64,000 nt of DNA from NCBI RefSeq assembly GCF_019801145.1, contig NZ_JAHVJQ010000001.1, forward strand, positions 372,001-436,000, written 5' to 3'. Below, piece after piece: positions 1 through 64,000 of the stretch. The first letter of the stretch is position 1. Each line of letters opens with the position of its first letter. Made by a program: the position numbers and the translations under genes. Under the pieces are notes generated by a model. That model saw nothing but the letters and a program-made list of their open reading frames with translations. It was not told the origin of the DNA and ran no database searches. The DNA comes from Leisingera aquaemixtae (GTDB lineage: Bacteria; Pseudomonadota; Alphaproteobacteria; Rhodobacterales; Rhodobacteraceae).

Positions 1-351
1 GAGAAGAAACGGGTCTGCATCTTTGCTGCCGGCACCGGCAACCCCTATTTCACCACCGATACCGCCGCGACCCTGCGCGCCAACGAAATGGCGTGCGAAG
101 CGATCTTCATGGGCAAGAACGGCGTGGACGGCGTCTATGACAAGGATCCGGCGCAGCACAACGATGCGGTCCGCTATGACGAAATCAGCTATGACGACGT
201 GTTCGCCAAGCGGTTGAAGGTCATGGATGCCTCCGCCATCGCGCTGGCGCGCGACAACAACCTGCCGCTGATTGTGTTCCCGCTGGACGAGCCGGGCGGC
301 TTCCGCGGTATTCTGGCGGGTGAGGGGACCTATACCAAGGTTCACGGCTAA
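1..351 (+). CDS. pyrH: UMP kinase, C-terminal part (gene enters from the left edge)
   Basis: The open frame runs in from base 1 and supplies the last 116 residues of bacterial UMP kinase, which phosphorylates UMP to UDP in cytoplasmic pyrimidine synthesis. Visible family hallmarks are the [10 protein letters not shown] segment near the start, the [12 protein letters not shown] segment that forms the nucleotide site, and the C-terminal run ending in GTYTKVHG. The start codon and N-terminal half lie outside the window. The next gene is frr, the usual pyrH-frr order. A T-rich hairpin follows 20 bases after the stop, so pyrH probably has its own transcript end. Confidence 0.97.
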
Positions 352-370
352 ACCGCCGCTGGACCAGCTG

Positions 371-404
371 AAACCGCGTGCCTCTGGTGGCTCGCGGTTT
401 TTGT
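371..404 (+). terminator. Rho-independent terminator after pyrH
   Basis: An inverted repeat AAACCGCG (371-378) and CGCGGTTT (393-400) encloses a 14-base loop and runs straight into a T-rich stretch. It lies 20 bases after the pyrH stop and faces the same way. Confidence 0.75.
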
Positions 405-556
405 GTGTTTTGGCCGAGGCGCATGCGCGGAGAGCGGATCGGAGCCGTGAATTCTGCGCCAGGCAGGCTAATTCTTTCATTAAGGGGAAGACCGCCAAGG
501 GGTAAACTTGCAGCCCCGGTGTCGGCAAATCCTCCCCAACATCGCTATACATCAGC

Positions 557-584
557 CTTCCAATGGCTTATGAGCCAATGGAAG
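557..584. repeat. Perfect 12-bp palindrome with 4-base loop ahead of frr
   Basis: CTTCCAATGGCT (557-568), a TATG loop, then AGCCAATGGAAG (573-584) make a perfect 12-bp stem. There is no T-tract after it, so it does not look like a simple terminator. It ends 28 bases before the frr start codon, so it lies in the probable 5' leader or promoter of frr. It could be an operator dyad or an RNA processing/stability hairpin; the sequence alone does not decide. Confidence 0.7.
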
Positions 585-612
585 ACCGCCTCAGATAAGG
601 GGAGAGAGCAGC

Positions 613-1176
613 ATGTCTGATGATTTTGAACTGGATACCGACGACCTGAAACGCCGCATGGACGGCGCGATGGCCAACCTGCGCACCGAATTCGCATCGC
701 TGCGCACCGGCCGGGCTTCTGCCTCGATGCTGGAGCCGGTGATGGTGGATGCTTACGGCTCGATGACACCGATCAATCAGGTGGGCACCGTCAACGTGCC
801 GGAGCCGCGCATGGTCACCATCAACGTCTGGGACAAGGGCTTGGTCGGCAAGGTGGAGAAGGCCATCCGCGAGTCTGGCCTCGGCATCAACCCGCAGCTC
901 AACGGCACCATCATCATGCTGCCGATTCCGGAGCTGAACGAGGAACGCCGCCGCGAGCTGGGCAAGGTGGCCGGCCAGTACGCCGAACATGCCCGCGTGT
1001 CGATCCGCAACGTCCGCCGCGACGGCATGGATCAGATCAAGAAGGCCAAGGCCGACGGCATGTCGGAAGACGATCAGAAGTTCTGGGAAGCCGAAGTGCA
1101 GGAGCTGACCGACAAGATGATCAAGCATGTGGATGAGGCGCTTGAGACCAAGCAAGCCGAGATCATGCAGGTCTGA
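613..1176 (+). CDS. frr: Ribosome-recycling factor
   Basis: A 187-residue protein of the normal family length. It releases ribosomes from mRNA after termination together with EF-G. The conserved core is visible: an N-terminal helix with LRTGRAS near residues 34-40, the VPEPRM segment, then the helical C-terminus with [20 protein letters not shown]. The ATG at 613 is preceded by GGGGAGAG at a good distance. It is followed after 8 bases by uppS, so it probably heads the envelope-synthesis transcript that runs on to lpxB. Confidence 0.97.
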
Positions 1177-1184
1177 CGGGCAAT

Positions 1185-1943
1185 ATGCCGGGTGATTCAA
1201 ATCCGCAAATCAGGGCCGCCGGAGATGCTCCGGCGGCCCGTTCCGGTCCGCGCCATGTCGCCATTATCATGGACGGCAACGGCCGCTGGGCCCAGGCCCG
1301 CGGCCGGCCGCGGCTGTTCGGCCACCATGCCGGCGCCCGCCGGGTGCGGGAAGTTGTCGAGTGCTGCCCGGAACTGGGCGTGAAATACCTTACCATCTTT
1401 GCCTTCTCGACCGAGAACTGGAAGCGCACGCAGACCGAAGTTGCCGGTTTGATGAGCCTTTTCCGCCGCTACATTTCCAAGGAAATGAACGCCTTGGCGG
1501 AAAAGAACGTCCGGGTGCGCTTTATCGGCGACCGGGTACGTCTGGATGCCAAGCTGATAGAGCTGATGGACAAGCTGGAGCAGAAGACCGAAGGCAACGA
1601 CGGCACCCAGCTGACCATCGCGCTGAACTATGGCGGCCGCGACGAGGTGGCGCGCGCCACCAAGCGGCTGGCGCGGGATGTGGCCGCAGGACGGCTGGAC
1701 CCCGAGGACGTCGACCAGGAAACCCTGCCGCGCTACCTCGACACCCATGTGCTGCCGGACCCGGATCTGGTGATCCGCACCAGCGGCGAGGCGCGGATCT
1801 CGAATTTCCTGCTGTGGCAGTCGGCCTATGCCGAGTACGAGTTCATCGACACCCTGTGGCCGGATTTCACGGCTGAGGAACTGGCGCGCCTGTGCAGCAG
1901 CTACAGCCGCCGCGACCGCCGGTTCGGGGCCGTAAAGACATGA
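1185..1943 (+). CDS. uppS: Isoprenyl (undecaprenyl/decaprenyl) diphosphate synthase
   Basis: A 252-residue cis-prenyltransferase that condenses isopentenyl diphosphate onto farnesyl diphosphate to make the lipid carrier for peptidoglycan and O-antigen. The diagnostic IMDGNGRWA motif carries the catalytic Asp at residue 30. Other family blocks are FAFSTENWKR, the NYGGRDE segment and the C-terminal DLVIRTSGE with LLWQSAYAE. It starts 8 bases after frr, and its stop overlaps the cdsA start as ATGA, which implies coupled translation. Confidence 0.97.
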   Translation: MPGDSNPQIRAAGDAPAARSGPRHVAIIMDGNGRWAQARGRPRLFGHHAGARRVREVVECCPELGVKYLTIFAFSTENWKRTQTEVAGLMSLFRRYISKEMNALAEKNVRVRFIGDRVRLDAKLIELMDKLEQKTEGNDGTQLTIALNYGGRDEVARATKRLARDVAAGRLDPEDVDQETLPRYLDTHVLPDPDLVIRTSGEARISNFLLWQSAYAEYEFIDTLWPDFTAEELARLCSSYSRRDRRFGAVKT

Positions 1944-2716
1944 GCGCCGCCAAGGGCCGCTGGGCAGACCTGCTGCCGCGCGCTTTGTCCGCCGTGGTGA
2001 TGGTGGCGGCGGGCGGCTATGCCACTTGGGCTGGCGGGCTGGTATTCAATGCGATGATCGCCTTGTGCTGCGGCGGCATGATCTGGGAACTGGTGCGGAT
2101 GCTGGCGCCTGAGCGGGGCAGTGCAGCGCTGCAGCTCGGCGCGGTTTCCGCCATTGCGGTGCTGCTGGCGTCGCTGCTGCCGCCGCTCTGGGTTCTGTCG
2201 GTTCTGGCGGCCCCGGTGGCGGCCGGCATCAGCCAGGTCACTGTCCGGCGGCAGTATTTTGCAGGCTTTGCCCTGTGGGTGCTGCTGGCGGGCTTCGGCT
2301 TTATCTGGCTGCGCGGCCAGATGGGCGTGGCCTGGATGCTGTGGCTGATCGGGATCGTCGTGGCAACCGATGTCACCGGCTATTTCGCGGGCAAGGCCAT
2401 TGGCGGACCCAAGTTCTGGCCTCGCGTCAGCCCCAAGAAAACCTGGAGCGGCACCGCCTCGGGCTGGCTTGCGGCCGCCATTGTGGGGGCCGTCTTTGCC
2501 AATCAGATGGGACTGGGCTATGGCATTGCCGTGCTGTCGGTGCTGCTGTCGATGGCCAGCCAGGCCGGCGATGTGGCGGAAAGCGCGCTGAAGCGCATGA
2601 CCGGGGTCAAGGATTCCAGTGCGCTGATCCCCGGCCACGGCGGGCTGTTTGACCGCTTCGACGGGATGCTGGGCGCCGCGGCCATGTTCCTGGCCGTGAC
2701 CGCCATCTGGGGATAA
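1940..2716 (+). CDS. cdsA: Phosphatidate cytidylyltransferase (CDP-diglyceride synthase)
   Basis: An integral membrane protein of 258 residues that makes CDP-diacylglycerol from phosphatidate and CTP, the branch point of phospholipid synthesis. The C-terminal third shows the CdsA signature: SPKKTWSG, then GDVAESALKR, then the LIPGHGGLFDRFDG block. Hydrophobic segments fill the N-terminal two thirds. I chose the ATG that overlaps the uppS stop (ATGA); an upstream in-frame ATG at 1892 would add 16 unlikely residues inside uppS. dxr follows after 16 bases. Confidence 0.96.
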   Translation: MSAAKGRWADLLPRALSAVVMVAAGGYATWAGGLVFNAMIALCCGGMIWELVRMLAPERGSAALQLGAVSAIAVLLASLLPPLWVLSVLAAPVAAGISQVTVRRQYFAGFALWVLLAGFGFIWLRGQMGVAWMLWLIGIVVATDVTGYFAGKAIGGPKFWPRVSPKKTWSGTASGWLAAAIVGAVFANQMGLGYGIAVLSVLLSMASQAGDVAESALKRMTGVKDSSALIPGHGGLFDRFDGMLGAAAMFLAVTAIWG

Positions 2717-2732
2717 CCAGACAGGAAGAGAC

Positions 2733-3905
2733 ATGCGGAAAGTTTCGATCTTCGGCGCTACCGGGTCGATTGGCCAGAACACCATCGACCTGATCCGCCG
2801 CGCGCCCGAAGCCTATGACGTGGTGGTGCTGACCGGCGGCGCCAATATCGCGCGGCTGGCTGAGGATGCCATTGCGCTGCGGGCCGAGGTGGCGGTAACC
2901 GCCTTTGAGGAACGTTTGCCGGATCTGCGGGCGGCGCTGGACGGCTCCGGCGTGGAGGCGGCAGCGGGGCAGGCGGCGCTGGTTGAGGCGGCTGCGCGCC
3001 CGGCTGACTGGATCATGTCAGCGATTGTCGGCGCTGCCGGGCTGGCCCCGGGACTGGAGGCGCTGAAACACGGCACCACGCTGGCCTTGGCCAACAAGGA
3101 ATCGCTGGTCTGCGCGGGAAAGCTGCTGCTGGAAACCGCAGAAAAACACGGCGCCCGGCTGCTGCCGGTCGACAGCGAGCACTCAGCGGTATTTCAGGGG
3201 CTTGTCGGGGAAGATATCGAGGCCGTCGAACGGATTGTCATCACCGCGTCGGGCGGTGCGTTCCGCGACTGGCCGCTGGAAGACCTGCCCAGGGCAACTC
3301 TTGCGCAGGCCTCCTCACACCCCAACTGGGACATGGGGCAGCGGATCACCATTGACAGCGCGTCCATGTTCAACAAGGCGCTGGAAGTTATAGAAACCCG
3401 GGAATACTTTGGCGTCCGGCCGGATCAGATCGAGGTGCTGGTACACCCGGAATCGCTGGTTCACGCGCTGGTCGGGTTCAATGACGGCGCGCTGATGGCG
3501 CATCTCGGCGCGGCCGACATGCGCCACGCCATCGGCTATGCGCTGCACTGGCCGGCCCGCCAGAACCTGCCGGTGGAGCGCCTGGATCTGGCCCGCATCG
3601 GCCAGCTGAACTTCCGTGCCCCGGAGCCAGCCCGCTACCCGGCGCTGCGCCAGGCTTATGAGGTGATGGAACGGGGCGGCCTGATGGGAGCGGCGTTCAA
3701 CGCTGCCAAGGAACAGGCGCTGGATGAGTTCATTGCCGGCCGTATCCGCTTTACCGATATGGCAGCGGTGACGGCAGCGGTGCTGGAGCGCCTTGAGGCC
3801 AAGGCCGACCTCATTGATGCCGCAATCACACTTGATAACGTGACCCGGGTTGACCATCTCGCAAGGCAAGAGGCCGCCAGGGCCGCAGAAGAACACATAG
3901 GATAG
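2733..3905 (+). CDS. dxr: 1-deoxy-D-xylulose-5-phosphate reductoisomerase
   Basis: A 390-residue enzyme of the MEP isoprenoid pathway. It converts DXP to MEP using NADPH and a divalent metal. The N-terminal dinucleotide site GATGSIG is at residues 8-14. The metal/substrate segments DSEHSAVFQ and ITIDSASMFNKALEVIE are intact. The pathway's IspD and IspF activities are encoded as a fusion at 54.3 kb in this same window. A GACAGGAAGAG Shine-Dalgarno precedes the ATG, and rseP follows after four bases. Confidence 0.97.
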   Translation: MRKVSIFGATGSIGQNTIDLIRRAPEAYDVVVLTGGANIARLAEDAIALRAEVAVTAFEERLPDLRAALDGSGVEAAAGQAALVEAAARPADWIMSAIVGAAGLAPGLEALKHGTTLALANKESLVCAGKLLLETAEKHGARLLPVDSEHSAVFQGLVGEDIEAVERIVITASGGAFRDWPLEDLPRATLAQASSHPNWDMGQRITIDSASMFNKALEVIETREYFGVRPDQIEVLVHPESLVHALVGFNDGALMAHLGAADMRHAIGYALHWPARQNLPVERLDLARIGQLNFRAPEPARYPALRQAYEVMERGGLMGAAFNAAKEQALDEFIAGRIRFTDMAAVTAAVLERLEAKADLIDAAITLDNVTRVDHLARQEAARAAEEHIG

Positions 3906-3909
3906 ATTT

Positions 3910-5259
3910 TTGGACTTGCTCGCTTTTGTCCCGCAGTTCGGCGGTTTTCTTTACACAGTCGCCAGCTTCGTCGTTGCCTTGTCGGTGATCGTGGCGGTGC
4001 ACGAATACGGCCACTACATTGTCGGCCGCTGGTCGGGGATTCATGCGGAGGTTTTTTCGCTGGGCTTCGGGCCTGTTCTGTGGAGCCGGATGGACAAGCG
4101 CGGCACCCGCTGGCAGGTCGCCGCGCTGCCGTTTGGCGGCTACGTGAAGTTCCTTGGCGACGTGGACGCGGCGTCTGGAAAGGATGCTGCGGCGATGGAG
4201 GCCGCAGCCGCTGATCCGGAAGCCTTGCGCCGGACCATGCATGGCGCGCCCTTGTGGGCGCGGGCGGCGACTGTTGCTGCGGGCCCTGTGTTCAATTTCG
4301 CGATGTCTGCGATCATCTTCACCGCGGTGGCACTGTCACAGGGCACCATGCGGGAGCCTCTGACCATCGGCGAGCTGGCGCCGCTGCCTGCGATCGAGAA
4401 TGGCTTGCAGCAGGGCGATGAACTGGTCTCTGCCGGCGGCGTGGCGGTTCCCAACTACCTGGACAGCGCAGCATGGGAGGCCTTCCGGGATGCCATTCCG
4501 CAGGAGCAGCCGCTGGAGTATGTGGTGCGCCGCGACGGTGCCGAAACCACCGTCAGCGGTCCGTATTTATATCCGCCTTACGTGCGCGGGGTGGTGCCGC
4601 GCAGCGCAGCCTCTGACGCAGGGCTGCAGCAGGAGGACGTGATTGTCGCAGTGGACGGCGCCCCGCTGGTGTCATTTGACCAGCTGAAGCAACTGGTCGA
4701 GGCTGCAGACGGCAAAGTTCTGGTCCTGGATGTCTGGCGCGGCGGCGAAACTGTCGAAATGGCGCTGGCGCCGCGGCGCACCGATGAAGCGCAGCCGGAC
4801 GGCAGTTTTGCCACCCGCTGGCGGATCGGCATCGTCGGCGGTCTGGCCTTTACCCCGGCAACCGAGCCCGCGGGCTTTGGCGAGTCGCTGGCGGCGGGCT
4901 CCTATCAGGTCTGGGCGGTGATCGAGACGTCGCTGTCGGGGTTGAAGCACATGATCTCCGGGGCGATCAGCACCTGCAACCTGTCCGGGCCGATCGGCAT
5001 TGCCGAAACGTCGGGCGCAATGGCCAGCCAGGGTGCCGAAAGCTTCATCCGCTTCATCGCGGTCCTGTCGACCGCAGTGGGCCTGCTGAACCTGTTCCCG
5101 GTGCCGGCGCTGGATGGCGGCCATCTGATGTTTTACGCCTATGAGGCGGTGGCGGGGCGCCCGCCGAGCGACCGGGCGGTGCGGGTGCTGATGTCGCTCG
5201 GTATCGCCATCGTGCTGTCGCTGATGGTGTTTGCGCTCGGCAATGACCTGTTCTGCTGA
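3910..5259 (+). CDS. rseP: RIP metalloprotease RseP (site-2 protease)
   Basis: An inner-membrane zinc protease of 449 residues that cleaves transmembrane segments of anti-sigma factors and remnant signal peptides. The HEYGH zinc motif is at residues 31-35. Two PDZ-like regions lie in the middle (about 130-310), and the second metal-ligand motif NLFPVPALDGGHL lies near the C-terminus. The start codon is TTG; AGGA at 3899-3902 is a suitable ribosome site and no ATG fits better. Position between dxr and bamA is the conserved alphaproteobacterial order and fits a role in envelope stress. Confidence 0.95.
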   Translation: MDLLAFVPQFGGFLYTVASFVVALSVIVAVHEYGHYIVGRWSGIHAEVFSLGFGPVLWSRMDKRGTRWQVAALPFGGYVKFLGDVDAASGKDAAAMEAAAADPEALRRTMHGAPLWARAATVAAGPVFNFAMSAIIFTAVALSQGTMREPLTIGELAPLPAIENGLQQGDELVSAGGVAVPNYLDSAAWEAFRDAIPQEQPLEYVVRRDGAETTVSGPYLYPPYVRGVVPRSAASDAGLQQEDVIVAVDGAPLVSFDQLKQLVEAADGKVLVLDVWRGGETVEMALAPRRTDEAQPDGSFATRWRIGIVGGLAFTPATEPAGFGESLAAGSYQVWAVIETSLSGLKHMISGAISTCNLSGPIGIAETSGAMASQGAESFIRFIAVLSTAVGLLNLFPVPALDGGHLMFYAYEAVAGRPPSDRAVRVLMSLGIAIVLSLMVFALGNDLFC

Positions 5260-5404
5260 GCCGACGGCGCCGGGCTTTGACTAAGGGCGGCCATGGTGCC
5301 GCCCAAGTGCTGCCACATTCCTCCGTTAACTTTTTCTCAATCCGCCGGCAGCGCGATGCTGCGCCCCGGCCGGCGGACGGATGAAAAAAACCGGGGGAAG
5401 ACCG

Positions 5405-5530
5405 ATGCAAACACTCACCCAATCCTACCGTGGCCTTGGCCTCCTTGTGCGTTTGAACTGGGACCGGGCGCTGACCGGTTTTGTCATTTTGGGCGCGTTG
5501 GCCGCAGGCACCTGGCTCGCCACTCTGTGA
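5405..5530 (+). CDS. 41-residue single-pass membrane peptide of unknown function
   Basis: A short frame starting at ATG 5405 behind a strong GGGGGAAG ribosome site encodes 41 residues. The first part is polar and basic (SYRGLGLLVRLNWDR) and residues 24-40 form one hydrophobic helix, so an N-in membrane micropeptide is likely. It lies in the gap between rseP and bamA and is followed by a perfect 10-bp hairpin. I do not recognise a named family; similar 40-residue peptides seem to recur in roseobacters, but that is recollection. Function unknown. Confidence 0.6.
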   Translation: MQTLTQSYRGLGLLVRLNWDRALTGFVILGALAAGTWLATL

Positions 5531-5535
5531 TTCCC

Positions 5536-5568
5536 GCAACCGGCGTGTAAACCCGCCGCGCCGGTTGC
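5536..5568 (+). terminator. Hairpin after the 41-residue peptide gene
   Basis: GCAACCGGCG (5536-5545) and CGCCGGTTGC (5559-5568) form a perfect 10-bp stem with a 13-base loop, 5 bases after the stop codon. The T-tract is weak, so termination may be partial. Confidence 0.5.
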
Positions 5569-5635
5569 CTCCAAAATGCGCTTTAGTTGGTTTTGACAAG
5601 CGCCTTTAAACCCGGTACGCACGTCGCAAAGCTGC

Positions 5636-5641
5636 TATAAT
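5636..5641 (+). promoter_or_regulatory. Possible -10 element ahead of bamA
   Basis: A TATAAT hexamer lies 17 bases upstream of the bamA ATG at 5658. A TTGACA occurs at 5593-5598, but it is 37 bases away and cannot pair with it as a normal -35. If this -10 is real, transcription would begin only about 10 bases before 5658, giving a very short leader or pointing to a later start codon. Confidence 0.3.
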
Positions 5642-5657
5642 AATCGGGTTCTAAAAA

Positions 5658-8048
5658 ATGGTTTGGGGGAATTTCGCAGGCAAGTCCTGTGGTGAGCGTA
5701 AGTCGGGCATCAACATCTTGTACCGGAAAGTTTCTGCTATTTCTCTGGCAGTTGCGTTGGGCTACGCTCTGGCGCCGCTTCCGGCAGAGGCGCAAAGCTA
5801 CCGCTTCAATTCGGTTCAGGTTGAGGGCAACCAGCGAATTCAGACATCCACCGTTGTGGCCTATACGGGCATCGAGCGCGGCCAGACTGTCAGCGCGGGC
5901 GAGCTGAACGATGCCTACCAGCGCATTCTTGACAGTGGCGTATTTGAAACAGTGGAAATCGTGCCGCGCGGCAGCACGCTGGTGATCAAGGTCACCGAAT
6001 TCCCGACAATCAATCAGATCAGCTTTGAGGGCAACCGGCGGCTCAAGGACGATGCGCTGGAACAGATCATCGAATCCGCGCCGCGCCGGGTGTTCAATCC
6101 TTCTCAGGCTGAGCGCGACGCTGCCTCCATCGCTGAAGCCTACAGCGTGCAGGGCCGCCTGGCGTCCCGCGTGACCCCGCGTATCATCCGCCGCGACAAC
6201 AACCGCGTCGATCTGGTTTTCGAGATTTCCGAAGGCGACACCATCGAGGTGGAACGCGTGTCCTTCACCGGCAACCGGGTCTATTCCGACCGCCGCCTGC
6301 GCCGCGTGCTGGAGACCAAGCAGGCAGGCCTGCTGCGCGGCTTCATCCGCTCCGACACCCTGATCGAAGACCGGCTGGAGTTCGACAAGCAGGTTCTGCG
6401 GGACTTCTACCTGTCGCGCGGCTATGTCGATTTCCGTGTGAACAGCACCAATGCCGAAGTCACCGAGGAGCGGGATGCCGTGTTCCTGGTGGTCGATGTG
6501 ACCGAGGGCCAGCAGTTCAAGTTCGGCAATATCACTGTCACCAGCGAGATGCCGGAGGCGGATGCCGACCTTTTTGCGACCACGCTGAAGATCAAGCCGG
6601 GCGTCACCTATTCGCCGACCCTGGTGGAAAATGCCATCGACCGGATGGAAGGACTGGCAGTCCGCAACGAGATCGACTTCCTGCGGGTGGAGCCGCGTGT
6701 CACCCGCAACGACCGCGATCTGACCCTGGACATCGAATTTGTGCTGCGCCGCGGCCCGCGTGTCTTTGTCGAGCGGATCGACATCGAAGGCAACACCACG
6801 ACGCTTGACCGGGTGGTCCGTCAGCAGTTCACCTCTGTGGAGGGCGATCCGTTCAACCCGCGTTCGATCCGCAACAGCGCCGAACGCATCCGCGCACTGG
6901 GATTCTTTGCCAATGCCGACGTGGAAACCCGCGAAGGCAGCTCCGCGGATCAGGTGATCGTTGATGTAGACGTCGAAGAACAGCCGACCGGCTCTCTGAA
7001 CCTGGGCGGCGCCTACTCGGTCACCGATGGTTTCGGGATCAGTGTGGGCCTGACCGAGAACAATTTCCTGGGCCGCGGCCAGCGGCTGTCGTTCAACATC
7101 GCGACTGCGACGGAATCCGACTCTTATGTGCTGGGGTTCACCGAACCCTACCTGCTGGGCCGGAAATTGCGCTTCGATCTGGATCTGGGCTTGAACGAGA
7201 CGGACTCCAGCTTCTCGGAGTACCGCACCAAGCGTGTCTTCTTCCGTCCCGCCCTGACCTTCAATACCGGCGAGGATACGTCGCTGCAGGTCCGCTACAC
7301 CTGGGACGCGGACGAAATGCTGTTCGACGACGACGATGACGACATGGATCTGGCAGGCCCGGTGGTGCAAAGCGAAATCCGTCAGGGTGAGCGCACCGCC
7401 AGTGCAATCGGCTTCACCTACCGTTACGACAGCCGCCTGACCGGCCTGGATCCGACTGCTGGCTTCCTGGTGGAAATCGGCGCCGACTACGCCGGCCTTG
7501 GCGGTGATTCCGAATACATCAAGACCACCACGAAACTTGTCGCCCAAAAGCAGATCTGGAACGAGGAAGTGACAATCCGCGCAACCCTGGAAGCGGGGGC
7601 CTTCCAGTGGGAGGGCAGCGGCAGCAGCCGGTCGATTGATCGCTTCGTCCTGACCCCCTCGGTCATGCGCGGCTTCGAGCCGGGCGGCATCGGCCCCCGC
7701 GACCGGAGCCCCGGCGACCCGGACGGCGGCAACTACAACGACTTCCTGGGTGGCAACTACTATGCCGTTGCGCGCTTCGATGCTGAGTTCCCGCTTGGCC
7801 TGCCCGAGGAACTGGGCATGCGCGGCGGCCTGTTCTACGATGTGGGCGGCCTTTGGGGGTTGCAGGACGTGAATACGTCGGGTGCAACCGTGGTCGGCCG
7901 CGACAGGTCGTTCCGCCACGTGGTCGGTCTCTCCCTGCTGTGGACAACTGGGTTCGGTCCGCTGCGGTTCAACTTCTCCAAGGCCCTCCAGAAAGAGGAC
8001 TTTGACGAGGAGCAGAGCTTCGACCTGACTCTGCAGGCGAGGTTCTGA
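5658..8048 (+). CDS. bamA: Outer membrane protein assembly factor BamA
   Basis: A 796-residue Omp85 protein, the core of the BAM machine that folds beta-barrels into the outer membrane. After a signal sequence ending near PAEAQS, five POTRA repeats span roughly residues 50-450, each recognised by V-E-G-N-R or F-E-G-N-R type strands. The C-terminal barrel contains FEPGGIGPRDRSPGDPDGGN, matching the surface loop 6 region, and ends in QARF with the expected terminal Phe. The start is uncertain: ATG 5658 has a weak ribosome site, and TTG 5718 would give a more ordinary signal peptide. Confidence 0.95.
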   Translation: MVWGNFAGKSCGERKSGINILYRKVSAISLAVALGYALAPLPAEAQSYRFNSVQVEGNQRIQTSTVVAYTGIERGQTVSAGELNDAYQRILDSGVFETVEIVPRGSTLVIKVTEFPTINQISFEGNRRLKDDALEQIIESAPRRVFNPSQAERDAASIAEAYSVQGRLASRVTPRIIRRDNNRVDLVFEISEGDTIEVERVSFTGNRVYSDRRLRRVLETKQAGLLRGFIRSDTLIEDRLEFDKQVLRDFYLSRGYVDFRVNSTNAEVTEERDAVFLVVDVTEGQQFKFGNITVTSEMPEADADLFATTLKIKPGVTYSPTLVENAIDRMEGLAVRNEIDFLRVEPRVTRNDRDLTLDIEFVLRRGPRVFVERIDIEGNTTTLDRVVRQQFTSVEGDPFNPRSIRNSAERIRALGFFANADVETREGSSADQVIVDVDVEEQPTGSLNLGGAYSVTDGFGISVGLTENNFLGRGQRLSFNIATATESDSYVLGFTEPYLLGRKLRFDLDLGLNETDSSFSEYRTKRVFFRPALTFNTGEDTSLQVRYTWDADEMLFDDDDDDMDLAGPVVQSEIRQGERTASAIGFTYRYDSRLTGLDPTAGFLVEIGADYAGLGGDSEYIKTTTKLVAQKQIWNEEVTIRATLEAGAFQWEGSGSSRSIDRFVLTPSVMRGFEPGGIGPRDRSPGDPDGGNYNDFLGGNYYAVARFDAEFPLGLPEELGMRGGLFYDVGGLWGLQDVNTSGATVVGRDRSFRHVVGLSLLWTTGFGPLRFNFSKALQKEDFDEEQSFDLTLQARF

Positions 8049-8052
8049 TCTG

Positions 8053-8658
8053 GTGCGGCAGCCGGCGCCCGGTATCTGGGCCGCATGCGGCCTTGCTCTG
8101 GCACTGTCCTTCTCCGGGGCAGTGCCTGCCCGCGCGCAGGAGACCGCCGCAAACGGCGGGGCTGATTACCAGCTGGGGCTGCCGCAAAGCGGCATCCTGA
8201 CCATTCAGCCCGACCGGCTGTTCTCCGAAAGCGCCTTTGGCAAGCGGGCCGAACGCGAAATCGAAGCTGAAGGCGCGGTGCTGACCGCGGAAAACAGGCG
8301 GATCGAGGCGCAATTGCGCACCGAGGAACTGGAGCTGACCGAGCGGCGCAGCGAAATGGAGCCGGAAGCATTCCGGGCTCTGGCGGATGCCTTCGATCAG
8401 AAAGTGCAGGAAACCCGCCGCCGCCAGGACCAGAAACTGCGTGAAATTACCCAGATGGGAGAAGAGGCCCGGCGCGAGTTTATCGCCGCCTCGCTGCCGG
8501 TTCTGCAGCAGATCCTGCGGGAAACCGGGGCTGGTGCAATTCTTGACCACTCGTCAGTCTTTCTGAGCGCGGATTCCGCCGATATCACGGCCTTGGCGAT
8601 TGCCCGCATCGATGCGGTCCTGGGGGACGGCGCAGAGGATGACGACGGCGAGCGCTGA
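8053..8658 (+). CDS. skp: Periplasmic chaperone of the OmpH/Skp family
   Basis: A 201-residue secreted protein with a GTG start four bases after bamA. The signal peptide is clear, with cleavage near ARAQ|ET at about residue 30. The mature part is a long charged alpha-helical arm (about residues 60-145), typical of Skp, which holds unfolded outer-membrane proteins for BamA. The SGILTIQPDRLFSESAFGKR segment matches the conserved N-terminal strand. Its location directly after bamA supports the call. A hairpin follows before fabZ. Confidence 0.9.
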   Translation: MRQPAPGIWAACGLALALSFSGAVPARAQETAANGGADYQLGLPQSGILTIQPDRLFSESAFGKRAEREIEAEGAVLTAENRRIEAQLRTEELELTERRSEMEPEAFRALADAFDQKVQETRRRQDQKLREITQMGEEARREFIAASLPVLQQILRETGAGAILDHSSVFLSADSADITALAIARIDAVLGDGAEDDDGER

Positions 8659-8677
8659 TCGCGCGAACTTGCCCAAT

Positions 8678-8702
8678 GCCCGTCCGCTTGCTAGGGACGG
8701 GC
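8678..8702 (+). terminator. Hairpin between skp and fabZ (possible attenuator)
   Basis: GCCCGTCC (8678-8685) pairs with GGACGGGC (8695-8702) over a 9-base loop in the 75-base gap between skp and fabZ. No T-run follows, so it may only reduce read-through. Confidence 0.45.
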
Positions 8703-8733
8703 CAGTATCATTGATGTAAATGGGAAACCAAGC

Positions 8734-9201
8734 ATGACCACCGAGCTGCAAAGCGCTGACATTCAACTGATCCAGCGGATCCTGCCGCACCGCTACCCGT
8801 TCCTGCTGGTCGACAAGGTGGTCGATATCGACAGCTATAAATCGGCGCGCGGCATCAAGAATGTCACCATGAACGAGCCGCACTTCCAAGGCCATTTCCC
8901 GGGCACTCCGATCATGCCGGGCGTCACCATTGTCGAGGCGATGGCGCAGACTGCAGGCGTGATGCTGGGTGTGGGCATGGACATGGTCGATACCAACCTG
9001 CTGATCTATTTCATGAACATCGACAAGTGCAAGTTCCGCCGCAAGGTGGTGCCGGGCGATGTGCTGGAAATGCATGTGGAGACCCTGCGCGGCAAACCCG
9101 GCGGCAAGATCTTCAAATTCTCCGGCCGCGCAACTGTCGACGGCGAAGTGGCGGCTGAAGCCGAGTTTTCGGCCATGGTCGACGTGCAGAAGGACGATTG
9201 A
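8734..9201 (+). CDS. fabZ: (3R)-hydroxyacyl-ACP dehydratase FabZ
   Basis: A 155-residue hot-dog-fold dehydratase that removes water from beta-hydroxyacyl-ACP in fatty acid elongation. The catalytic His54 lies in [10 protein letters not shown] and the catalytic Glu68 in VEAMAQ. It sits directly before lpxA, the usual arrangement, since both enzymes compete for hydroxyacyl-ACP. The stop overlaps the region of the next ribosome site; lpxA begins 2 bases later. Confidence 0.97.
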
Positions 9202-9203
9202 GA

Positions 9204-9989
9204 ATGAGCCGGATTCACCCCAGTGCTGTGATTGAAGAGGGCGCCAAGCTTGGAAAGGACTGCGAAATCGGCCCGTTCTGCGTGGTTGGCCCTGAGGCGG
9301 TTCTGGGGGACCGGGTTGTTCTGAAGTCCCATGTTGTTGTCACCGGCGACACCGAAATCGGCGATGAAACCGTAGTCTTCCCCTTTGCCGTGCTGGGCGA
9401 GATCCCGCAGGATCTGAAGTTCAAGGGCGAGAAGTGCAAGACCGTCATCGGCAAGCGCAACCGCATCCGCGAGCATGTGACGGTGAATGCCGGCACCGAG
9501 GGCGGCGGCGGCGTGACCCGCATCGGCGACGACGGGCTGTTCATGGCCGGCTGCCACATCGCTCATGACGCCCAGGTCGGCGACCGGGTGATCGTGGTGA
9601 ACTCTGCCGCGGTGGCGGGCCACTGCGTGCTGGAGGATGATGTGATCATCGGCGGCCTGTCGGGCATCCACCAGTGGGTGCGGATCGGCAGGGGCGCGAT
9701 TATCGGAGCGGTCACCATGGTGACCAATGATGTGATCCCCTATGGCCTGGTGCAGGCGCAGCGCGGCGAGCTGGACGGCTTGAACCTGGTCGGGCTCAAG
9801 CGCCGCGGCGTCGCCCGCAGCGATATCACCGCCTTGCGCGCGGCCTTTCAGATGCTGGCACAGGGCGAAGGCACTTTCCAGGAGCGTGCCAAGCGGCTGG
9901 GTGACGAGACCGAGAGCCAGTATGTGCAGGAAATCGTCGCCTTCATCACCGGTGAGAGCGACCGTTCCTTCCTGACGCCGGGAGGCTGA
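9204..9989 (+). CDS. lpxA: Acyl-ACP--UDP-N-acetylglucosamine O-acyltransferase
   Basis: The first enzyme of lipid A synthesis, here 261 residues. The N-terminal two thirds are left-handed beta-helix hexapeptide repeats (IHPSAVIEEGAKLGKDCEIGP onward). The catalytic His lies in the FMAGCHIAHDAQVGD block. The helical C-terminus includes NLVGLKRRG. I chose ATG 9204 with the AGGA at 9191-9194 as ribosome site; a TTG six bases upstream overlaps the fabZ stop and is less likely. Confidence 0.97.
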   Translation: MSRIHPSAVIEEGAKLGKDCEIGPFCVVGPEAVLGDRVVLKSHVVVTGDTEIGDETVVFPFAVLGEIPQDLKFKGEKCKTVIGKRNRIREHVTVNAGTEGGGGVTRIGDDGLFMAGCHIAHDAQVGDRVIVVNSAAVAGHCVLEDDVIIGGLSGIHQWVRIGRGAIIGAVTMVTNDVIPYGLVQAQRGELDGLNLVGLKRRGVARSDITALRAAFQMLAQGEGTFQERAKRLGDETESQYVQEIVAFITGESDRSFLTPGG

Positions 9990-9993
9990 ACAG

Positions 9994-10782
9994 ATGCTGG
10001 CAGTGATTGCAGGCACCGGCATGCTGCCGGCTGAAGTGGTGTCCCGTGCTGCGGGGCGCCCTCTGGTCTGCGCGATGGCAGGCTCTGAGCCTGATGCGGT
10101 GGATCCGGAGATCACCTTCCGCTTTGAGCAGCTGGGAAGCTTTCTAGAGCGGCTGAAGGCGGCGGAAGTGACCGAAATCTGCATGGCAGGTGCGGTGCGC
10201 CGCCCGCATATTGCCCCCTCTGCCATTGATGCGGCCACCATGCCGCTGGTGCCGGTGCTGCAAAGCGCGTTGGCCGCAGGCGACGACGGGGCATTGCGGG
10301 CGATTATCGGAATTTTTGAACAGGCGGGTTTTGCTGTCCGCGCCGCCCATGAGGTGGCGCCCGATCTGCTGATGGCCGCGGGTGTGCCGACCAAGGTGCA
10401 GCCGGGTGAGTTGGACAAGGCTGACGCGGAACGCGGCGCGGAAATCGTCGCGGCCATGTCGGCTGCCGACATCGGCCAGTCCTGCGCCGTGCGCAAGCGG
10501 CAGGCGATAGCGGTGGAAAACCTGTTTGGCACAGATTGGATGCTGGCTTCGCTGCTGCAGCGCCCGGACGGGCAGGGCGGCCTGTTGTTCAAGGCGCCGA
10601 AACCGGCGCAGGACCGCCGCGCCGATCTTCCCGCCATCGGGGTGGAAACGGTTGAAGCCGCCGCCAAGGCCGGCCTTTCCGGCATCGTGCTGGAGGCGGG
10701 CGGCGTCATCGTTCTGGATCAGGACGCGGTAATTGCGGCCTGTGACCGGCTGGGCCTGTTCCTCTGGCTGCGCGAGGCATGA
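9994..10782 (+). CDS. lpxI: UDP-2,3-diacylglucosamine pyrophosphatase LpxI
   Basis: A 262-residue protein of the former DUF1009 family. LpxI hydrolyses UDP-2,3-diacylglucosamine to lipid X and is the alphaproteobacterial replacement for LpxH. The N-terminal strand VIAGTGMLP, the EICMAGAVRRP segment, and the C-terminal domain with GVETVEAAAKAGLSGI are family traits. It lies exactly between lpxA and lpxB, as in Caulobacter. The start is 4 bases after lpxA and the stop overlaps the lpxB start. Confidence 0.94.
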   Translation: MLAVIAGTGMLPAEVVSRAAGRPLVCAMAGSEPDAVDPEITFRFEQLGSFLERLKAAEVTEICMAGAVRRPHIAPSAIDAATMPLVPVLQSALAAGDDGALRAIIGIFEQAGFAVRAAHEVAPDLLMAAGVPTKVQPGELDKADAERGAEIVAAMSAADIGQSCAVRKRQAIAVENLFGTDWMLASLLQRPDGQGGLLFKAPKPAQDRRADLPAIGVETVEAAAKAGLSGIVLEAGGVIVLDQDAVIAACDRLGLFLWLREA

Positions 10783-11945
10783 GCCTGCGGGTCTTCATCC
10801 TGGCGGGGGAGCCTTCGGGCGACCGGCTGGGCGGGGCGCTGATGGCAGGGCTGAAACAGCTGGAACCCGGCGTCAGCTTTGACGGCATCGGCGGCGCGCT
10901 GATGGCCGAGCAGGGGCTGGTGTCCCGCTTTCCGATGGATGAGCTGTCGGTGATGGGGCTGGCAGAAGTGCTGCCCAAGTACCGCCACCTGAAGCGCCGG
11001 ATCCGGGAAACGGCGGACGCGGTGCTGGAAACCAGGCCGGACGTGCTGATCACCATCGACAGCCCTGACTTCTCCCTGCGCGTGGCGCGGCTGGTCAAGG
11101 CGCAAAGCAATATCCGCACCGTGCATTACGTGGCGCCTTCGGTCTGGGCATGGCGGCCCAAGCGGGCCGGGAAAATGGCGGAAGTCATCGATCACGTGCT
11201 GGCGCTCTTGCCGTTTGAGCCGCCCTATATGGAAGCCGCAGGTATGGACTGCGATTTCGTCGGCCACCCGGTGGTGGCGGAACCGCAGGCCACGGAACCG
11301 GAGATCGCCGCTTTTCGCAGTGAATTCGGCTTGGGTGATGCGCCATTTGTTCTGGCGCTGCCGGGATCGCGCCGCTCTGAGGTGTCGCGGCTGGCCCCGG
11401 ATTTCGGCGGCGCGCTGCACCGCTTCACTGCCAGACACCCGGAATACCGGATCGTCGTGCCAGCCGCCGCCCCGGTGGCCGGCCTGGTGCGCGATGCCGT
11501 GCAGAACTGGCCTGAGGGGGCAGTGCTGGTTAATCCGAACGAATTTGACGCCGCCACGGCCAAGGCGCACAAGCGCGCTGCCTTTGGGGCAGCGGATCTG
11601 GCGCTTGCGGCTTCGGGCACGGTCTCGCTGGAGCTGGCCGCGGCAGCCACCCCGATGGTGATCGCCTACAAGTTTCAATGGCTGACCTGGCAGATCATGA
11701 AGCGCATGGCGCTGATCGACACCGTGACACTGGTCAACCTGGTCAGCGACACCCGCGTGGTGCCGGAATGCCTGGGGCCGGACTGCACGCCCGAAAAGAT
11801 TGCTGCAAGCCTTGAGGCGCTGGCAGCCGGCCCGGGGGCTCAGCTGGAGGCAATGAAGCTGACCATGCAGCGTCTGGGGGAGGGCGGAGAGGCCCCGGGG
11901 CTGCGGGCCGCGCGGGCTGTTCTCGAGCGGCTGCCCGTGACTTAG
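10779..11945 (+). CDS. lpxB: Lipid-A-disaccharide synthase
   Basis: A 388-residue family-19 glycosyltransferase that joins UDP-diacylglucosamine and lipid X at the inner membrane. The N-terminal AGEPSGDRLGGAL motif, the THY-VAPSVWAWRPKR block and the PGSRRSEVSRL segment are characteristic. It begins within the lpxI stop (ATGA) and ends the envelope gene chain. A 15-bp palindrome lies between it and the convergent mnmA. Confidence 0.97.
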   Translation: MSLRVFILAGEPSGDRLGGALMAGLKQLEPGVSFDGIGGALMAEQGLVSRFPMDELSVMGLAEVLPKYRHLKRRIRETADAVLETRPDVLITIDSPDFSLRVARLVKAQSNIRTVHYVAPSVWAWRPKRAGKMAEVIDHVLALLPFEPPYMEAAGMDCDFVGHPVVAEPQATEPEIAAFRSEFGLGDAPFVLALPGSRRSEVSRLAPDFGGALHRFTARHPEYRIVVPAAAPVAGLVRDAVQNWPEGAVLVNPNEFDAATAKAHKRAAFGAADLALAASGTVSLELAAAATPMVIAYKFQWLTWQIMKRMALIDTVTLVNLVSDTRVVPECLGPDCTPEKIAASLEALAAGPGAQLEAMKLTMQRLGEGGEAPGLRAARAVLERLPVT

Positions 11946-12090
11946 GGGCAGGAGCGCGCCGGATGCAAAGCCTCCGCCGCGCGGCTTCTGGTGGCGCGGG
12001 CGCTGCGCACCCGCGCGGCGCTTGCCGCAAGGCTGCCGCAGAACGCCGGCCGGTGATAGTAGTGAAAACGCTGGAGTTCTTTTGCTGAGA

Positions 12091-12122
12091 AGCGCCTAAG
12101 GGCAGGTCTGCCCTTAGGCGCT
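12091..12122. terminator. Strong palindrome between convergent lpxB and mnmA
   Basis: AGCGCCTAAGGGCAG (12091-12105) and CTGCCCTTAGGCGCT (12108-12122) form a perfect 15-bp inverted repeat around only two bases. It lies in the gap between convergent genes and probably ends the lpxB transcript. The downstream T-content on the plus strand is modest. Confidence 0.65.
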
Positions 12123-12212
12123 CTTCCGATTTTGGTTTGAAGATGCCGCGTCAAGGGCAAGCCGCGCGTGCCGCGCGGAGGTTGTGCCTTCCTTGACCCG
12201 GCGGGCAGGGGA

Positions 12213-13358
12213 TCAGTAGCCGCGCCAGATCCAGCCGCCGCCGAAGATGCGGCTGCCTTCGTTGGCGTAGAACACGCAGGCCTGGCCGGGGGAGACGCCT
12301 TCCTCGGGTGTCAGCAGTTCCACCTCGGCGGTTGTTTCCGTCAGCGGCCGGATGATCGCTTCCCGCGGCGGGCGGGTAGAGCGGACCTTGACCTTCAGGT
12401 GCCATTCCTTGCGCGAGGTGAAGGGTTCGTCGCCCAGCCAGTTGATCTCACGCACTGGAATGGTGCGTGTCGCCAAGAGCTCCTTGGGGCCGACGACCAC
12501 CTGTTTCTTGTCGACGTCCAGTTTCACCACGTAAAGCGGCTCTGACAGCCCGCCGATGCCAAGGCCGCGGCGCTGGCCGATGGTGTAATGGATGACGCCC
12601 TCGTGGCTGCCCAGCACCCTTCCGTCGGCATGCACGATCTCACCCGGCTCGGCGGCGCCGGGGCGCAGTTTCTCGATCACGCTGGCGTAGTTGCCGTCCG
12701 GCACAAAGCAGATGTCCTGGCTGTCGGGCTTGTCCGCCACTGCCAGGCCGTACTGGGCCGCCATCTCGCGCGTGGCGTCCTTGGAGGGCAGGTGCCCCAG
12801 CGGGAAACGCAGGTAGTCGAGCTGCTCCGGCGTGGTGGAGAACAGGAAGTAGCTCTGGTCGCGGTTCGCGTCCTCGGCAGAGTGCAGTTCCGGCCCGTTC
12901 GGCCCCATCTTGCGCTGGATGTAATGGCCGGTTGCCATGCAGTCGGCTTCCAGGTCCTTGGCGGTCTCCAGGAGGTCCTTGAACTTCACCCGCTCATTGC
13001 AGCGGATGCAGGGCACCGGAGTTGCGCCCGCCAGATAGCTGTCGGCGAACTCGTCAATCACCGCATCCTTAAAAATGTTCTCATAATCCAGGACGTAATG
13101 CGGGAAGCCGCGCTCCTCCGCCACACGGCGCGCATCGTGGATATCGATGCCCGCGCAGCAGGCGCCTTTTTTCGCCAGCGCTGCGCCGTGATCGTATAGC
13201 TGCAGCGTCACACCCACCACGTCATAGCCTTGATCGGCCAAATATGCAGCAACTACAGAGCTGTCGACGCCGCCGGACATGGCCACCACCACCCGGGTCT
13301 CCGAGGGCGGTTTGGCAAAGCCGAGCGAGTTCAATTCCAGGTCTTGGTCCAGCGCCAT
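12213..13358 (-). CDS. mnmA: tRNA-specific 2-thiouridylase MnmA
   Basis: A 381-residue enzyme that inserts sulfur at position 2 of the wobble uridine in tRNA for Lys, Glu and Gln. The PP-loop AMSGGVDSS (residues 27-34) binds ATP. The catalytic cysteines are in [13 protein letters not shown] and in the C-terminal GQACVFY. The [12 protein letters not shown] motif is also typical. It is divergent from sciP, with about 150 bases between the start codons. Confidence 0.96.
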
Positions 13359-13505
13359 GGGGCAGCTCCTAAAGGCAAGGGGGCAGGCGCCGCAGAATAT
13401 ATGAAAATCCTAAGGACTCTCAAGGGGCGTGGTTCATGCGGCGTTAAGCCTGTTCGTAAATCCTGTTGCCAGACCCAACGAACAAGATCTTCAGAGGGAA
13501 GAAGA

Positions 13506-13793
13506 ATGTTTTTGAAGAAAGTCGACGGGCCGCGGGCAGTCACCCTGCCGGACGGCACCATCATGACCCGGGCGGACCTGCCGCCGGAAACCACCAAGCG
13601 CTGGGTTGCCTCGCGCAAGGCTGCGGTTGTGCGCGGAGTGCTGTACGGGCTGCTGCCGCAAAAGGAGGCGATGCGCCGCTATGGCCTGAGCGAGGAAGAG
13701 TTCCGCAGCTGGGTTGCGGCGGTGGCCGACCACGGTGAAGAGGCCCTGAAAACCACACGTCTCAAGAAATTCAGGGATCATGACTCCAAATAG
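13506..13793 (+). CDS. sciP: CtrA inhibitor SciP (DUF1153)
   Basis: A 95-residue helix-turn-helix protein matching DUF1153, the family of Caulobacter SciP. SciP binds CtrA and DNA and blocks CtrA-driven transcription. Family blocks are the N-terminal GPRAVTLPDGTIMTRADLPP and the HTH-like KEAMRRYGLSEEEFRSW. A strong AGAGGGAAG ribosome site fixes the ATG at 13506. It lies immediately upstream of ctrA in the same direction with a 117-base gap that carries CtrA-like half-sites, so a local feedback circuit is likely. Confidence 0.9.
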   Translation: MFLKKVDGPRAVTLPDGTIMTRADLPPETTKRWVASRKAAVVRGVLYGLLPQKEAMRRYGLSEEEFRSWVAAVADHGEEALKTTRLKKFRDHDSK

Positions 13794-13823
13794 ACTGCGC
13801 CGCCCTTGAGTTGCATTTGTAAA

Positions 13824-13870
13824 TTAACCATCATGGTAACGAGGCATTAACTTTTTTCCACCAAGGTTAA
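13824..13870 (+). promoter_or_regulatory. Candidate CtrA-binding region upstream of ctrA
   Basis: The sciP-ctrA gap holds TTAACCAT (13824-13831), the classic CtrA half-site, followed after one base by the inverted ATGGTAA. TTAA also occurs at 13847-13850 and 13867-13870. None is a perfect TTAA-N7-TTAA, so the call rests on clustering and on the known autoregulation of ctrA. A GACTC (possible CcrM methylation site) lies at 13782-13786. Confidence 0.45.
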
Positions 13871-13910
13871 CGCGACCTGAGGGAAACAGTGTACAGGCGG
13901 AGAAAATAAT

Positions 13911-14630
13911 ATGCGCATTCTGCTGGTTGAGGATGATCCCACCACGGCAAAAAGCATCGAGCTGATGCTGACCCATGCCAACCTGAACGTTTACACGACG
14001 GATCTGGGCGAAGAGGGGATCGATCTGGCCAAACTTTACGACTATGACCTGATCCTCTTGGATCTGGGGCTGCCGGATATGAACGGCCATGAGGTGCTGC
14101 GCCAGCTGCGCATGTCCCGCATCGAAACCCCCATTCTGATTCTGTCCGGTGCCGATGATACCGACAATAAGATCAAGGGCTTCGGCTTTGGCGCGGATGA
14201 CTATCTGACCAAACCCTTCCACCGCGAAGAGCTGGTGGCGCGGATCCATGCCATCATCCGCCGCTCCAAGGGCCATTCGCAGTCGATCATCCGGACCGGC
14301 AAGATCGCGGTCAACCTGGACGCCAAGACGGTGGAAGCCGGCGGCAAGGCGGTGCATCTGACCGGCAAGGAATACCAGATGCTGGAGCTTTTGTCGCTGC
14401 GCAAGGGCACCACTCTGACCAAGGAGATGTTCCTGAACCATCTCTATGGCGGCATGGATGAGCCGGAACTGAAGATCATCGACGTTTTCATCTGCAAGTT
14501 GCGTAAGAAACTCAGCACAGCGACGGGCGGCGAGAACTACATCGAAACCGTCTGGGGCCGCGGTTACGTGCTGCGCGATCCGCAGGAGGATCATATGTCC
14601 GGCGGCCAGCGGATGGCTGTCGGCGCCTGA
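13911..14630 (+). CDS. ctrA: Cell-cycle response regulator CtrA
   Basis: A 239-residue OmpR-type response regulator. The phospho-acceptor Asp51 lies in [13 protein letters not shown], with the acidic pocket EDD at 7-9 and the conserved Lys in TKPF. The DNA-binding winged helix is nearly identical to Caulobacter CtrA ([41 protein letters not shown]). In Rhodobacteraceae CtrA mainly drives motility, gene transfer agent and quorum-linked genes rather than replication. The C-terminus ends in Gly-Ala rather than the Ala-Ala used as a ClpXP degron in Caulobacter. Confidence 0.97.
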
Positions 14631-14657
14631 AAGGATGAACACCCGGGCGGCGCGTGA

Positions 14658-19138
<4,481 letters not shown>

Positions 19139-19155
19139 GCTGCATCCCCACCACT

Positions 19156-19230
19156 GTTCTACTGCGGTGTTCTCCTGTGTTCGCAAATGTTCTCAAAAAG
19201 TTCTTTACAGGCGTTCCTAAAAATGAGAAC
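19156..19230 (+). promoter_or_regulatory. Cluster of LexA-like GTTC repeats (SOS box candidate)
   Basis: Six direct GTTC copies start at 19156, 19169, 19179, 19189, 19200 and 19213, and an inverted GAAC lies at 19227-19230. The pair at 19189 and 19200 forms a perfect GTTC-N7-GTTC, the established LexA operator of alphaproteobacteria such as Rhodobacter. Adjacent pairs have 6- or 9-base spacers and may be decoys or degenerate sites. The cluster lies between recG and a 40-residue membrane peptide gene and faces the latter. Confidence 0.65.
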
Positions 19231-19286
19231 AAAGAGGCAACAAGTTTGCCAGAGAGCAGCATCACAGACTGGAGGAGGCCCGAGCC

Positions 19287-19409
19287 ATGATTGCACAGAT
19301 CAAGACCACCATTCAGAATGCCCATTCGACCCTGCTGCAGGACGCCATCGGGGCGGCCTCGCTGATGGTGATGCTGGTGGCGGCGCTGCATCTGCCGGGG
19401 CTGCTCTGA
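19287..19409 (+). CDS. 40-residue single-pass membrane peptide, candidate SOS-induced
   Basis: ATG 19287 is preceded by GGAGGAGG, a near-perfect ribosome site. The product has 40 residues: an amphipathic N-terminal part (IKTTIQNAHSTLLQD) and a hydrophobic C-terminal helix (about 20-40). It is too short for most gene finders. The upstream GTTC cluster with one perfect LexA box suggests DNA-damage control. Caulobacter SidA, a 29-residue SOS-induced membrane peptide that blocks division, is a functional precedent but I see no clear sequence match. Function is inferred only. Confidence 0.65.
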   Translation: MIAQIKTTIQNAHSTLLQDAIGAASLMVMLVAALHLPGLL

Positions 19410-19580
19410 TCCCCGCATCGTTTTCCTGATTGCATCTGCTGTGCCGGGCTGGCCCTTTCCTGTCCCGGACTGTTTCCGGGGATCAACCGCCTGTACAGAT
19501 CCCCCTCGGCCCGATCTTCGACTGAATTGCCTCAAGATCCTGCCTGGCCCGCCCGGGTCCCGCACCGCAGAGCATGACTG

Positions 19581-19615
19581 CCGCCGCCATCTGCCCGGAT
19601 GTGCGGCGGTTTTTT
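19581..19615 (+). terminator. Rho-independent terminator
   Basis: CCGCCGC (19581-19587) pairs with GCGGCGG (19603-19609) with an additional ATC/GAT inner pairing, followed by TTTTTT. It lies 170 bases after the membrane peptide gene and probably ends that transcript. The stretch 19410-19696 otherwise shows no gene; it includes a run of ten G at 19626-19635. Confidence 0.75.
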
Positions 19616-19696
19616 CATGTCAGAAGGGGGGGGGGCAGGCGCGCGTTTCCCGCCTGGGCGCGGGACAGCGTGTATTGCGAATTGTGCTAGCCGGCC

Positions 19697-20149
19697 TTAG
19701 GCGCATTGCTCCTTGGCGGCGGTCTGCATGGCTTCCAGAGTCGCCTCCAGCGCCAGCATGATCGAGGCATGGCGGTTCTTGAACTCACGTGCGGGCTGCA
19801 GCACTTCCAGACCGTCAAACGGCGCATCCGGCACCGGACCATCCTGGGTCAGCATGGCCTTCAGCTGGTTGCGGGCGGTTTCAACTTCCTCCAGCGAACA
19901 GCCGATCACATTGGCACCGGTCACAGCGGCAGAGGCCTGCCCCAATGCGCAGGCCTTCACGTCCTGCCCGAAATCCGTGATCCGGCCGTCCTCGACCTTG
20001 ATATCGACGGTCACGGCAGAGCCGCACAGCGGCGAGCGTTTCTTGACGGTGGCGTCCGGCGCCTGCAGCCGGTCCAGGTGCGGGATGTCGGCGGCCAGCG
20101 CCAGAATGCGCGAGGAATACAGCTTGATCAGATCACTATCGCCAGACAT
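19697..20149 (-). CDS. NifU/IscU-like iron-sulfur scaffold family protein
   Basis: A 150-residue protein with the NifU N-terminal fold. Cys42 in SPLCGS and Cys67 in KACALGQAS match the first two cluster ligands of IscU/SufU. The third ligand region (REFKNRHASIMLAL) has no Cys at the expected place, though Cys84 and Cys149 are present elsewhere. It may be an accessory or diverged scaffold rather than a true IscU. ATG 20149 is chosen by the similarity of the MSGDSDLIKLYSSRIL start to relatives; an ATG 21 bases upstream is possible. It is divergent from hisI. Confidence 0.8.
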   Translation of the reverse strand: MSGDSDLIKLYSSRILALAADIPHLDRLQAPDATVKKRSPLCGSAVTVDIKVEDGRITDFGQDVKACALGQASAAVTGANVIGCSLEEVETARNQLKAMLTQDGPVPDAPFDGLEVLQPAREFKNRHASIMLALEATLEAMQTAAKEQCA

Positions 20150-20226
20150 CGCTTTCCCGGTCTTTCCCATTTTGCAGGTTCCCCATACATAGGGAGCCGA
20201 ACAGCAGATGCAAAAGGTTTTTACCC

Positions 20227-20586
20227 ATGTCCTTTGATCCCGCCAGCCTGACCTACAATGACGCCGGGCTGATCCCCTGCATCGCGCAGGACGAAGCCAC
20301 CGGCGAGGTGCTGATGATGGCCTGGATGAATGCCGATGCAGTGGCCCGCACCCTGGAGACCGGCAAGGTCACTTATTGGTCGCGCTCGCGGCAGTCGTTC
20401 TGGATCAAGGGCGAGACGTCCGGCCATGTGCAGGAACTGGTGGACCTGCGGATCGACTGCGACCGCGACTGCTTGCTGGCGCTGGTGCGCCAGACCGGTG
20501 CGGCCTGCCACACCAACCGTCGGACCTGTTTCTATACCGCGGTGCGGGACGGGGAAGAGGTCGAACTGATGACGCCAATGAGCTGA
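20227..20586 (+). CDS. hisI: Phosphoribosyl-AMP cyclohydrolase
   Basis: A 119-residue monofunctional HisI, which opens the adenine ring of PR-AMP in the third step of histidine synthesis. Conserved blocks include the MAWMNADA segment, the YWSRSRQSFWIKGETSGH substrate-binding block, and the zinc/magnesium ligands in DCDRDCLL and AACHTNRRTCFY. No HisE domain is fused. It stands alone, divergent from the NifU-like gene and convergent with gluQ. Confidence 0.96.
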   Translation: MSFDPASLTYNDAGLIPCIAQDEATGEVLMMAWMNADAVARTLETGKVTYWSRSRQSFWIKGETSGHVQELVDLRIDCDRDCLLALVRQTGAACHTNRRTCFYTAVRDGEEVELMTPMS

Positions 20587-20634
20587 TCCGCTTCGGGTGC
20601 GGCCCTGGCGGGCCGTGCCTTCGGCGGGGTGTTT

Positions 20635-21495
20635 TCAGCCAGACGAAGGCGGCAGGCCCACCATTTCGCGGATGTCCTGCGGCGTGGCGCCTTCGGCGCG
20701 GTATTTGGCAATGGCACGCGCATCATCTCGTTTGGCGAGGCGTTTGCCATTCTCATCGCGGATCAGGCGGTGGTGGTGGTAAATGGGCGAGGGCAGGCCC
20801 AGCAGGCTTTGCAGCAGGACGTGGATCTGGGTCGCCTCGAACAGGTCAGCACCGCGCACGGCGTGCGTAATGCCCTGATCCGCGTCGTCCGCCACCACCG
20901 ACAGATGGTAGGAGCTGCCCATGTTGCGGCGCACCAGGATAATGTCGCCAACAGCTGAGATCAGCTCATCTGGGTCCAAGGCGTGCGTACCCTGGAATTC
21001 CGGGCCCGTCTCCGAGAAGCTGCGCAGATCTGCGGCGCGGACGGCTTTTTCCATATTGAGCCGGATCACGTCCCGGCCCGTGGACTCCGATGGCAGCCGG
21101 CTGCGGCAGGTGCCGGGGTAGATGCGCCCGTCCGGGCCGAATTGCGGCACGCCTTCCTGCGGTGCGCCGGCGGCGGCCTCGATATCTGCGCGGTTGCAGC
21201 AGCAGGGATAGGTCAGGCCCATCGCGGTCAGCTGGTCCAATGCTGCCCGGTAGCGGGGCAGCCGCTCTGACTGGCGCATCACCGGCTGCGGCCAGCTGAG
21301 GCCCAGCCAGTGCAGGTCCTCATAGATCTGCGCTTCCCATTCCGGGCGCGCGCGCGACTGGTCAATGTCTTCGATGCGCAGCAGGAAGCGGCCGCCGTTG
21401 GCCACGGCCATGTCATGCGCCAGCATGGCGGAATAGGCATGGCCCAGGTGCAGCGGTCCGGTCGGCGACGGCGCGAAACGTGTGGTGAATGTCAC
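20635..21495 (-). CDS. gluQ: Glutamyl-Q tRNA(Asp) synthetase
   Basis: A 286-residue truncated relative of glutamyl-tRNA synthetase without an anticodon-binding domain. It attaches glutamate to queuosine in the anticodon loop of tRNA-Asp. The HIGH-type motif is SPTGPLHLGHAYSA and the KMSKS-type motif is KRLAKR. The zinc-site region YPCCCNRADI is present. The stop codon overlaps nothing downstream; upstream the start overlaps the stop of the methyltransferase gene by four bases, so the two are co-transcribed. Confidence 0.93.
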   Translation of the reverse strand: MTFTTRFAPSPTGPLHLGHAYSAMLAHDMAVANGGRFLLRIEDIDQSRARPEWEAQIYEDLHWLGLSWPQPVMRQSERLPRYRAALDQLTAMGLTYPCCCNRADIEAAAGAPQEGVPQFGPDGRIYPGTCRSRLPSESTGRDVIRLNMEKAVRAADLRSFSETGPEFQGTHALDPDELISAVGDIILVRRNMGSSYHLSVVADDADQGITHAVRGADLFEATQIHVLLQSLLGLPSPIYHHHRLIRDENGKRLAKRDDARAIAKYRAEGATPQDIREMVGLPPSSG

Positions 21496-22106
21496 GCTTT
21501 CTCAATTACATAGACGGTAGACTTCAGGTTTATTCCGGGGAGGTGCTCCCCGTATTCCCGGAATAGCAGCCGTGCGGCCGAACAGTCCAGCCATTCATTG
21601 AGCTTGCCGGTATAGGCGTGGTCCTCCAGCGCGTGATCGTTGTAGGAAAAGGCAAACAGCCCTTTGCGGTCCAGTCCGCGCATGATCACGTCGAAGGTTT
21701 CCGGCGGTGCCGCCCCGGTGCCGAGCACACCGCAGCCGACGATGGCGCGGTAGGTGCCGGGCTTCACCGGAGCCTTGTCGGTGACGTCCAGTTCGGCCAA
21801 GGTCCGGTAGGCGCCCTTGTCCCGTGCCTGGGCCAGCATTTCGGGCGAGGGTTCCAGCCCGTCGACCACGTTGTAGCCGGCCGCTCTCAGCGCGAGGCCC
21901 GCCAGGCCGGTGCCGCAGCCGAAATCTAGAATGGGCGCGTCCGGCTCCGGCAGGTACTTCCACAGCGCCGCGGCGATCCGGGCCGGCGTTGCGTAACCGA
22001 TTTCCGCGATTTCAGCGTCATATGAGGCGGCCCAGCGGTCATAGTGGTCGCGGGTCGCGTCCTGGCTGGTAAGGCCATAGGATTTACCGAGGAATTTTTC
22101 ACTCAT
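21492..22106 (-). CDS. Class I SAM-dependent methyltransferase, substrate unknown
   Basis: A 204-residue Rossmann-fold methyltransferase. Motif I is ILDFGCGTGLAGLAL, followed by the acidic residue region GLEPSPEMLAQAR and a later AFSYNDHAL strand. The N-terminal HYDRWAASYDAEI is typical of small-molecule or quinone/sterol-type methyltransferases. It lies between trmFO and gluQ, both tRNA modification genes, so a tRNA or nucleotide substrate is possible but not shown. The gene overlaps gluQ by four bases. Confidence 0.85.
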   Translation of the reverse strand: MSEKFLGKSYGLTSQDATRDHYDRWAASYDAEIAEIGYATPARIAAALWKYLPEPDAPILDFGCGTGLAGLALRAAGYNVVDGLEPSPEMLAQARDKGAYRTLAELDVTDKAPVKPGTYRAIVGCGVLGTGAAPPETFDVIMRGLDRKGLFAFSYNDHALEDHAYTGKLNEWLDCSAARLLFREYGEHLPGINLKSTVYVIEKA

Positions 22107-22139
22107 GCCACAATCCTAGACCCGCGCTTTGCGCAGCGT

Positions 22140-23495
22140 CTAGGAAAAGTTGCTGAGCCAGTCCTGCCAGACGCCTTTGGCGCGGTCGGTATAGGCCTTG
22201 TAGCGGTCCTTGCGGCCGCGGCGGCCGCCCTTCAGGCCGTCCACCGGGCGGAACAGCCCGAAATTCACGTTCATCGGCTGGAAGGTCTTGGCCTCGGCGC
22301 CGCCGGTGATGTGGTGGATCAGCGCGCCCATGGCGCTGTCCTGCGGCACTTCCGGCAGCTCCCGGCCAAGGATCTCCGCCGCGGCCAGGCGGCCTGCCAG
22401 CAGGCCCATGGCGGCGCTTTCCACATAGCCCTCGACCCCGGTGATCTGGCCGGCAAAACGGATGTTGGGTTTCGACTTCAGCCGCATCTGCGCGTCCAGC
22501 AGGGTGGGCGAATTGATGAAGGTATTGCGGTGGATGCCGCCGAGGCGGGCAAAGCTGGCGTTCTCCAGGCCGGGGATCATCTTGAAGACCTCCGTCTGGG
22601 CGCCGTATTTCATCTTGGTCTGGAAGCCGACGATGTTGAACAGCGTCCCCAGCGCGTTGTCGCGGCGCAGCTGCACCACCGCATGGGCCTTGACCTCCGG
22701 CTGGTGCGGGTTGGTCAGCCCCACCGGCTTCATCGGTCCGTGGCGCAGGGTTTCGCGGCCGCGTTCGGCCATCACCTCGATCGGCAGGCAGCCGTCGAAA
22801 TAGCCCGCGGTCTCGCCCTCATGGAACTCGGTCTTGTCGGCGGCCAGCAGCGCGTCGATGAAGGCCTCGTACTGGTCCTTGTCCATCGGGCAGTTGAGGT
22901 AGGCGGTGCGCTCCTCCTCGGTTTCGCCCTTGTCATAGCGCGACTGCATCCAGGCCTTCGACATGTCGATCGACTCGGCATAGACGATCGGCGCGATAGC
23001 ATCGAAGAAGGCCAGTGCCTCGGCTCCGGTTTCGGCTTGAATGGCCTTGCCCAGCTCCGGCGAGGTCAGCGGGCCGGTGGCAAAGATCCAGTGGCCTTCG
23101 GCGGGCAGTTCGGTGATTTCTTCGTAGGAAACCGTGACATTCGGATGCGCCTTCAGCTTGGCGGTCACGGTTTCGGCAAAGGGCTCCCGGTCCACGGCCA
23201 ATGCGCCGCCGGCGGGCAGCCGGTGCTCATCCGCGGTGGTCATGATCAGGCCGTTCGCCGCGCGCATTTCCCAATGCAGCAGGCCCACGGCGTTCTGCTC
23301 GTCATCATCCGAGCGGAAGGAGTTCGAACACACCATCTCGCCCAGGTTGCCGGTCTGGTGGGCAAAGGTTTCCACCTTGGGGCGCATTTCGTGGATCACC
23401 ACCTGTACACCCATGTTTGCCGCCTGCCAGGCCGCTTCCGAGCCGGCCATGCCGCCGCCCACGATATGCAATGTCTGTGCCGAATGATCTGTCAT
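22140..23495 (-). CDS. trmFO: Methylenetetrahydrofolate-tRNA-(uracil-5)-methyltransferase TrmFO
   Basis: A 451-residue flavoprotein that makes 5-methyluridine at position 54 of tRNA using methylene-THF and FADH2. The N-terminal FAD motif is [13 protein letters not shown]. The [14 protein letters not shown] block contains the conserved catalytic Cys. [12 protein letters not shown] and the C-terminal [11 protein letters not shown] are also family blocks. I chose ATG 23495; a GTG three codons upstream is the alternative. Confidence 0.95.
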
Positions 23496-23822
23496 GCCCG
23501 CCACATAGGGCAGGGGACGTGCGCGTGCAACAGGCTTGGGGAGATACCGGGCCGCAAGCAGGGCCTTCGCCCAAAAGGCGGGCAGGCGGGCTTGTTGGGG
23601 GGAGATTTGGGGCCGCCGCTGCGGGAATGGATGACCGGGGTGAGAGAACCGGTTGGAGGGACCCTTCCGCAGCAGCAGCCCAAATTGTGCCGGTCAGCGA
23701 CCTTGCCCAATCTCTGCCATCTTTCCGCCCGAATTGGAAGGCGGCTATTTGGCTTATTGCGGAAACATTACGTTCCGATTGGTAAACAAAGGCTAAAGCT
23801 TTCCGTAAATTTTCGGAAAAAC
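23496..23822. other. 327-base noncoding stretch between echA-like gene and trmFO
   Basis: No convincing gene is seen on either strand. The stretch contains G-rich patches with imperfect hairpins around 23560-23600 and a short stem TTTCCG (23800-23805) / CGGAAA (23814-23819) immediately after the enoyl-CoA hydratase stop, which may end that minus-strand transcript. The trmFO promoter must lie here. Confidence 0.5.
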
Positions 23823-24608
23823 TCACTCCTGCCAGTCGGGGGGGCGTTTTTCGATAAAGGCGGCCATGCCTTCGATTGTGTCCCGGTACATCAGGTTCTC
23901 GACGATCACGCCGCTGGTATAGGCATAGGCCTGGTCCAGCGGCATCTGCAGCTGTTCATAAAACGCCTGCTTGCCGATTTTCACCGCCGCGCCGAGCTTG
24001 GACGCGATGGTTTCCGCCAGCCGGGTGGTCTCTGCCTCCAAGTCCTGCAGCGGCACGGCGCGGTTGGCGAGCCCCAGCTCAACGGCGCGTGCAGCGTCCA
24101 CAAATTCGCCGGTGGTCAGCAGCTCAAACGCCTGTTTGCGCGGGATATTGCGCGACAGTGCCACCATCGGGGTGGAGCAGAACAGTCCGATGTTCACGCC
24201 GTTGACGCCGAACTTGGTGCCTTCGGCCGCCACCGCCAGGTCGCAGGAGGCAACCAGCTGGCAGCCCGCAGCGGTAGCAATGCCGTGGACCTGGGCAATC
24301 ACTGGCTGGGGCAGCGACTGCAACCCCGTCATCACGCTGGTGCAGCGCGCAAACAGATCCTGGAAATACCCCTTGCCGCCATCCTCCGCCGCGCGGCCTG
24401 CAGTCATCTGCTTGATATCATGGCCAGCGCAGAATCCTTTGCCGGTGCCGGACAGAATCACCACTTTGATACGGCTGTCTTCGCGCAGGGCATCGATTTG
24501 CTCCTGCAGCGCGGCCAGCATCTCGTCCGACAGCGCGTTCAGCTTCTCGGGCGTGTTCATGGTGAGCCGAGCAATCGCACCCGTGTCGTGACGTTCCAGA
24601 ATTGCCAT
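23823..24608 (-). CDS. Enoyl-CoA hydratase/isomerase family protein
   Basis: A 261-residue crotonase-fold protein. The oxyanion-hole segments are the GKGFCAGHDI strand and the GIATAAGCQLVASCDL strand. The usual catalytic Glu pair of true hydratases is not evident: the second-loop position reads GVNIGLFCSTP, as in the ECHDC3-type subgroup. A fatty acyl-CoA hydratase activity is therefore uncertain. It is divergent from a hot-dog thioesterase gene, which suggests a shared acyl-CoA theme. Confidence 0.85.
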   Translation of the reverse strand: MAILERHDTGAIARLTMNTPEKLNALSDEMLAALQEQIDALREDSRIKVVILSGTGKGFCAGHDIKQMTAGRAAEDGGKGYFQDLFARCTSVMTGLQSLPQPVIAQVHGIATAAGCQLVASCDLAVAAEGTKFGVNGVNIGLFCSTPMVALSRNIPRKQAFELLTTGEFVDAARAVELGLANRAVPLQDLEAETTRLAETIASKLGAAVKIGKQAFYEQLQMPLDQAYAYTSGVIVENLMYRDTIEGMAAFIEKRPPDWQE

Positions 24609-24666
24609 CTTGCCCTCCGTGCAAATCCGGGGGCAACTCTAGGCGGGGCGAACGGAAAGGGAAAGC

Positions 24667-25089
24667 ATGGCGCTGGCATTTGATGTCGCAGGTCTGACCG
24701 AATACTTGCATGAGATTTTTCCGCAGGTGCGGGATGACTTTGCCATCGAAACGATGGAGGAAAACCATCTCAGGATGCGGCTGTTGACGGCGGAGAGGCA
24801 CCTGCGCCCCGGCGGCACGGTGTCCGGTCCGTCGATGTTTGCGCTGGCCGATTGCGCGGTCTACGCGCTGATCCTGGCGCATCTGGGGCAGGAGGCGCTG
24901 GCTGTGACCACCAACTGCTCGCTCGATTTCATGCGCAAGCCCGCGGCCGGTGCCGACCTGATCGGCGAAGCGCGGCTGCTGAAACTGGGCCGGGTGCTGG
25001 CGGTGGCGGATGTGCTGATCTATTCCGAGGGTATGGCACAGCCTGTGGCCCGCGCTTCGATGACCTATTCGATCCCGCCCAAGCGTTAG
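24667..25089 (+). CDS. PaaI-family hot-dog thioesterase
   Basis: A 140-residue protein with the PaaI/YbgC-like hot-dog fold. The GGTVSGPSMFALADCAVYAL block carries the catalytic acidic residue region on the central helix, and TTNCSLDFMRKPAAG follows, as in acyl-CoA thioesterases that act on aromatic or medium-chain thioesters. Its stop overlaps the convergent psd stop by four bases. Substrate is unknown. Confidence 0.85.
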   Translation: MALAFDVAGLTEYLHEIFPQVRDDFAIETMEENHLRMRLLTAERHLRPGGTVSGPSMFALADCAVYALILAHLGQEALAVTTNCSLDFMRKPAAGADLIGEARLLKLGRVLAVADVLIYSEGMAQPVARASMTYSIPPKR

Positions 25090-25976
25090 AGCGCAGTGGC
25101 GAAGGGCTGGCCGACCTTGACCAGGGTCTCCCGCCCCTTGGCGCTGTTTGCCACCAGATCATCGGAGAACTGCACTTTGCCCGGCTCGAAAACCACCACC
25201 ACGGTGGAGCCGCCGAACTTGAAATAGCCCTTCTCGTCCATCTTCTGCACGGCGCCGGAAGTGCGGGTGTTGACGATGGAGCCGACCCCGAAGGCGCCGA
25301 CCTCGACAAAGCAGTAGCTGCCCAGAGCCTCGGTTTCGATCAGCGTCCAGGTCCGCTTGTTCTCGCCGAACACATCCGGCCCGGCGCCAAGGGCAATCGG
25401 GTTGACCGAATGCAGCGCGCCGGGAATGTCCTGCGACGCCGTGATACGGCCCGCGGCGGGGAAATGGTAGCGGTGGTAGTCCGCCGGGCACAGCCGCACG
25501 ATCGCCAGCGCGCCGCCGATGAACCGCTCCGCAATGCCGGGCAGCATGGTGCGCACCGACATCGGATAGCCCTTGACCGGGACAAACACGTCCTCTGCCA
25601 GTTCCGGGAACACCAGCACCCGGCCATCAGCGGGGGATACAATGTCTTTCGGGTCCGCGCTGAAGGGACGGGCCTCGGGCCTCAGATGGCGCACGAAGAA
25701 GTCGTTGAAGCAGCCAAAGCTGTCCGCTGGGGCCGTGGCCTCGCTCATGTCGATGGACAGTTCGTCGACCACTGCCGCGATCTTGCCCTTGGAAAACCGC
25801 GAGTCGAACCAGGCGCCCATCAGGCGGCTGATCAGGCTGGATCGGAACAGCAGTTTTTCCACCGGCCTGGCGCTGGCGTTCTGATAGGCCCAGCGGATCC
25901 ACTTCTCGCCCAGCACCGCCTCTTCAAAGGTCTCGCCGGTCTCGCGGTCTACAACAAGAATGGGGTCGCGCTGCAT
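25086..25976 (-). CDS. psd: Phosphatidylserine decarboxylase
   Basis: A 296-residue enzyme making phosphatidylethanolamine. It is synthesised as a proenzyme and cleaves itself at a Gly-Ser bond to form a pyruvoyl group. The GGST motif at residues 255-258 gives cleavage before Ser257. Other blocks are SFGCFNDFFVRHLRP, SPADGRV and CPADYHRYHFP. The longer SFNDFF-type N-terminus fits the eukaryote/clostridial-type branch found in many roseobacters. ATG 25976 is chosen because a terminator for the upstream gene lies at 26091-26120, which excludes earlier starts. Confidence 0.92.
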   Translation of the reverse strand: MQRDPILVVDRETGETFEEAVLGEKWIRWAYQNASARPVEKLLFRSSLISRLMGAWFDSRFSKGKIAAVVDELSIDMSEATAPADSFGCFNDFFVRHLRPEARPFSADPKDIVSPADGRVLVFPELAEDVFVPVKGYPMSVRTMLPGIAERFIGGALAIVRLCPADYHRYHFPAAGRITASQDIPGALHSVNPIALGAGPDVFGENKRTWTLIETEALGSYCFVEVGAFGVGSIVNTRTSGAVQKMDEKGYFKFGGSTVVVVFEPGKVQFSDDLVANSAKGRETLVKVGQPFATAL

Positions 25977-26090
25977 CAAATCTGCCAAATCTGGTTTCGT
26001 CCCGCTGCGCCTAGCAAAGCGCGGGGGGCGGGCCAAGAGCGGATTTTCATATGGCGGTTGGGCGGTTCCGCTTCTTTCGGGTGGCGGCGC

Positions 26091-26120
26091 AAATAAAAAA
26101 GGCCGGGGCATGCCCCGGCC
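26091..26120 (-). terminator. Rho-independent terminator of the DUF1127 gene
   Basis: A perfect 20-base palindrome, GGCCGGGGCA/TGCCCCGGCC (26101-26120), is followed on the minus strand by TTTTTTATTT. It lies 26 bases after the DUF1127 stop. Confidence 0.9.
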
Positions 26121-26146
26121 GTAAGGTTGTTCTTTTGCCCAGGGGA

Positions 26147-26380
26147 TCACGGGCGCCAGAACGGAAGAGTGGCTTCATAGTGGGCGTCCTCACGGGACAG
26201 CCCGATGTCCTTCAGCTGCGTATCGCTCAGGTGTTTCAAATGGGTTCGGGTGCGATGGCGCAGGCTCCACTTGGTCACCAGCACGGCAAAGGAGACGGCC
26301 CATTGCGCCAGCACCGGCAGGGCCGGGCGGCTGTTCAGATAGGACATGTTCGATTGTGCCATTTGCGTATGCTGTGCCAT
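26147..26380 (-). CDS. DUF1127 small protein
   Basis: A 77-residue protein. The C-terminal part (LKHLSDTQLKDIGLSREDAHYEA) is the DUF1127 motif, an arginine/leucine-rich helix-turn found in many alphaproteobacterial small proteins. Members in Rhodobacter (CcaF1) and Agrobacterium bind RNA or affect phosphate and carbon metabolism. The N-terminal half contains a hydrophobic helix (PVLAQWAVSFAVLVTKW). AAGGAAG is the ribosome site. It is divergent from a MocR-type regulator, with a dense set of ATTGT/ACAAT boxes between, so it is probably that regulator's target. Confidence 0.85.
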   Translation of the reverse strand: MAQHTQMAQSNMSYLNSRPALPVLAQWAVSFAVLVTKWSLRHRTRTHLKHLSDTQLKDIGLSREDAHYEATLPFWRP

Positions 26381-26396
26381 GGGAGGCTTCCTTCGT

Positions 26397-26487
26397 ATTG
26401 TGTTGATACAATCCTGTTGATTTGTCGTGGCGTTTTGATACAAAGGGGGTGCAGTATTGTCCAAGGATGGATTGTAATGGGTACAAT
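26397..26487. promoter_or_regulatory. ATTGT/ACAAT box array between DUF1127 gene and MocR regulator
   Basis: Boxes on one face read ATTGT at 26397, 26456 and 26471, and ACAAT at 26408 and 26483; looser versions TTTGT (26421) and ACAAA (26440) lie between. The first pair, ATTGT-N6-ACAAT (26397-26412), is a dyad just upstream of the DUF1127 start, and the last pair ATTGT-N7-ACAAT flanks the regulator's ATG at 26477. This pattern fits operators of a GntR/MocR dimer controlling both directions. Binding is inferred. Confidence 0.55.
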
Positions 26488-27880
26488 TTGGCCGCAGGCC
26501 CTGGGTGAGACAAAAGGTCCCAAGTACAAAAAGGTCGCAGATACAATCCGGTCGGCTGTTGAAATGGGCAGCCTGAAAATTGGTACAAAGCTGCCGCCGG
26601 TACGCGATCTCGCGTATCAGTTGAGCATCACACCCGGCACCGTCGCCCGTGCCTACAGCATTCTGACCGATGAGGGCGTGCTGGAAGCTGAGGTCGGGCG
26701 CGGCACTTTCGTAGCCGAAAAGAAGAAACCGGTGCCCGATGACGTATGGTCGCGGGAGCTGCATCTGCTGGAGGCACGCGATCCCGGCCATGTCAGCCTG
26801 TTCAGCCCGCGGATTGCCGACATGGGGCAGGTGGCGGCGGTGCGCGAAGCGCTGCACAAGGTGGCCGAGGGCGAGGCGCGCAATTTCCTGAATTATCCGA
26901 CCCGCGATGCATATCAGCCGGTGCGCCAGGCGGCTGCCGCCTGGATTGCGCAGGCGCCGGTTGGCCCGGTCAGCGAAAAGGACGTGGTGCTGACCCACGG
27001 CGGCCAGAACGGGCTGATGGTGGCACTGCAGGCAATCCTGCAAGGCCCGCAGCCGGTGATCATGGTCGAGGATCTGACCTATGCGGGCTTCCGCCGCGCA
27101 GCAGAGCTGCTCAGGGCGCAGGTGGTCGAGGTCGCCATGGATGAACACGGCATCCGCCCGGACGCAATGGAGCTGGCGATCCGAAAATCCGGCGCCTCCG
27201 TCATCTGCACCAGCCCGGAAGTGCATAATCCCACCGGGCTGTTCACGCCGCTGGAGCGCCGCAAGGAGATCGTCCGCATTGCCCGCCGCCACGGCGTGCA
27301 GATTGTCGAGGACGACTGCTACCGCCTGGGGGAATCGCGCGCGCCCAGCTACCGCGCGCTGGCGCCGGAACTGGCCTGGCATGTCTCCTCGATCTCCAAG
27401 ATCCTGACGCCGGCCTTGCGCGTCGGCTTTGCGCTGGCGCCGGAGGGGCGGGCGGCAGACCTGCGGCGGGTGGCGGAATACGGCTATTTCGGCCTGGCGC
27501 AGCCGTTGGCGGAACTGGTGCGGATCCTGCTCACCGACCCGCGGCTGCCGGGGCTGGTTCAAAGCGTGCGAAACGAAATGGCCCGCTACGTGCGGGTGGC
27601 GGTCAACGCGCTTGGCGGTTTTGACCTGACCTGGAACCCGGAGGTGCCGTTCCTGTGGCTGAAACTTCCGTCCGGCTGGCGCGCCGCCGCCTTTACCCGC
27701 GCGGCAGAGGCCAACGGGGTGCAGATCCGCTCGGCGGATGAATTCGCCCTGCGCGACGGTCGCGCGCCGCATGCGGTGCGCATCGCCATCAACGCGCATG
27801 TGCCGCTGAAGCAATTCGAAGAGGCGATGCTGCGCCTGCGCGCGCTTCTGGACAACCCGCCGGAGCAGATCAGCGTGTGA
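26477..27880 (+). CDS. MocR-type transcriptional regulator (GntR HTH fused to aminotransferase domain)
   Basis: A 467-residue fusion. Residues 14-80 form a GntR winged helix (LPPVRDLAYQLSITPGTVARAYSIL). Residues 100-467 are a fold-type I aminotransferase domain with the PLP lysine at 308 in SSISKIL and the EDDCYR segment near 278-283. Such proteins sense PLP or an amino-compound bound to it. The adjacent divergent DUF1127 gene and the shared box array suggest that as a target. The ATG at 26477 lies inside the array, so autoregulation by blocking its own start is plausible. Confidence 0.92.
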   Translation: MGTIWPQALGETKGPKYKKVADTIRSAVEMGSLKIGTKLPPVRDLAYQLSITPGTVARAYSILTDEGVLEAEVGRGTFVAEKKKPVPDDVWSRELHLLEARDPGHVSLFSPRIADMGQVAAVREALHKVAEGEARNFLNYPTRDAYQPVRQAAAAWIAQAPVGPVSEKDVVLTHGGQNGLMVALQAILQGPQPVIMVEDLTYAGFRRAAELLRAQVVEVAMDEHGIRPDAMELAIRKSGASVICTSPEVHNPTGLFTPLERRKEIVRIARRHGVQIVEDDCYRLGESRAPSYRALAPELAWHVSSISKILTPALRVGFALAPEGRAADLRRVAEYGYFGLAQPLAELVRILLTDPRLPGLVQSVRNEMARYVRVAVNALGGFDLTWNPEVPFLWLKLPSGWRAAAFTRAAEANGVQIRSADEFALRDGRAPHAVRIAINAHVPLKQFEEAMLRLRALLDNPPEQISV

Positions 27881-27888
27881 TTTTGTGG

Positions 27889-27910
27889 GGTATTATTATA
27901 CCTATTTTTT
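27889..27910 (+). terminator. Terminator after the MocR regulator
   Basis: GGTAT (27889-27893), a TATT loop and ATACC (27898-27902) are followed by TATTTTTT. The stem is short but the U-tract is strong, and it sits 8 bases after the stop. Confidence 0.55.
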
Positions 27911-28046
27911 AACGTACTGATTTGTAATGGTTTATTCTTGTTTGGTGGTGTTGACTGGGGCTTTGGATGCCCGTAAACCCCGTCCATCGAATTCAGGCCG
28001 ATGACCTATGGGATTCTGCCTTCACGACAAACAGGATTGACCTGCC

Positions 28047-28505
28047 ATGAAAACCTTCTCTGCTACTCCGGCAGACATCGAGAAGAAGTGGATCCTGATC
28101 GACGCCGAGGGCGTTGTTCTGGGCCGTCTTGCCTCGATCGTTGCCATGCGCCTGCGTGGCAAGCACAAAGCCTCGTTCACTCCGCATATGGACATGGGCG
28201 ACAACGTCATCATCATCAACGCCGACAAGGTGCAGATGACCGGCAAGAAGCGCGACGAGCACTTCTACTGGCACACCGGCCACCCGGGCGGCATCAAGTC
28301 GCGCACCAAGCAGGAAATCCTGGAAGGTGCACACCCGGAGCGCGTCGTGTTCCAGGCTGTCAAGCGCATGCTGCCGGGCAACCGCCTGTCGCGCCAGCAG
28401 ATGACCAACCTGCGTATCTATGCCGGTGCCGAGCACCCGCACGAAGCCCAGGCACCTGAAGTTCTGGACGTCAAATCCATGAACAAGAAAAACACCCGGA
28501 GCTGA
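28047..28505 (+). CDS. rplM: 50S ribosomal protein L13
   Basis: A 152-residue ribosomal protein. The family blocks [36 protein letters not shown] and [22 protein letters not shown] are intact. It is followed after 5 bases by rpsI, the universal rplM-rpsI operon. A ribosome site CAGGATTGACC lies upstream of the ATG. Confidence 0.98.
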
Positions 28506-28510
28506 TACCG

Positions 28511-28996
28511 ATGGCTGATCAGATCAACACTCTCGAAGAGCTCGCAGCTGCAACCGGTGTGGAAGCAGTGGCCGAAGAAACCATCGCGCGTGAGCCGGTT
28601 CGTGACGAACTCGGCCGCTCCTATGCCACCGGCAAGCGTAAAGACGCTGTTGCCCGCGTCTGGATCAAGCCGGGCTCCGGCAAGGTCGAGGTGAACGGCA
28701 AAGAGCTGAACAAGTACTTCGCCCGCCCGGTGCTGCAGATGATCCTGCGCCAGCCGTTCCAGGTTGCCGGCGTCGAAGACCAGTTCGACGTTTACGCCAC
28801 CGTCAAGGGCGGCGGCCTGTCCGGTCAGGCCGGTGCGGTCAAGCACGGCATCTCCAAAGCCCTGCAGCTGTACGATCCGTCCCTGCGCGGCGCGCTGAAA
28901 GCGGCCGGCTTCCTGACCCGCGACAGCCGCGTTGTGGAACGTAAGAAATACGGTAAGGCCAAAGCCCGCCGTTCGTTCCAGTTCTCCAAGCGCTAA
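28511..28996 (+). CDS. rpsI: 30S ribosomal protein S9
   Basis: A 161-residue S9 with an N-terminal extension of about 35 acidic residues typical of alphaproteobacteria. The core begins at [19 protein letters not shown]. The C-terminal tail [18 protein letters not shown] reaches the P-site tRNA in the ribosome. A terminator follows. Confidence 0.98.
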
Positions 28997-29019
28997 GCTG
29001 GAAACACATGCTTTTGGAA

Positions 29020-29044
29020 GGGCTCGCCGCTGGCGGGCCCTTTT
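29020..29044 (+). terminator. Terminator of the rplM-rpsI operon
   Basis: GGGCTCGCC (29020-29028) pairs with GGCGGGCCC (29032-29040) with one mismatch, followed by TTTT. Confidence 0.75.
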
Positions 29045-29150
29045 CCGTTCCGGCCTCCGCCATTTCCTGCAATCTTTCAGAGTTCTTTTAGAAAGTTTTT
29101 CTAGGTTGGCCCGGTATTCAACGGATCAACACTGGAAGGCGGGACAGACA

Positions 29151-29762
29151 ATGGCTTCTCCTGAGAACTTCAAGACCGCCCCGATTGGCGCCGGGCAGCT
29201 GGAAATCGGCCGCTTTACCCACGGGTATGAGGACATGGACATTCAGGGGCAGGACAGCGGCGCCAGTATCTCCATCGGATCGTTCTGCTCGGTGGGCCGG
29301 GGGGTGCGGGTGCTGCTGGATCAGTCGCCGGCATTGGACCGGATCACTGCCTTTCCGTTTGGCGAGGTCTTCACCGATCATCTGGGCGGCGCGGAAACGC
29401 ACGCGCCCCGGCAGGGCGGCCATGATGTGGTGATCGGTAATGACGTCTGGATCGGCGCCAATGCCACGCTGCTGGGCGGGGTGACCATTGGCGACGGCGC
29501 TGTTATCGGCCCCAATGCCACCGTGGCCGGCGATGTGGGCGCTTACGAGGTCTGGGCGGGAAACCCGGCACAGATGGTCCGCAAACGCTTTGACGACGCG
29601 GTTTGCAAAAAGCTACAGGAACTGCGCTGGTGGGATCTGCCGCTGCCCCTGATCCGGGAGATGGCGCCGCTGCTGTCCGCGCAGCCCACTGCGGACCTGA
29701 TCGAAGGCTTGCAGGGCATTGTCAGCGACCTCGTGACCTTCACCGGCGAAAGCGCAGCCTGA
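29151..29762 (+). CDS. CatB-like hexapeptide acetyltransferase (XAT family)
   Basis: A 203-residue left-handed beta-helix protein. Hexapeptide turns run through ISIGSFCSVGRGVRVLL, then VVIGNDVWIGANATLLGGVTIGDGAVIGPNATVAGDV, and close with YEVWAGNPAQMVRKRF. This is the layout of xenobiotic and sugar O-acetyltransferases (CatB/VatD). The loop between the strands (DRITAFPFGEVFTDH) resembles the substrate loop of that family. Substrate unknown; chloramphenicol should not be assumed. It starts a separate transcript after the ribosomal operon. Confidence 0.85.
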   Translation: MASPENFKTAPIGAGQLEIGRFTHGYEDMDIQGQDSGASISIGSFCSVGRGVRVLLDQSPALDRITAFPFGEVFTDHLGGAETHAPRQGGHDVVIGNDVWIGANATLLGGVTIGDGAVIGPNATVAGDVGAYEVWAGNPAQMVRKRFDDAVCKKLQELRWWDLPLPLIREMAPLLSAQPTADLIEGLQGIVSDLVTFTGESAA

Positions 29763-29836
29763 CCGCTTGAAACCGCGAAACCCGTCTGTATCAGGGCTGA
29801 TTTCCGGCCCGGGGCGGCCTGCGCTGTCCCCGGGCG

Positions 29837-29865
29837 TTAACTTTTTCAAAAAACTAGCGTAACAT
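29837..29865 (+). promoter_or_regulatory. Possible promoter of the globin-cyclase operon
   Basis: TTAACT (29837-29842) and TAACAT (29860-29865) are separated by 17 bases, an acceptable sigma-70 layout, 33 bases before the globin ATG. I see no FnrL or NnrR dyad here. Confidence 0.35.
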
Positions 29866-29898
29866 GGGCAGACCGCTTCCTGTTGGGGGACAGCAGTC

Positions 29899-30267
29899 AT
29901 GCCGCAAACGATCTACGAGAAGTACGGCGGGTTCAGCGCTATCAGCCGGGTCGTGATGACCTTTTACGAGCTGGCGCTCGATTCCGATCAGATCGGCGAC
30001 TACTTCGCCGACGTGGATATGGCGCGCCTCATCGACCACCAGACCAAGTTCATTTCCTCGCTGCTGGGCGGGCCGGCCTCGTTCAGCGATGACCGGCTGG
30101 AGGCAGTGCACCGCGCCTTGGGCATCAGTCACGAAGACTTCGACGAAATGGGCACGCTGCTGAAAGAAGCGCTGGAGCAACATGGGCTGTCGGAACCGGA
30201 TATCCGAACCACACTCAGCGCCATCGAATCGAAACGCAGCATCATTGTCACCAGGGATGCGGCATGA
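29899..30267 (+). CDS. Group 1 truncated hemoglobin (heme sensor candidate)
   Basis: A 122-residue two-over-two globin. The N-terminal YEKYGGFSAI and the FADVDMARLIDHQTKF E-helix block are group-1 traits. The B10 Tyr (Tyr23 in TFYELAL) and the proximal F8 His (His71 in AVHRALGIS) are present, so heme binding is expected. Its stop overlaps the start of a PAS-adenylate cyclase gene (ATGA), so the two proteins are made together. This makes a gas-sensing role (oxygen, NO) more likely than storage or simple NO dioxygenation; that is inference. Confidence 0.88.
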   Translation: MPQTIYEKYGGFSAISRVVMTFYELALDSDQIGDYFADVDMARLIDHQTKFISSLLGGPASFSDDRLEAVHRALGISHEDFDEMGTLLKEALEQHGLSEPDIRTTLSAIESKRSIIVTRDAA

Positions 30268-31322
30268 GCATTGCCGCCATCAACGAACAGTTGTTGCGCG
30301 CAATAGGCGTCGGTGTGGCTGTCGTTCGGGCCTCTGATCTGGGGTTTGTCTTTCACAACCAGCCGTTTGCGGAATGGTTCGGCACCCCGGGGCCCGGCGC
30401 GTCCCTGATAGATGCTATTGACGGCCTCAGCGCGGAAGACCTGAGCACGCTGTGCGACGAAGGGCTGCGCTATTCCGCAGAGCTCAAGATCAAGCGCAAG
30501 CGCCGCACGCTGGTGTTTGCCATAAATATCTCCCAGGCCAGCCATCTGGACGAGCCGCTCCTGGTGGTGGAATGCCAGAACATCACCCGCATCCGCGAGC
30601 TGGAGAGCATGATCGACAGCTACTCCGCTATGGTGGAGCGCAACACCCGCGAGCTGGAGCGCGAGAAGGAGCGGGTGGAACGGCTGCTGCTGAACCTGAT
30701 GCCACGCTCCGTCTATGAGGAATTCAAGACCTTCGGGGTGGTGACACCGCAGCTCTATCCCAAGGTCTCGGTCGTAATGTTGGACTTTGTTGATTTCACC
30801 GATTTTGCCTCGCGCACCGATCCGACGGTGACACTGGGAGAGCTGAACGACATTTTCACTGCCTTCGACCGCATCGTCGAACAATACGGCTGCGAGCGGA
30901 TCAAGACCATCGGCGACGCTTACCTGGCGGTGTCCGGAATGCCGGACCCGGCACCGGACCACGCCACCGCTGTGGCCCATTGCGCCACCCGTTTCCTGCG
31001 CTACCTGGACCGGCGCAACCAGAGCCATCAGCACAAGTGGCAGGCCCGGATCGGCCTGGGAACCGGATCTGCCGTCGGTTCCGTGGTGGGCATCCAGAAG
31101 TATGTCTATGACGTCTTCGGCCCGGCGGTGAACCTGGCCTCCCGCCTGCAAGTCTTTGCCAACCCGATGAAAATCGTCGCGCCCGAAGAAATGAAGGAAG
31201 CCCTGTCCGAGGAATTCCATGTCACCGATATCGGGCCTGAGGATATCAAGGGGATCGGCGAAGTGAACCTGGTCAATGTCGGCAGTGAGCTGAGCGCGCC
31301 GCAGCCGAGCGGCCGGTTCTAG
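30264..31322 (+). CDS. PAS-coiled coil-class III adenylate cyclase
   Basis: A 352-residue soluble protein. Residues 5-108 look like a PAS/HNOBA-type domain, 112-150 a coiled coil ending in LLLNLMPRSVYEEFK (the linker form seen in soluble guanylate cyclases), and 165-338 the catalytic domain. Metal Asp residues are 174 and 218. Lys214 (RIKTIGD) and Asp283 (VYDVFG) are the adenine-specifying pair, so the product should be cAMP, not cGMP. Asn290 and Arg294 of the transition-state motif are present. It is coupled to the truncated hemoglobin gene and likely regulated by it. Confidence 0.9.
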   Translation: MSIAAINEQLLRAIGVGVAVVRASDLGFVFHNQPFAEWFGTPGPGASLIDAIDGLSAEDLSTLCDEGLRYSAELKIKRKRRTLVFAINISQASHLDEPLLVVECQNITRIRELESMIDSYSAMVERNTRELEREKERVERLLLNLMPRSVYEEFKTFGVVTPQLYPKVSVVMLDFVDFTDFASRTDPTVTLGELNDIFTAFDRIVEQYGCERIKTIGDAYLAVSGMPDPAPDHATAVAHCATRFLRYLDRRNQSHQHKWQARIGLGTGSAVGSVVGIQKYVYDVFGPAVNLASRLQVFANPMKIVAPEEMKEALSEEFHVTDIGPEDIKGIGEVNLVNVGSELSAPQPSGRF

Positions 31323-31331
31323 CAGCCGGGT

Positions 31332-31949
31332 CTAATTGTCCGGTCCGATCAGCCCCAAGCCGCGCAAGTAGATGCCAATACCGCTTTCCAGCAGATCCTC
31401 CGGCGGGAAGGGCGAAGCGGCACCAGGAGAGTTGCGCGCATAAAGCTCCACTACCCCGTGGCTCATCGCCAGCACATGTGCCGAGAACATCGAGGCCGGC
31501 GGGCGTTTCTCGGCCGGGATATGCTGGCTGAGGTCGGCTGCGGCTCGTTCCAGGATCTGCCGCGCCCGCGCGGCGGCATCGGCCAGTTCCGGGGTGCGGT
31601 TCACCGAAATCCCGCTTTCGAACATAGCGATGTAATGTCCGGGATGCTTGCGGGCAAAGGCCAGATAGGCGCGCCCGGTCGCCTCAAACGCCGCCAGTGC
31701 AGAGGGCTGGTACTTGTCATAGGCATGCTGCATCAGGTCTGCGAACATAACGTAGCCCTGACGCGAGGCCTCGGCGATCAGATCCTCGCGCCCTTCGAAA
31801 TGGCGGTAAACAGCCGCCGGGGTGACACCGGCCTGCTTGGCGGCCTCCGACAGGGTAAAGCCGGTCGGCCCCTTGGCCTCGATCAGCTGCAGGGCGGCTT
31901 CGACCAGCGCCTGGCGCAGATTGCCGTGATGATAACCGCGTTTAGGCAT
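31332..31949 (-). CDS. TetR-family transcriptional regulator
   Basis: A 205-residue regulator. The N-terminal HTH is [28 protein letters not shown] (about residues 32-60), preceded by [19 protein letters not shown]. The C-terminal ligand domain resembles the WHG-type TetR group. The ATG at 31949 overlaps the end of ppk2 by 8 bases, so it is read from the ppk2 transcript. It may control that operon or a distant lipid/stress gene; no operator is evident. Confidence 0.9.
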
Positions 31950-32811
31950 CCCAGATGTCCGGGCCTCCGCAAATCTTGGTGTCCAGGGCGCCAATCGCCT
32001 TGGAGTCCTTGCTGGCATAGTCAATGGCGTGCAGCACGCTGCGCATCGCCGCCAGCCTGGCCCGCCGTTTGTCATCCGAGCGGATGATAGTCCAGGGGGC
32101 TTCGGCGCAGTGGCTGCGCGCAAAGGTTTCGGAGATGGCGGCGGTGTATTCGTCCCATTTCTCCAGCCCCTTCACATCAATCGGGCTGAGCTTCCACTGT
32201 TTCAGGGGGTCCGACTCCCGCGATAGAAACCGCCGCAACTGTTCAGCCCGGCCAACGTTGAGCCAGAATTTGAACAGCCGGATGCCATCCTCGGCCAAGG
32301 CCTGCTCAAACCCCTTCACCTGGTGAAAGAACCGCTCGCGCTGCGCGTCCGTGCAAAAGCCGAACACCTTTTCCACAACGCCGCGGTTGTACCAGCTGCG
32401 GTCAAAGAACACGATTTCGCCGCCGGACGGCAGGTGCTGGATGTAGCGCTGGAAATACCACTGGCTCTGTTCGGCTTCACTGGGCTTCGGCAGCGCCACC
32501 ACCCGTGCGCCGCGCGGGTTCAGGTTTTCCCGGAACCGCCGGATGGTACCGCCCTTGCCGGCCGCATCCCGGCCTTCAAACACGATGGCAATGCGGGCGC
32601 CGCTGGACTTGACCCAGGATTGCAGCTTCACCAGTTCGATCTGCAGTGCCTCCAGCTCTGCCTCATAGGACTTGCGCTTCATCCGCTCGTTGTGCGGGTA
32701 GCCGGGGCTCAGGATATCATCCTTGTCCGCACCCTTGATCGCCGCGCGGATCTCCTCCGGCGCGCCGCTTTGGCTGTAGCGGCTGATAGCCCCGTCAAAT
32801 GGCAGCGGCAT
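31942..32811 (-). CDS. ppk2: Polyphosphate kinase 2 (class I PPK2)
   Basis: A 289-residue P-loop kinase that transfers phosphate between polyphosphate and nucleoside diphosphates. Walker A is [11 protein letters not shown] (residues 78-88), the lid-type motif [11 protein letters not shown] follows, and Walker B is [10 protein letters not shown] single PPK2 domain indicates class I, which usually favours nucleotide diphosphate phosphorylation from polyP. ATG 32811 has an AGAAGGG ribosome site; an upstream TTG is possible. The tetR gene follows with overlap. Confidence 0.93.
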
Positions 32812-32995
32812 GTGCAAAACCCTTCTGTCCTCAACCCCTTATATGGGAAGACAGTATGGAATGTGAATCGCTTTAACGCAAATTTGCGCAGCTGACATGG
32901 GGGCGTTGCGGCAAAAGCCGGAGGGTGCTGCACCGGCCCGGCGCGGGCGGGTGCAGTTGAGGGTTACAGACTGTTGGGGATCAGCTGCCGCGGTT

Positions 32996-33481
32996 TTACA
33001 CCTTGAGCTTTTTTCGCAGCCGCCGGATCTTCGATTTGAACTTGAACCCCTTTTCCAGGCTTGCACTGTTGGTGGCCTTCCACCATTCCCGGTCCTTCGG
33101 CCAGCTGCGCCAGACAATACCGTCCGCCGCCGTCAGGTGAGAGATGCATTCTTCTTCACCTGGTTCGGACAGGCGTTCACCATTCTTGGCCCAGTACCAG
33201 GTCAACTTCTGGCACACGCGGCCCTTGGCATCGATATACCATTTCCCGACTCCAACACTGTCAGGATGCTTTCCGCAATAGGCCTGCGCTTCCCAGCGGG
33301 GGCCGTAATAGATGCCTCCCTCGCACTACTTCCATCGCTGCGTTTTGCCGCCGTACAAGCTGGCCAAATCCTGCGCCGCTGGAACTGTCGCGTTCTGCGG
33401 TTTGGGATCAGCCGTGGGCTGTGATGTTGAAAAAATTACGCCGAAGATCGTTGCAATGATGGCGAGACCGGGTGTTTTCAT
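32996..33481 (-). pseudogene. DUF995-like secreted protein gene interrupted by an in-frame amber codon
   Basis: ATG 33481 behind GGAGGGC opens a frame with a signal peptide (MKTPGLAIIATIFGVIFS) and about 50 residues ending in LYGGKTQRWK. A single TAG at 33326-33328 then interrupts, and the same frame continues for 109 more codons (CEGGIYYGPRWEAQAYCG... KWYIDAKGRVCQKLTWYW... TAA at 32996). The joined product resembles DUF995 proteins, in which a Trp is common where the TAG lies; a TGG-to-TAG change would explain it. It could be a true nonsense mutation, a base error or suppressed; the intact reading frame downstream suggests a recent event. Confidence 0.7.
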
Positions 33482-33614
33482 AGTGCCCTCCATTACCAGA
33501 GGGATAGTATGCCACAGCTTGAGTAACAATTCTCTGGGGTTGTTTCTGTCCGCTTCTTTTAGCACCGTGTCCGCAGTAAAGATGGCCCATTGAATTGCAG
33601 CAGAACAGGCTGTT

Positions 33615-34568
33615 TCAGCTCAAATTCGCGCGCGCGGCGGCGCGGTGAACGGCGGCAGCGACCTCATCCGTTGCCACATGGTGCGGCATGTGGCCGATGC
33701 CCTCCAGCAGGGTCAAGTCTGCGGTCGGGACATCGCGCTCCAACTGCCGGGCGTGGATGTCGGGACTAACGGTGTCATCCGCAGTGCCATGGATGATTTC
33801 AACCGGTATGCTGATCCGGTCGTAGTGCGGTGCCAGGGATTTCACCTCGTCCAGCAGGTTGGCGCGCTGTTTGGCATTGGCCCGCAGCGATGCGCGCCTG
33901 AGCGTCAGTCCGATGCCAAAATGACTGGCGTAGCCTTCCGGGACAGCCTGGGGGGCAAACACGGCGTCCAGTGTTTCCATAACGGTTGCCCGGGAGACAT
34001 AGGCAGTCACAGCCGGGACAGCCAGCGCGCTGCCCAGGCGTGTGGAAGTCACCCGGTAGAACAGGTCCAGCGGCGTGTCCCAGGGATGGGATACCCCGGC
34101 AACCGAAACCAAGGCTGCAACACTTTGCGGGTGGTCCACCGCCCAGGCCAGCGCCACCGCGCCGCCATAGCTCTGGCCCAGAACCACAGGGGCCACGGCC
34201 CCCATCTGCGCGGCGGCCTGGCGCAGCACATCAGCCTGCTGGCGGATCGTCGCGCCGCTGCCGTTCAGCGGGCTGGAATAGCCCAGTCCGGGACGGTCGA
34301 AGATCAGGATGCGAAAGTCATCGGCCAGCGCAGGGGCCAGGCGGAAGGTCATGTCCCGGGTGTTGCCGCTGGAGCCGTGGATCAGCACCAGATCCGGGGC
34401 GCTGCCCTTGGGGCGGCCCATTTCCACTGCATGCACCCGGTGGCTGCCCACCGCCAGGATCTGGCCCTGCGGCGGGTGGCTGGCCATGGCCGCCGCCTCG
34501 CGCCGGCCTGCCTGCCAGGCGGTGAGGGCAGCCCCCGCTGCCACGGCGAGGCCTGCCCAGGCCAGCAT
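33615..34568 (-). CDS. Alpha/beta hydrolase, membrane-anchored
   Basis: A 317-residue hydrolase. An N-terminal hydrophobic segment (LAWAGLAVAAGAALTAW) suggests a membrane anchor or signal. The oxyanion segment HGSSGN and nucleophile elbow GQSYGG (Ser133) are clear, with the acid in HGTADDTVSP and the His in EGIGHMPH. Length and the lid region fit the general esterase/lipase-type group. It starts one base after the metA stop on the same strand, so it belongs to the same transcript. Substrate unknown. Confidence 0.88.
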   Translation of the reverse strand: MLAWAGLAVAAGAALTAWQAGRREAAAMASHPPQGQILAVGSHRVHAVEMGRPKGSAPDLVLIHGSSGNTRDMTFRLAPALADDFRILIFDRPGLGYSSPLNGSGATIRQQADVLRQAAAQMGAVAPVVLGQSYGGAVALAWAVDHPQSVAALVSVAGVSHPWDTPLDLFYRVTSTRLGSALAVPAVTAYVSRATVMETLDAVFAPQAVPEGYASHFGIGLTLRRASLRANAKQRANLLDEVKSLAPHYDRISIPVEIIHGTADDTVSPDIHARQLERDVPTADLTLLEGIGHMPHHVATDEVAAAVHRAAARANLS

Positions 34569-34569
34569 T

Positions 34570-35487
34570 CTAGCGGCCGATCTCTTCCAGATCGTATGGC
34601 GTGGTCTGATAGATCTCATTGATCCAGTTGCCGTACAGAAGATGCGCGTGGCTGCGCCAGCGGTTCTGCGGCTGGCGGCTGGGATCATTGTCTGGATAGT
34701 AGTTGCCCGGCACGTTGATCGGGGTGCCGTTGGCCACGTCGCGGTCGTACTCCTGCTTCAGCGTATCGCTGTCGTATTCGAAGTGATTGAAGATATAGAG
34801 CGCCCGGTGCGCCTTGTCCTCGATCAGGCAGGGGCCGACCTCGTCACTGCCCAGAAGCGTCTTCAGGCCCTCTGCGGCATCGACCTCTTCCTGCTTCATC
34901 TCCGTCCAGCGGCTGACCGGGATCACGAAATCATCCGAGAACCCGCGAAGGTACGGCGAGGCCGGCGCCAGGTTCTGATGCCGGAAGCAGCCGAATGCCT
35001 TGTGGTCCAGCATGTGCTTCTTGACGCCATGGAAGTGGTTGATCATCGCCATGCCGCCCCAGCAGACGCCAAAGGTCGAATGCACGTTGGTCTGGGTCCA
35101 TTCGAACACCTCCTGCATCTCGTCCCAATAGGTCACTTCGGGAAATTCCAGGTGCTCGATCGGCGCGCCGGTGATGATAAGCCCGTCGAACTTCTCGTGC
35201 TTCACTTCCTGGAAGGAGTGGTAGAACTCCTCCATGTGCTCAGCCGCGGTGTTCTTGGTCTGATGCTCGGTCATCCGGATCAGGCTCAGCTCGATCTGCA
35301 ACGGGGTGGCGCCGATCAGCCGGGCAAACTGGTTCTCGGTCTGGATCTTCTTGGGCATCAGGTTCAGCAGGCCGATGCGCAAGGCGCGGATGTCCTGCCG
35401 CGCCGCCTGATCCGGCGACATGACCATCACGCCTTCGTTCGTCAGAACGTCATAGGCGGGCAGGTCTGCGGGGATCTTGATGGGCAT
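34570..35487 (-). CDS. metA: Homoserine O-acetyltransferase (MetA family)
   Basis: A 305-residue enzyme that activates homoserine in methionine synthesis. The catalytic Cys142 lies in FGVCWGGMA, and His235 and Glu237 in IFNHFEYD complete the site. Residue 111 is Glu (APIEHLEF). In this family Glu at 111 gives acetyl-CoA specificity and Gly gives succinyl-CoA, so the product should be O-acetylhomoserine. Upstream lies a P-loop ATPase gene only 59 bases away, and I see no SAM-II riboswitch in that gap. Confidence 0.94.
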
Positions 35488-35546
35488 GTCAGTGTCCTGA
35501 TTTGCGGAAGGTTGTGCGATATAGCGGAAGTTTTCAGATAAGCGGG

Positions 35547-36410
35547 TTAGCCGCGGTCCTCAAGGGCCGAGGCGATCAAATCCACGAAACCAGCCTCATC
35601 CTTGACGGCTGAGATCTGGTCGGCGGTAACGGTGACGCCCCAGTTGTCGGCCATCGCCTGATAACGCGGCTGGCGGTGCGCCAGCGCCTGGGCATAGGTC
35701 CAGCGGATAAAGGCATCGGGGTCGACATCAACCTCGGATATCCCGTTTGCCTTGAGATACTCTTGCCAGACCCGGTCCAGGAACTCCGGCTGGTAGGACA
35801 TCGGCTTGGGCGCGCGGTCGAACCGGCGCACCAGCTCGGCGGTATGCGCCTCGCTGCCTTTGATCCAGACCATCAGCGTGTGCTTGCTGAGTTCAGACAG
35901 GATCTGGTCCTTGGGGTCATCGGCATCCACCCATTCGCAGATCGACCCGCCGGTGTCGCAGATGAAATGCGGATAGCCATACAGCTGCTGCGCGCGGCCT
36001 TCGAAATATTCGGTGTCCAGAAGCGCCCGGATTTCCGCCACCCGGAACTGCTCCTGGCGCCGCTTGTATTCCGCGATCGGCAGGCCGCCCTTGGCCACAT
36101 CGCCGGGCTTGCCCAGGTAGGCGGCCACCGGCGTCAGGTTCTCAAAGGTGATGTTGGAACCGATGAAGATCGAATCCGACAGCAGAAGCTCGCGCAGGAA
36201 CGGCACCTTCATCGCCTCCGCCTTGGCGTTGTCGGCGATGTATTCGCCCATGTAGCGGGTGCCGATGCGGTAATCCACCGAGTAGTGGAACCAGCTGCCG
36301 GCGCCGCGCAGAACATTGCTGACATAGGTTTTACCAAGCCCGGACATGCCAAAGAACAGCACCCGTTTGTTCGGCGCGTCGCGCCAGTCCTGCGCAGAAG
36401 AGTAAAGCAT
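35547..36410 (-). CDS. P-loop ATPase/kinase of unknown function next to metA
   Basis: A 287-residue cytoplasmic protein. Residues 17-28 ([12 protein letters not shown]) are a Walker A motif of adenylate-kinase or shikimate-kinase type. A possible Walker B/acidic strand is [13 protein letters not shown]. The rest ([25 protein letters not shown]) does not match a family I can name. It precedes metA by 59 bases on the same strand, as I recall in other roseobacters, so a link to methionine metabolism is possible. Function unknown. Confidence 0.8.
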
Positions 36411-36510
36411 GGAGTTTCCAAGTCCCTGAAGGTTTCACGCCTTGCTAATCACCCGCGCGGGCTTGGTCAATTGCGTGTGCGCTTGCGCCGCAGCCCGCGG
36501 CAGGCGCAAA

Positions 36511-36540
36511 GAAAAACCCCCGCATTCCGGATGCGGGGGT
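36511..36540 (-). terminator. Rho-independent terminator of the FadL-type gene
   Basis: ACCCCCGCAT (36516-36525) and ATGCGGGGGT (36531-36540) form a perfect 10-bp stem with a 5-base loop, followed on the minus strand by TTTTTCTTT. It lies 45 bases after the fadL-like stop. Confidence 0.9.
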
Positions 36541-36584
36541 GAACTGTTCGTTTCTGCCTGCAGCGGCTGCTGCCTGTGCCGGGA

Positions 36585-37703
36585 TCAGAAGTGGAAGCCG
36601 ACTTTCAGGCCGAAGCTGACCGCGTCGTTGTCCTCGAAATCGGTCACCGGGTTGCCGCCGGGGGAGGCAACTGCGTCGCCCAGCTGGGTGTAGCGGACAC
36701 CGGCAGAGACGGTCATGTTGTCCTGCTTGTACTGCACGCCAAGGCGGATCGCCTCATAGCCGTGGGTCGGCGCCAGCGGCGAGACCAGATCGTCGCCGTC
36801 CGCATCTGCATAGATCAGCGCGACAGAGCCGGACCAGTTCTCGTTGAAAGCGCGGCCGATACCCAGCGTGTAGGTCACCGAGTCGTCCAGGTCGATCAGG
36901 TCACGGTCCAGAATCCCGGGAACCAGGTTGGTTACGCTGTGCTCGGCCCAGCGGATGCCGCCGAACAGCAGCGTGTCCTGTGCGATGCCGGTTTGGAAAT
37001 CCAGGTTCACCGACTGCGGCGTCTTGGTCTTGGTCGTGCTGGACCCGCTTGCAAGCGGGAAACCGGCAAAGGTTTCGGTCAGGTCGAATTCGTGTTCGAT
37101 TTCGGAGCTGTAGGTCAGCGCAGCGCGCAGGGCGATCTCGGGAATCTCATAGGCAACGCCGGCCACCCAGCCAAAGGCGCCGTCCTTGTCCACTTTCACA
37201 TTGTAGGTGCCGCCGGGAATGGCTGCGTAGGCGGCGCCGGCCAAATTGATCTCGCCGTCAATTTCCTGATAGCGGATGCCGCCGTGGGCGCTGAAGCGCT
37301 CGTTGAACTTGTAACGCAAAAGAGCGGTGATGGAGTTCGAATCTGCTTGCGCTGTGGTGCCACCGAGCCAAGCGGAGCCATCCACCGGATAGTTCACATC
37401 CACACCCCAGGGTTGATCGAAGATCAGAGCAAACGACAGCTTTTCGTTGAGGTCCCGCTTGTAGCCAGCGCCGAACATGTTGAAGCGCTCACCAACATCT
37501 CCGCTGGTAGACGGGGTCACAAAAGGGCTTAGGTCCCGGTCGTCGCCCGACAGGTCCACGGATGTGGTCGCGAAAGAGAATTCGGCGTAATTGCCTTCTT
37601 CGAAGATGATCCCGATCGGCTGGCCGGTGCGGTCCAGGCCGCTTGCCATAGCAGAACCCGATGCCAGCGCCAGAACGGCTGACGTTGCAAGATAGCGTTT
37701 CAT
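36585..37703 (-). CDS. fadL: FadL/OmpP1/TodX-family outer-membrane transporter
   Basis: A 372-residue beta-barrel protein for uptake of hydrophobic compounds such as long-chain fatty acids. The signal peptide MKRYLATSAVLALASGSAMA is cleaved before SGLDRTGQP, which begins the hatch region. Repeated amphipathic strands and the C-terminal VSFGLKVGFHF, ending in Phe, support outer-membrane insertion. GGGAGGAAC is the ribosome site for ATG 37703. The gene has its own terminator. The exact substrate is not shown. Confidence 0.9.
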   Translation of the reverse strand: MKRYLATSAVLALASGSAMASGLDRTGQPIGIIFEEGNYAEFSFATTSVDLSGDDRDLSPFVTPSTSGDVGERFNMFGAGYKRDLNEKLSFALIFDQPWGVDVNYPVDGSAWLGGTTAQADSNSITALLRYKFNERFSAHGGIRYQEIDGEINLAGAAYAAIPGGTYNVKVDKDGAFGWVAGVAYEIPEIALRAALTYSSEIEHEFDLTETFAGFPLASGSSTTKTKTPQSVNLDFQTGIAQDTLLFGGIRWAEHSVTNLVPGILDRDLIDLDDSVTYTLGIGRAFNENWSGSVALIYADADGDDLVSPLAPTHGYEAIRLGVQYKQDNMTVSAGVRYTQLGDAVASPGGNPVTDFEDNDAVSFGLKVGFHF

Positions 37704-37806
37704 TGTTCCTCCCAGTATTGCAGCTGTTCCAAGCCGCTTAACGCGAACGTAATCGGCGGGATTTCCGCAAATCAACATTAACCGCGCGGCAACTAGGCGG
37801 ATTCAG

Positions 37807-38685
37807 TCAGCCCTGAGGGGTTCTGTGGGGCTGTCTTGCAACTATGTTCAGGTAATTTGCGATGCAGATGACGGCGGCGCCGCCCAGCACCCAGGCATCC
37901 AGCGCCTCGCCGTAGATCACCATGCCCAGGATCGCGATGGCAGGAAGGCGGGCAAAGTCCACCGGCACCACCACACTGGCCGGGGCCAGCGACAGGGCGG
38001 TGGTCAGGCAGAAATGCGCGGCGAGGCCGGCAATGCCGATCAGCACCAGCCAGGGCAGGGTGGCGGCATCGGGCAGCGCCATGTCGCCGTCCCACCCCGC
38101 CGCCAGCACCCCCATCACCAGTTGCATGGAGGTGAGCCAGAACAGGATTGAGGCGGTGTTCTCATGCCGGGTCAGCCGCTTGGTCAGGATTGCGGTGAGG
38201 GCAAAGAAGATGGCGCAGCTGGCCGCTGCCATCAGGCCGATGTTGATGGTGTCGGGACTTGGGCGGGCAACAATCAGGATGCCGGCAAAACCCAGCGCCG
38301 CCGCCAGCATCCGCCGCCGGGAGAGCACCTCTCCCAGCAGGATCGGCGACAGGATGATCACCCACAGGGGCGAGGTGAACTCCAGCGCAAAAACCTGCGC
38401 CAGCGGAATCAGCGTCACCGCCAGGAACCACAGGTTCTGGCCGGTGAAGTGGAAGATGTTGCGCAGCAGATGCACCTTCAGCCGTTGCCCCCGCACCTGG
38501 TGCCAGCGGCCTGTTACGGTGAGGGCTGCAATCACGATCATTACACCCACCAGGCTGCGGTAGGCCATGATTTCGAAGGTATCCAGCGTCAGCCCTGCCT
38601 CGCGGCCCGCAATCGCCATCGCGGAAAAGGAGACGATGGCGCCGATCATCCAAACGGCGGCGGCTACCGGTTCCGATTTCTGCAT
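37807..38685 (-). CDS. EamA-family (DMT superfamily) transporter
   Basis: A 292-residue membrane protein with ten predicted hydrophobic helices in two EamA repeats (about 8-140 and 150-285). The repeat signatures are the FALEFTSPLWVIILSPILLGE segment and the matching SVVVPVDFARLPAIAILGMVIYGE near the end. Such proteins usually export amino acids or related metabolites. It follows nothing in operon and lies between the fadL-like and glycosyltransferase-like genes. Confidence 0.9.
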   Translation of the reverse strand: MQKSEPVAAAVWMIGAIVSFSAMAIAGREAGLTLDTFEIMAYRSLVGVMIVIAALTVTGRWHQVRGQRLKVHLLRNIFHFTGQNLWFLAVTLIPLAQVFALEFTSPLWVIILSPILLGEVLSRRRMLAAALGFAGILIVARPSPDTINIGLMAAASCAIFFALTAILTKRLTRHENTASILFWLTSMQLVMGVLAAGWDGDMALPDAATLPWLVLIGIAGLAAHFCLTTALSLAPASVVVPVDFARLPAIAILGMVIYGEALDAWVLGGAAVICIANYLNIVARQPHRTPQG

Positions 38686-38763
38686 GAAGGACCTCCCGTT
38701 GCCGCAGGAAGGCGCGATCCTGCAGCGGCGTCAAGGGGCCTCGTAGCCAGGAGGTTCAGCGGT

Positions 38764-39603
38764 TCAGATAATCTCGCGCAGCAGCCCGGCCTGCGGAAGG
38801 CTTGCGATTGTCTCCTTCGCTTGCGCCCCAAGCTGTGCCAGCCCGGCCTCGTCCTTCAGCGCATCGTCAATTCCCGCCGCAAGCTGGCTGTAGGGCAGGG
38901 GCAGCATCCCGTCGCGGTAGCAGTCGTCGATCCGGGTTCCGGGGTTCACTTCGGCCGCGATGGGAACACCATTGGTCATCAGGTAGAAGGTCCGCACGAT
39001 CTCGAAAATCTGCGTCTCATAGTAATGAAGGTTCAGAACAATCCGCGAGCGGGCGATCCACGCATCACGGTCCTGGCCGTATACGCCGAACAGTGCCTTG
39101 ACCCGCAGGCCGCGGGCTTCGAGATCTGCAAGAACCGCCTTCCTGCGCGGGTTGATACAGCCGTAGAACAGCACGTCGACGTCGGGATTCTCCCGCCGCG
39201 TGATCCGGCACAGTTCCTTTTGATAGCCGAGCTGAAGCTTTTCCACCCGTTTGACGCCAAAGTCCCTGAGGTGGGCGACATTTGCCTCGCTGTAGTCCCA
39301 CAGCGTGAAGTCCTGCGAGAACCACTCAAGAATTCGCTTGTTCCAGTCGCCGAACACCGCGCCCAGCTGCTCGGTGTTGAGGATGATGGTGCCGGGCGGC
39401 ATCTGCTTGGCAAAACTAGGATTGAGAAGGTGGATGCCGATCACGATGTTGCGTGCCGCCGGGTCGATTCTGTTTCTGGTGGAGACAGCTTCGAAGCCGA
39501 GATCGCGCAGTGCGTAAAGCAGCAGGTCGGCAATCTCGTAGAACGCGCCCGAATGGACGTAGTTCTGGGGCTCAATCAGGCAGATGTTGAACTTCTGTGT
39601 CAT
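38764..39603 (-). CDS. Glycosyltransferase-like protein (GT-B C-terminal type)
   Basis: A 279-residue cytoplasmic protein. The C-terminal half (DVLFYGCINPRRKAVLADLEARG, then ARSRIVLNLHYYETQIFEIVRTFYLMTNGVPI) looks like the nucleotide-sugar half of GT-B enzymes, where the E in QIFEIVR matches the EX7E region. The N-terminal half lacks a clear acceptor domain. It is followed upstream by a sulfotransferase gene on the same strand 20 bases away, so both probably act on one surface glycan or lipid. Activity not proven. Confidence 0.65.
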   Translation of the reverse strand: MTQKFNICLIEPQNYVHSGAFYEIADLLLYALRDLGFEAVSTRNRIDPAARNIVIGIHLLNPSFAKQMPPGTIILNTEQLGAVFGDWNKRILEWFSQDFTLWDYSEANVAHLRDFGVKRVEKLQLGYQKELCRITRRENPDVDVLFYGCINPRRKAVLADLEARGLRVKALFGVYGQDRDAWIARSRIVLNLHYYETQIFEIVRTFYLMTNGVPIAAEVNPGTRIDDCYRDGMLPLPYSQLAAGIDDALKDEAGLAQLGAQAKETIASLPQAGLLREII

Positions 39604-39623
39604 GTATCTCAGCCAATTGCGCC

Positions 39624-40313
39624 TCAGCCGGCGGCCGCTTGGGGGTGCGGCTGTGCGGCCGGTTGCCGGTCGTAGTTGAAGTTGTCGAAGTCCATGCTGT
39701 AGAGCTTTTGGGCGACGGCCAGGCCCTCGTCGCTCAGAACAAGGTCGCCGGGGTCAAAGCTGTCGGGCAGCCGCAGGTGGTTGCTGTGCGTCATCTGCTG
39801 GCTGGCAGGGTTGCTGAACAGGGCCGCATCGATGAAGGCCTTGGCGTGCTCCGCGCCGTTCTCCTCCAGCTTGAAAACCTGGTAGTTGGCGCCGGGATAG
39901 AAAAAGCCCGACTGCGGATAGAAATGGCCATCCATCCAGCCTTTGGTCAGAACGTTTTCCAGCAGGCGGGTCTTGACGAATTGGTCCAGGGTTTCGTCGC
40001 TGCCGATCCGGCGCTCGACCAGCCGCTGGAATTTGTAGGCGCTTTCAAGCCGCGCAATCGGATGGCGCACGATGGTGAAAAAGGCGGTGAAAAAATCCTT
40101 GGGGAACAGCCGCGACAGGGATTCCCCGTCGATGTGCTGGGGGGAAGAGATGTTCCAGTGCTGCTGCTGCGGCGGGTTGGACACATATTGTTCGTCCAGG
40201 AAGGCGAGGCTGACGCCTTTCAGGCCCTGCACGTAGCGCTCGACAGAGGTGCCGCCGCACTTGGGAATATGCGCGAAGTGCAGCAGCACGTCCTTGTATT
40301 TGATCACGGGCAT
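39624..40313 (-). CDS. Sulfotransferase family 2-type protein
   Basis: A 229-residue PAPS-dependent sulfotransferase. The 5'-phosphosulfate loop is HIPKCGGTS (residues 15-23) and the 3'-phosphate motif is FTIVRHPIARLES (about 85-97). The protein is short and has no membrane anchor, as usual for bacterial carbohydrate sulfotransferases. ATG 40313 is chosen over a longer frame because the N-terminus then matches the family. It is co-oriented with the glycosyltransferase-like gene. Acceptor unknown. Confidence 0.85.
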   Translation of the reverse strand: MPVIKYKDVLLHFAHIPKCGGTSVERYVQGLKGVSLAFLDEQYVSNPPQQQHWNISSPQHIDGESLSRLFPKDFFTAFFTIVRHPIARLESAYKFQRLVERRIGSDETLDQFVKTRLLENVLTKGWMDGHFYPQSGFFYPGANYQVFKLEENGAEHAKAFIDAALFSNPASQQMTHSNHLRLPDSFDPGDLVLSDEGLAVAQKLYSMDFDNFNYDRQPAAQPHPQAAAG

Positions 40314-40342
40314 TTTGCGCCTCCATTTGCCTTGAAGCAGAA

Positions 40343-40367
40343 GGCCGCCGGCTACAAACCGGCGGCC
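40343..40367 (-). terminator. Hairpin between guaA and the sulfotransferase gene
   Basis: GGCCGCCGG (40343-40351) and CCGGCGGCC (40359-40367) form a perfect 9-bp stem with a 7-base loop, 95 bases after guaA. The T-content after it is moderate. Confidence 0.5.
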
Positions 40368-40462
40368 AGGTGTTCCGCTCAAGATGGCGCAAATTGCTTA
40401 AACGTTCTTTAAAACTGCCGCGGACTGCCCCGTTTCTGCAGGGAAATCCGCGCCGCCCGTGA

Positions 40463-42031
40463 TCATTCCCACTCGATGGTTCCCGGAGGCTTCGAGGTGA
40501 TGTCGTAGGTACAGCGGTTGATGCCCTTCACCTCGTTGATGATCCTTGTGGCGGTTTCGCCCAGGAACTCGTGGCTGAAGGGGTAGTAGTCCGCGGTCAT
40601 GCCATCGACCGAGGTCACCGCGCGCAGGGCGCAGGCGTAGTCATAGGTGCGGCCGTCGCCCATCACGCCAACGGTGCGGACCGGCAGAATCGCCACGAAA
40701 GCCTGCCAGATGTCATCGTACAGACCGTGCTTGCGGATCTGGTCGATATAGATCGCATCCGCTTCGCGCAGGATCTCCAGCTTCTCGCGGGTGATTTCGC
40801 CGGGGCAGCGGATCGCCAGACCCGGCCCGGGGAAGGGATGGCGGCCGATGAAACTCTGCGGCAGGCCCAGTTCGCGGCCGAGCGCGCGGACCTCGTCCTT
40901 GAACAGCTCGCGCAGCGGCTCGACCAGCTTGAGACCCATCTTCTCCGGCAGGCCGCCCACGTTGTGGTGCGACTTGATGGTGACCGAAGGGCCGCCCGAG
41001 AAGGAGACCGATTCAATCACATCCGGGTACAGGGTGCCTTGCGCCAGGAATTCGGCGCCGTCGATGGTGTCGGCGTGTTTCTGGAACACGTCGATGAACA
41101 GCTTGCCGATGATCTTGCGCTTGGTTTCCGGATCCGACTGGCCGTCCAGCTCACCCAGGAACAGGTCGCTCTCATCCGCGTGGATCAGCTGGATGTTGTA
41201 GTTGTCGCGGAACATCGAGACGACTTCTTCCGCCTCGTTCTTGCGCAGCAGGCCGTGGTCCACGAACACACAGGTCAGCTGGTCGCCGATCGCCTCGTGG
41301 ATCAGGATCGCCGCAACAGAGGAGTCGACGCCGCCGGACAGGCCGCAGATCACCTTCTTGTCGCCGACCTGTTCGCGGATCTTCTCGATCATCTGCTCGC
41401 GGTAGGCGCCCATGGTCCAGTCGCCGCTGAAACCGGCCAGGCGCACGAAGTTCTCATAGAGCTTGGCGCCGTTCGGGGTGTGGTGCACCTCCGGGTGGAA
41501 CTGCACCGCATAGAAGTTGCGGGAGACATCGGCGGTGATGGCAAAAGGCGCGTTGGGGGAAGTGCCGTAGACCTCGAACCCCGGGGCGATTTGGCTCACG
41601 TGGTCGCCGTGCGACATCCAGACTTGCTCGCGGTCGGCGTCATTTGCGAACCAGCCGTCCAGCAGCTCCAGCCGGTCAACGGTCGGGGTCACAAAGGCGC
41701 GGCCGAACTCCGCGGTGCCGTGTCCGCTTTCCACCTTGCCGCCCAGCTGGTGCATCATCACCTGCTGGCCATAGCAGATGCCCAGGATCGGCACGCCATA
41801 GTCGAAAATTTCCTGCGGCGCCCGGGGGCTGCCCTCGCGGGTCACGCTGTCCGGCCCGCCCGAGAAGATCACCGCCTTGGGCGCCAACTCGCGCACAAAG
41901 TCCATGGTGACATTCTGATAGGGGTGGATTTCGCAATAGACGTTCAGCTCGCGCAGGCGGCGCGCAATCAGCTGCGTGACCTGGCTGCCAAAGTCGATGA
42001 TGAGAAGGCGGTCATGGGATGTCTCTGTCAT
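40463..42031 (-). CDS. guaA: GMP synthase (glutamine-hydrolysing)
   Basis: A 522-residue enzyme converting XMP to GMP. The N-terminal glutamine amidotransferase has the catalytic Cys86 in GICYGQQ and the later His-Glu in FHPEVHHT. The ATP-pyrophosphatase domain has the P-loop GLSGGVDSS. The C-terminal dimer domain ends in the conserved KPPGTIEWE. The frame stays open far upstream because of high GC; ATG 42031 is the family start. Confidence 0.97.
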
Positions 42032-42274
42032 GCACGCGCCATAGGGCAGGAACGCGTTTTCTGCAAGGGGGTTTGGCCGCGATGCTGGGGGCTGGGCGTT
42101 ATTTAACGGCAGACCGGCATCAGGGCCGCAACGGGTATGCCAAAGTCCACCGGCACGGTGGAAATTGCAGCGGCAATGTCGCTTTTCAACTTGAATGGCC
42201 GCAATCCTGCGGCGGCGGCGCGCGCACTGGCTATAATACCCATCGCAATGAAATGCCTGTGGTGAGGATAAACC

Positions 42275-43822
42275 ATGACAGAAGCAGCCCCGCGCCGTCG
42301 TGCCCGCGGTTCCGGCGGCGGCGCCGCCCGCCGCGCCGAGCGCACCAGCGTCAAGATCGAGACCGCCAAGTACATCGAGCGCAACATTCCGAACTTCGAG
42401 ATCCTGAACGAGGAAGCGCTGGAGATCATCGAGTACAACGCGGACACGATCCTGGAAGAGGTCGGCGTCAATTTCGTTGACAACCCGGCGGCGCTGCAGC
42501 GCTGGCGCGATGCCGGTGCCGATGTCCAGGGCGAGCGCGTGCGCATCCCCCGCGGCCTGGCCCGCAAGCTGTGCGAAACCGCGCCGGCCGAGTTCACCCA
42601 GCACGCCCGCAACCCCGAGAAATCGGTGGTCATCGGCGGCAAGAACCTGGTTCTGGCACCGGTCTACGGCCCGCCCTTCGTGCGCGACCGCAACGGCGGC
42701 CGCCGCTATGCGACCATGGACGACTTCAACAAGTTCGTGAAGCTGGCCTATATGTCCAAGTGGCTGCACCACTCCGGCGGCACCGTTTGCGAACCCACCG
42801 ACATCCCGGTGAACAAGCGCCACCTGGACATGCTGATGGCGCATATGACCCTCAGCGACAAGCCGTTCATGGGCTCCGTCACCGAACCCAGCCGCGCCCA
42901 GGATTCCGTCGACATGGCCGGCATCCTGTTCGGCAAGGAGTTCGTGCAGAACAACACCGTGATGACCTCGCTGACCAACATCAACTCGCCGATGACCTTC
43001 GACGACGTGATGATGGGCTCGCTGGAAGTCTACGCGCAGAACAACCAGGCCTGCATCATCTCGCCGTTCATCGTCGGCGGCGCCATGGCGCCGGTGTCGG
43101 TGGCAGGCACCCTGACCCAGGTGCTGGCAGAGGTTCTGGCCGGTATCGCCTATAACCAGCTGTGCCGCCCCGGCGCGCCTGCGATCTTCGGCGCCTTTGT
43201 GTCCTCGATCGACATGAACTCCGGCGCGCCGACCTTCGGCACCCCCGAAGCGTCGCTGGTCACCTATGGCGCAGGCCAGCTGGCCCGCCGCCTGGGCGTG
43301 CCGTTCCGTTCGGCCGGCTCCTTCTGCGGCTCCAAGCTGCCGGATGCGCAGGCAGCCTATGAGACCGCCAACTCGCTCAACATGGGCCTGATGTCCGGCG
43401 TGAACTTCATGCTGCACTCCTGCGGCTGGCTCGAAGGCGGCCTGGTTGCGGACTTCGAGAAGTTCGTGATGGATGCCGACCAGCTGGGCGCGCTGCATGG
43501 CCTCGCCAAAGGCATCGCGGTGGACGAGAACGGCCAGGCGATGGAAGCGATCCGCGAAGTCGGCCCCGGCGGCCACTACCTCGGCTGCTCCCACACCCAG
43601 GCCAACTTCAAATCGGCCTTTTGGAAGTCCGACCTGCTCGACTACAAACCGTTCGAGCAGTGGGAAGAGGAAGGCGCGCGCGACACCTATGCGCTGGCCT
43701 CCAACCGGGTCGAGAAGCTGCTGGCCACCTATGAGCAGCCGGCTCTGGATCCTGCCATCAAGCAGGCGCTGGACGAATACGTGGCCGAGAAGAAGGCCTC
43801 CATGCCCGACGCGTTCATGTAA
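42275..43822 (+). CDS. MttB-family (trimethylamine methyltransferase-like) protein, non-pyrrolysine
   Basis: A 515-residue TIM-barrel protein of the MttB superfamily (COG5598). The frame has no internal TAG, so it is the non-pyrrolysine type; characterised members demethylate glycine betaine, proline betaine, carnitine or related quaternary amines and pass the methyl group to a corrinoid protein. Family blocks are [38 protein letters not shown] and [14 protein letters not shown]. The N-terminus is Arg-rich. No corrinoid protein is adjacent. A TATAAT lies about 45 bases upstream. Substrate unknown. Confidence 0.9.
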
Positions 43823-43839
43823 TCGCGCGAGGCGGAAAC

Positions 43840-44190
43840 TCAGGGGCAGGGGGCCGCACCCTCTGCCGCAGCAAAACGGCGGTCCGCACGGGCCGCCGTT
43901 TTTGCGTTTGGCCTGGCGCGCAGAAAGCCGGCCTCGCCGGCCAGCGCGATCAGCACATCCACGTGGCGGATCAGGGAATAGCCGGCCTCGCCGTCCCGGC
44001 GCGCCGTGTTCAGCCCGTCTTCCAGCTCCAGCAGCCGCATCACCGCCGCAGCGGGCTTGGGCACCTCGCCATAGCCCAGGATGCGGCGCAGGTCGCGCTG
44101 GCGGCAATAGTTCCGGGCGCCAAGCCGCGCCGCCCGCGCCAGAATCCTCGGGCGCCGAAGCAGTGTGAGCCGGGTGAAGACATCCTGCAT
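43840..44190 (-). CDS. DUF6477 family protein
   Basis: A 116-residue protein rich in Arg and Ala, starting [28 protein letters not shown] with [15 protein letters not shown] next, as in the Rhodobacteraceae DUF6477 family. A strong GGAAAGGAG ribosome site supports ATG 44190. It is divergent from the DUF6456 gene, a conserved pairing as I recall. Its last 20 codons overlap the hairpin that ends the convergent mttB-like gene. Function unknown. Confidence 0.75.
43873..43905 (+). terminator. Rho-independent terminator of the mttB-like gene
   Basis: AAAACGGCGG (43873-43882) pairs with CCGCCGTTTT (43893-43902) across a 10-base loop, then more T. It lies 50 bases after the mttB-like stop and within the coding end of the convergent DUF6477 gene. 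Confidence 0.85.
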
Positions 44191-44423
44191 CGTGCTCTCC
44201 TTTCCTATCTCTTTGCAGGCTCTGCTATAACACAACCCTAGGTGGTGTTGCGGAAAGGGGGAGACCGGCGAACGGTACGTTTTGTGATGATTATGTTTTT
44301 TCTGGAAACAATGATGTCCGATCCGCGCTTTTGTCCAAATTCAGCCGGGCGCAAGGGGACAGGCCGCAGGCACCTTTGAGTGCGGCTGGCCCGGCGGCCT
44401 GGCTCACGACCGGGGGGTTACGA

Positions 44424-45497
44424 ATGCAAGACATGACACAGGCACCCTTTCCAGGCTGGGTGCCGCTGGAAACATGCCGCTACCTTCAACACACCGAGGC
44501 AGGCCGCCCGATCCGGCAGCTGGCCCGCAAGGCGGGTTGCCATCCTTCCACCATCCTGCGGCAGGTGCGCCGGGTGGAAACCCTGCGGGACGACCCGCTG
44601 ATTGACGAGGTGCTGACTTATCTTGCCGGGCGCTACAAGTCCGCCGCTGCGAAACCGGGGCAGCCCGATAGTCCATCCGCCGCAAACCGCAGCCTGAGGT
44701 CGGGTTTCGAGCGCGAGGCTGCCAGCGTGCTGACCCTGCTCAGCCGCGGCGGCGCGGTTCTGGCCGCGGCCGAGGGCATGGAAATGGCCGTGGTCGTGCG
44801 CGAAGGCCAGGAGGCCGACGGGCAGAAGGTGGCGGTGTCGCGCCCCTTGGCAGGGGCGCTGGCGCTGACCGGCTGGATTGCCTGCACGCGCCGGGGACGG
44901 ATCAGCCGTTATTCGATCACCGCCGCGGGCCGCAGCGCGCTGAACCGGATCATTGCCGATCAGGAAAACCGCGCCCGCGCCCGGCTGGAAGGCGGTTTTG
45001 CCGAGGCGCAGGCGCCGTTCGAGGCCCCGGAGCCTGCCGAGGCGGGCGGAATGGGCCGCAAATCTCGCTACAGCGGTGCCGAGACGCCGCTGGAAATGCT
45101 GGCCAGGCTGTTGGACAAGGACGGCAAATCCTTCCTCACCCAGCCGATGGTGCGGGCCGGGCGGCGGCTGCGCGAGGACTTCGAGCTGGCGCAGATCAGC
45201 AGCCACCTGATGCAGGAGGAGCTGTATTTCGCCCAAGGAAGCCACCCCATGCGCAGCACCAGCCACCAGGCGGCGGCGGCAGCGCACCAGCGGATGACAG
45301 AGGCGCTGCAGAAACTGGGCGCAGGCCTCAGCGACATTGCCCTGCGCTGCTGCTGCCATCTGGAGGGGCTGGAAACGGCGGAGCGAAACCTCGGCTGGCC
45401 GGCCAGATCGGGCAAAGTGGTGCTGCGCATCGCGCTGCAGCATCTGGCCGAGTACTACGGCGAGGCCAGCCCGCAAGAGGAAGAGATGATCGGCTGA
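44424..45497 (+). CDS. DUF6456 protein with N-terminal helix-turn-helix
   Basis: A 357-residue protein. An HTH-like segment is visible near residues 26-50 (GRPIRQLARKAGCHPSTILRQVRRVE). A winged-helix-like region follows (LTGWIACTRRGRISRYSITAAGRSAL). The C-terminal 140 residues (ETPLEMLARLLDKDG... RAGRRLREDFELAQ... CCCHLEGLETAER) are DUF6456, which resembles the terminase/RNA-polymerase-associated helical domains in Rhodobacteraceae regulators. ATG 44424 has a G-rich ribosome site. A DNA-binding regulator is likely; target unknown. Confidence 0.8.
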   Translation: MQDMTQAPFPGWVPLETCRYLQHTEAGRPIRQLARKAGCHPSTILRQVRRVETLRDDPLIDEVLTYLAGRYKSAAAKPGQPDSPSAANRSLRSGFEREAASVLTLLSRGGAVLAAAEGMEMAVVVREGQEADGQKVAVSRPLAGALALTGWIACTRRGRISRYSITAAGRSALNRIIADQENRARARLEGGFAEAQAPFEAPEPAEAGGMGRKSRYSGAETPLEMLARLLDKDGKSFLTQPMVRAGRRLREDFELAQISSHLMQEELYFAQGSHPMRSTSHQAAAAAHQRMTEALQKLGAGLSDIALRCCCHLEGLETAERNLGWPARSGKVVLRIALQHLAEYYGEASPQEEEMIG

Positions 45498-45519
45498 ACC
45501 TGGCTGCGCCGCAAAAGAA

Positions 45520-45544
45520 AACGGGCCCGCTGCGCGGACCCGTT
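45520..45544 (-). terminator. Terminator of the peroxiredoxin gene
   Basis: AACGGGCCCGC (45520-45530) and GCGGACCCGTT (45534-45544) form an 11-bp stem with one mismatch; on the minus strand TTTTCTTTT follows. It lies between convergent genes. Confidence 0.8.
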
Positions 45545-45569
45545 CGAGTGCTTGATATGGCGGCGCAGC

Positions 45570-46118
45570 TTAGGCCGCGACTTCTGCCTTGGCGTCTTTC
45601 AGGTGCTTCAGCACGGTCTCCGGGGAGGACACGCCATAGGGGTCTTCCCCGTGGTTGTCGGACAGGCCCGGCTCTTCGAACCATGCTTCGACCACGCCGT
45701 TGTTGACGATGGCCGCATAGCGCCAGGAGCGGTTGCCGAAGCCCAGGTTGTCCTTGGCAACCAGCATGCCCATCTTGCGGGTGAACTCGCCGGAGCCGTC
45801 CGGGATCACTTCCACGTTCTCCAGCTCCTGGGCGCGCGCCCAGGCGTTCATCACGAAGCTGTCGTTCACGGACATGCAGTAGATCGCGTCGATGCCTTCG
45901 GCCTGGAAGTCGGCAAAGCCTTTTTCAAAGCCCGGCAGCTGGTAGGTCGAGCAGGTCGGGGTGAAGGCGCCCGGCAGCGAGAACAGCACAACGCGCTTGC
46001 CGGCAAAGTAGTCAGCGGTGGTCTTGTCTTCCCAGCGGAACGGGTTCGGGCCCTCGATCGACTCGTCGCGGACACGGGTGTGGAAGGTCACGTCGGGCAG
46101 CTTAACGCCAGCTTTCAT
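45570..46118 (-). CDS. Peroxiredoxin, Prx5 type
   Basis: A 182-residue thioredoxin-fold peroxidase that reduces hydrogen peroxide and organic hydroperoxides. The peroxidatic Cys56 lies in the hallmark GAFTPTCS. A second Cys occurs in IYCMSV but not at the usual Prx5 resolving position, so regeneration probably uses glutathione/glutaredoxin. FGNRSWRYAAIVNNGVVEAWFEE is also typical of Prx5/AhpC-TSA redoxin proteins. ATG 46118 has CAGGAG upstream. Confidence 0.93.
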   Translation of the reverse strand: MKAGVKLPDVTFHTRVRDESIEGPNPFRWEDKTTADYFAGKRVVLFSLPGAFTPTCSTYQLPGFEKGFADFQAEGIDAIYCMSVNDSFVMNAWARAQELENVEVIPDGSGEFTRKMGMLVAKDNLGFGNRSWRYAAIVNNGVVEAWFEEPGLSDNHGEDPYGVSSPETVLKHLKDAKAEVAA

Positions 46119-46292
46119 CTCAGCTTGCTCCTGTATCAAAAGATGTATTCGGCGGGCAGGCTTAAAATGATTCTAAGCTGGCTTCAACATGTCCCTGAGC
46201 ATTGCGCGCAGGTTTCCTCCGCCGACCCGCGAATGCGGCAATCCAGCGCCGGAAACCTGTGCAAAAACGGCATCTTCCACCCCTGCGGGGCG

Positions 46293-47207
46293 TTACGCCG
46301 CAGCTTTCTTGATGGTCACCGTGGTGCCGCGCAGCTTGCGCTCTGCGGCTGTGGTCAGGTCATTGAACTTCTTGAGCGTCGCCAAGAGCTTCTTCTTGTC
46401 CTTGGAATCCTCGATGGCGCCCGGGAACTTCTTCTTGGCGGTCTGGTACTGGTCGTTGATCTTCTTCAGATCCTTGTATTTCGCCGCCGCCGCCTTCAGC
46501 TCCGGCGCTGCGGCCTTCAGATCCTCGCCCGCCTTGTCGATAGCGGCCACGCAATGGGCGTTGATCGCCTTCACCAGCGCGCCGACCTGATTGGCGTATT
46601 TCTTCAGGTTCCGGTCCACCAGCAGCTGCGGCAGTTCGGTTGCGTCCTTCTTCTTGTCATGGCTGTCCGGCTTTTCCTTCAGGATGGCGTTGACCTTCTT
46701 CTGGAAATTCGCCGCGTACAGCTTCTGCGCCGCATTCAGTTTGCCTTCGTACTCCGAGGCTTTCTTGACCGCGGCCATCTCCTTTTCCAACTCGCCCTGA
46801 AGCGCCTCGATGTCCTTCTTGGAGCCGGAAGACTTGGCCCGTTTCTTCAGATCCTTCTCGATGTCCTTCAAGAGGTTCTGCTGCTTGGCCATATGCGCCT
46901 TGGCATCGGCGCAGAACCCCTTCATCGCGTCGACGTCGCCCTGAAGGATGTCCACGGCCTTGTTCCAGGTGGTCAGCCCGTCCTTGAAGTTCTTGTCCTT
47001 CTGGAAATCGGCCAGTTTCTCGGACTTCACCCCGTTCTTGCGCGCCTTGGCCAGGCTCTCGCGGAAATAATCCTCGCCCTCCCAGGCGTTGCCGAGCGAT
47101 ATCCCGATCCGCTTTTTCAGCTTGTCGCCCTCGGCCGTGGTGAATTTCTTGGTGCCGGCAGCCAGCTTCTTGTGCTCTGCCTTGAACTTCTCCAGCTCCT
47201 TGGCCAT
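46293..47207 (-). CDS. Lysine-rich helical protein of unknown function
   Basis: A 304-residue protein with about 62 lysines (20 percent), many Ala, Glu, Asp and Leu, and almost no Pro or Cys. It has no signal peptide or membrane segment. Heptad-like spacing (LLKDIEKDLKKRAKSSGSKKDIEALQGELEKEMAAVKKA) suggests long coiled coils. The GGGAGGGA ribosome site supports ATG 47207. I recognise no family. It is divergent from lipA by about 210 bases. It might be a DNA- or polyanion-binding protein, but nothing proves that. Confidence 0.7.
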   Translation of the reverse strand: MAKELEKFKAEHKKLAAGTKKFTTAEGDKLKKRIGISLGNAWEGEDYFRESLAKARKNGVKSEKLADFQKDKNFKDGLTTWNKAVDILQGDVDAMKGFCADAKAHMAKQQNLLKDIEKDLKKRAKSSGSKKDIEALQGELEKEMAAVKKASEYEGKLNAAQKLYAANFQKKVNAILKEKPDSHDKKKDATELPQLLVDRNLKKYANQVGALVKAINAHCVAAIDKAGEDLKAAAPELKAAAAKYKDLKKINDQYQTAKKKFPGAIEDSKDKKKLLATLKKFNDLTTAAERKLRGTTVTIKKAAA

Positions 47208-47415
47208 GCGTCCCTCCCTGAATGATCTGCGGCGAAATCCCATGCTTGCGGGGATTATGTGTTCCCCTGCGTCACTTTGGCAAAGGAAAACGGCATATTT
47301 CCGGAGTTTGAGCCATGACAAAGCTGCAGGGCAGGGTTGACGATATGACCGTGCCAAGCCACATCAGCTGTGGTAAACCCGCTCAGAACGCCAAAGGCCG
47401 GAAGGGAAATTCCAC

Positions 47416-48366
47416 GTGAGAGACCTCAAGATCCCGGAGCAGCGCCACCCCGAAAAGGCGCATCGTCCCGACAACGCTCAGCCCAAGAAGCCAAGCTGGA
47501 TCCGGGTCAAGGCGCCGGGCGGCAAAGGTTATGCCGACACCCACAAGATCATGCGCGACAACAAGCTGACCACGGTCTGCGAGGAAGCGGGCTGCCCCAA
47601 CGTCGGCGAATGCTGGAGCCAGGGCCACGCCACCATGATGATCATGGGCGAGATCTGCACCCGCGGCTGCACCTTCTGCAACATCGCCACCGGCCGCCCC
47701 GACGCGCTGGATGCGTTTGAGCCGGGCCGGGTCGCCCATGCGGTGGAGAAACTGGGCCTCAACCACGTGGTGATCACCTCGGTGGACCGCGACGATCTGG
47801 AGGACGGCGGCGCCGAGCATTTCGCCCAGACCATCCGCGCCGTGCGCCACCGCAGCCCCAAGACCACCATCGAGATCCTGACCCCCGACTTCATCAAATG
47901 CGATGACAGCGCCCTGGAGGCGGTGGTGGAAGCCAAGCCCGACGTGTTCAACCACAACCTGGAAACCGTGCCGGGCCTCTATCCTGAGGTCCGCCCGGGC
48001 GCGCGCTACTTCCACTCCCTGCGCCTGCTGCAGCGCGTGAAGGAGCTGGACCCGTCGATCTTCACCAAGTCCGGCATCATGGTCGGCCTCGGCGAGGACA
48101 CGCAGGCAGTGAAGCAGGTAATGGATGACATGCGCGCCGCGGACATCGATTTCCTGACCATCGGCCAGTACCTGCAGCCGACGCCCAAGCACCACGCGGT
48201 GGACCGCTTCGTGACGCCCGAGGAGTTCAAGACCTATGAGAAAGCTGCCTATGGCAAGGGCTTCCTGATGGTTTCGGCAACACCGCTGACCCGCTCCTCC
48301 TACCATGCCGGCGACGACTTTGCCCAACTGCGCGAGGCCCGCAACAAGAAGCTGGGCCTGGCATGA
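47416..48366 (+). CDS. lipA: Lipoyl synthase
   Basis: A 316-residue radical-SAM enzyme that inserts two sulfurs into octanoyl groups on lipoyl domains. The auxiliary cluster cysteines are in [12 protein letters not shown] and the radical-SAM motif is [15 protein letters not shown]. The C-terminal [10 protein letters not shown] contains the conserved RSSYHA. The start is GTG 47416. The stop overlaps the M20 hydrolase start (ATGA), so the two are coupled. Confidence 0.97.
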
Positions 48367-49505
48367 CGCCTGAGCGCCTGGCGCGGCTGACACGGCTGCG
48401 CCACGCCCTGCATCAAATTCCCGAAGTCTCCGGCGCTGAGGAAAAGACCGCTGCCATGGTGGCGGATTACCTGCGGCTGCATAACCCCGATCAGCTTCTG
48501 ACCGGCCTTGGCGGCCACGGTGTTGCAGCGGTTTTTGAGGGCAGCGGAGACGGCCCCGCGGTCCTCATCCGCTGTGAACTCGACGGCTTGCCGATCGAGG
48601 AACTGTCGGATCAGCCCTACCGTTCCACCCACGCAGGCCGCGGCCATTTGTGCGGCCATGACGGCCATATGACGATGGTGGCGGCGCTGGCAGAGGATCT
48701 GTCGGCGCAGCGCCCGGCAAAGGGCCGCGCCGTGCTGCTGTTCCAGCCCGCCGAGGAAACCGGCAAGGGCGCAGCGGCGGTGATTGCCGATCCGGCTTTC
48801 GCGCAGATTGCACCGGACTACGCTTTCTCGCTGCACAACCTGCCGGGGCTGCCAGTGGGGCAGGTGGCCTTGTGTTCTGGCGCAGCAAATTGCGCCTCCC
48901 GCGGGATGCGCATCAAGCTGACCGGCAAAACCTCCCACGCTGCCGCGCCGCAGGACGGGGTATCACCCGCTGGGGCCATTTCCCGGCTGCTGCCTGGGCT
49001 GGCGGCCCTCGCCAGCGGCGGTGACTTGGGACCAGAGTTTGCCCTCGTCACGCTGACCCACGCCCGGCTGGGCGAAGCCACGTTCGGCATTGCGCCGGGC
49101 GAGGGCGAGGTCTGGGCCACTTTGCGCACCGTGACGGATGCGCGGATGGATCAGCTCATTGCAGACGCCACCGCATTGGTGGAGCAGGTCTGCGCGGCGG
49201 AGGGGCTGGGGTTTTCTATCGGGTTCGACGACGTCTTCGACGCCTGCACCAACCACCCGGAAGCGGTGGAAGTGCTGCAGGCCGCCTGTGCCGCAGCCGG
49301 GCATCCGGCGCAGATGCGGGACTATCCGCAGCGCTGGTCCGAGGATTTCGGCCAGTTCGGCAAACACGCAAAGGCGGCGATGTTCTGGCTGGGCTCCGGC
49401 GAAGCGCAGCCGCAGCTGCACAACCCGGATTTCGATTTCCCTGACGCGGCAATCCCGGCCGGAGCCGGGATTTTTCTGCAAGCTGTCAGGAAAGTGCTTG
49501 GCTGA
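48363..49505 (+). CDS. M20-family amidohydrolase (hippurate hydrolase-like)
   Basis: A 380-residue metallohydrolase of the M20D branch, which cleaves N-acyl amino acids or related amides. Metal ligands are in CGHDGHM, the catalytic Glu pair in PAEETGKGA, and a later His in [10 protein letters not shown] of the dimerisation lid; the C-terminal HNPDFDFPD region supplies the last ligand. N-terminal [13 protein letters not shown] is the typical opening. It overlaps lipA by four bases. Substrate unknown. Confidence 0.92.
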
Positions 49506-49508
49506 CCG

Positions 49509-49838
49509 TCAGTTCACCAGCGCATCGACAACAGCAACCGCGCCGATGATCGCCAGGGTGTCCTTGACCACCTCATAGATTTTGTCGTCCTGGCGCACGT
49601 AACGGTGCCCGTCGCGCGGCGGGTTCAGGCCCCAGCGGCGGTAATCGTCCACATAGACCCAATTGTCGCCGTGAATGTATCCGTGCCGGGCGTGGCGCTT
49701 CTTCACTTGGCCCGGTGCGTAGTAAGACGCGCTGTTCTTGTGTCCCGGCGCCCACTTCGGCGGCCCCGCGTAAGAGGCTGCGGGGATAAGGGACAGGGTC
49801 ATCGCCGCGGCGGCGGCTGCCGTCAGAATCTTCTGCAT
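49509..49838 (-). CDS. RcnB-family periplasmic protein
   Basis: A 109-residue secreted protein. The signal peptide MQKILTAAAAAAMTLSLIPAASYA is clear. The mature part is rich in Tyr, His, Arg and Asp (HARHGYIHGDNWVYVDDYRRWGLNPPRDGHRYVRQDDKIYEV), matching the RcnB/PF11776 family, whose E. coli member affects nickel and cobalt homeostasis. It ends in a hydrophobic helix (LAIIGAVAVVDALVN). AGGAG is the ribosome site. Metal role is by analogy only. Confidence 0.85.
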   Translation of the reverse strand: MQKILTAAAAAAMTLSLIPAASYAGPPKWAPGHKNSASYYAPGQVKKRHARHGYIHGDNWVYVDDYRRWGLNPPRDGHRYVRQDDKIYEVVKDTLAIIGAVAVVDALVN

Positions 49839-50023
49839 TGCGGATCTCCTGTGATCGCTGCGTTTGAACATCACATGGGGGAGGCAGCGGCGAAAGGCAA
49901 ATCCCCTGCGCCGGAAAATGCCGGCGGCGGGACGAAACCGGCGGTCTTGCGCCGGTTCCCTGTTTCGCGCTGGTTTCTGGATTCTGTGGCATTTCTGCCG
50001 GTAAGCGGATCAGGCGGTGTACG

Positions 50024-50053
50024 GGGGGTGCACAGGGGGTGCACGCAGGGTGC
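50024..50053 (+). repeat. Short direct repeats, 11-base period
   Basis: GGGGGTGCAC occurs at 50024-50033 and 50035-50044, and a decayed third unit GGGTGC at 50048-50053 keeps the 11-base phase. The repeats lie between hpt and the rcnB-like gene, about 190 bases upstream of the latter's start. One copy per helical turn suggests a protein-binding array, but no family is assigned. Confidence 0.5.
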
Positions 50054-50072
50054 CGCCCGCATTTCGGGGTGC

Positions 50073-50092
50073 CGGGCGGGTAACCCCGCCCG
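50073..50092 (-). terminator. Hairpin after hpt
   Basis: CGGGCGGG (50073-50080) pairs with CCCGCCCG (50085-50092) over TAAC, 15 bases after the hpt stop. There is no T-tract. Confidence 0.4.
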
Positions 50093-50106
50093 CGCTCGGG
50101 CGGCGG

Positions 50107-50652
50107 TTAGCCCTCGTCAGTGAACCGCACCTTGCCGATATGCGGCAGGTTCCGGTTGCGCTGCGCATAGTCGATGCCATAGCCGACAACGAATTCGTCC
50201 GGGATCTCGAAACCCACCCAGTCAGAGCGGAAATCCACCTCGCGCCGCGACGGCTTGTCCAGGAGCGCAATGGATTTCAGCCGCGCCGGATTGCGGCTTT
50301 GCAGCAGGTGGGTGACGTGGTTCAGCGTGTGGCCGGTGTCGACGATATCCTCCACGACCAGCACGTCGCGTCCTTCAATGGCGCCGCGCAAGTCTTTGAG
50401 AATACGCACTTCCCGGCTGCTCTCCATGGCATCTCCATAAGAGGATGCCTCCAGGAAATCGACCTCGATCGGCAGGTCCAGCTCGCGCACCAGATCGGCG
50501 ATGAACACGAAACTGCCGCGCAACAGGCCGACCACGACCAGCTTGTCGGTATTGCCGAATTCCTTCTGGATTTCCTCGCAAAGCTCCTCGATCCGCGCGG
50601 CGATTGCCTTGGCCGAGATCATCACATCAATGACATATGGACGCTGTGTCAT
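50107..50652 (-). CDS. hpt: Hypoxanthine phosphoribosyltransferase
   Basis: A 181-residue purine salvage enzyme that joins hypoxanthine or guanine with PRPP. The PRPP-binding motif is [13 protein letters not shown], the flexible-loop residues are in EASSYGD, and the C-terminal base site is [16 protein letters not shown]. Length and order are normal. It is divergent from the COQ10/RatA gene with a 74-base gap. Confidence 0.96.
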
Positions 50653-50726
50653 GGCTGCCCCCTTGAATTTCCCGCGCGTACATAGGACATCACGCCCGGT
50701 AATTGTAGCAGAAAATCAGCGGACAG

Positions 50727-51173
50727 ATGCCCACACACTCGGAAACCCGCCAGATGCCCTATTCGGCACAGCAGATGTACGATCTGGTGGCCGATGTCGC
50801 GCGATACCCTAAGTTCCTGCCCTGGTGCGCTGCCGCCCGCATCCGCAGCCGTGCGCCGCTGGGCGATGCTGAGGTGATGGAAGCGGATCTGGTGATCTCC
50901 TTCAAGGTTTTCCGCGAACGCTTTGGCAGCCGGGTAACTCTTTATCCGGATGAGAGAAAAATCGACACCGAGTATCTGGACGGCCCGTTCCGCTACATGA
51001 AGTCCAACTGGATTTTCACCCCGCGCGAGGACGGCAGCTGCGACGTCGACTTCTTCGTCGATTTCGAATTCAAGAATGCGGTTCTGCAAAGCATCATCGG
51101 GGTGGTCTTCAACGAGGCGATGCAGCGGATCGTGCGTGCGTTTGAGCGGCGGGCGGCGGAATTGTACGGCTGA
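50727..51173 (+). CDS. COQ10/RatA START-domain protein
   Basis: A 148-residue START/polyketide-cyclase fold protein. The opening MPYSAQQMYDLVADVARYPKFLPWC and the later FRYMKSNWIFTPREDGSCDVDFFVDFEFKN are the family signature. Eukaryotic COQ10 binds ubiquinone; in E. coli the homologue was named RatA as a ribosome-association toxin. In alphaproteobacteria a quinone-chaperone role is more likely. No RatB antitoxin gene is adjacent. Confidence 0.9.
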   Translation: MPTHSETRQMPYSAQQMYDLVADVARYPKFLPWCAAARIRSRAPLGDAEVMEADLVISFKVFRERFGSRVTLYPDERKIDTEYLDGPFRYMKSNWIFTPREDGSCDVDFFVDFEFKNAVLQSIIGVVFNEAMQRIVRAFERRAAELYG

Positions 51174-51267
51174 AGCTCAGCGGGGCGAGATACCTGTTGA
51201 CCTCAAGCGGGCTTCAAGTCGTATCAACGGCTGAATTCGTCATTTCCCTCGGAAGGAGCACCCCGCA

Positions 51268-51909
51268 ATGGAGCAGGAATTCTGGCAGGCGCGCTGGCGC
51301 GAGAACCGGATCGGGTTTCATGAGGCCGCACCCAACTCTTTGCTGACCAGGCATTTTTCCCGGCTTGGACTGGAGGCGGGTCAATCCGTCTTTGTGCCGC
51401 TTTGCGGCAAGGCGCTGGACCTGGACTGGCTGCTTTCCAAGGGATTGCGTGTGACCGGTGTGGAGTTCAATCAGGGCGCGGTGGAAGAGGTGTTTGCGCG
51501 GCTGGAGCTGGCGCCGGAGGTGTCCAGGCAGGATGGCCTGATCCGCTTTCAGGCAGGTGAACTGACCCTCTACGCCGGTGATTTTTTTGCCCTGTCGCCG
51601 GCGCATCTCGGGCAGGTTGATGCAGTCTATGACCGGGCGGCGCTGGTTGCCGTGAAACCGGAGGACCGGCAGGCCTATGCCGCGCATCTGAACCGGATCA
51701 CCGGCACTGCCAGGCAGCTTCTGATCGGCTTTGACTATGACCAGTCCCTGATGGACGGGCCGCCGTTTTCGGTGCCGGGATCAGCCGTGCAGGCGCTGTA
51801 CCAGGGCAGCCATGGCATCACCTTGATCGAGGAGCGCGCAGCGGGTGGCCGTGTCGGAGAACGCTGCAATGCGCTGGAACAGGCATGGCTGCTGGAATCT
51901 TTGTCCTGA
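51268..51909 (+). CDS. tpm: Thiopurine S-methyltransferase family protein
   Basis: A 213-residue SAM-dependent methyltransferase. The N-terminal FWQARWRENRIGFHE, the SAM motif FVPLCGKALDLDWLLSKG and VTGVEFNQGAVEE match bacterial Tpm, which methylates thiopurines, selenite or tellurite. GGAAGGAG sits before the ATG. The natural substrate in roseobacters is unknown; sulfur or selenium metabolites are plausible. Confidence 0.92.
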   Translation: MEQEFWQARWRENRIGFHEAAPNSLLTRHFSRLGLEAGQSVFVPLCGKALDLDWLLSKGLRVTGVEFNQGAVEEVFARLELAPEVSRQDGLIRFQAGELTLYAGDFFALSPAHLGQVDAVYDRAALVAVKPEDRQAYAAHLNRITGTARQLLIGFDYDQSLMDGPPFSVPGSAVQALYQGSHGITLIEERAAGGRVGERCNALEQAWLLESLS

Positions 51910-51931
51910 AGCCGCTGATCTGTAACGGAAA

Positions 51932-51953
51932 ACGGGCCCCCGAAGGGACCCGT
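51932..51953 (-). terminator. Terminator of amtB (convergent with tpm)
   Basis: ACGGGCCCC (51932-51940) and its partner through 51953 form an ACGGG-CCC stem; on the minus strand it is followed by TTTTCC. It lies between convergent tpm and amtB. Confidence 0.7.
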
Positions 51954-52008
51954 CCGGTGCGGAAATTGCACCGTCTGCCGTGAGTGGTGGCATTCGTCAT
52001 AGCCGGGG

Positions 52009-53190
52009 TCAGCTGTTCATGTCGTATGCGCGCTCACCGTGAACAGAGAGATCGAGGCCGTTGGTCTCGCTTTCAAGATCCACGCGCAGGGACGTGATCG
52101 CTGCGGAGACCTTTACCAGCAGGATGGTTACAACCACGGTGAAGATGCCGACGATAACCAGCGCGCCCAGCTGCGCGGCCCAGGCGCCGGCGCCGAAGGC
52201 TGCGATCATGATAGTGCCGAAGATGCCGCCGACACCGTGCACGGCAAAGACGTCGAGGGTGTCGTCGATCTGCATCTTGTTGCGCACCAGGTTGACCATC
52301 TCCTGGCACAGCACGCCTGCGATGGCACCGATGATCAGCGCCTCCATCGGGCCGACAAAGCCGGAGGCCGGAGTGATCGAGGCGAGGCCCGCAATGGTGC
52401 CGGTGACCAAGCCCACGAGGGAGGCTTTGCCGTATTTGATCTTTTCCCACAGCGCCCAGCTGAGCGACGCGGTGGCAGCGGAGATATGGGTCACGGTCAG
52501 CGCCATCGCCGCGCCGCCGTCAGCGGCCAGCTGCGAGCCGCCGTTGAAGCCGAACCAGCCGACCCACAGCATCGCGGCGCCAATCATCACATAGCCGGGG
52601 TTGTGCGGCGGGATGGTGCGGTTTTTGCGCGGGCCCAGGAAGAAGGCGATGATGAGTGCTGCGAGGCCTGCGGTTTCATGCACCACGATGCCGCCGGCAA
52701 AATCCTTGACCCCGGTGTCGCCGAAAATGCCGCCGTCTGCCAGGAAGCCGCCGCCCCAGATCCAGTGCACCACCGGCGCATAGCACAAGAGCATCCAGAG
52801 GCCGGAGAACACCAGCACGAAGCCGAAGCCGACGCGTTCCACATAGGCGCCGACGATCAGCGCGGGCGTGATGATGGCAAATGTCATCTGGAAGGCAAAG
52901 AACAGAACCTCAGGCAGGGTGCCGGACAGGCTGTCGGCGGTGACGCCGTTCAGGAACATCTTGTCCAGACCTCCCCAGATACCTGACGTGCCGCTTCCAA
53001 AGGCAATGGTATAGCCGAAGGCCAGCCACAGAACGCTCATCAAACAGGCAATGGCGTAGCAATGCATGAAGACGCTGAGCACATTGCGGGCACGCACAAG
53101 GCCGCCGTAGAACAGGGCCAGTCCTGGCAATGTCATGAAGAGGACCAGGGCCGTGGCCACAATGATCCATGCGGTATCCGCTCCGTTCAT
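52009..53190 (-). CDS. amtB: Ammonium transporter
   Basis: A 393-residue membrane channel of the Amt/Rh family with about eleven helices. Conserved pieces are LPGLALFYGGLVRARN, the FAFQMTFAIITPALIVGAYVER segment, and the twin pore histidines in VVHETAG and VHGVGG. GGGGAAGG precedes ATG 53190. Unlike the usual arrangement, no glnK gene sits beside it in this window. A terminator lies downstream. Confidence 0.96.
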   Translation of the reverse strand: MNGADTAWIIVATALVLFMTLPGLALFYGGLVRARNVLSVFMHCYAIACLMSVLWLAFGYTIAFGSGTSGIWGGLDKMFLNGVTADSLSGTLPEVLFFAFQMTFAIITPALIVGAYVERVGFGFVLVFSGLWMLLCYAPVVHWIWGGGFLADGGIFGDTGVKDFAGGIVVHETAGLAALIIAFFLGPRKNRTIPPHNPGYVMIGAAMLWVGWFGFNGGSQLAADGGAAMALTVTHISAATASLSWALWEKIKYGKASLVGLVTGTIAGLASITPASGFVGPMEALIIGAIAGVLCQEMVNLVRNKMQIDDTLDVFAVHGVGGIFGTIMIAAFGAGAWAAQLGALVIVGIFTVVVTILLVKVSAAITSLRVDLESETNGLDLSVHGERAYDMNS

Positions 53191-53329
53191 CCGATTGTTC
53201 CTTCCCCTCAATAACCGGTGCGGTCAGGAGAAAGCGCAGTCCGGGCGCAGAAAAAAGCGGCAGAGGTGCGGAGGGCGCACAAAAACGGGGCTTTTTTGCA
53301 AATGCTGAAAAATTGAGCGCCGCAGCGGG

Positions 53330-53821
53330 TCAGCTGCCCGTTTCGCGTTCGATTTGGGAAACGGCCTGCGCCAGCAGGTCCAGTGCGTGGTCACGGGTGG
53401 CTGCGCGGACATTGGCGCGGCCGATGGCGCCGAATTCCACGGTTTCCGTTGTGGCGGGCCGGCCTGCGCGGGCCAGGCCAAAGCAGACGCGGCCCTCGGG
53501 CTTGAACTCCGACCCGCCGGGGCCTGCAATACCGGTGACGGAGACGGCCAGGGTGACACCCGCGTTCCGGACCGCACCTTCGGCCATTTCCGCGGCGACC
53601 TCCTCGCTGACGGCGCCCTCGGCGTCCAGCGTGTCCGCCTTGACGCCCAGCATCTGCATCTTGGCGGCGTTGGAATAGGTGACAAAGCCGCGGTCGACCA
53701 CGGCGGAGGAGCCCGGGATGTCCGTCAGCGCCGCGGCGATCATGCCGCCGGTGCAGCTCTCAGCGGTGGCGATGGTGATGCCTGCGGCTGTTGCGCGTCT
53801 GATCAGCTCATCCGTGACCAT
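53330..53821 (-). CDS. pncC: Nicotinamide-nucleotide amidohydrolase PncC (CinA C-terminal domain)
   Basis: A 163-residue stand-alone CinA domain that deamidates NMN to NaMN in NAD recycling. Family motifs are TAESCTGGMIAAALTD, VTYSNAAKMQMLGV and SVTGIAGPGG. The N-terminal MoCF/ADPR domain of full CinA is absent, which is common. It lies two bases after pgpA on the same strand, so it belongs to the ispDF-pgpA-pncC run. Confidence 0.94.
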   Translation of the reverse strand: MVTDELIRRATAAGITIATAESCTGGMIAAALTDIPGSSAVVDRGFVTYSNAAKMQMLGVKADTLDAEGAVSEEVAAEMAEGAVRNAGVTLAVSVTGIAGPGGSEFKPEGRVCFGLARAGRPATTETVEFGAIGRANVRAATRDHALDLLAQAVSQIERETGS

Positions 53822-53823
53822 GC

Positions 53824-54330
53824 TTACATTCCCAGGACGCCGTGCGACAGAAAGGCAAGCGCGGCAACGCAGATGGCAGCCAGGATACCCGCGATAATGT
53901 CATCCATCATCACGCCGGTCGCGCCCTTCTGCCGGTCGGCCCAGCCGACAGGGCCGGGTTTCAGGATGTCAAACAGGCGGAACAGCACAAAGGCGGCAAT
54001 CCAGCCCGGCCACAGCGCGGTGATCTCGATATCATGCGCCCAGGCCGGATAGGACACGGCCCAGAGCGCGGTGAACTGGCCTGCGACCTCGTCCAGGACA
54101 AATTCCGAGGGGTCCATGTTCTCGCGGTTGCGGGTCATCGCTTCTGCTGCCCAGACGCCAACGATCATGCAGATCACGGTCGCCAGCGCCAGTAGCAGGA
54201 ACCCGCCCAGCTGGTGCAGCGCATAGGCCATGGGCAGGGCGGCAAGCGAGCCCCAGGTGCCGGGCGCAGGCCGCAGGTAGCCGATGCCGCCGACGGTGCC
54301 GATCAGGAAAGCCAGGCGCGATCTCTTCAT
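53824..54330 (-). CDS. pgpA: Phosphatidylglycerophosphatase A
   Basis: A 168-residue membrane protein that dephosphorylates PGP to phosphatidylglycerol. The opening [19 protein letters not shown] and the [14 protein letters not shown] motif (metal-binding Asp/Glu) are diagnostic, followed by [14 protein letters not shown] and [10 protein letters not shown]. Its start overlaps the ispDF stop by four bases, which suggests coupled translation. Confidence 0.95.
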
Positions 54331-55463
54331 GGTTTCACCAGTGCTGCAGTGGCGATGGCGGCAATGCCCTCGCCGCGGCCGGTGAAGCCGAGGCGTTCCG
54401 ACGTGGTGGCCTTGATCGACACTCGGTCTGCGCCGATGCCGAGGATTTCAGCCATTACGGCACGCATCCTGGCGGCGTGGGGGCCAACCTTGGGGTATTC
54501 GCAGACCAGGGTGCAGTCGACGTTCGACAGGGTGAACCCCATCTCGCGCGCCAGGTTGGCGGCGTGGCGCAGGAAAATCTCGCTGGCAGCGCCTTTCCAC
54601 TGCGGATCGGACGGCGGGAAGTGCTGGCCGATGTCGCCCTGCGCCAGCGCACCATAGATGGCGTCGGTGACGGCGTGCATGCCGACATCGGCGTCGGAGT
54701 GGCCCTGCAGGGTTTTTTCATGCGGGATTTCCACCCCGCACAGGATCACGCTGTCGCCGGGGCCGAAGCGGTGCACGTCGTAACCGTTGCCAAGCCTGAT
54801 ATCCATGTCTGCTCCCAGAATGCGTTCCGCCCGGGTGAAGTCCTCGGGGCGGGTTATTTTGATGTTGTCCGGCTCCCCCGGAATGATGCGGACGTCAAGC
54901 CCTGCAGCGCGCGCCACCTCGACATCATCGGCGGCTCCGCCGGGGTGGGCAAGATGTGCCGCTAGAATGTCCTGAAACCGGAAACCCTGGGGCGTCTGCG
55001 CGGCAAACAGCCCATTGCGGTCCTGGGTGCCGGTGACGGTTTCATCCGCGCCGGTCCACAGCGCATCAGTCACTGCAAGCGCCGGGGCTGCGGCAGGTGT
55101 TTCGTCCAAGGCGTTGAGAATGCTGTGGATCAGGGCCGGGCTGACGCAGGGCCGGGCAGCGTCGTGGATCAGCACCTTGTCCACGTTGTGCGGCGCCAGC
55201 GCTTTGAGACCGTTCAGGACGGAGGCGGCCCGCTCTACACCGCCTTCAGCCAGGATCAGGTTGGGATTGCCGGCGAATTCCTCCCAAGCGGCGGTGTCAT
55301 CCGCTGACAGCACCAGAACCATGAGGTCCACGCCCGCACGCGCAAAGGCTTCGAGGGTCCAGTCGATCACCCGGCGGCCTTTCAGCGGGCGCCATTGCTT
55401 GGGTGTGCCGCCGCCTGCGCGGATGCCGCGGCCGGCGGCGACGATCAGGGCGGCTGTGGTCAT
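54327..55463 (-). CDS. ispDF: Bifunctional IspD/IspF
   Basis: A fused enzyme of 378 residues for two MEP-pathway steps. Residues 1-225 are IspD ([29 protein letters not shown]) making CDP-ME. Residues 228-378 are IspF ([15 protein letters not shown] with metal-binding DVH, and [16 protein letters not shown]) cyclising CDP-MEP. The fusion is common in alphaproteobacteria. ATG 55463 has GAGGA at the right distance; ATG 55490 lacks a ribosome site. Confidence 0.95.
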
Positions 55464-55645
55464 GCGGTCCTCGTGCGGAAGTTCGCTCATTGTTTATGAG
55501 GTGGCGCGGGAAGTGGCAATCACCCGGCGGAATGTGATTAAAAAATAGGCAAATGAAGGCCGGGAGCGGCTTGCAGAGGCGCAATTCATTGCTGCATAGC
55601 AGAAGCTTCGGGTAAAAACCTCTCAGTTGCACAAGGATTAGGCAG

Positions 55646-56632
55646 TTGTCCTTCACGCTTGGAACCACCTCCATGTCTCCACCCATCGCACTGGCGCCGA
55701 TGGCGGGAATCACCGACCGGCCGTTCCGGGATCTGGTCCGCTCCTTTGGTGTGGGGCTGATGGTGAGCGAGATGGTGGCAAGCCAGGAGATGGTGCAGGC
55801 CAAGCCCGGCGTGCGCGAGCGGGCCGAGCTGAGCGCGGATGTGGAGAACACCGCGGTGCAGCTGGCGGGGCGTGACGAATACTGGATTGCCGAGGCCGCG
55901 AAACAGGTCGCCGGGCAGGGCGCACGGATCATCGACATCAACATGGGCTGCCCCGCAAAAAAGGTGACAAACGGCTATTCCGGCTCTGCCTTGCTGAAGA
56001 CGCCGGACCACGCGCTAAAGCTGATCGAGGCGGTGGTCGGCGCCGTGGACGTGCCGGTGACGCTGAAGACGCGGCTGGGCTGGGACGACAACTGCCTGAA
56101 CGCACCGGACGTGGCGCGCCGCGCCTGCGAGGCCGGGGTGCAGATGGTGACGATCCACGGCCGCACCCGCTGCCAGTTCTACAAGGGCTCCGCCGATTGG
56201 GCGGCAATCCGGGCGGTCAAGGACGCGGTGAATGTGCCGCTGCTGGCCAATGGCGATATTGTGGACACGGCAACTGCGCGGCAGGCGCTGGAGCAGTCCG
56301 GTGCCGATGGCGTGATGATCGGGCGCGGGGCTGAAGGAAAGCCCTGGCTTCTGGCGGAGGTGGCCCATCATCTGTGGGGAGCTCCGGCGCCGGAAATCCC
56401 GGAAGGGGATGCATTTATTCAAATGGTTTCAGATCATTACCGGGCGATGCTCGACTTCTACGGGCAGGATCTGGGGGTGCGCGTCGCGCGCAAGCATCTG
56501 GGCTGGTACATGGATGAGGCCGGAACCGGCCCCGCCATGCGCCGCGCAGTGCTGACGGAGAAGAACCCGCAAGAGGTGCTGGCCCTGCTGCCGGAGGCGC
56601 TGAGCGCACAAAGACCGGAGGCCGCCGCATGA
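55646..56632 (+). CDS. dusB: tRNA-dihydrouridine synthase (NifR3)
   Basis: A 328-residue flavoenzyme that reduces uridines in tRNA. The opening PIALAPMAGITDRPFR, the catalytic Cys102 in NMGCPAKKV, and ANGDI with GRGAEGKPW for FMN are intact. The start codon is TTG 55646, with AAGGA nearby; ATG 55673 would cut conserved N-terminal residues. It heads the nifR3-ntrB-ntrC-ntrY-ntrX operon known from Rhodobacter and other alphaproteobacteria, and its stop overlaps ntrB. Confidence 0.93.
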   Translation: MSFTLGTTSMSPPIALAPMAGITDRPFRDLVRSFGVGLMVSEMVASQEMVQAKPGVRERAELSADVENTAVQLAGRDEYWIAEAAKQVAGQGARIIDINMGCPAKKVTNGYSGSALLKTPDHALKLIEAVVGAVDVPVTLKTRLGWDDNCLNAPDVARRACEAGVQMVTIHGRTRCQFYKGSADWAAIRAVKDAVNVPLLANGDIVDTATARQALEQSGADGVMIGRGAEGKPWLLAEVAHHLWGAPAPEIPEGDAFIQMVSDHYRAMLDFYGQDLGVRVARKHLGWYMDEAGTGPAMRRAVLTEKNPQEVLALLPEALSAQRPEAAA

Positions 56633-57708
56633 TGGACAGCACTGCTCTGTGGGCCTCTTTGCCGGTGCCGGCCTTTCTGATCGACGCCTGGGACAAGATC
56701 GCCGATGTGAATGCGGCCGGCGAGGGGTTCCTCAACACCTCGCGCAAGGCGCTGACGGGGCAGCCGGTCTGGGACACGCTGGCCATCGACGCGCCGATCG
56801 AGGAGGCCTTTGCCCGCGCCCGGGTGCAAGGCACGCCGCTGTTCGTGAACGACATCGACGTCGGCTCCGGCAGCCGGGCGCCGCTGCAGTGCGGGGTGCA
56901 GATCGCGCCGCTGCAGGGGCATGAGGGGGTGATGCTGCTTATGGTCACCCCGCGGGAACTGGCCGGGCGCATGACGCAGACCCATTCCGCCAAATCCGCG
57001 GCTGCCTCTGCCATCGGCATGGCGGAGATGCTGGCGCACGAGATCAAGAACCCGCTGGCGGGTATCACCGGCGCGGCGCAGCTCTTGAGCATGGGGCTGG
57101 GACCGGAAGATCTGGAGCTGACCGACCTGATCGTCAGCGAAAGCCGCCGCATCGTGAAACTGCTGGAGCAGGTGGAGCAGTTCGGCAACCTGACCGAGCC
57201 GGACTTCAAGCCGGTGAACTTGCATGACGTGCTGGACCGTGCGCGGCGCTCGGCGCTGTTGGGGTTCGGCGCCCATATGACCATCTCCGAGGAATACGAC
57301 CCCTCCTTGCCGATGGCCTGGGGCGATGCGGACCAGCTGCTGCAGGTGGTGTTGAACCTGCTGAAGAACGCCTCGGAAGCGGCTGATCCAAAAGGCGGAA
57401 CCATTCATATCCGCACTTTCTATGAACATTCTTTCCGGCTGCGTCGCAGCGACGGAACCGGCAAGCTGCTGCCCCTTCAGATCGAGATCACCGACGATGG
57501 GCCGGGGCTGCCGGAAAACATCAGGGATGACATTTTCGACCCGTTTGTTTCGGGCCGGGAGAACGGCACCGGGCTCGGCCTTGCTTTGGTGAGCAAGATC
57601 GTCTCGGAGCATAATGGCTGGATATCGGTAAGCTCGGTTCCCGGGCGCACAGTGTTCCGGCTGTCGCTGTCGCGCGTGCCGCGCGATGCAAAACCGCAGG
57701 AGAGCTGA
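56629..57708 (+). CDS. ntrB: Nitrogen regulation sensor kinase NtrB
   Basis: A 359-residue cytoplasmic histidine kinase without membrane segments. Residues 1-110 form a PAS domain. The phosphorylated His137 is in LAHEIKNPLAGITGAAQLL. The ATPase has the N-box VLNLLKNASEAAD and G-boxes DDGPGLPE and GTGLGLALV. In enteric and rhodobacterial systems it responds to PII signalling and phosphorylates NtrC. Start overlaps dusB by four bases; ntrC follows after three bases. Confidence 0.95.
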   Translation: MMDSTALWASLPVPAFLIDAWDKIADVNAAGEGFLNTSRKALTGQPVWDTLAIDAPIEEAFARARVQGTPLFVNDIDVGSGSRAPLQCGVQIAPLQGHEGVMLLMVTPRELAGRMTQTHSAKSAAASAIGMAEMLAHEIKNPLAGITGAAQLLSMGLGPEDLELTDLIVSESRRIVKLLEQVEQFGNLTEPDFKPVNLHDVLDRARRSALLGFGAHMTISEEYDPSLPMAWGDADQLLQVVLNLLKNASEAADPKGGTIHIRTFYEHSFRLRRSDGTGKLLPLQIEITDDGPGLPENIRDDIFDPFVSGRENGTGLGLALVSKIVSEHNGWISVSSVPGRTVFRLSLSRVPRDAKPQES

Positions 57709-57711
57709 TCC

Positions 57712-59079
57712 ATGGACGGCACCGTTCTGGTCGCTGACGACGACCGCACAATCCGCACTGTTCTGACCCAGGCGCTGACCCGCGCAGGCTGCAAGGTGCA
57801 TGCAACCTCCTCGCTGACGACGCTGATGCGCTGGGTCGGCGAGGGCAAGGGCGATGTGGTGATATCGGACGTGATGATGCCGGACGGGAACGGGCTGGAG
57901 ATGCTGCCCAAGATCCAGGCCGACCGGCCCGGCCTGCCGGTAATCGTCATTTCCGCGCAGAACACCATCATGACGGCGATCAAGGCAGAGGAGGCGGACG
58001 CCTATGATTACCTGCCCAAGCCCTTTGACCTGCCGGAGCTGATGAAGCGCACCGCCAAGGCGCTGTCCGCCAAGCGGGTGGCACCGGCCGCGGCGAAGGC
58101 GGAGGCGCGGGAGCGCCCGGAAGAGCTGCCGCTGATCGGCCGCAGCGAGGTGATGCAGGCGCTTTACCGGCTGATCGCACGGGTGATGAACACCGATCTG
58201 CCGCTGTTGATCACCGGTGAAAGCGGCACCGGCAAATCCTTGATCGCGCAGGCAATTCACGATTTCTCAGACCGGCGGACCCTGCCGCTGGTGCATGCGG
58301 ACGCTGCCGCAATGATTGAGCTGGAAGGCCCGGCGCGGCTGCTGGCCCAAGCCAGGGGCGGCACCCTTGTGATTGATGAGCTGGCCGACCTGCCGGAGGA
58401 AGCGCAGGCGCGCCTGGTGCGGATGATGGATGCGCCGGGCGATCACGCGCCGCGCTTCATCGCCTCCAGCCAGAAGGATCTGGCCGCGGCGATGGAGGCC
58501 GGGGAGCTGCGTCAGGACCTGTATTACCGGATCTGCGGCACCGCCTTGCACGTCCCGGCGCTGCGCGAGCGGGTGGAGGATATCCCGCTCTTGGCGGAGC
58601 ATTTCCTGATCAAGGCGGAAAACGAAGGCGCGCCGCACCGGCAGCTGAGCGAGGACGCGCGCGAGGTGCTGCGCCGGTTTGCCTGGCCCGGCAATGTGCG
58701 GCAGCTGGAGAACACGGTCTGGCGGCTGGCCCTGACCGCGCGCAGCGAGGAGATCAGCCGGGCCGATGCCGAGGCCGTGCTGGGGCCGCAGGCGGAGGCA
58801 CAGCCTGCCGTGGCGGGGCTGGCGAACGAGAAGCTGTCGGAAGCCGTGGGCCGCCATCTGCAGCGCTATTTCGACCTGCACGGCGACATGCTGCCGCCGC
58901 CGGGCCTGTATATGCGGCTGCTGCGCGAAGTGGAGACGCCCTTGATCGAAATCGCCCTGGCTGCAACCGGAGGCAACCAGGCAAAATGCGCGGATTTGCT
59001 GGGGATCAACCGGAATACCCTGCGTAAGAAGATTACCGATCTGGATATTGAGGTGACACGCCGCCGCAAACTGATGTAA
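57712..59079 (+). CDS. ntrC: Nitrogen regulator NtrC lacking the GAFTGA loop
   Basis: A 455-residue regulator. The receiver has Asp53 ([13 protein letters not shown]). The AAA domain has Walker A GESGTGKS at 169-176 and Walker B LVIDEL at 219-224. Between them the segment is only about 20 residues (196-216) and lacks GAFTGA, the loop that contacts sigma-54. The C-terminal Fis-type HTH is [20 protein letters not shown]. Rhodobacter capsulatus NtrC lacks the same loop and works with housekeeping sigma-70; the same is expected here. Confidence 0.94.
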
Positions 59080-59179
59080 TATCGCCACAGAAATGTGGCC
59101 GTGCCGTGAATTTCCTAGGCAGAGCCACGAGATATGGCGGTGACTCGCAAAGAGTCGCACATCAGGATGAGGGCAGTCA

Positions 59180-61459
59180 GTGGCGCATAAGTCACATCTG
59201 AGGGCGGCATACGGGCCGTTTGCCGCCTTGGACAGGTGGCGCAGAACCCGCCGGGCCCGCAATATCGGGACCATCGGGCTGGTGGTGCTGGGGCCGGTTC
59301 TGGCGCTGGCAACATTCCTTATCATCGGTCCGCTGGGGCAGGGCGCGTCGTCCCGGTCGCTGCGGCTCATCCTGCTGGCAGACCTGGTCTACATCCTGAC
59401 CATTGCTGCGCTGGTGATGGCCCAGATCGTGCGCCTGTTTGCAGCGCGGCGGTCGAAATCCGCGGGCTCTCGGCTGCATTTGCGGCTGATCGGGGCCTTC
59501 GGGTTTCTGGCGCTGATCCCCACTGTCATCGTTGCGGTCTTTGCGGTGCTCACCGTGAACGTCGGGCTTGAGGGCTGGTTTTCGCAGCGGGTCCGCCAGG
59601 TGATCGGCAGCTCGCTGGCCGCAGCCGAGGCCTACCAGGCCCAGCAGAAAGACGACCTGACCGAGGACGCCCGCGCGCTGGCGCGATTCCTCGACAACAG
59701 CCGCGCGCGCAGTTTCTTCATCAACGACGCGGAACTGCGGCTGGTGCTGTCGCAGGGCCAGCTGCAAGTCCAGCGGGGGCTGCGCGAAGCCTATATCGTT
59801 GATGGCGCCGGGCAGATCCGGGCGCGGGGGGAGCGCTCTTACGAGTTCGATTTCGAGGAGCCGAACAACCGGCAGATCGGTGCCGCCCGCGATGACGGCC
59901 TGCTGCTGATCGAGGATTGGGACAACAGCGAGTTCCGCGCGCTGGTGCGGCTTGACGCCTTTGTCGACCGGTTTCTGTACATCAGCCGGGATGTGGACGG
60001 CGAGTTGCTGAACCTGCTGGATGATACCCAGGAAACGGCGCATCTCTATCAGCAGTTGGAGAGCGAACGCGGCCGGGTGCTGTTCGAATTTGCGCTGCTC
60101 TATATCGGCTTTGCGGTGATCCTGATCCTGGCGGCGATGTGGCTGGGCATGTGGTTCGCCGAACGGCTGTCGCGACCGGTGGGACGGCTGACGGTGGCAG
60201 CGCAGCGGGTCGGGGCCGGCAATCTGGATGTGCAGGTGCCGATTGACGACCGCGGCGACGAGATTTCCCAGCTGGGCCAGTATTTCAACCAGATGACCCG
60301 TGAATTGAAGGCGCAGCACGGCCGCCTGCTGGACAATACCCGGCAGATCGAACAGCGCCGCCGCCTGTTCGACTCGGTGCTGTCGTCGGTGACCTCCGGC
60401 GTGGTCGGCCTGGACGCGGACGGGCGGGTGACCTTTGTGAACCGTTCCGCCGAGCGCCTGCTGGACTGGCAGGAGGATCAGCAGTCGCTGGCGCTGGCGG
60501 TGGCGGTGCCGGAATTCGGGCCGCTGTTTGCCGAGCTGGCTGAAACCGGCGCCGAGGTGGTGCAGGAAGAGATCAAGGTGACCCGTCAGGGCCGGCTCGA
60601 AAACCTGCTGGTCAGGATGTCGCCGCGCCGCTCCGGCGAGGGCGGCCTGGAAGGCTATGTTGTGGCCTTTGACGATGTGACCGACCTGGTCAGCGCCCAG
60701 CGGATGGCGGCCTGGGGCGACGTGGCGCGCCGGATTGCGCATGAGATCAAGAACCCGCTGACCCCGATCCAGCTGAGCGCGGAGCGGATCAAGCGCAAGT
60801 TCGCGCCGAAGCTGGGCGAGGAAAACAGCGACCAGCTGCAATCGATGACCGATGTGATCGTGCGCCAGACCAACGACCTGCGCCGCATCGTCGACGAGTT
60901 TTCGAAATTCGCCCGCATGCCGGAACCGGAGCGGCGCGAGGAAGATCTGGCCAAGCTGGTGCGGGACGCGGTGATCCTGCAGCAGCAGGGCCAGCCGGGT
61001 GTGCGGATCACCGCATCGCTGCCTGAGGCGGCGATGCCTTCGGATCTGGACGCCACCATGATTGGCCAGGCCTTGACCAATCTGATCAAGAACGCAGGCG
61101 AGGCAATTGAAAGCCTGCAGAAAAAAGGCGCGCCCGAGGGGCTGGTTCCGGAAATCCGGGTTTCGGCCGAGCAGGCGGGCAATGCCTATGAAATCCGGAT
61201 TGCCGACAACGGCATCGGTTTGCCCGAAGACCGGGCACGGCTGTTCGAGCCTTATGTGACCACGCGCGACGCGGGCACCGGGCTGGGGCTGCCGATCGTC
61301 AAGAAAATCATCGAGGAGCACGGGGGCACGCTGACGCTGGAAGACGCCCCGGTGTTTGAGGGACACGCGCATAACGGCGCAATGGCGGTGATCCGCCTGC
61401 CCGCCGCGGCCAAAGCGGCGGCGCCTAACAAGAGCACAGTGAAAGCAGGTCTGACATGA
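59180..61459 (+). CDS. ntrY: Membrane sensor kinase NtrY
   Basis: A 759-residue kinase starting at GTG 59180. The N-terminus has two to three helices (residues 30-130), an extracytoplasmic region to about 305, another helix near 310-335, HAMP (about 335-390), PAS (about 395-510) and the kinase core with the phosphorylated His in RRIAHEIKNPLTPIQLSAE. ATPase boxes are ALTNLIKNAGEAIE and GTGLGLPIV. NtrY-NtrX affects nitrogen use and envelope/redox functions in alphaproteobacteria. The stop overlaps ntrX. Confidence 0.95.
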   Translation: MAHKSHLRAAYGPFAALDRWRRTRRARNIGTIGLVVLGPVLALATFLIIGPLGQGASSRSLRLILLADLVYILTIAALVMAQIVRLFAARRSKSAGSRLHLRLIGAFGFLALIPTVIVAVFAVLTVNVGLEGWFSQRVRQVIGSSLAAAEAYQAQQKDDLTEDARALARFLDNSRARSFFINDAELRLVLSQGQLQVQRGLREAYIVDGAGQIRARGERSYEFDFEEPNNRQIGAARDDGLLLIEDWDNSEFRALVRLDAFVDRFLYISRDVDGELLNLLDDTQETAHLYQQLESERGRVLFEFALLYIGFAVILILAAMWLGMWFAERLSRPVGRLTVAAQRVGAGNLDVQVPIDDRGDEISQLGQYFNQMTRELKAQHGRLLDNTRQIEQRRRLFDSVLSSVTSGVVGLDADGRVTFVNRSAERLLDWQEDQQSLALAVAVPEFGPLFAELAETGAEVVQEEIKVTRQGRLENLLVRMSPRRSGEGGLEGYVVAFDDVTDLVSAQRMAAWGDVARRIAHEIKNPLTPIQLSAERIKRKFAPKLGEENSDQLQSMTDVIVRQTNDLRRIVDEFSKFARMPEPERREEDLAKLVRDAVILQQQGQPGVRITASLPEAAMPSDLDATMIGQALTNLIKNAGEAIESLQKKGAPEGLVPEIRVSAEQAGNAYEIRIADNGIGLPEDRARLFEPYVTTRDAGTGLGLPIVKKIIEEHGGTLTLEDAPVFEGHAHNGAMAVIRLPAAAKAAAPNKSTVKAGLT

Positions 61460-62865
61460 GTGACATTCTGATTGTAGATGATGAGCGCGACATCCGCGAG
61501 CTGATCTCGGACATCCTGGAGGACGAGGGCTATGCCACCCGCAAGGCGGGCAGTTCCGATGAATGCATGGCCCAGCTGGAAGAGGCCCAGCCGGCGCTGA
61601 TGATCCTGGATATCTGGCTGAAGGACAGCCAGATGGACGGCATCGACATCCTGAAAGCGGTCAAGCGAGACACCCCGGATATTCCGGTGGTGATCATCTC
61701 CGGCCACGGCAACATCGAAATCGCCGTCGCCGCGATCAAGCAGGGGGCGTATGACTTCATCGAGAAGCCGTTCAACATCGACCAGCTGATGGTGGTGATC
61801 CGCCGCGCGATGGAAACCTCGCGCCTGCGCCGGGAGAACACGGATCTGAAGCGCAAGGATACCGGACCGGCAGAGATGATCGGCACCTCCGCGGCCTTCC
61901 GCACCCTGGTCGGGCAGCTGGACAAGGTGACCAAGTCCAATGGCCGGGTGATGCTGACCGGCCCGGCCGGCAGCGGCAAGGAAATCGCCGCCCGCTACAT
62001 CCATGCCAATTCGAACCGGGCGTCCGCGCCGTTTATCACCGTGAACTGCGCCAGCATCGAGCCCGACCGGATGGAAGAGGTGCTGTTCGGGCGTGAGTCC
62101 GCGGAGCGGGGGGTGGAGCCGGGCCTTTTGGAGCAGGCGCACGGCGGGGTGGTGTTCTTCGACGAGGTCGCCGACATGCCGCTGGGCACCCAGTCCAAGA
62201 TCCTGCGGGTGCTGGTGGACCAGCAGTTCCAGCGCGTCGGCGGCTCTGATAAGATCAGGGTCGACCTGCGGGTGGTCTCCTCGACCAACAGGGATCTGGA
62301 CGCCGAAATCGAGGCCGGCACCTTCCGCCAGGAGCTGTACCACCGGCTGAACGTGGTGCCGGTGGCGGTGCCGTCGCTGGCGGACCGGCGCGAGGATATC
62401 CCGCTGCTGGCCGGCCATTTCATCGCCCAGTTCAACGAGGCGCAGGGCCTGCCGCTGCGCGAACTGACCGAGGAGGCGGTGGCGCTGATGCAGACGATGC
62501 TGTGGCCGGGCAACGTGCGGCAGCTGAAGAACCTGGTGGAGCGGGTGCTGATCCTGGGCGACGGCAGCGGCCCGATCGAGGCCAAGGACTTGCCGCGCGA
62601 GGAGGAGAAGCCGCAGGAGGAGGGCCGGGTGGTGCTGTCCGGCGCGCTGGCCACCCTGCCGCTGCGCGAGGCGCGGGAGGCGTTCGAGCGCGAGTATCTG
62701 CTGACCCAGATCAACCGCTTTGGCGGCAATATCAGCCGCACCGCGTCTTTTGTCGGCATGGAGCGTTCGGCACTGCACCGCAAGCTGAAGTCGCTGGGGG
62801 TGGTGACATCCAACAAGGCAGGCGCCCGGGTGGCGCATGTGGAGACCGAAGAAGAGCAGGCCTGA
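61456..62865 (+). CDS. ntrX: Response regulator NtrX
   Basis: A 469-residue NtrC-family regulator partnered with NtrY. Asp52 lies in LMILDIWLKDSQMDG. The AAA region has GPAGSGKE and FFDEVADMP, and the GAFTGA position reads LFGRESAERGVEPG, so sigma-54 contact is not expected, as in other alphaproteobacterial NtrX. The Fis-type HTH near the C-terminus is FGGNISRTASFVGMERSALHRKLK. It ends the operon; no trkA or hfq follows here before the convergent Sel1 gene. Confidence 0.95.
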   Translation: MSDILIVDDERDIRELISDILEDEGYATRKAGSSDECMAQLEEAQPALMILDIWLKDSQMDGIDILKAVKRDTPDIPVVIISGHGNIEIAVAAIKQGAYDFIEKPFNIDQLMVVIRRAMETSRLRRENTDLKRKDTGPAEMIGTSAAFRTLVGQLDKVTKSNGRVMLTGPAGSGKEIAARYIHANSNRASAPFITVNCASIEPDRMEEVLFGRESAERGVEPGLLEQAHGGVVFFDEVADMPLGTQSKILRVLVDQQFQRVGGSDKIRVDLRVVSSTNRDLDAEIEAGTFRQELYHRLNVVPVAVPSLADRREDIPLLAGHFIAQFNEAQGLPLRELTEEAVALMQTMLWPGNVRQLKNLVERVLILGDGSGPIEAKDLPREEEKPQEEGRVVLSGALATLPLREAREAFEREYLLTQINRFGGNISRTASFVGMERSALHRKLKSLGVVTSNKAGARVAHVETEEEQA

Positions 62866-62907
62866 GCAGGCTGCCGCTGCGCCCGGCTGCACCGGGCGCA
62901 GGCGCCA

Positions 62908-64000
62908 TCAGAACAGGTCCTGGCGGATCGGGTTCAGCGCAAAGTGAACCTGGGCAGCCAGCTGCAGCTGGCTGATGGGATCGTCGGGGACAATCGCGGG
63001 CAGGCCCGCTTCGCGCGCCCAATTGGCCAGCTGCTTGCGCGATGCCGGGCCGAACTGGCCGTCGACAGCAATTGCGGATCCCAACTGCCGCAGGATGTAC
63101 TGGGTGGCTGCTGAGACATCCTTCTCAGTCATGCCGGACAGCAGATCCCGCGCGGCAGCGCGGGCCTCCGGATCATTCAGCGCCATCGCCTTGCCCGCCC
63201 GGGCCGCGGCGGCATGGGCCGGCACCCGGTCCTGCAGCCGGTTCAGCGCCACCCAGGCGCCATTGGCGCCGCCCCAGGCATCGCCGCGGGCAAGCCCCAT
63301 ATCATACCATTCCAGCGCCTCGGCCGCATCGCTGCCGGGCAGGTCGCCGTTCATGATCATCCGGCCGATCTCACCCGGCGCATGCGGGTGGCCAAGCTGC
63401 GCCGCTTCGGCAAACAGCGCCTTGGCCTTTTCCTTGTCCACCGGTTTGCCCGCGCCGCCGTCCCGGTAGACATAGCCGAGGTTGGCGGTGCCGTAGATGT
63501 CGCCGCGCCCGGCGGAGGCTTCCAGATAGGCCAGCCCACGGTCCGGCTGTGCCAGCTCATCGCCGCTCCACAGGAAGAAGACGCCCAGCTCATTCAAGGC
63601 GTATGTGTGGCCCAGTTCCACCGCCCGGCTGAGCAGGTCAAAGCCGCGCTGTTTTTCCTCGGGCGTGCTGCTTCTGCGCAGGAGCCGCTTGCCGCGGGCA
63701 TGCATCGAGAAGGGGTCGCCGGCTTCGATTCCCTTGTCCCACAGGGCAAACGCCTTGTCCGGGTCAAACGGGATCGGCACGGTTTCGCGGTCGACATTCG
63801 GGGTGACATGCAGATAGGCCACCGCGTTATAGGCGCGGACATGGCCCAGCTCGGCCGCCTTTTCAAAGGCTTCGTAGGCGTCCATCAGGTGGCCCTGGCC
63901 CTGCAGCGCGCGGCCGAGCTGATAATGCAGGCGTCCGATTTCCGGGGCGGCTTCCACCGCCTCGCGGCAGGCCGCCTCTGCTGCCCGGAGGTCGATTTCA
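62908..64000 (-). CDS. Sel1-repeat protein with C-terminal peptidoglycan-binding-like domain (partial)
   Basis: The frame enters from the right edge, and 363 codons plus the stop are visible. It carries Sel1/TPR-like repeats (FEKAAELGHVRAYNAVAYLH, LLSRAVELGHTYALNELGVFF, FAEAAQLGHPHAPGEIGRMI). The C-terminal part (ILRQLGSAIAVDGQFGPASRKQLANWAREAG) resembles a peptidoglycan-binding repeat. A preceding caspase-like domain occurs in similar roseobacter proteins I recall, but it would lie outside the window. It is convergent with ntrX. Confidence 0.85.
   Translation of the reverse strand, partial: EIDLRAAEAACREAVEAAPEIGRLHYQLGRALQGQGHLMDAYEAFEKAAELGHVRAYNAVAYLHVTPNVDRETVPIPFDPDKAFALWDKGIEAGDPFSMHARGKRLLRRSSTPEEKQRGFDLLSRAVELGHTYALNELGVFFLWSGDELAQPDRGLAYLEASAGRGDIYGTANLGYVYRDGGAGKPVDKEKAKALFAEAAQLGHPHAPGEIGRMIMNGDLPGSDAAEALEWYDMGLARGDAWGGANGAWVALNRLQDRVPAHAAAARAGKAMALNDPEARAAARDLLSGMTEKDVSAATQYILRQLGSAIAVDGQFGPASRKQLANWAREAGLPAIVPDDPISQLQLAAQVHFALNPIRQDLF

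Follow-up and report, generated by a model that had tools for sequence, protein, structure and literature searches.

A truncated hemoglobin gene paired with a PAS-adenylate cyclase gene in Leisingera aquaemixtae: a possible two-protein heme sensor of Alphaproteobacteria

A group I truncated hemoglobin gene and a class III adenylate cyclase gene form a conserved, overlapping pair in Leisingera aquaemixtae. With moderate confidence, we read the two products as one signalling unit in which a stand-alone truncated hemoglobin would be the heme sensor and a PAS-helix-cyclase protein the effector. The pair lies in a stretch of 64,000 nucleotides, called the window here. The effector is probably a homodimeric class III adenylate cyclase, and the arrangement suggests a two-protein gas or redox sensor with the globin switching the enzyme on or off. 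This reading is built from sequence and a structural model, namely from the gene organisation, intact functional residues, co-occurrence in genomes, purifying selection and a model architecture like that of soluble guanylate cyclase. The gene pair pointed out in a preliminary description is confirmed, and the interpretation offered there, a split heme-regulated cyclase, is supported in part.

The gene pair and its distribution

The globin gene (29899..30267, plus strand, 122 aa) was assigned from its match to PF01152 at 62.7 bits and from PDB sequence matches, and the cyclase gene that follows (30264..31322, plus strand, 352 aa) from PF00211, an AlphaFold2 model and PDB fold matches. Both open reading frames stand where the preliminary description had placed them, and the overlap of the globin stop with the cyclase start that it reported was borne out as a shared 4-nt ATGA (30264..30267, plus strand). 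An AGGGA resembling a Shine-Dalgarno sequence (30253..30257, plus strand) was read inside the 3' end of the globin gene, 6 nt 5' of the cyclase ATG. On the 5' side of the globin gene, GTTAAC (29836-29841) and TAACAT (29860-29865), separated by 18 nt, make up a promoter-like element (29836..29865, plus strand). Both boxes are kept at the corresponding place in an alignment of four loci of the same genus (L006, L011, L013 and L020); the element is proposed from this conservation, since a scan of 29600-31500 for the sigma-70 consensus gave no promoter match. Palindromes of the FNR type 5' of the globin were considered as support for regulation by O2 or NO and rejected, the two stricter forms occurring in 0/59 cases and the loosest in 4/59 against 1.9 expected.

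The surroundings of the pair are less constant than the pair itself. On its 5' side the window has a gene for a hexapeptide-repeat acyltransferase (28932-29762) that is CatB/Vat-like but scores far below the cut-offs of those families, and convergent to the cyclase, on the minus strand, are genes for a TetR-type regulator (31332-32123) and a polyphosphate kinase 2 (31942-32817). Clusters of the latter two recur in 42 and 48, respectively, of 80 public loci (the best 80 of 268 relatives). Other neighbours vary between clades while the pair persists, and the next commonest neighbour families are found in 48 and 44 of the 80 loci.

Conserved adjacency had been named beforehand as the main check on the pairing, and the result was strongly positive: across the alphaproteobacterial genomes sampled, the two genes hardly ever occur apart. 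A full-length cyclase was found in 19 of the 21 genomes of the genus sample, each time with an adjoining globin. Among 295 genomes of the family, cyclases at E <= 1e-60 and globins at E <= 1e-10 occurred in the same 20 genomes, that of the window included, and were neighbours in 20/20; all 21 globins found at this threshold adjoin a cyclase or a degenerate cyclase copy. A public collection of species genomes was scanned with two patterns from this cyclase family, and the globin lay directly upstream of the cyclase in 80/80 loci among the best 80 of 268 relatives, a set that favours close relatives because the patterns came from this family. The 4-nt overlap is present in 70 of these 80. The loci include Leisingera, Ruegeria, Tritonibacter, Shimia, Roseibium, Stappia and Limibaculum, and also Rhizobiaceae, Tepidamorphaceae, Kiloniellaceae and Pelagibius. 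Leisingera supplies the majority of the closest relatives that carry a name.

At the level of the class (385 genomes), 17 cyclase matches exceeded 350 bits (two with internal stops), and the next fell below 175 bits. A globin stood upstream of 17/17 of the long matches versus 0/13 of the weaker ones (13 of 42 weaker matches were tested), and a comparison of coordinates found one more of these 42, in genome G1002, adjoining a globin. The reverse search returned 19 globins above 90 bits. Sixteen adjoin a cyclase of the family, the one in G879 carrying a stop, and 3 of the 19 have no family cyclase alongside: those of G729 and G973 and the second copy of G777. The stretches surrounding the G729 globin and the G777 second copy gave no match to the cyclase profile. 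In a phylum sample of 398 genomes, three globins were found at E <= 1e-25, all within the class and all beside a cyclase. On the Novosphingobium plasmid pLA3 the pair is annotated as a group 1 truncated hemoglobin and an adenylate/guanylate cyclase domain-containing protein. Spacing between globin and cyclase ranged from -11 to +134 nt among 116 pairs, with starts chosen mechanically. No globin-cyclase fusion was found in a search that covered proteins of about 261-830 aa and depended on exact words in common; the single match was rejected as a fusion candidate, covering 25% of the globin query and carrying other Pfam domains.

Several loci depart from the common layout. Within the genus, G016 lacks both genes, and what is left of the pair in G012 (L022, L156) is a joined remnant, the beginning of the globin leading directly into the final part of the cyclase. 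A second globin copy in G145 (L155, the 21st globin of the family sample) adjoins a degenerate, apparently frame-shifted cyclase copy, and in G719 a broken cyclase has a truncated globin as its neighbour. In G973 (L219:5626-6437) the globin overlaps, again by ATGA, an open reading frame of 146 aa with a weak PAS hint, a charged coiled-coil-like end and no cyclase domain; homology of this frame to the N terminus of the cyclase was not supported (hhalign probability 3%). G1002, which also carries the main pair, has a second one (L224:3008-4695, minus strand): a GAF-type class III cyclase with HNOBA at 30.0 (cut-off 23.4), preceded at about 15 nt by another truncated hemoglobin (PF01152, 53.6 bits). 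This single case points the same way, with a truncated hemoglobin gene preceding a cyclase that has a small sensory domain and a similar linker; it does not alter the confidence placed in the main reading.

Both genes are under strong purifying selection, with a median dN/dS of 0.067 for the globin and 0.043 for the cyclase (171 pairs, 19 same-genus genomes) and the lowest value within the genus, 0.022, in the signalling helix of the cyclase. Because these ratios are low and adjacency is kept well beyond the genus, the pair is not a product of chance. Protein distances of globin and cyclase correlated with r = 0.83 over 60 non-redundant pairs, compared to at most 0.21 in 1000 permutations, which shows joint inheritance, not contact. 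The two trees share their main groups, with L033/L035/L038, L041 and L128/L129 placed differently, and the presence of members of the window's family in several distant clades suggests horizontal transfer of the pair. Coevolution was assessed by grouped-alphabet mutual information on 117 pairs (effective number 51) with permutations within clade clusters. With 6 clusters the observed value lay above 100/100 permutations; with 15 and 30 clusters the maximum was reached by 61/100 and 35/100 permutations and the mean of the top 20 by 6/100 and 87/100, so that the signal vanished once permutations respected finer clades.

The heme pocket of the globin and the architecture of the cyclase

PF01152 (cut-off 21) is the best fit of the globin among Pfam families, Protoglobin reaching 14.6 bits, below its cut-off of 25; NCBIfam profiles gave nothing above cut-off for either member of the pair. 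The closest PDB sequences are 3aq5, 1idr and cyanoglobins, named group 1 truncated hemoglobin. The pocket residues are Tyr23, Leu44, His47 (30037-30039), Gln48 and His71 (30109-30111), which we take to be positions B10, E7, E10, E11 and F8. His71 and Tyr23, on which the preliminary description had based its expectation of heme binding, are present and have a His and a Tyr as counterparts in both Mycobacterium tuberculosis HbN and the Tetrahymena truncated hemoglobin. In the HbN alignment Tyr23, Leu44, Gln48 and His71 all fall on identical residues, with His47 opposite a Lys, and in the cyanoglobin alignment His47 is opposite a His. Tyr23, Asp46, His47, Gln48, Phe51 and His71 occur in 116/116 distinct globin-cyclase pairs, including pairs whose cyclase has lost catalytic residues; this set leaves out loci with a split or sub-threshold cyclase (L134, L022 and L140), and L155 was added to the data later. 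The glycine motifs Gly10-Gly11 and Gly57-Gly58 are invariant in 60 non-redundant rows.

The residue at E10 is His in 116/116 cyclase-linked globins and in 0/12 of the next-best unlinked globins of the class (L206-L217, 66-83 bits). In these twelve it is Met in six, Lys in four, Arg in one and Ser in one, and their loci show no match to the cyclase profile. His is also found in L001, L202, L205 and L220, four globins that lack such a cyclase, so His at E10 marks a clade rather than linkage alone. L001 (G000:C23:4451-4804) is a second, distant truncated hemoglobin in the window's own genome, at 27 bits to the family profile, and its stretch gave no match to the cyclase profile. A long open frame in L216 (G747:C32), 992 aa on the stretch, contains two truncated-hemoglobin matches and is possibly a tandem globin protein or just an open frame. 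His47 is a candidate second heme ligand, a point new relative to the preliminary description, which does not name Leu44 or Gln48 either. According to passages of PMC11904497, the heme iron may be coordinated by the E10 residue, and GlbN of Synechococcus uses its distal histidine as an iron ligand, whose release is coupled to a conformational change. E10 is described as generally basic in truncated hemoglobins in a passage of PMC4720485. The studied truncated hemoglobin of Roseobacter denitrificans has been assigned to group II.

The cyclase matches PF00211 over residues 162-334 (142.5 bits, cut-off 21.9), and two further Pfam families stay below threshold, PAS_8 at 18.5 (cut-off 21.8) and HNOBA at 19.1 (cut-off 23.4). 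Its AlphaFold2 model (mean pLDDT 83.4, pTM 0.56) begins with an N-terminal helix and PAS domain (residues 1-104, 30264..30575, plus strand), comprising a helix at 3-14 and strands at 17-22, 27-31, 70-78, 81-92 and 99-106 with helices between. The PAS assignment comes from the model and the weak Pfam match, the N-terminal 159 residues having no relative among PDB sequences at E up to 1. A signalling helix (107-145 in the model) and a linker with the motif LNLMPRS follow (residues 105-160, 30576..30743, plus strand), and then the catalytic domain (residues 161-343, 30744..31292, plus strand), placed by PF00211, identity to 5o5k and residue conservation. Based on mean column entropy, the helix/linker segment 105-160 is the most conserved of the four compared (0.63), ahead of 163-300 (0.92), 1-104 (1.94) and 301-352 (2.40).

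The full class III residue set is intact in the window cyclase, all on the plus strand: Asp174 (30783-30785) and Asp218 (30915-30917), which we take to bind metal, Lys214 (30903-30905) and Asp283 (31110-31112), presumably the substrate pair, and Asn290 (31131-31133) and Arg294 (31143-31145), presumably the transition-state pair. LNLMPRS, Lys214 and Asp283 are as the preliminary description gave them; the other four residues are added here. The GTP-type substrate residues of guanylate cyclases are Glu and Cys. These are absent here, with Lys214 and Asp283 in their stead, which, taken with what is generally known of class III enzymes, predicts ATP as the substrate. The closest solved structure to the catalytic domain is the bacterial adenylyl cyclase 5o5k, with 37% identity over 212 aligned residues. 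The cyclase had also been likened to soluble guanylate cyclase minus its H-NOX domain. By fold this is supported, the model resembling the human enzyme from the PAS through the catalytic domain in a PDB fold comparison, although the HNOBA match remains under its cut-off. H-NOX is not among the Pfam matches of the 352-aa protein, whose N terminus is a helix and a PAS fold.

The mechanism that we infer, covering heme binding, the sixth ligand, the contact, the identity of the ligand, the direction of the effect and the downstream targets, would start with the globin binding heme via His71. At rest, His47 may hold the iron as sixth ligand. His47, in an HbN-like pocket (Tyr B10, Leu E7, Gln E11), would be displaced when O2 or NO binds or the redox state changes, and the E helix would move, with the conserved Asp46, Thr49 and Lys50, or another face of the globin, contacting the PAS domain and signalling helix of the cyclase. 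A shift in the helix pair would then alter cAMP synthesis, and CRP-type proteins would read the cAMP; the window's genome has 13 cNMP-binding domains.

Kinase-linked relatives and alternative readings

In five relatives (Novosphingobium pLA3, G056, G171, G145 and G237; loci L160, L161, L169, L170 and L171), a histidine kinase gene lies directly downstream of the cyclase on the same strand. All five cyclases are without Asn290/Arg294, and two are also without Asp174. Among 110 distinct cyclases in loci of more than 6 kb, such a kinase directly follows 5 of the 8 that lack Asn/Arg and 0 of the 102 that keep them, with a Fisher value of 4.6e-7 that overstates the association because all five loci group together in a single clade of the globin tree (98/93); the cyclase tree does not resolve the kinase-linked cyclase of Novosphingobium. 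The other three Asn/Arg-lacking cyclases are L172, which has a kinase and a regulator 3.7 kb upstream in divergent orientation, and two broken copies, L155 and L166. In the kinase-linked loci the globin residues Tyr23, His47, Gln48 and His71 are unchanged, and for four of the cyclases the signalling helix shares 64-88% identity with the helices of eight relatives, which include Novosphingobium. The globin pocket and the signalling helix stay intact after catalytic loss, which suggests that the globin-PAS-helix part is useful in its own right, probably to the kinase, and the output of the cyclase may have been rewired in these five loci, a point that goes beyond the preliminary description.

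Pfam searches of two kinases, that of Novosphingobium and a more distant one from Pelagibius, identified PAS, HisKA, HATPase and receiver domains. Divergently upstream of 11 Asn/Arg-keeping cyclases from other clades (L111, L114-L116, L118, L119, L121, L173-L175 and L177) there is also a strong relative of the kinase, with at least 683 bits to the Pelagibius protein, accompanied by a related response regulator in 10/11. Kinase and pair are separated by two genes, which look like a hydrolase and a methyltransferase, in L116 and, going by gene clusters, also in L115, L118, L119 and L121. The window's clade has no such kinase directly downstream. A kinase partner was not assumed for the window's organism, whose genome has one match to the kinase at E <= 1e-40, with 31% identity over the C-terminal half.

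These loci could mean that the globin and the PAS-helix form a general sensor module with several outputs, one lineage having taken on a histidine kinase output and reduced the cyclase to a relay without catalytic activity. This reading shares ground with the main explanation and does not compete with it, and we consider it possible rather than probable. It would account for the five kinase-followed cyclases being without Asn290/Arg294, compared to 0/102 Asn/Arg-keepers with such a kinase, although as one clade the five represent one or two evolutionary events, and L172, L155 and L166 lost Asn/Arg with no kinase directly downstream. The pocket residues and signalling helix kept in the kinase-linked loci speak for it, whereas the window's own clade lacks a directly downstream kinase of that type. 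The G973 globin, which has no cyclase and overlaps a 146-aa frame in which PAS is weakly hinted at, speaks for it too, but that frame is not significantly similar to the N-terminal part of the cyclase. Put in its full form, and tentatively, the proposal is of a widespread alphaproteobacterial module in which a truncated hemoglobin with His at E10 would act in trans on a PAS-signalling helix driving an adenylate cyclase, with one lineage rewired to a histidine-kinase phosphorelay in which the cyclase is a dead relay.

It is also conceivable, if unlikely, that the globin is an NO dioxygenase or a scavenger of O2 or NO that shares an operon with the cyclase through a common stress, the cyclase sensing through its own PAS domain with no contact between the two. 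Tyr23, Leu44 and Gln48 match HbN of M. tuberculosis, to which passages of PMC7082302 and PMC4319818 ascribe NO dioxygenase activity, yet the two differ at E10, with His for Lys. The vanishing of the coevolution signal for contact in finer clades fits such a role, as do the two unlinked relatives whose E10 residue is His (the G729 globin and the G777 second copy) and the PAS domain, which could itself be the sensor. Scavenging globins would, however, be expected often without a cyclase, and the absence of solitary globins from the family sample, where 21/21 adjoin a cyclase or a degenerate copy, weakens this account; the heme residues, moreover, are invariant even where the cyclase has lost its catalytic residues. 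Very improbable, in our judgement, is translational coupling without functional contact, the globin being a leader gene that sets cyclase expression. The ATGA overlap in 70/80 public loci (best 80 of 268) speaks for it, but the pair persists at spacings of -11 to +134 nt among 116 pairs, and a leader would have no need of the invariant heme-pocket residues.

Relation to known heme sensors

Read as sensor and effector of one signalling unit, the pair has likenesses to several known systems and differs from each. Soluble guanylate cyclase runs from H-NOX through PAS/HNOBA and a coiled coil to a class III cyclase, and the window cyclase resembles its fold from the PAS to the catalytic domain; here, in contrast, there is no H-NOX, the truncated hemoglobin is separate, Lys/Asp predict ATP and HNOBA stays below cut-off. 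Globin-coupled sensors have the globin fused to the output, whereas here there are two separate open reading frames and the Protoglobin match is sub-threshold. In HemAC-Lm of Leishmania, globin and cyclase are one protein, unlike the two genes and the group I truncated globin found here. Passages of PMC4534343 describe HemAC-Lm as a soluble heme-containing adenylate cyclase, oxygen-responsive and globin-coupled. Stand-alone H-NOX systems, with an adjacent gene for a histidine kinase or a cyclic-di-GMP enzyme, likewise encode a small separate heme protein beside a signalling partner, and according to passages of PMC8738867 that partner can be a kinase, and HnoD, with an inactive enzyme domain, takes part. 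The heme protein here differs in having a truncated globin fold, and its usual partner is a class III adenylate cyclase. Compared to the split sensors of the H-NOX and NosP types, the heme protein is of PF01152 rather than H-NOX or FIST, and it has in common with them a stand-alone heme-protein gene kept beside an enzyme (20/20 in the family, 80/80 among the best 80 of 268 public relatives and 17/17 in the class).

The globin has its family and its pocket residues in common with other group I truncated hemoglobins (M. tuberculosis HbN, the Tetrahymena protein and cyanobacterial GlbN) and differs from them in its genetic tie to a cyclase and its invariant Asp46-His47-Gln48. The bacterial class III cyclases 5o5k and Rv1625c are membrane-anchored; compared to these, the window cyclase has a PAS domain and a globin partner. 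Split H-NOX heme sensors and the heme adenylate cyclase of Leishmania are already known, and the open-access literature searched gave no earlier account of a class III cyclase that has a truncated hemoglobin as its partner.

Truncated hemoglobins are widespread, and their roles have mostly been assigned to NO or O2 chemistry. If our reading is true, the pair would be a clear case of a truncated hemoglobin in the role of a stand-alone sensor subunit, and of a cyclase that is bacterial, is built like soluble guanylate cyclase and uses a globin in trans. It would offer a tractable two-protein system for how heme state reaches a PAS-signalling helix, and the kinase-linked relatives would be a natural experiment in output swapping.
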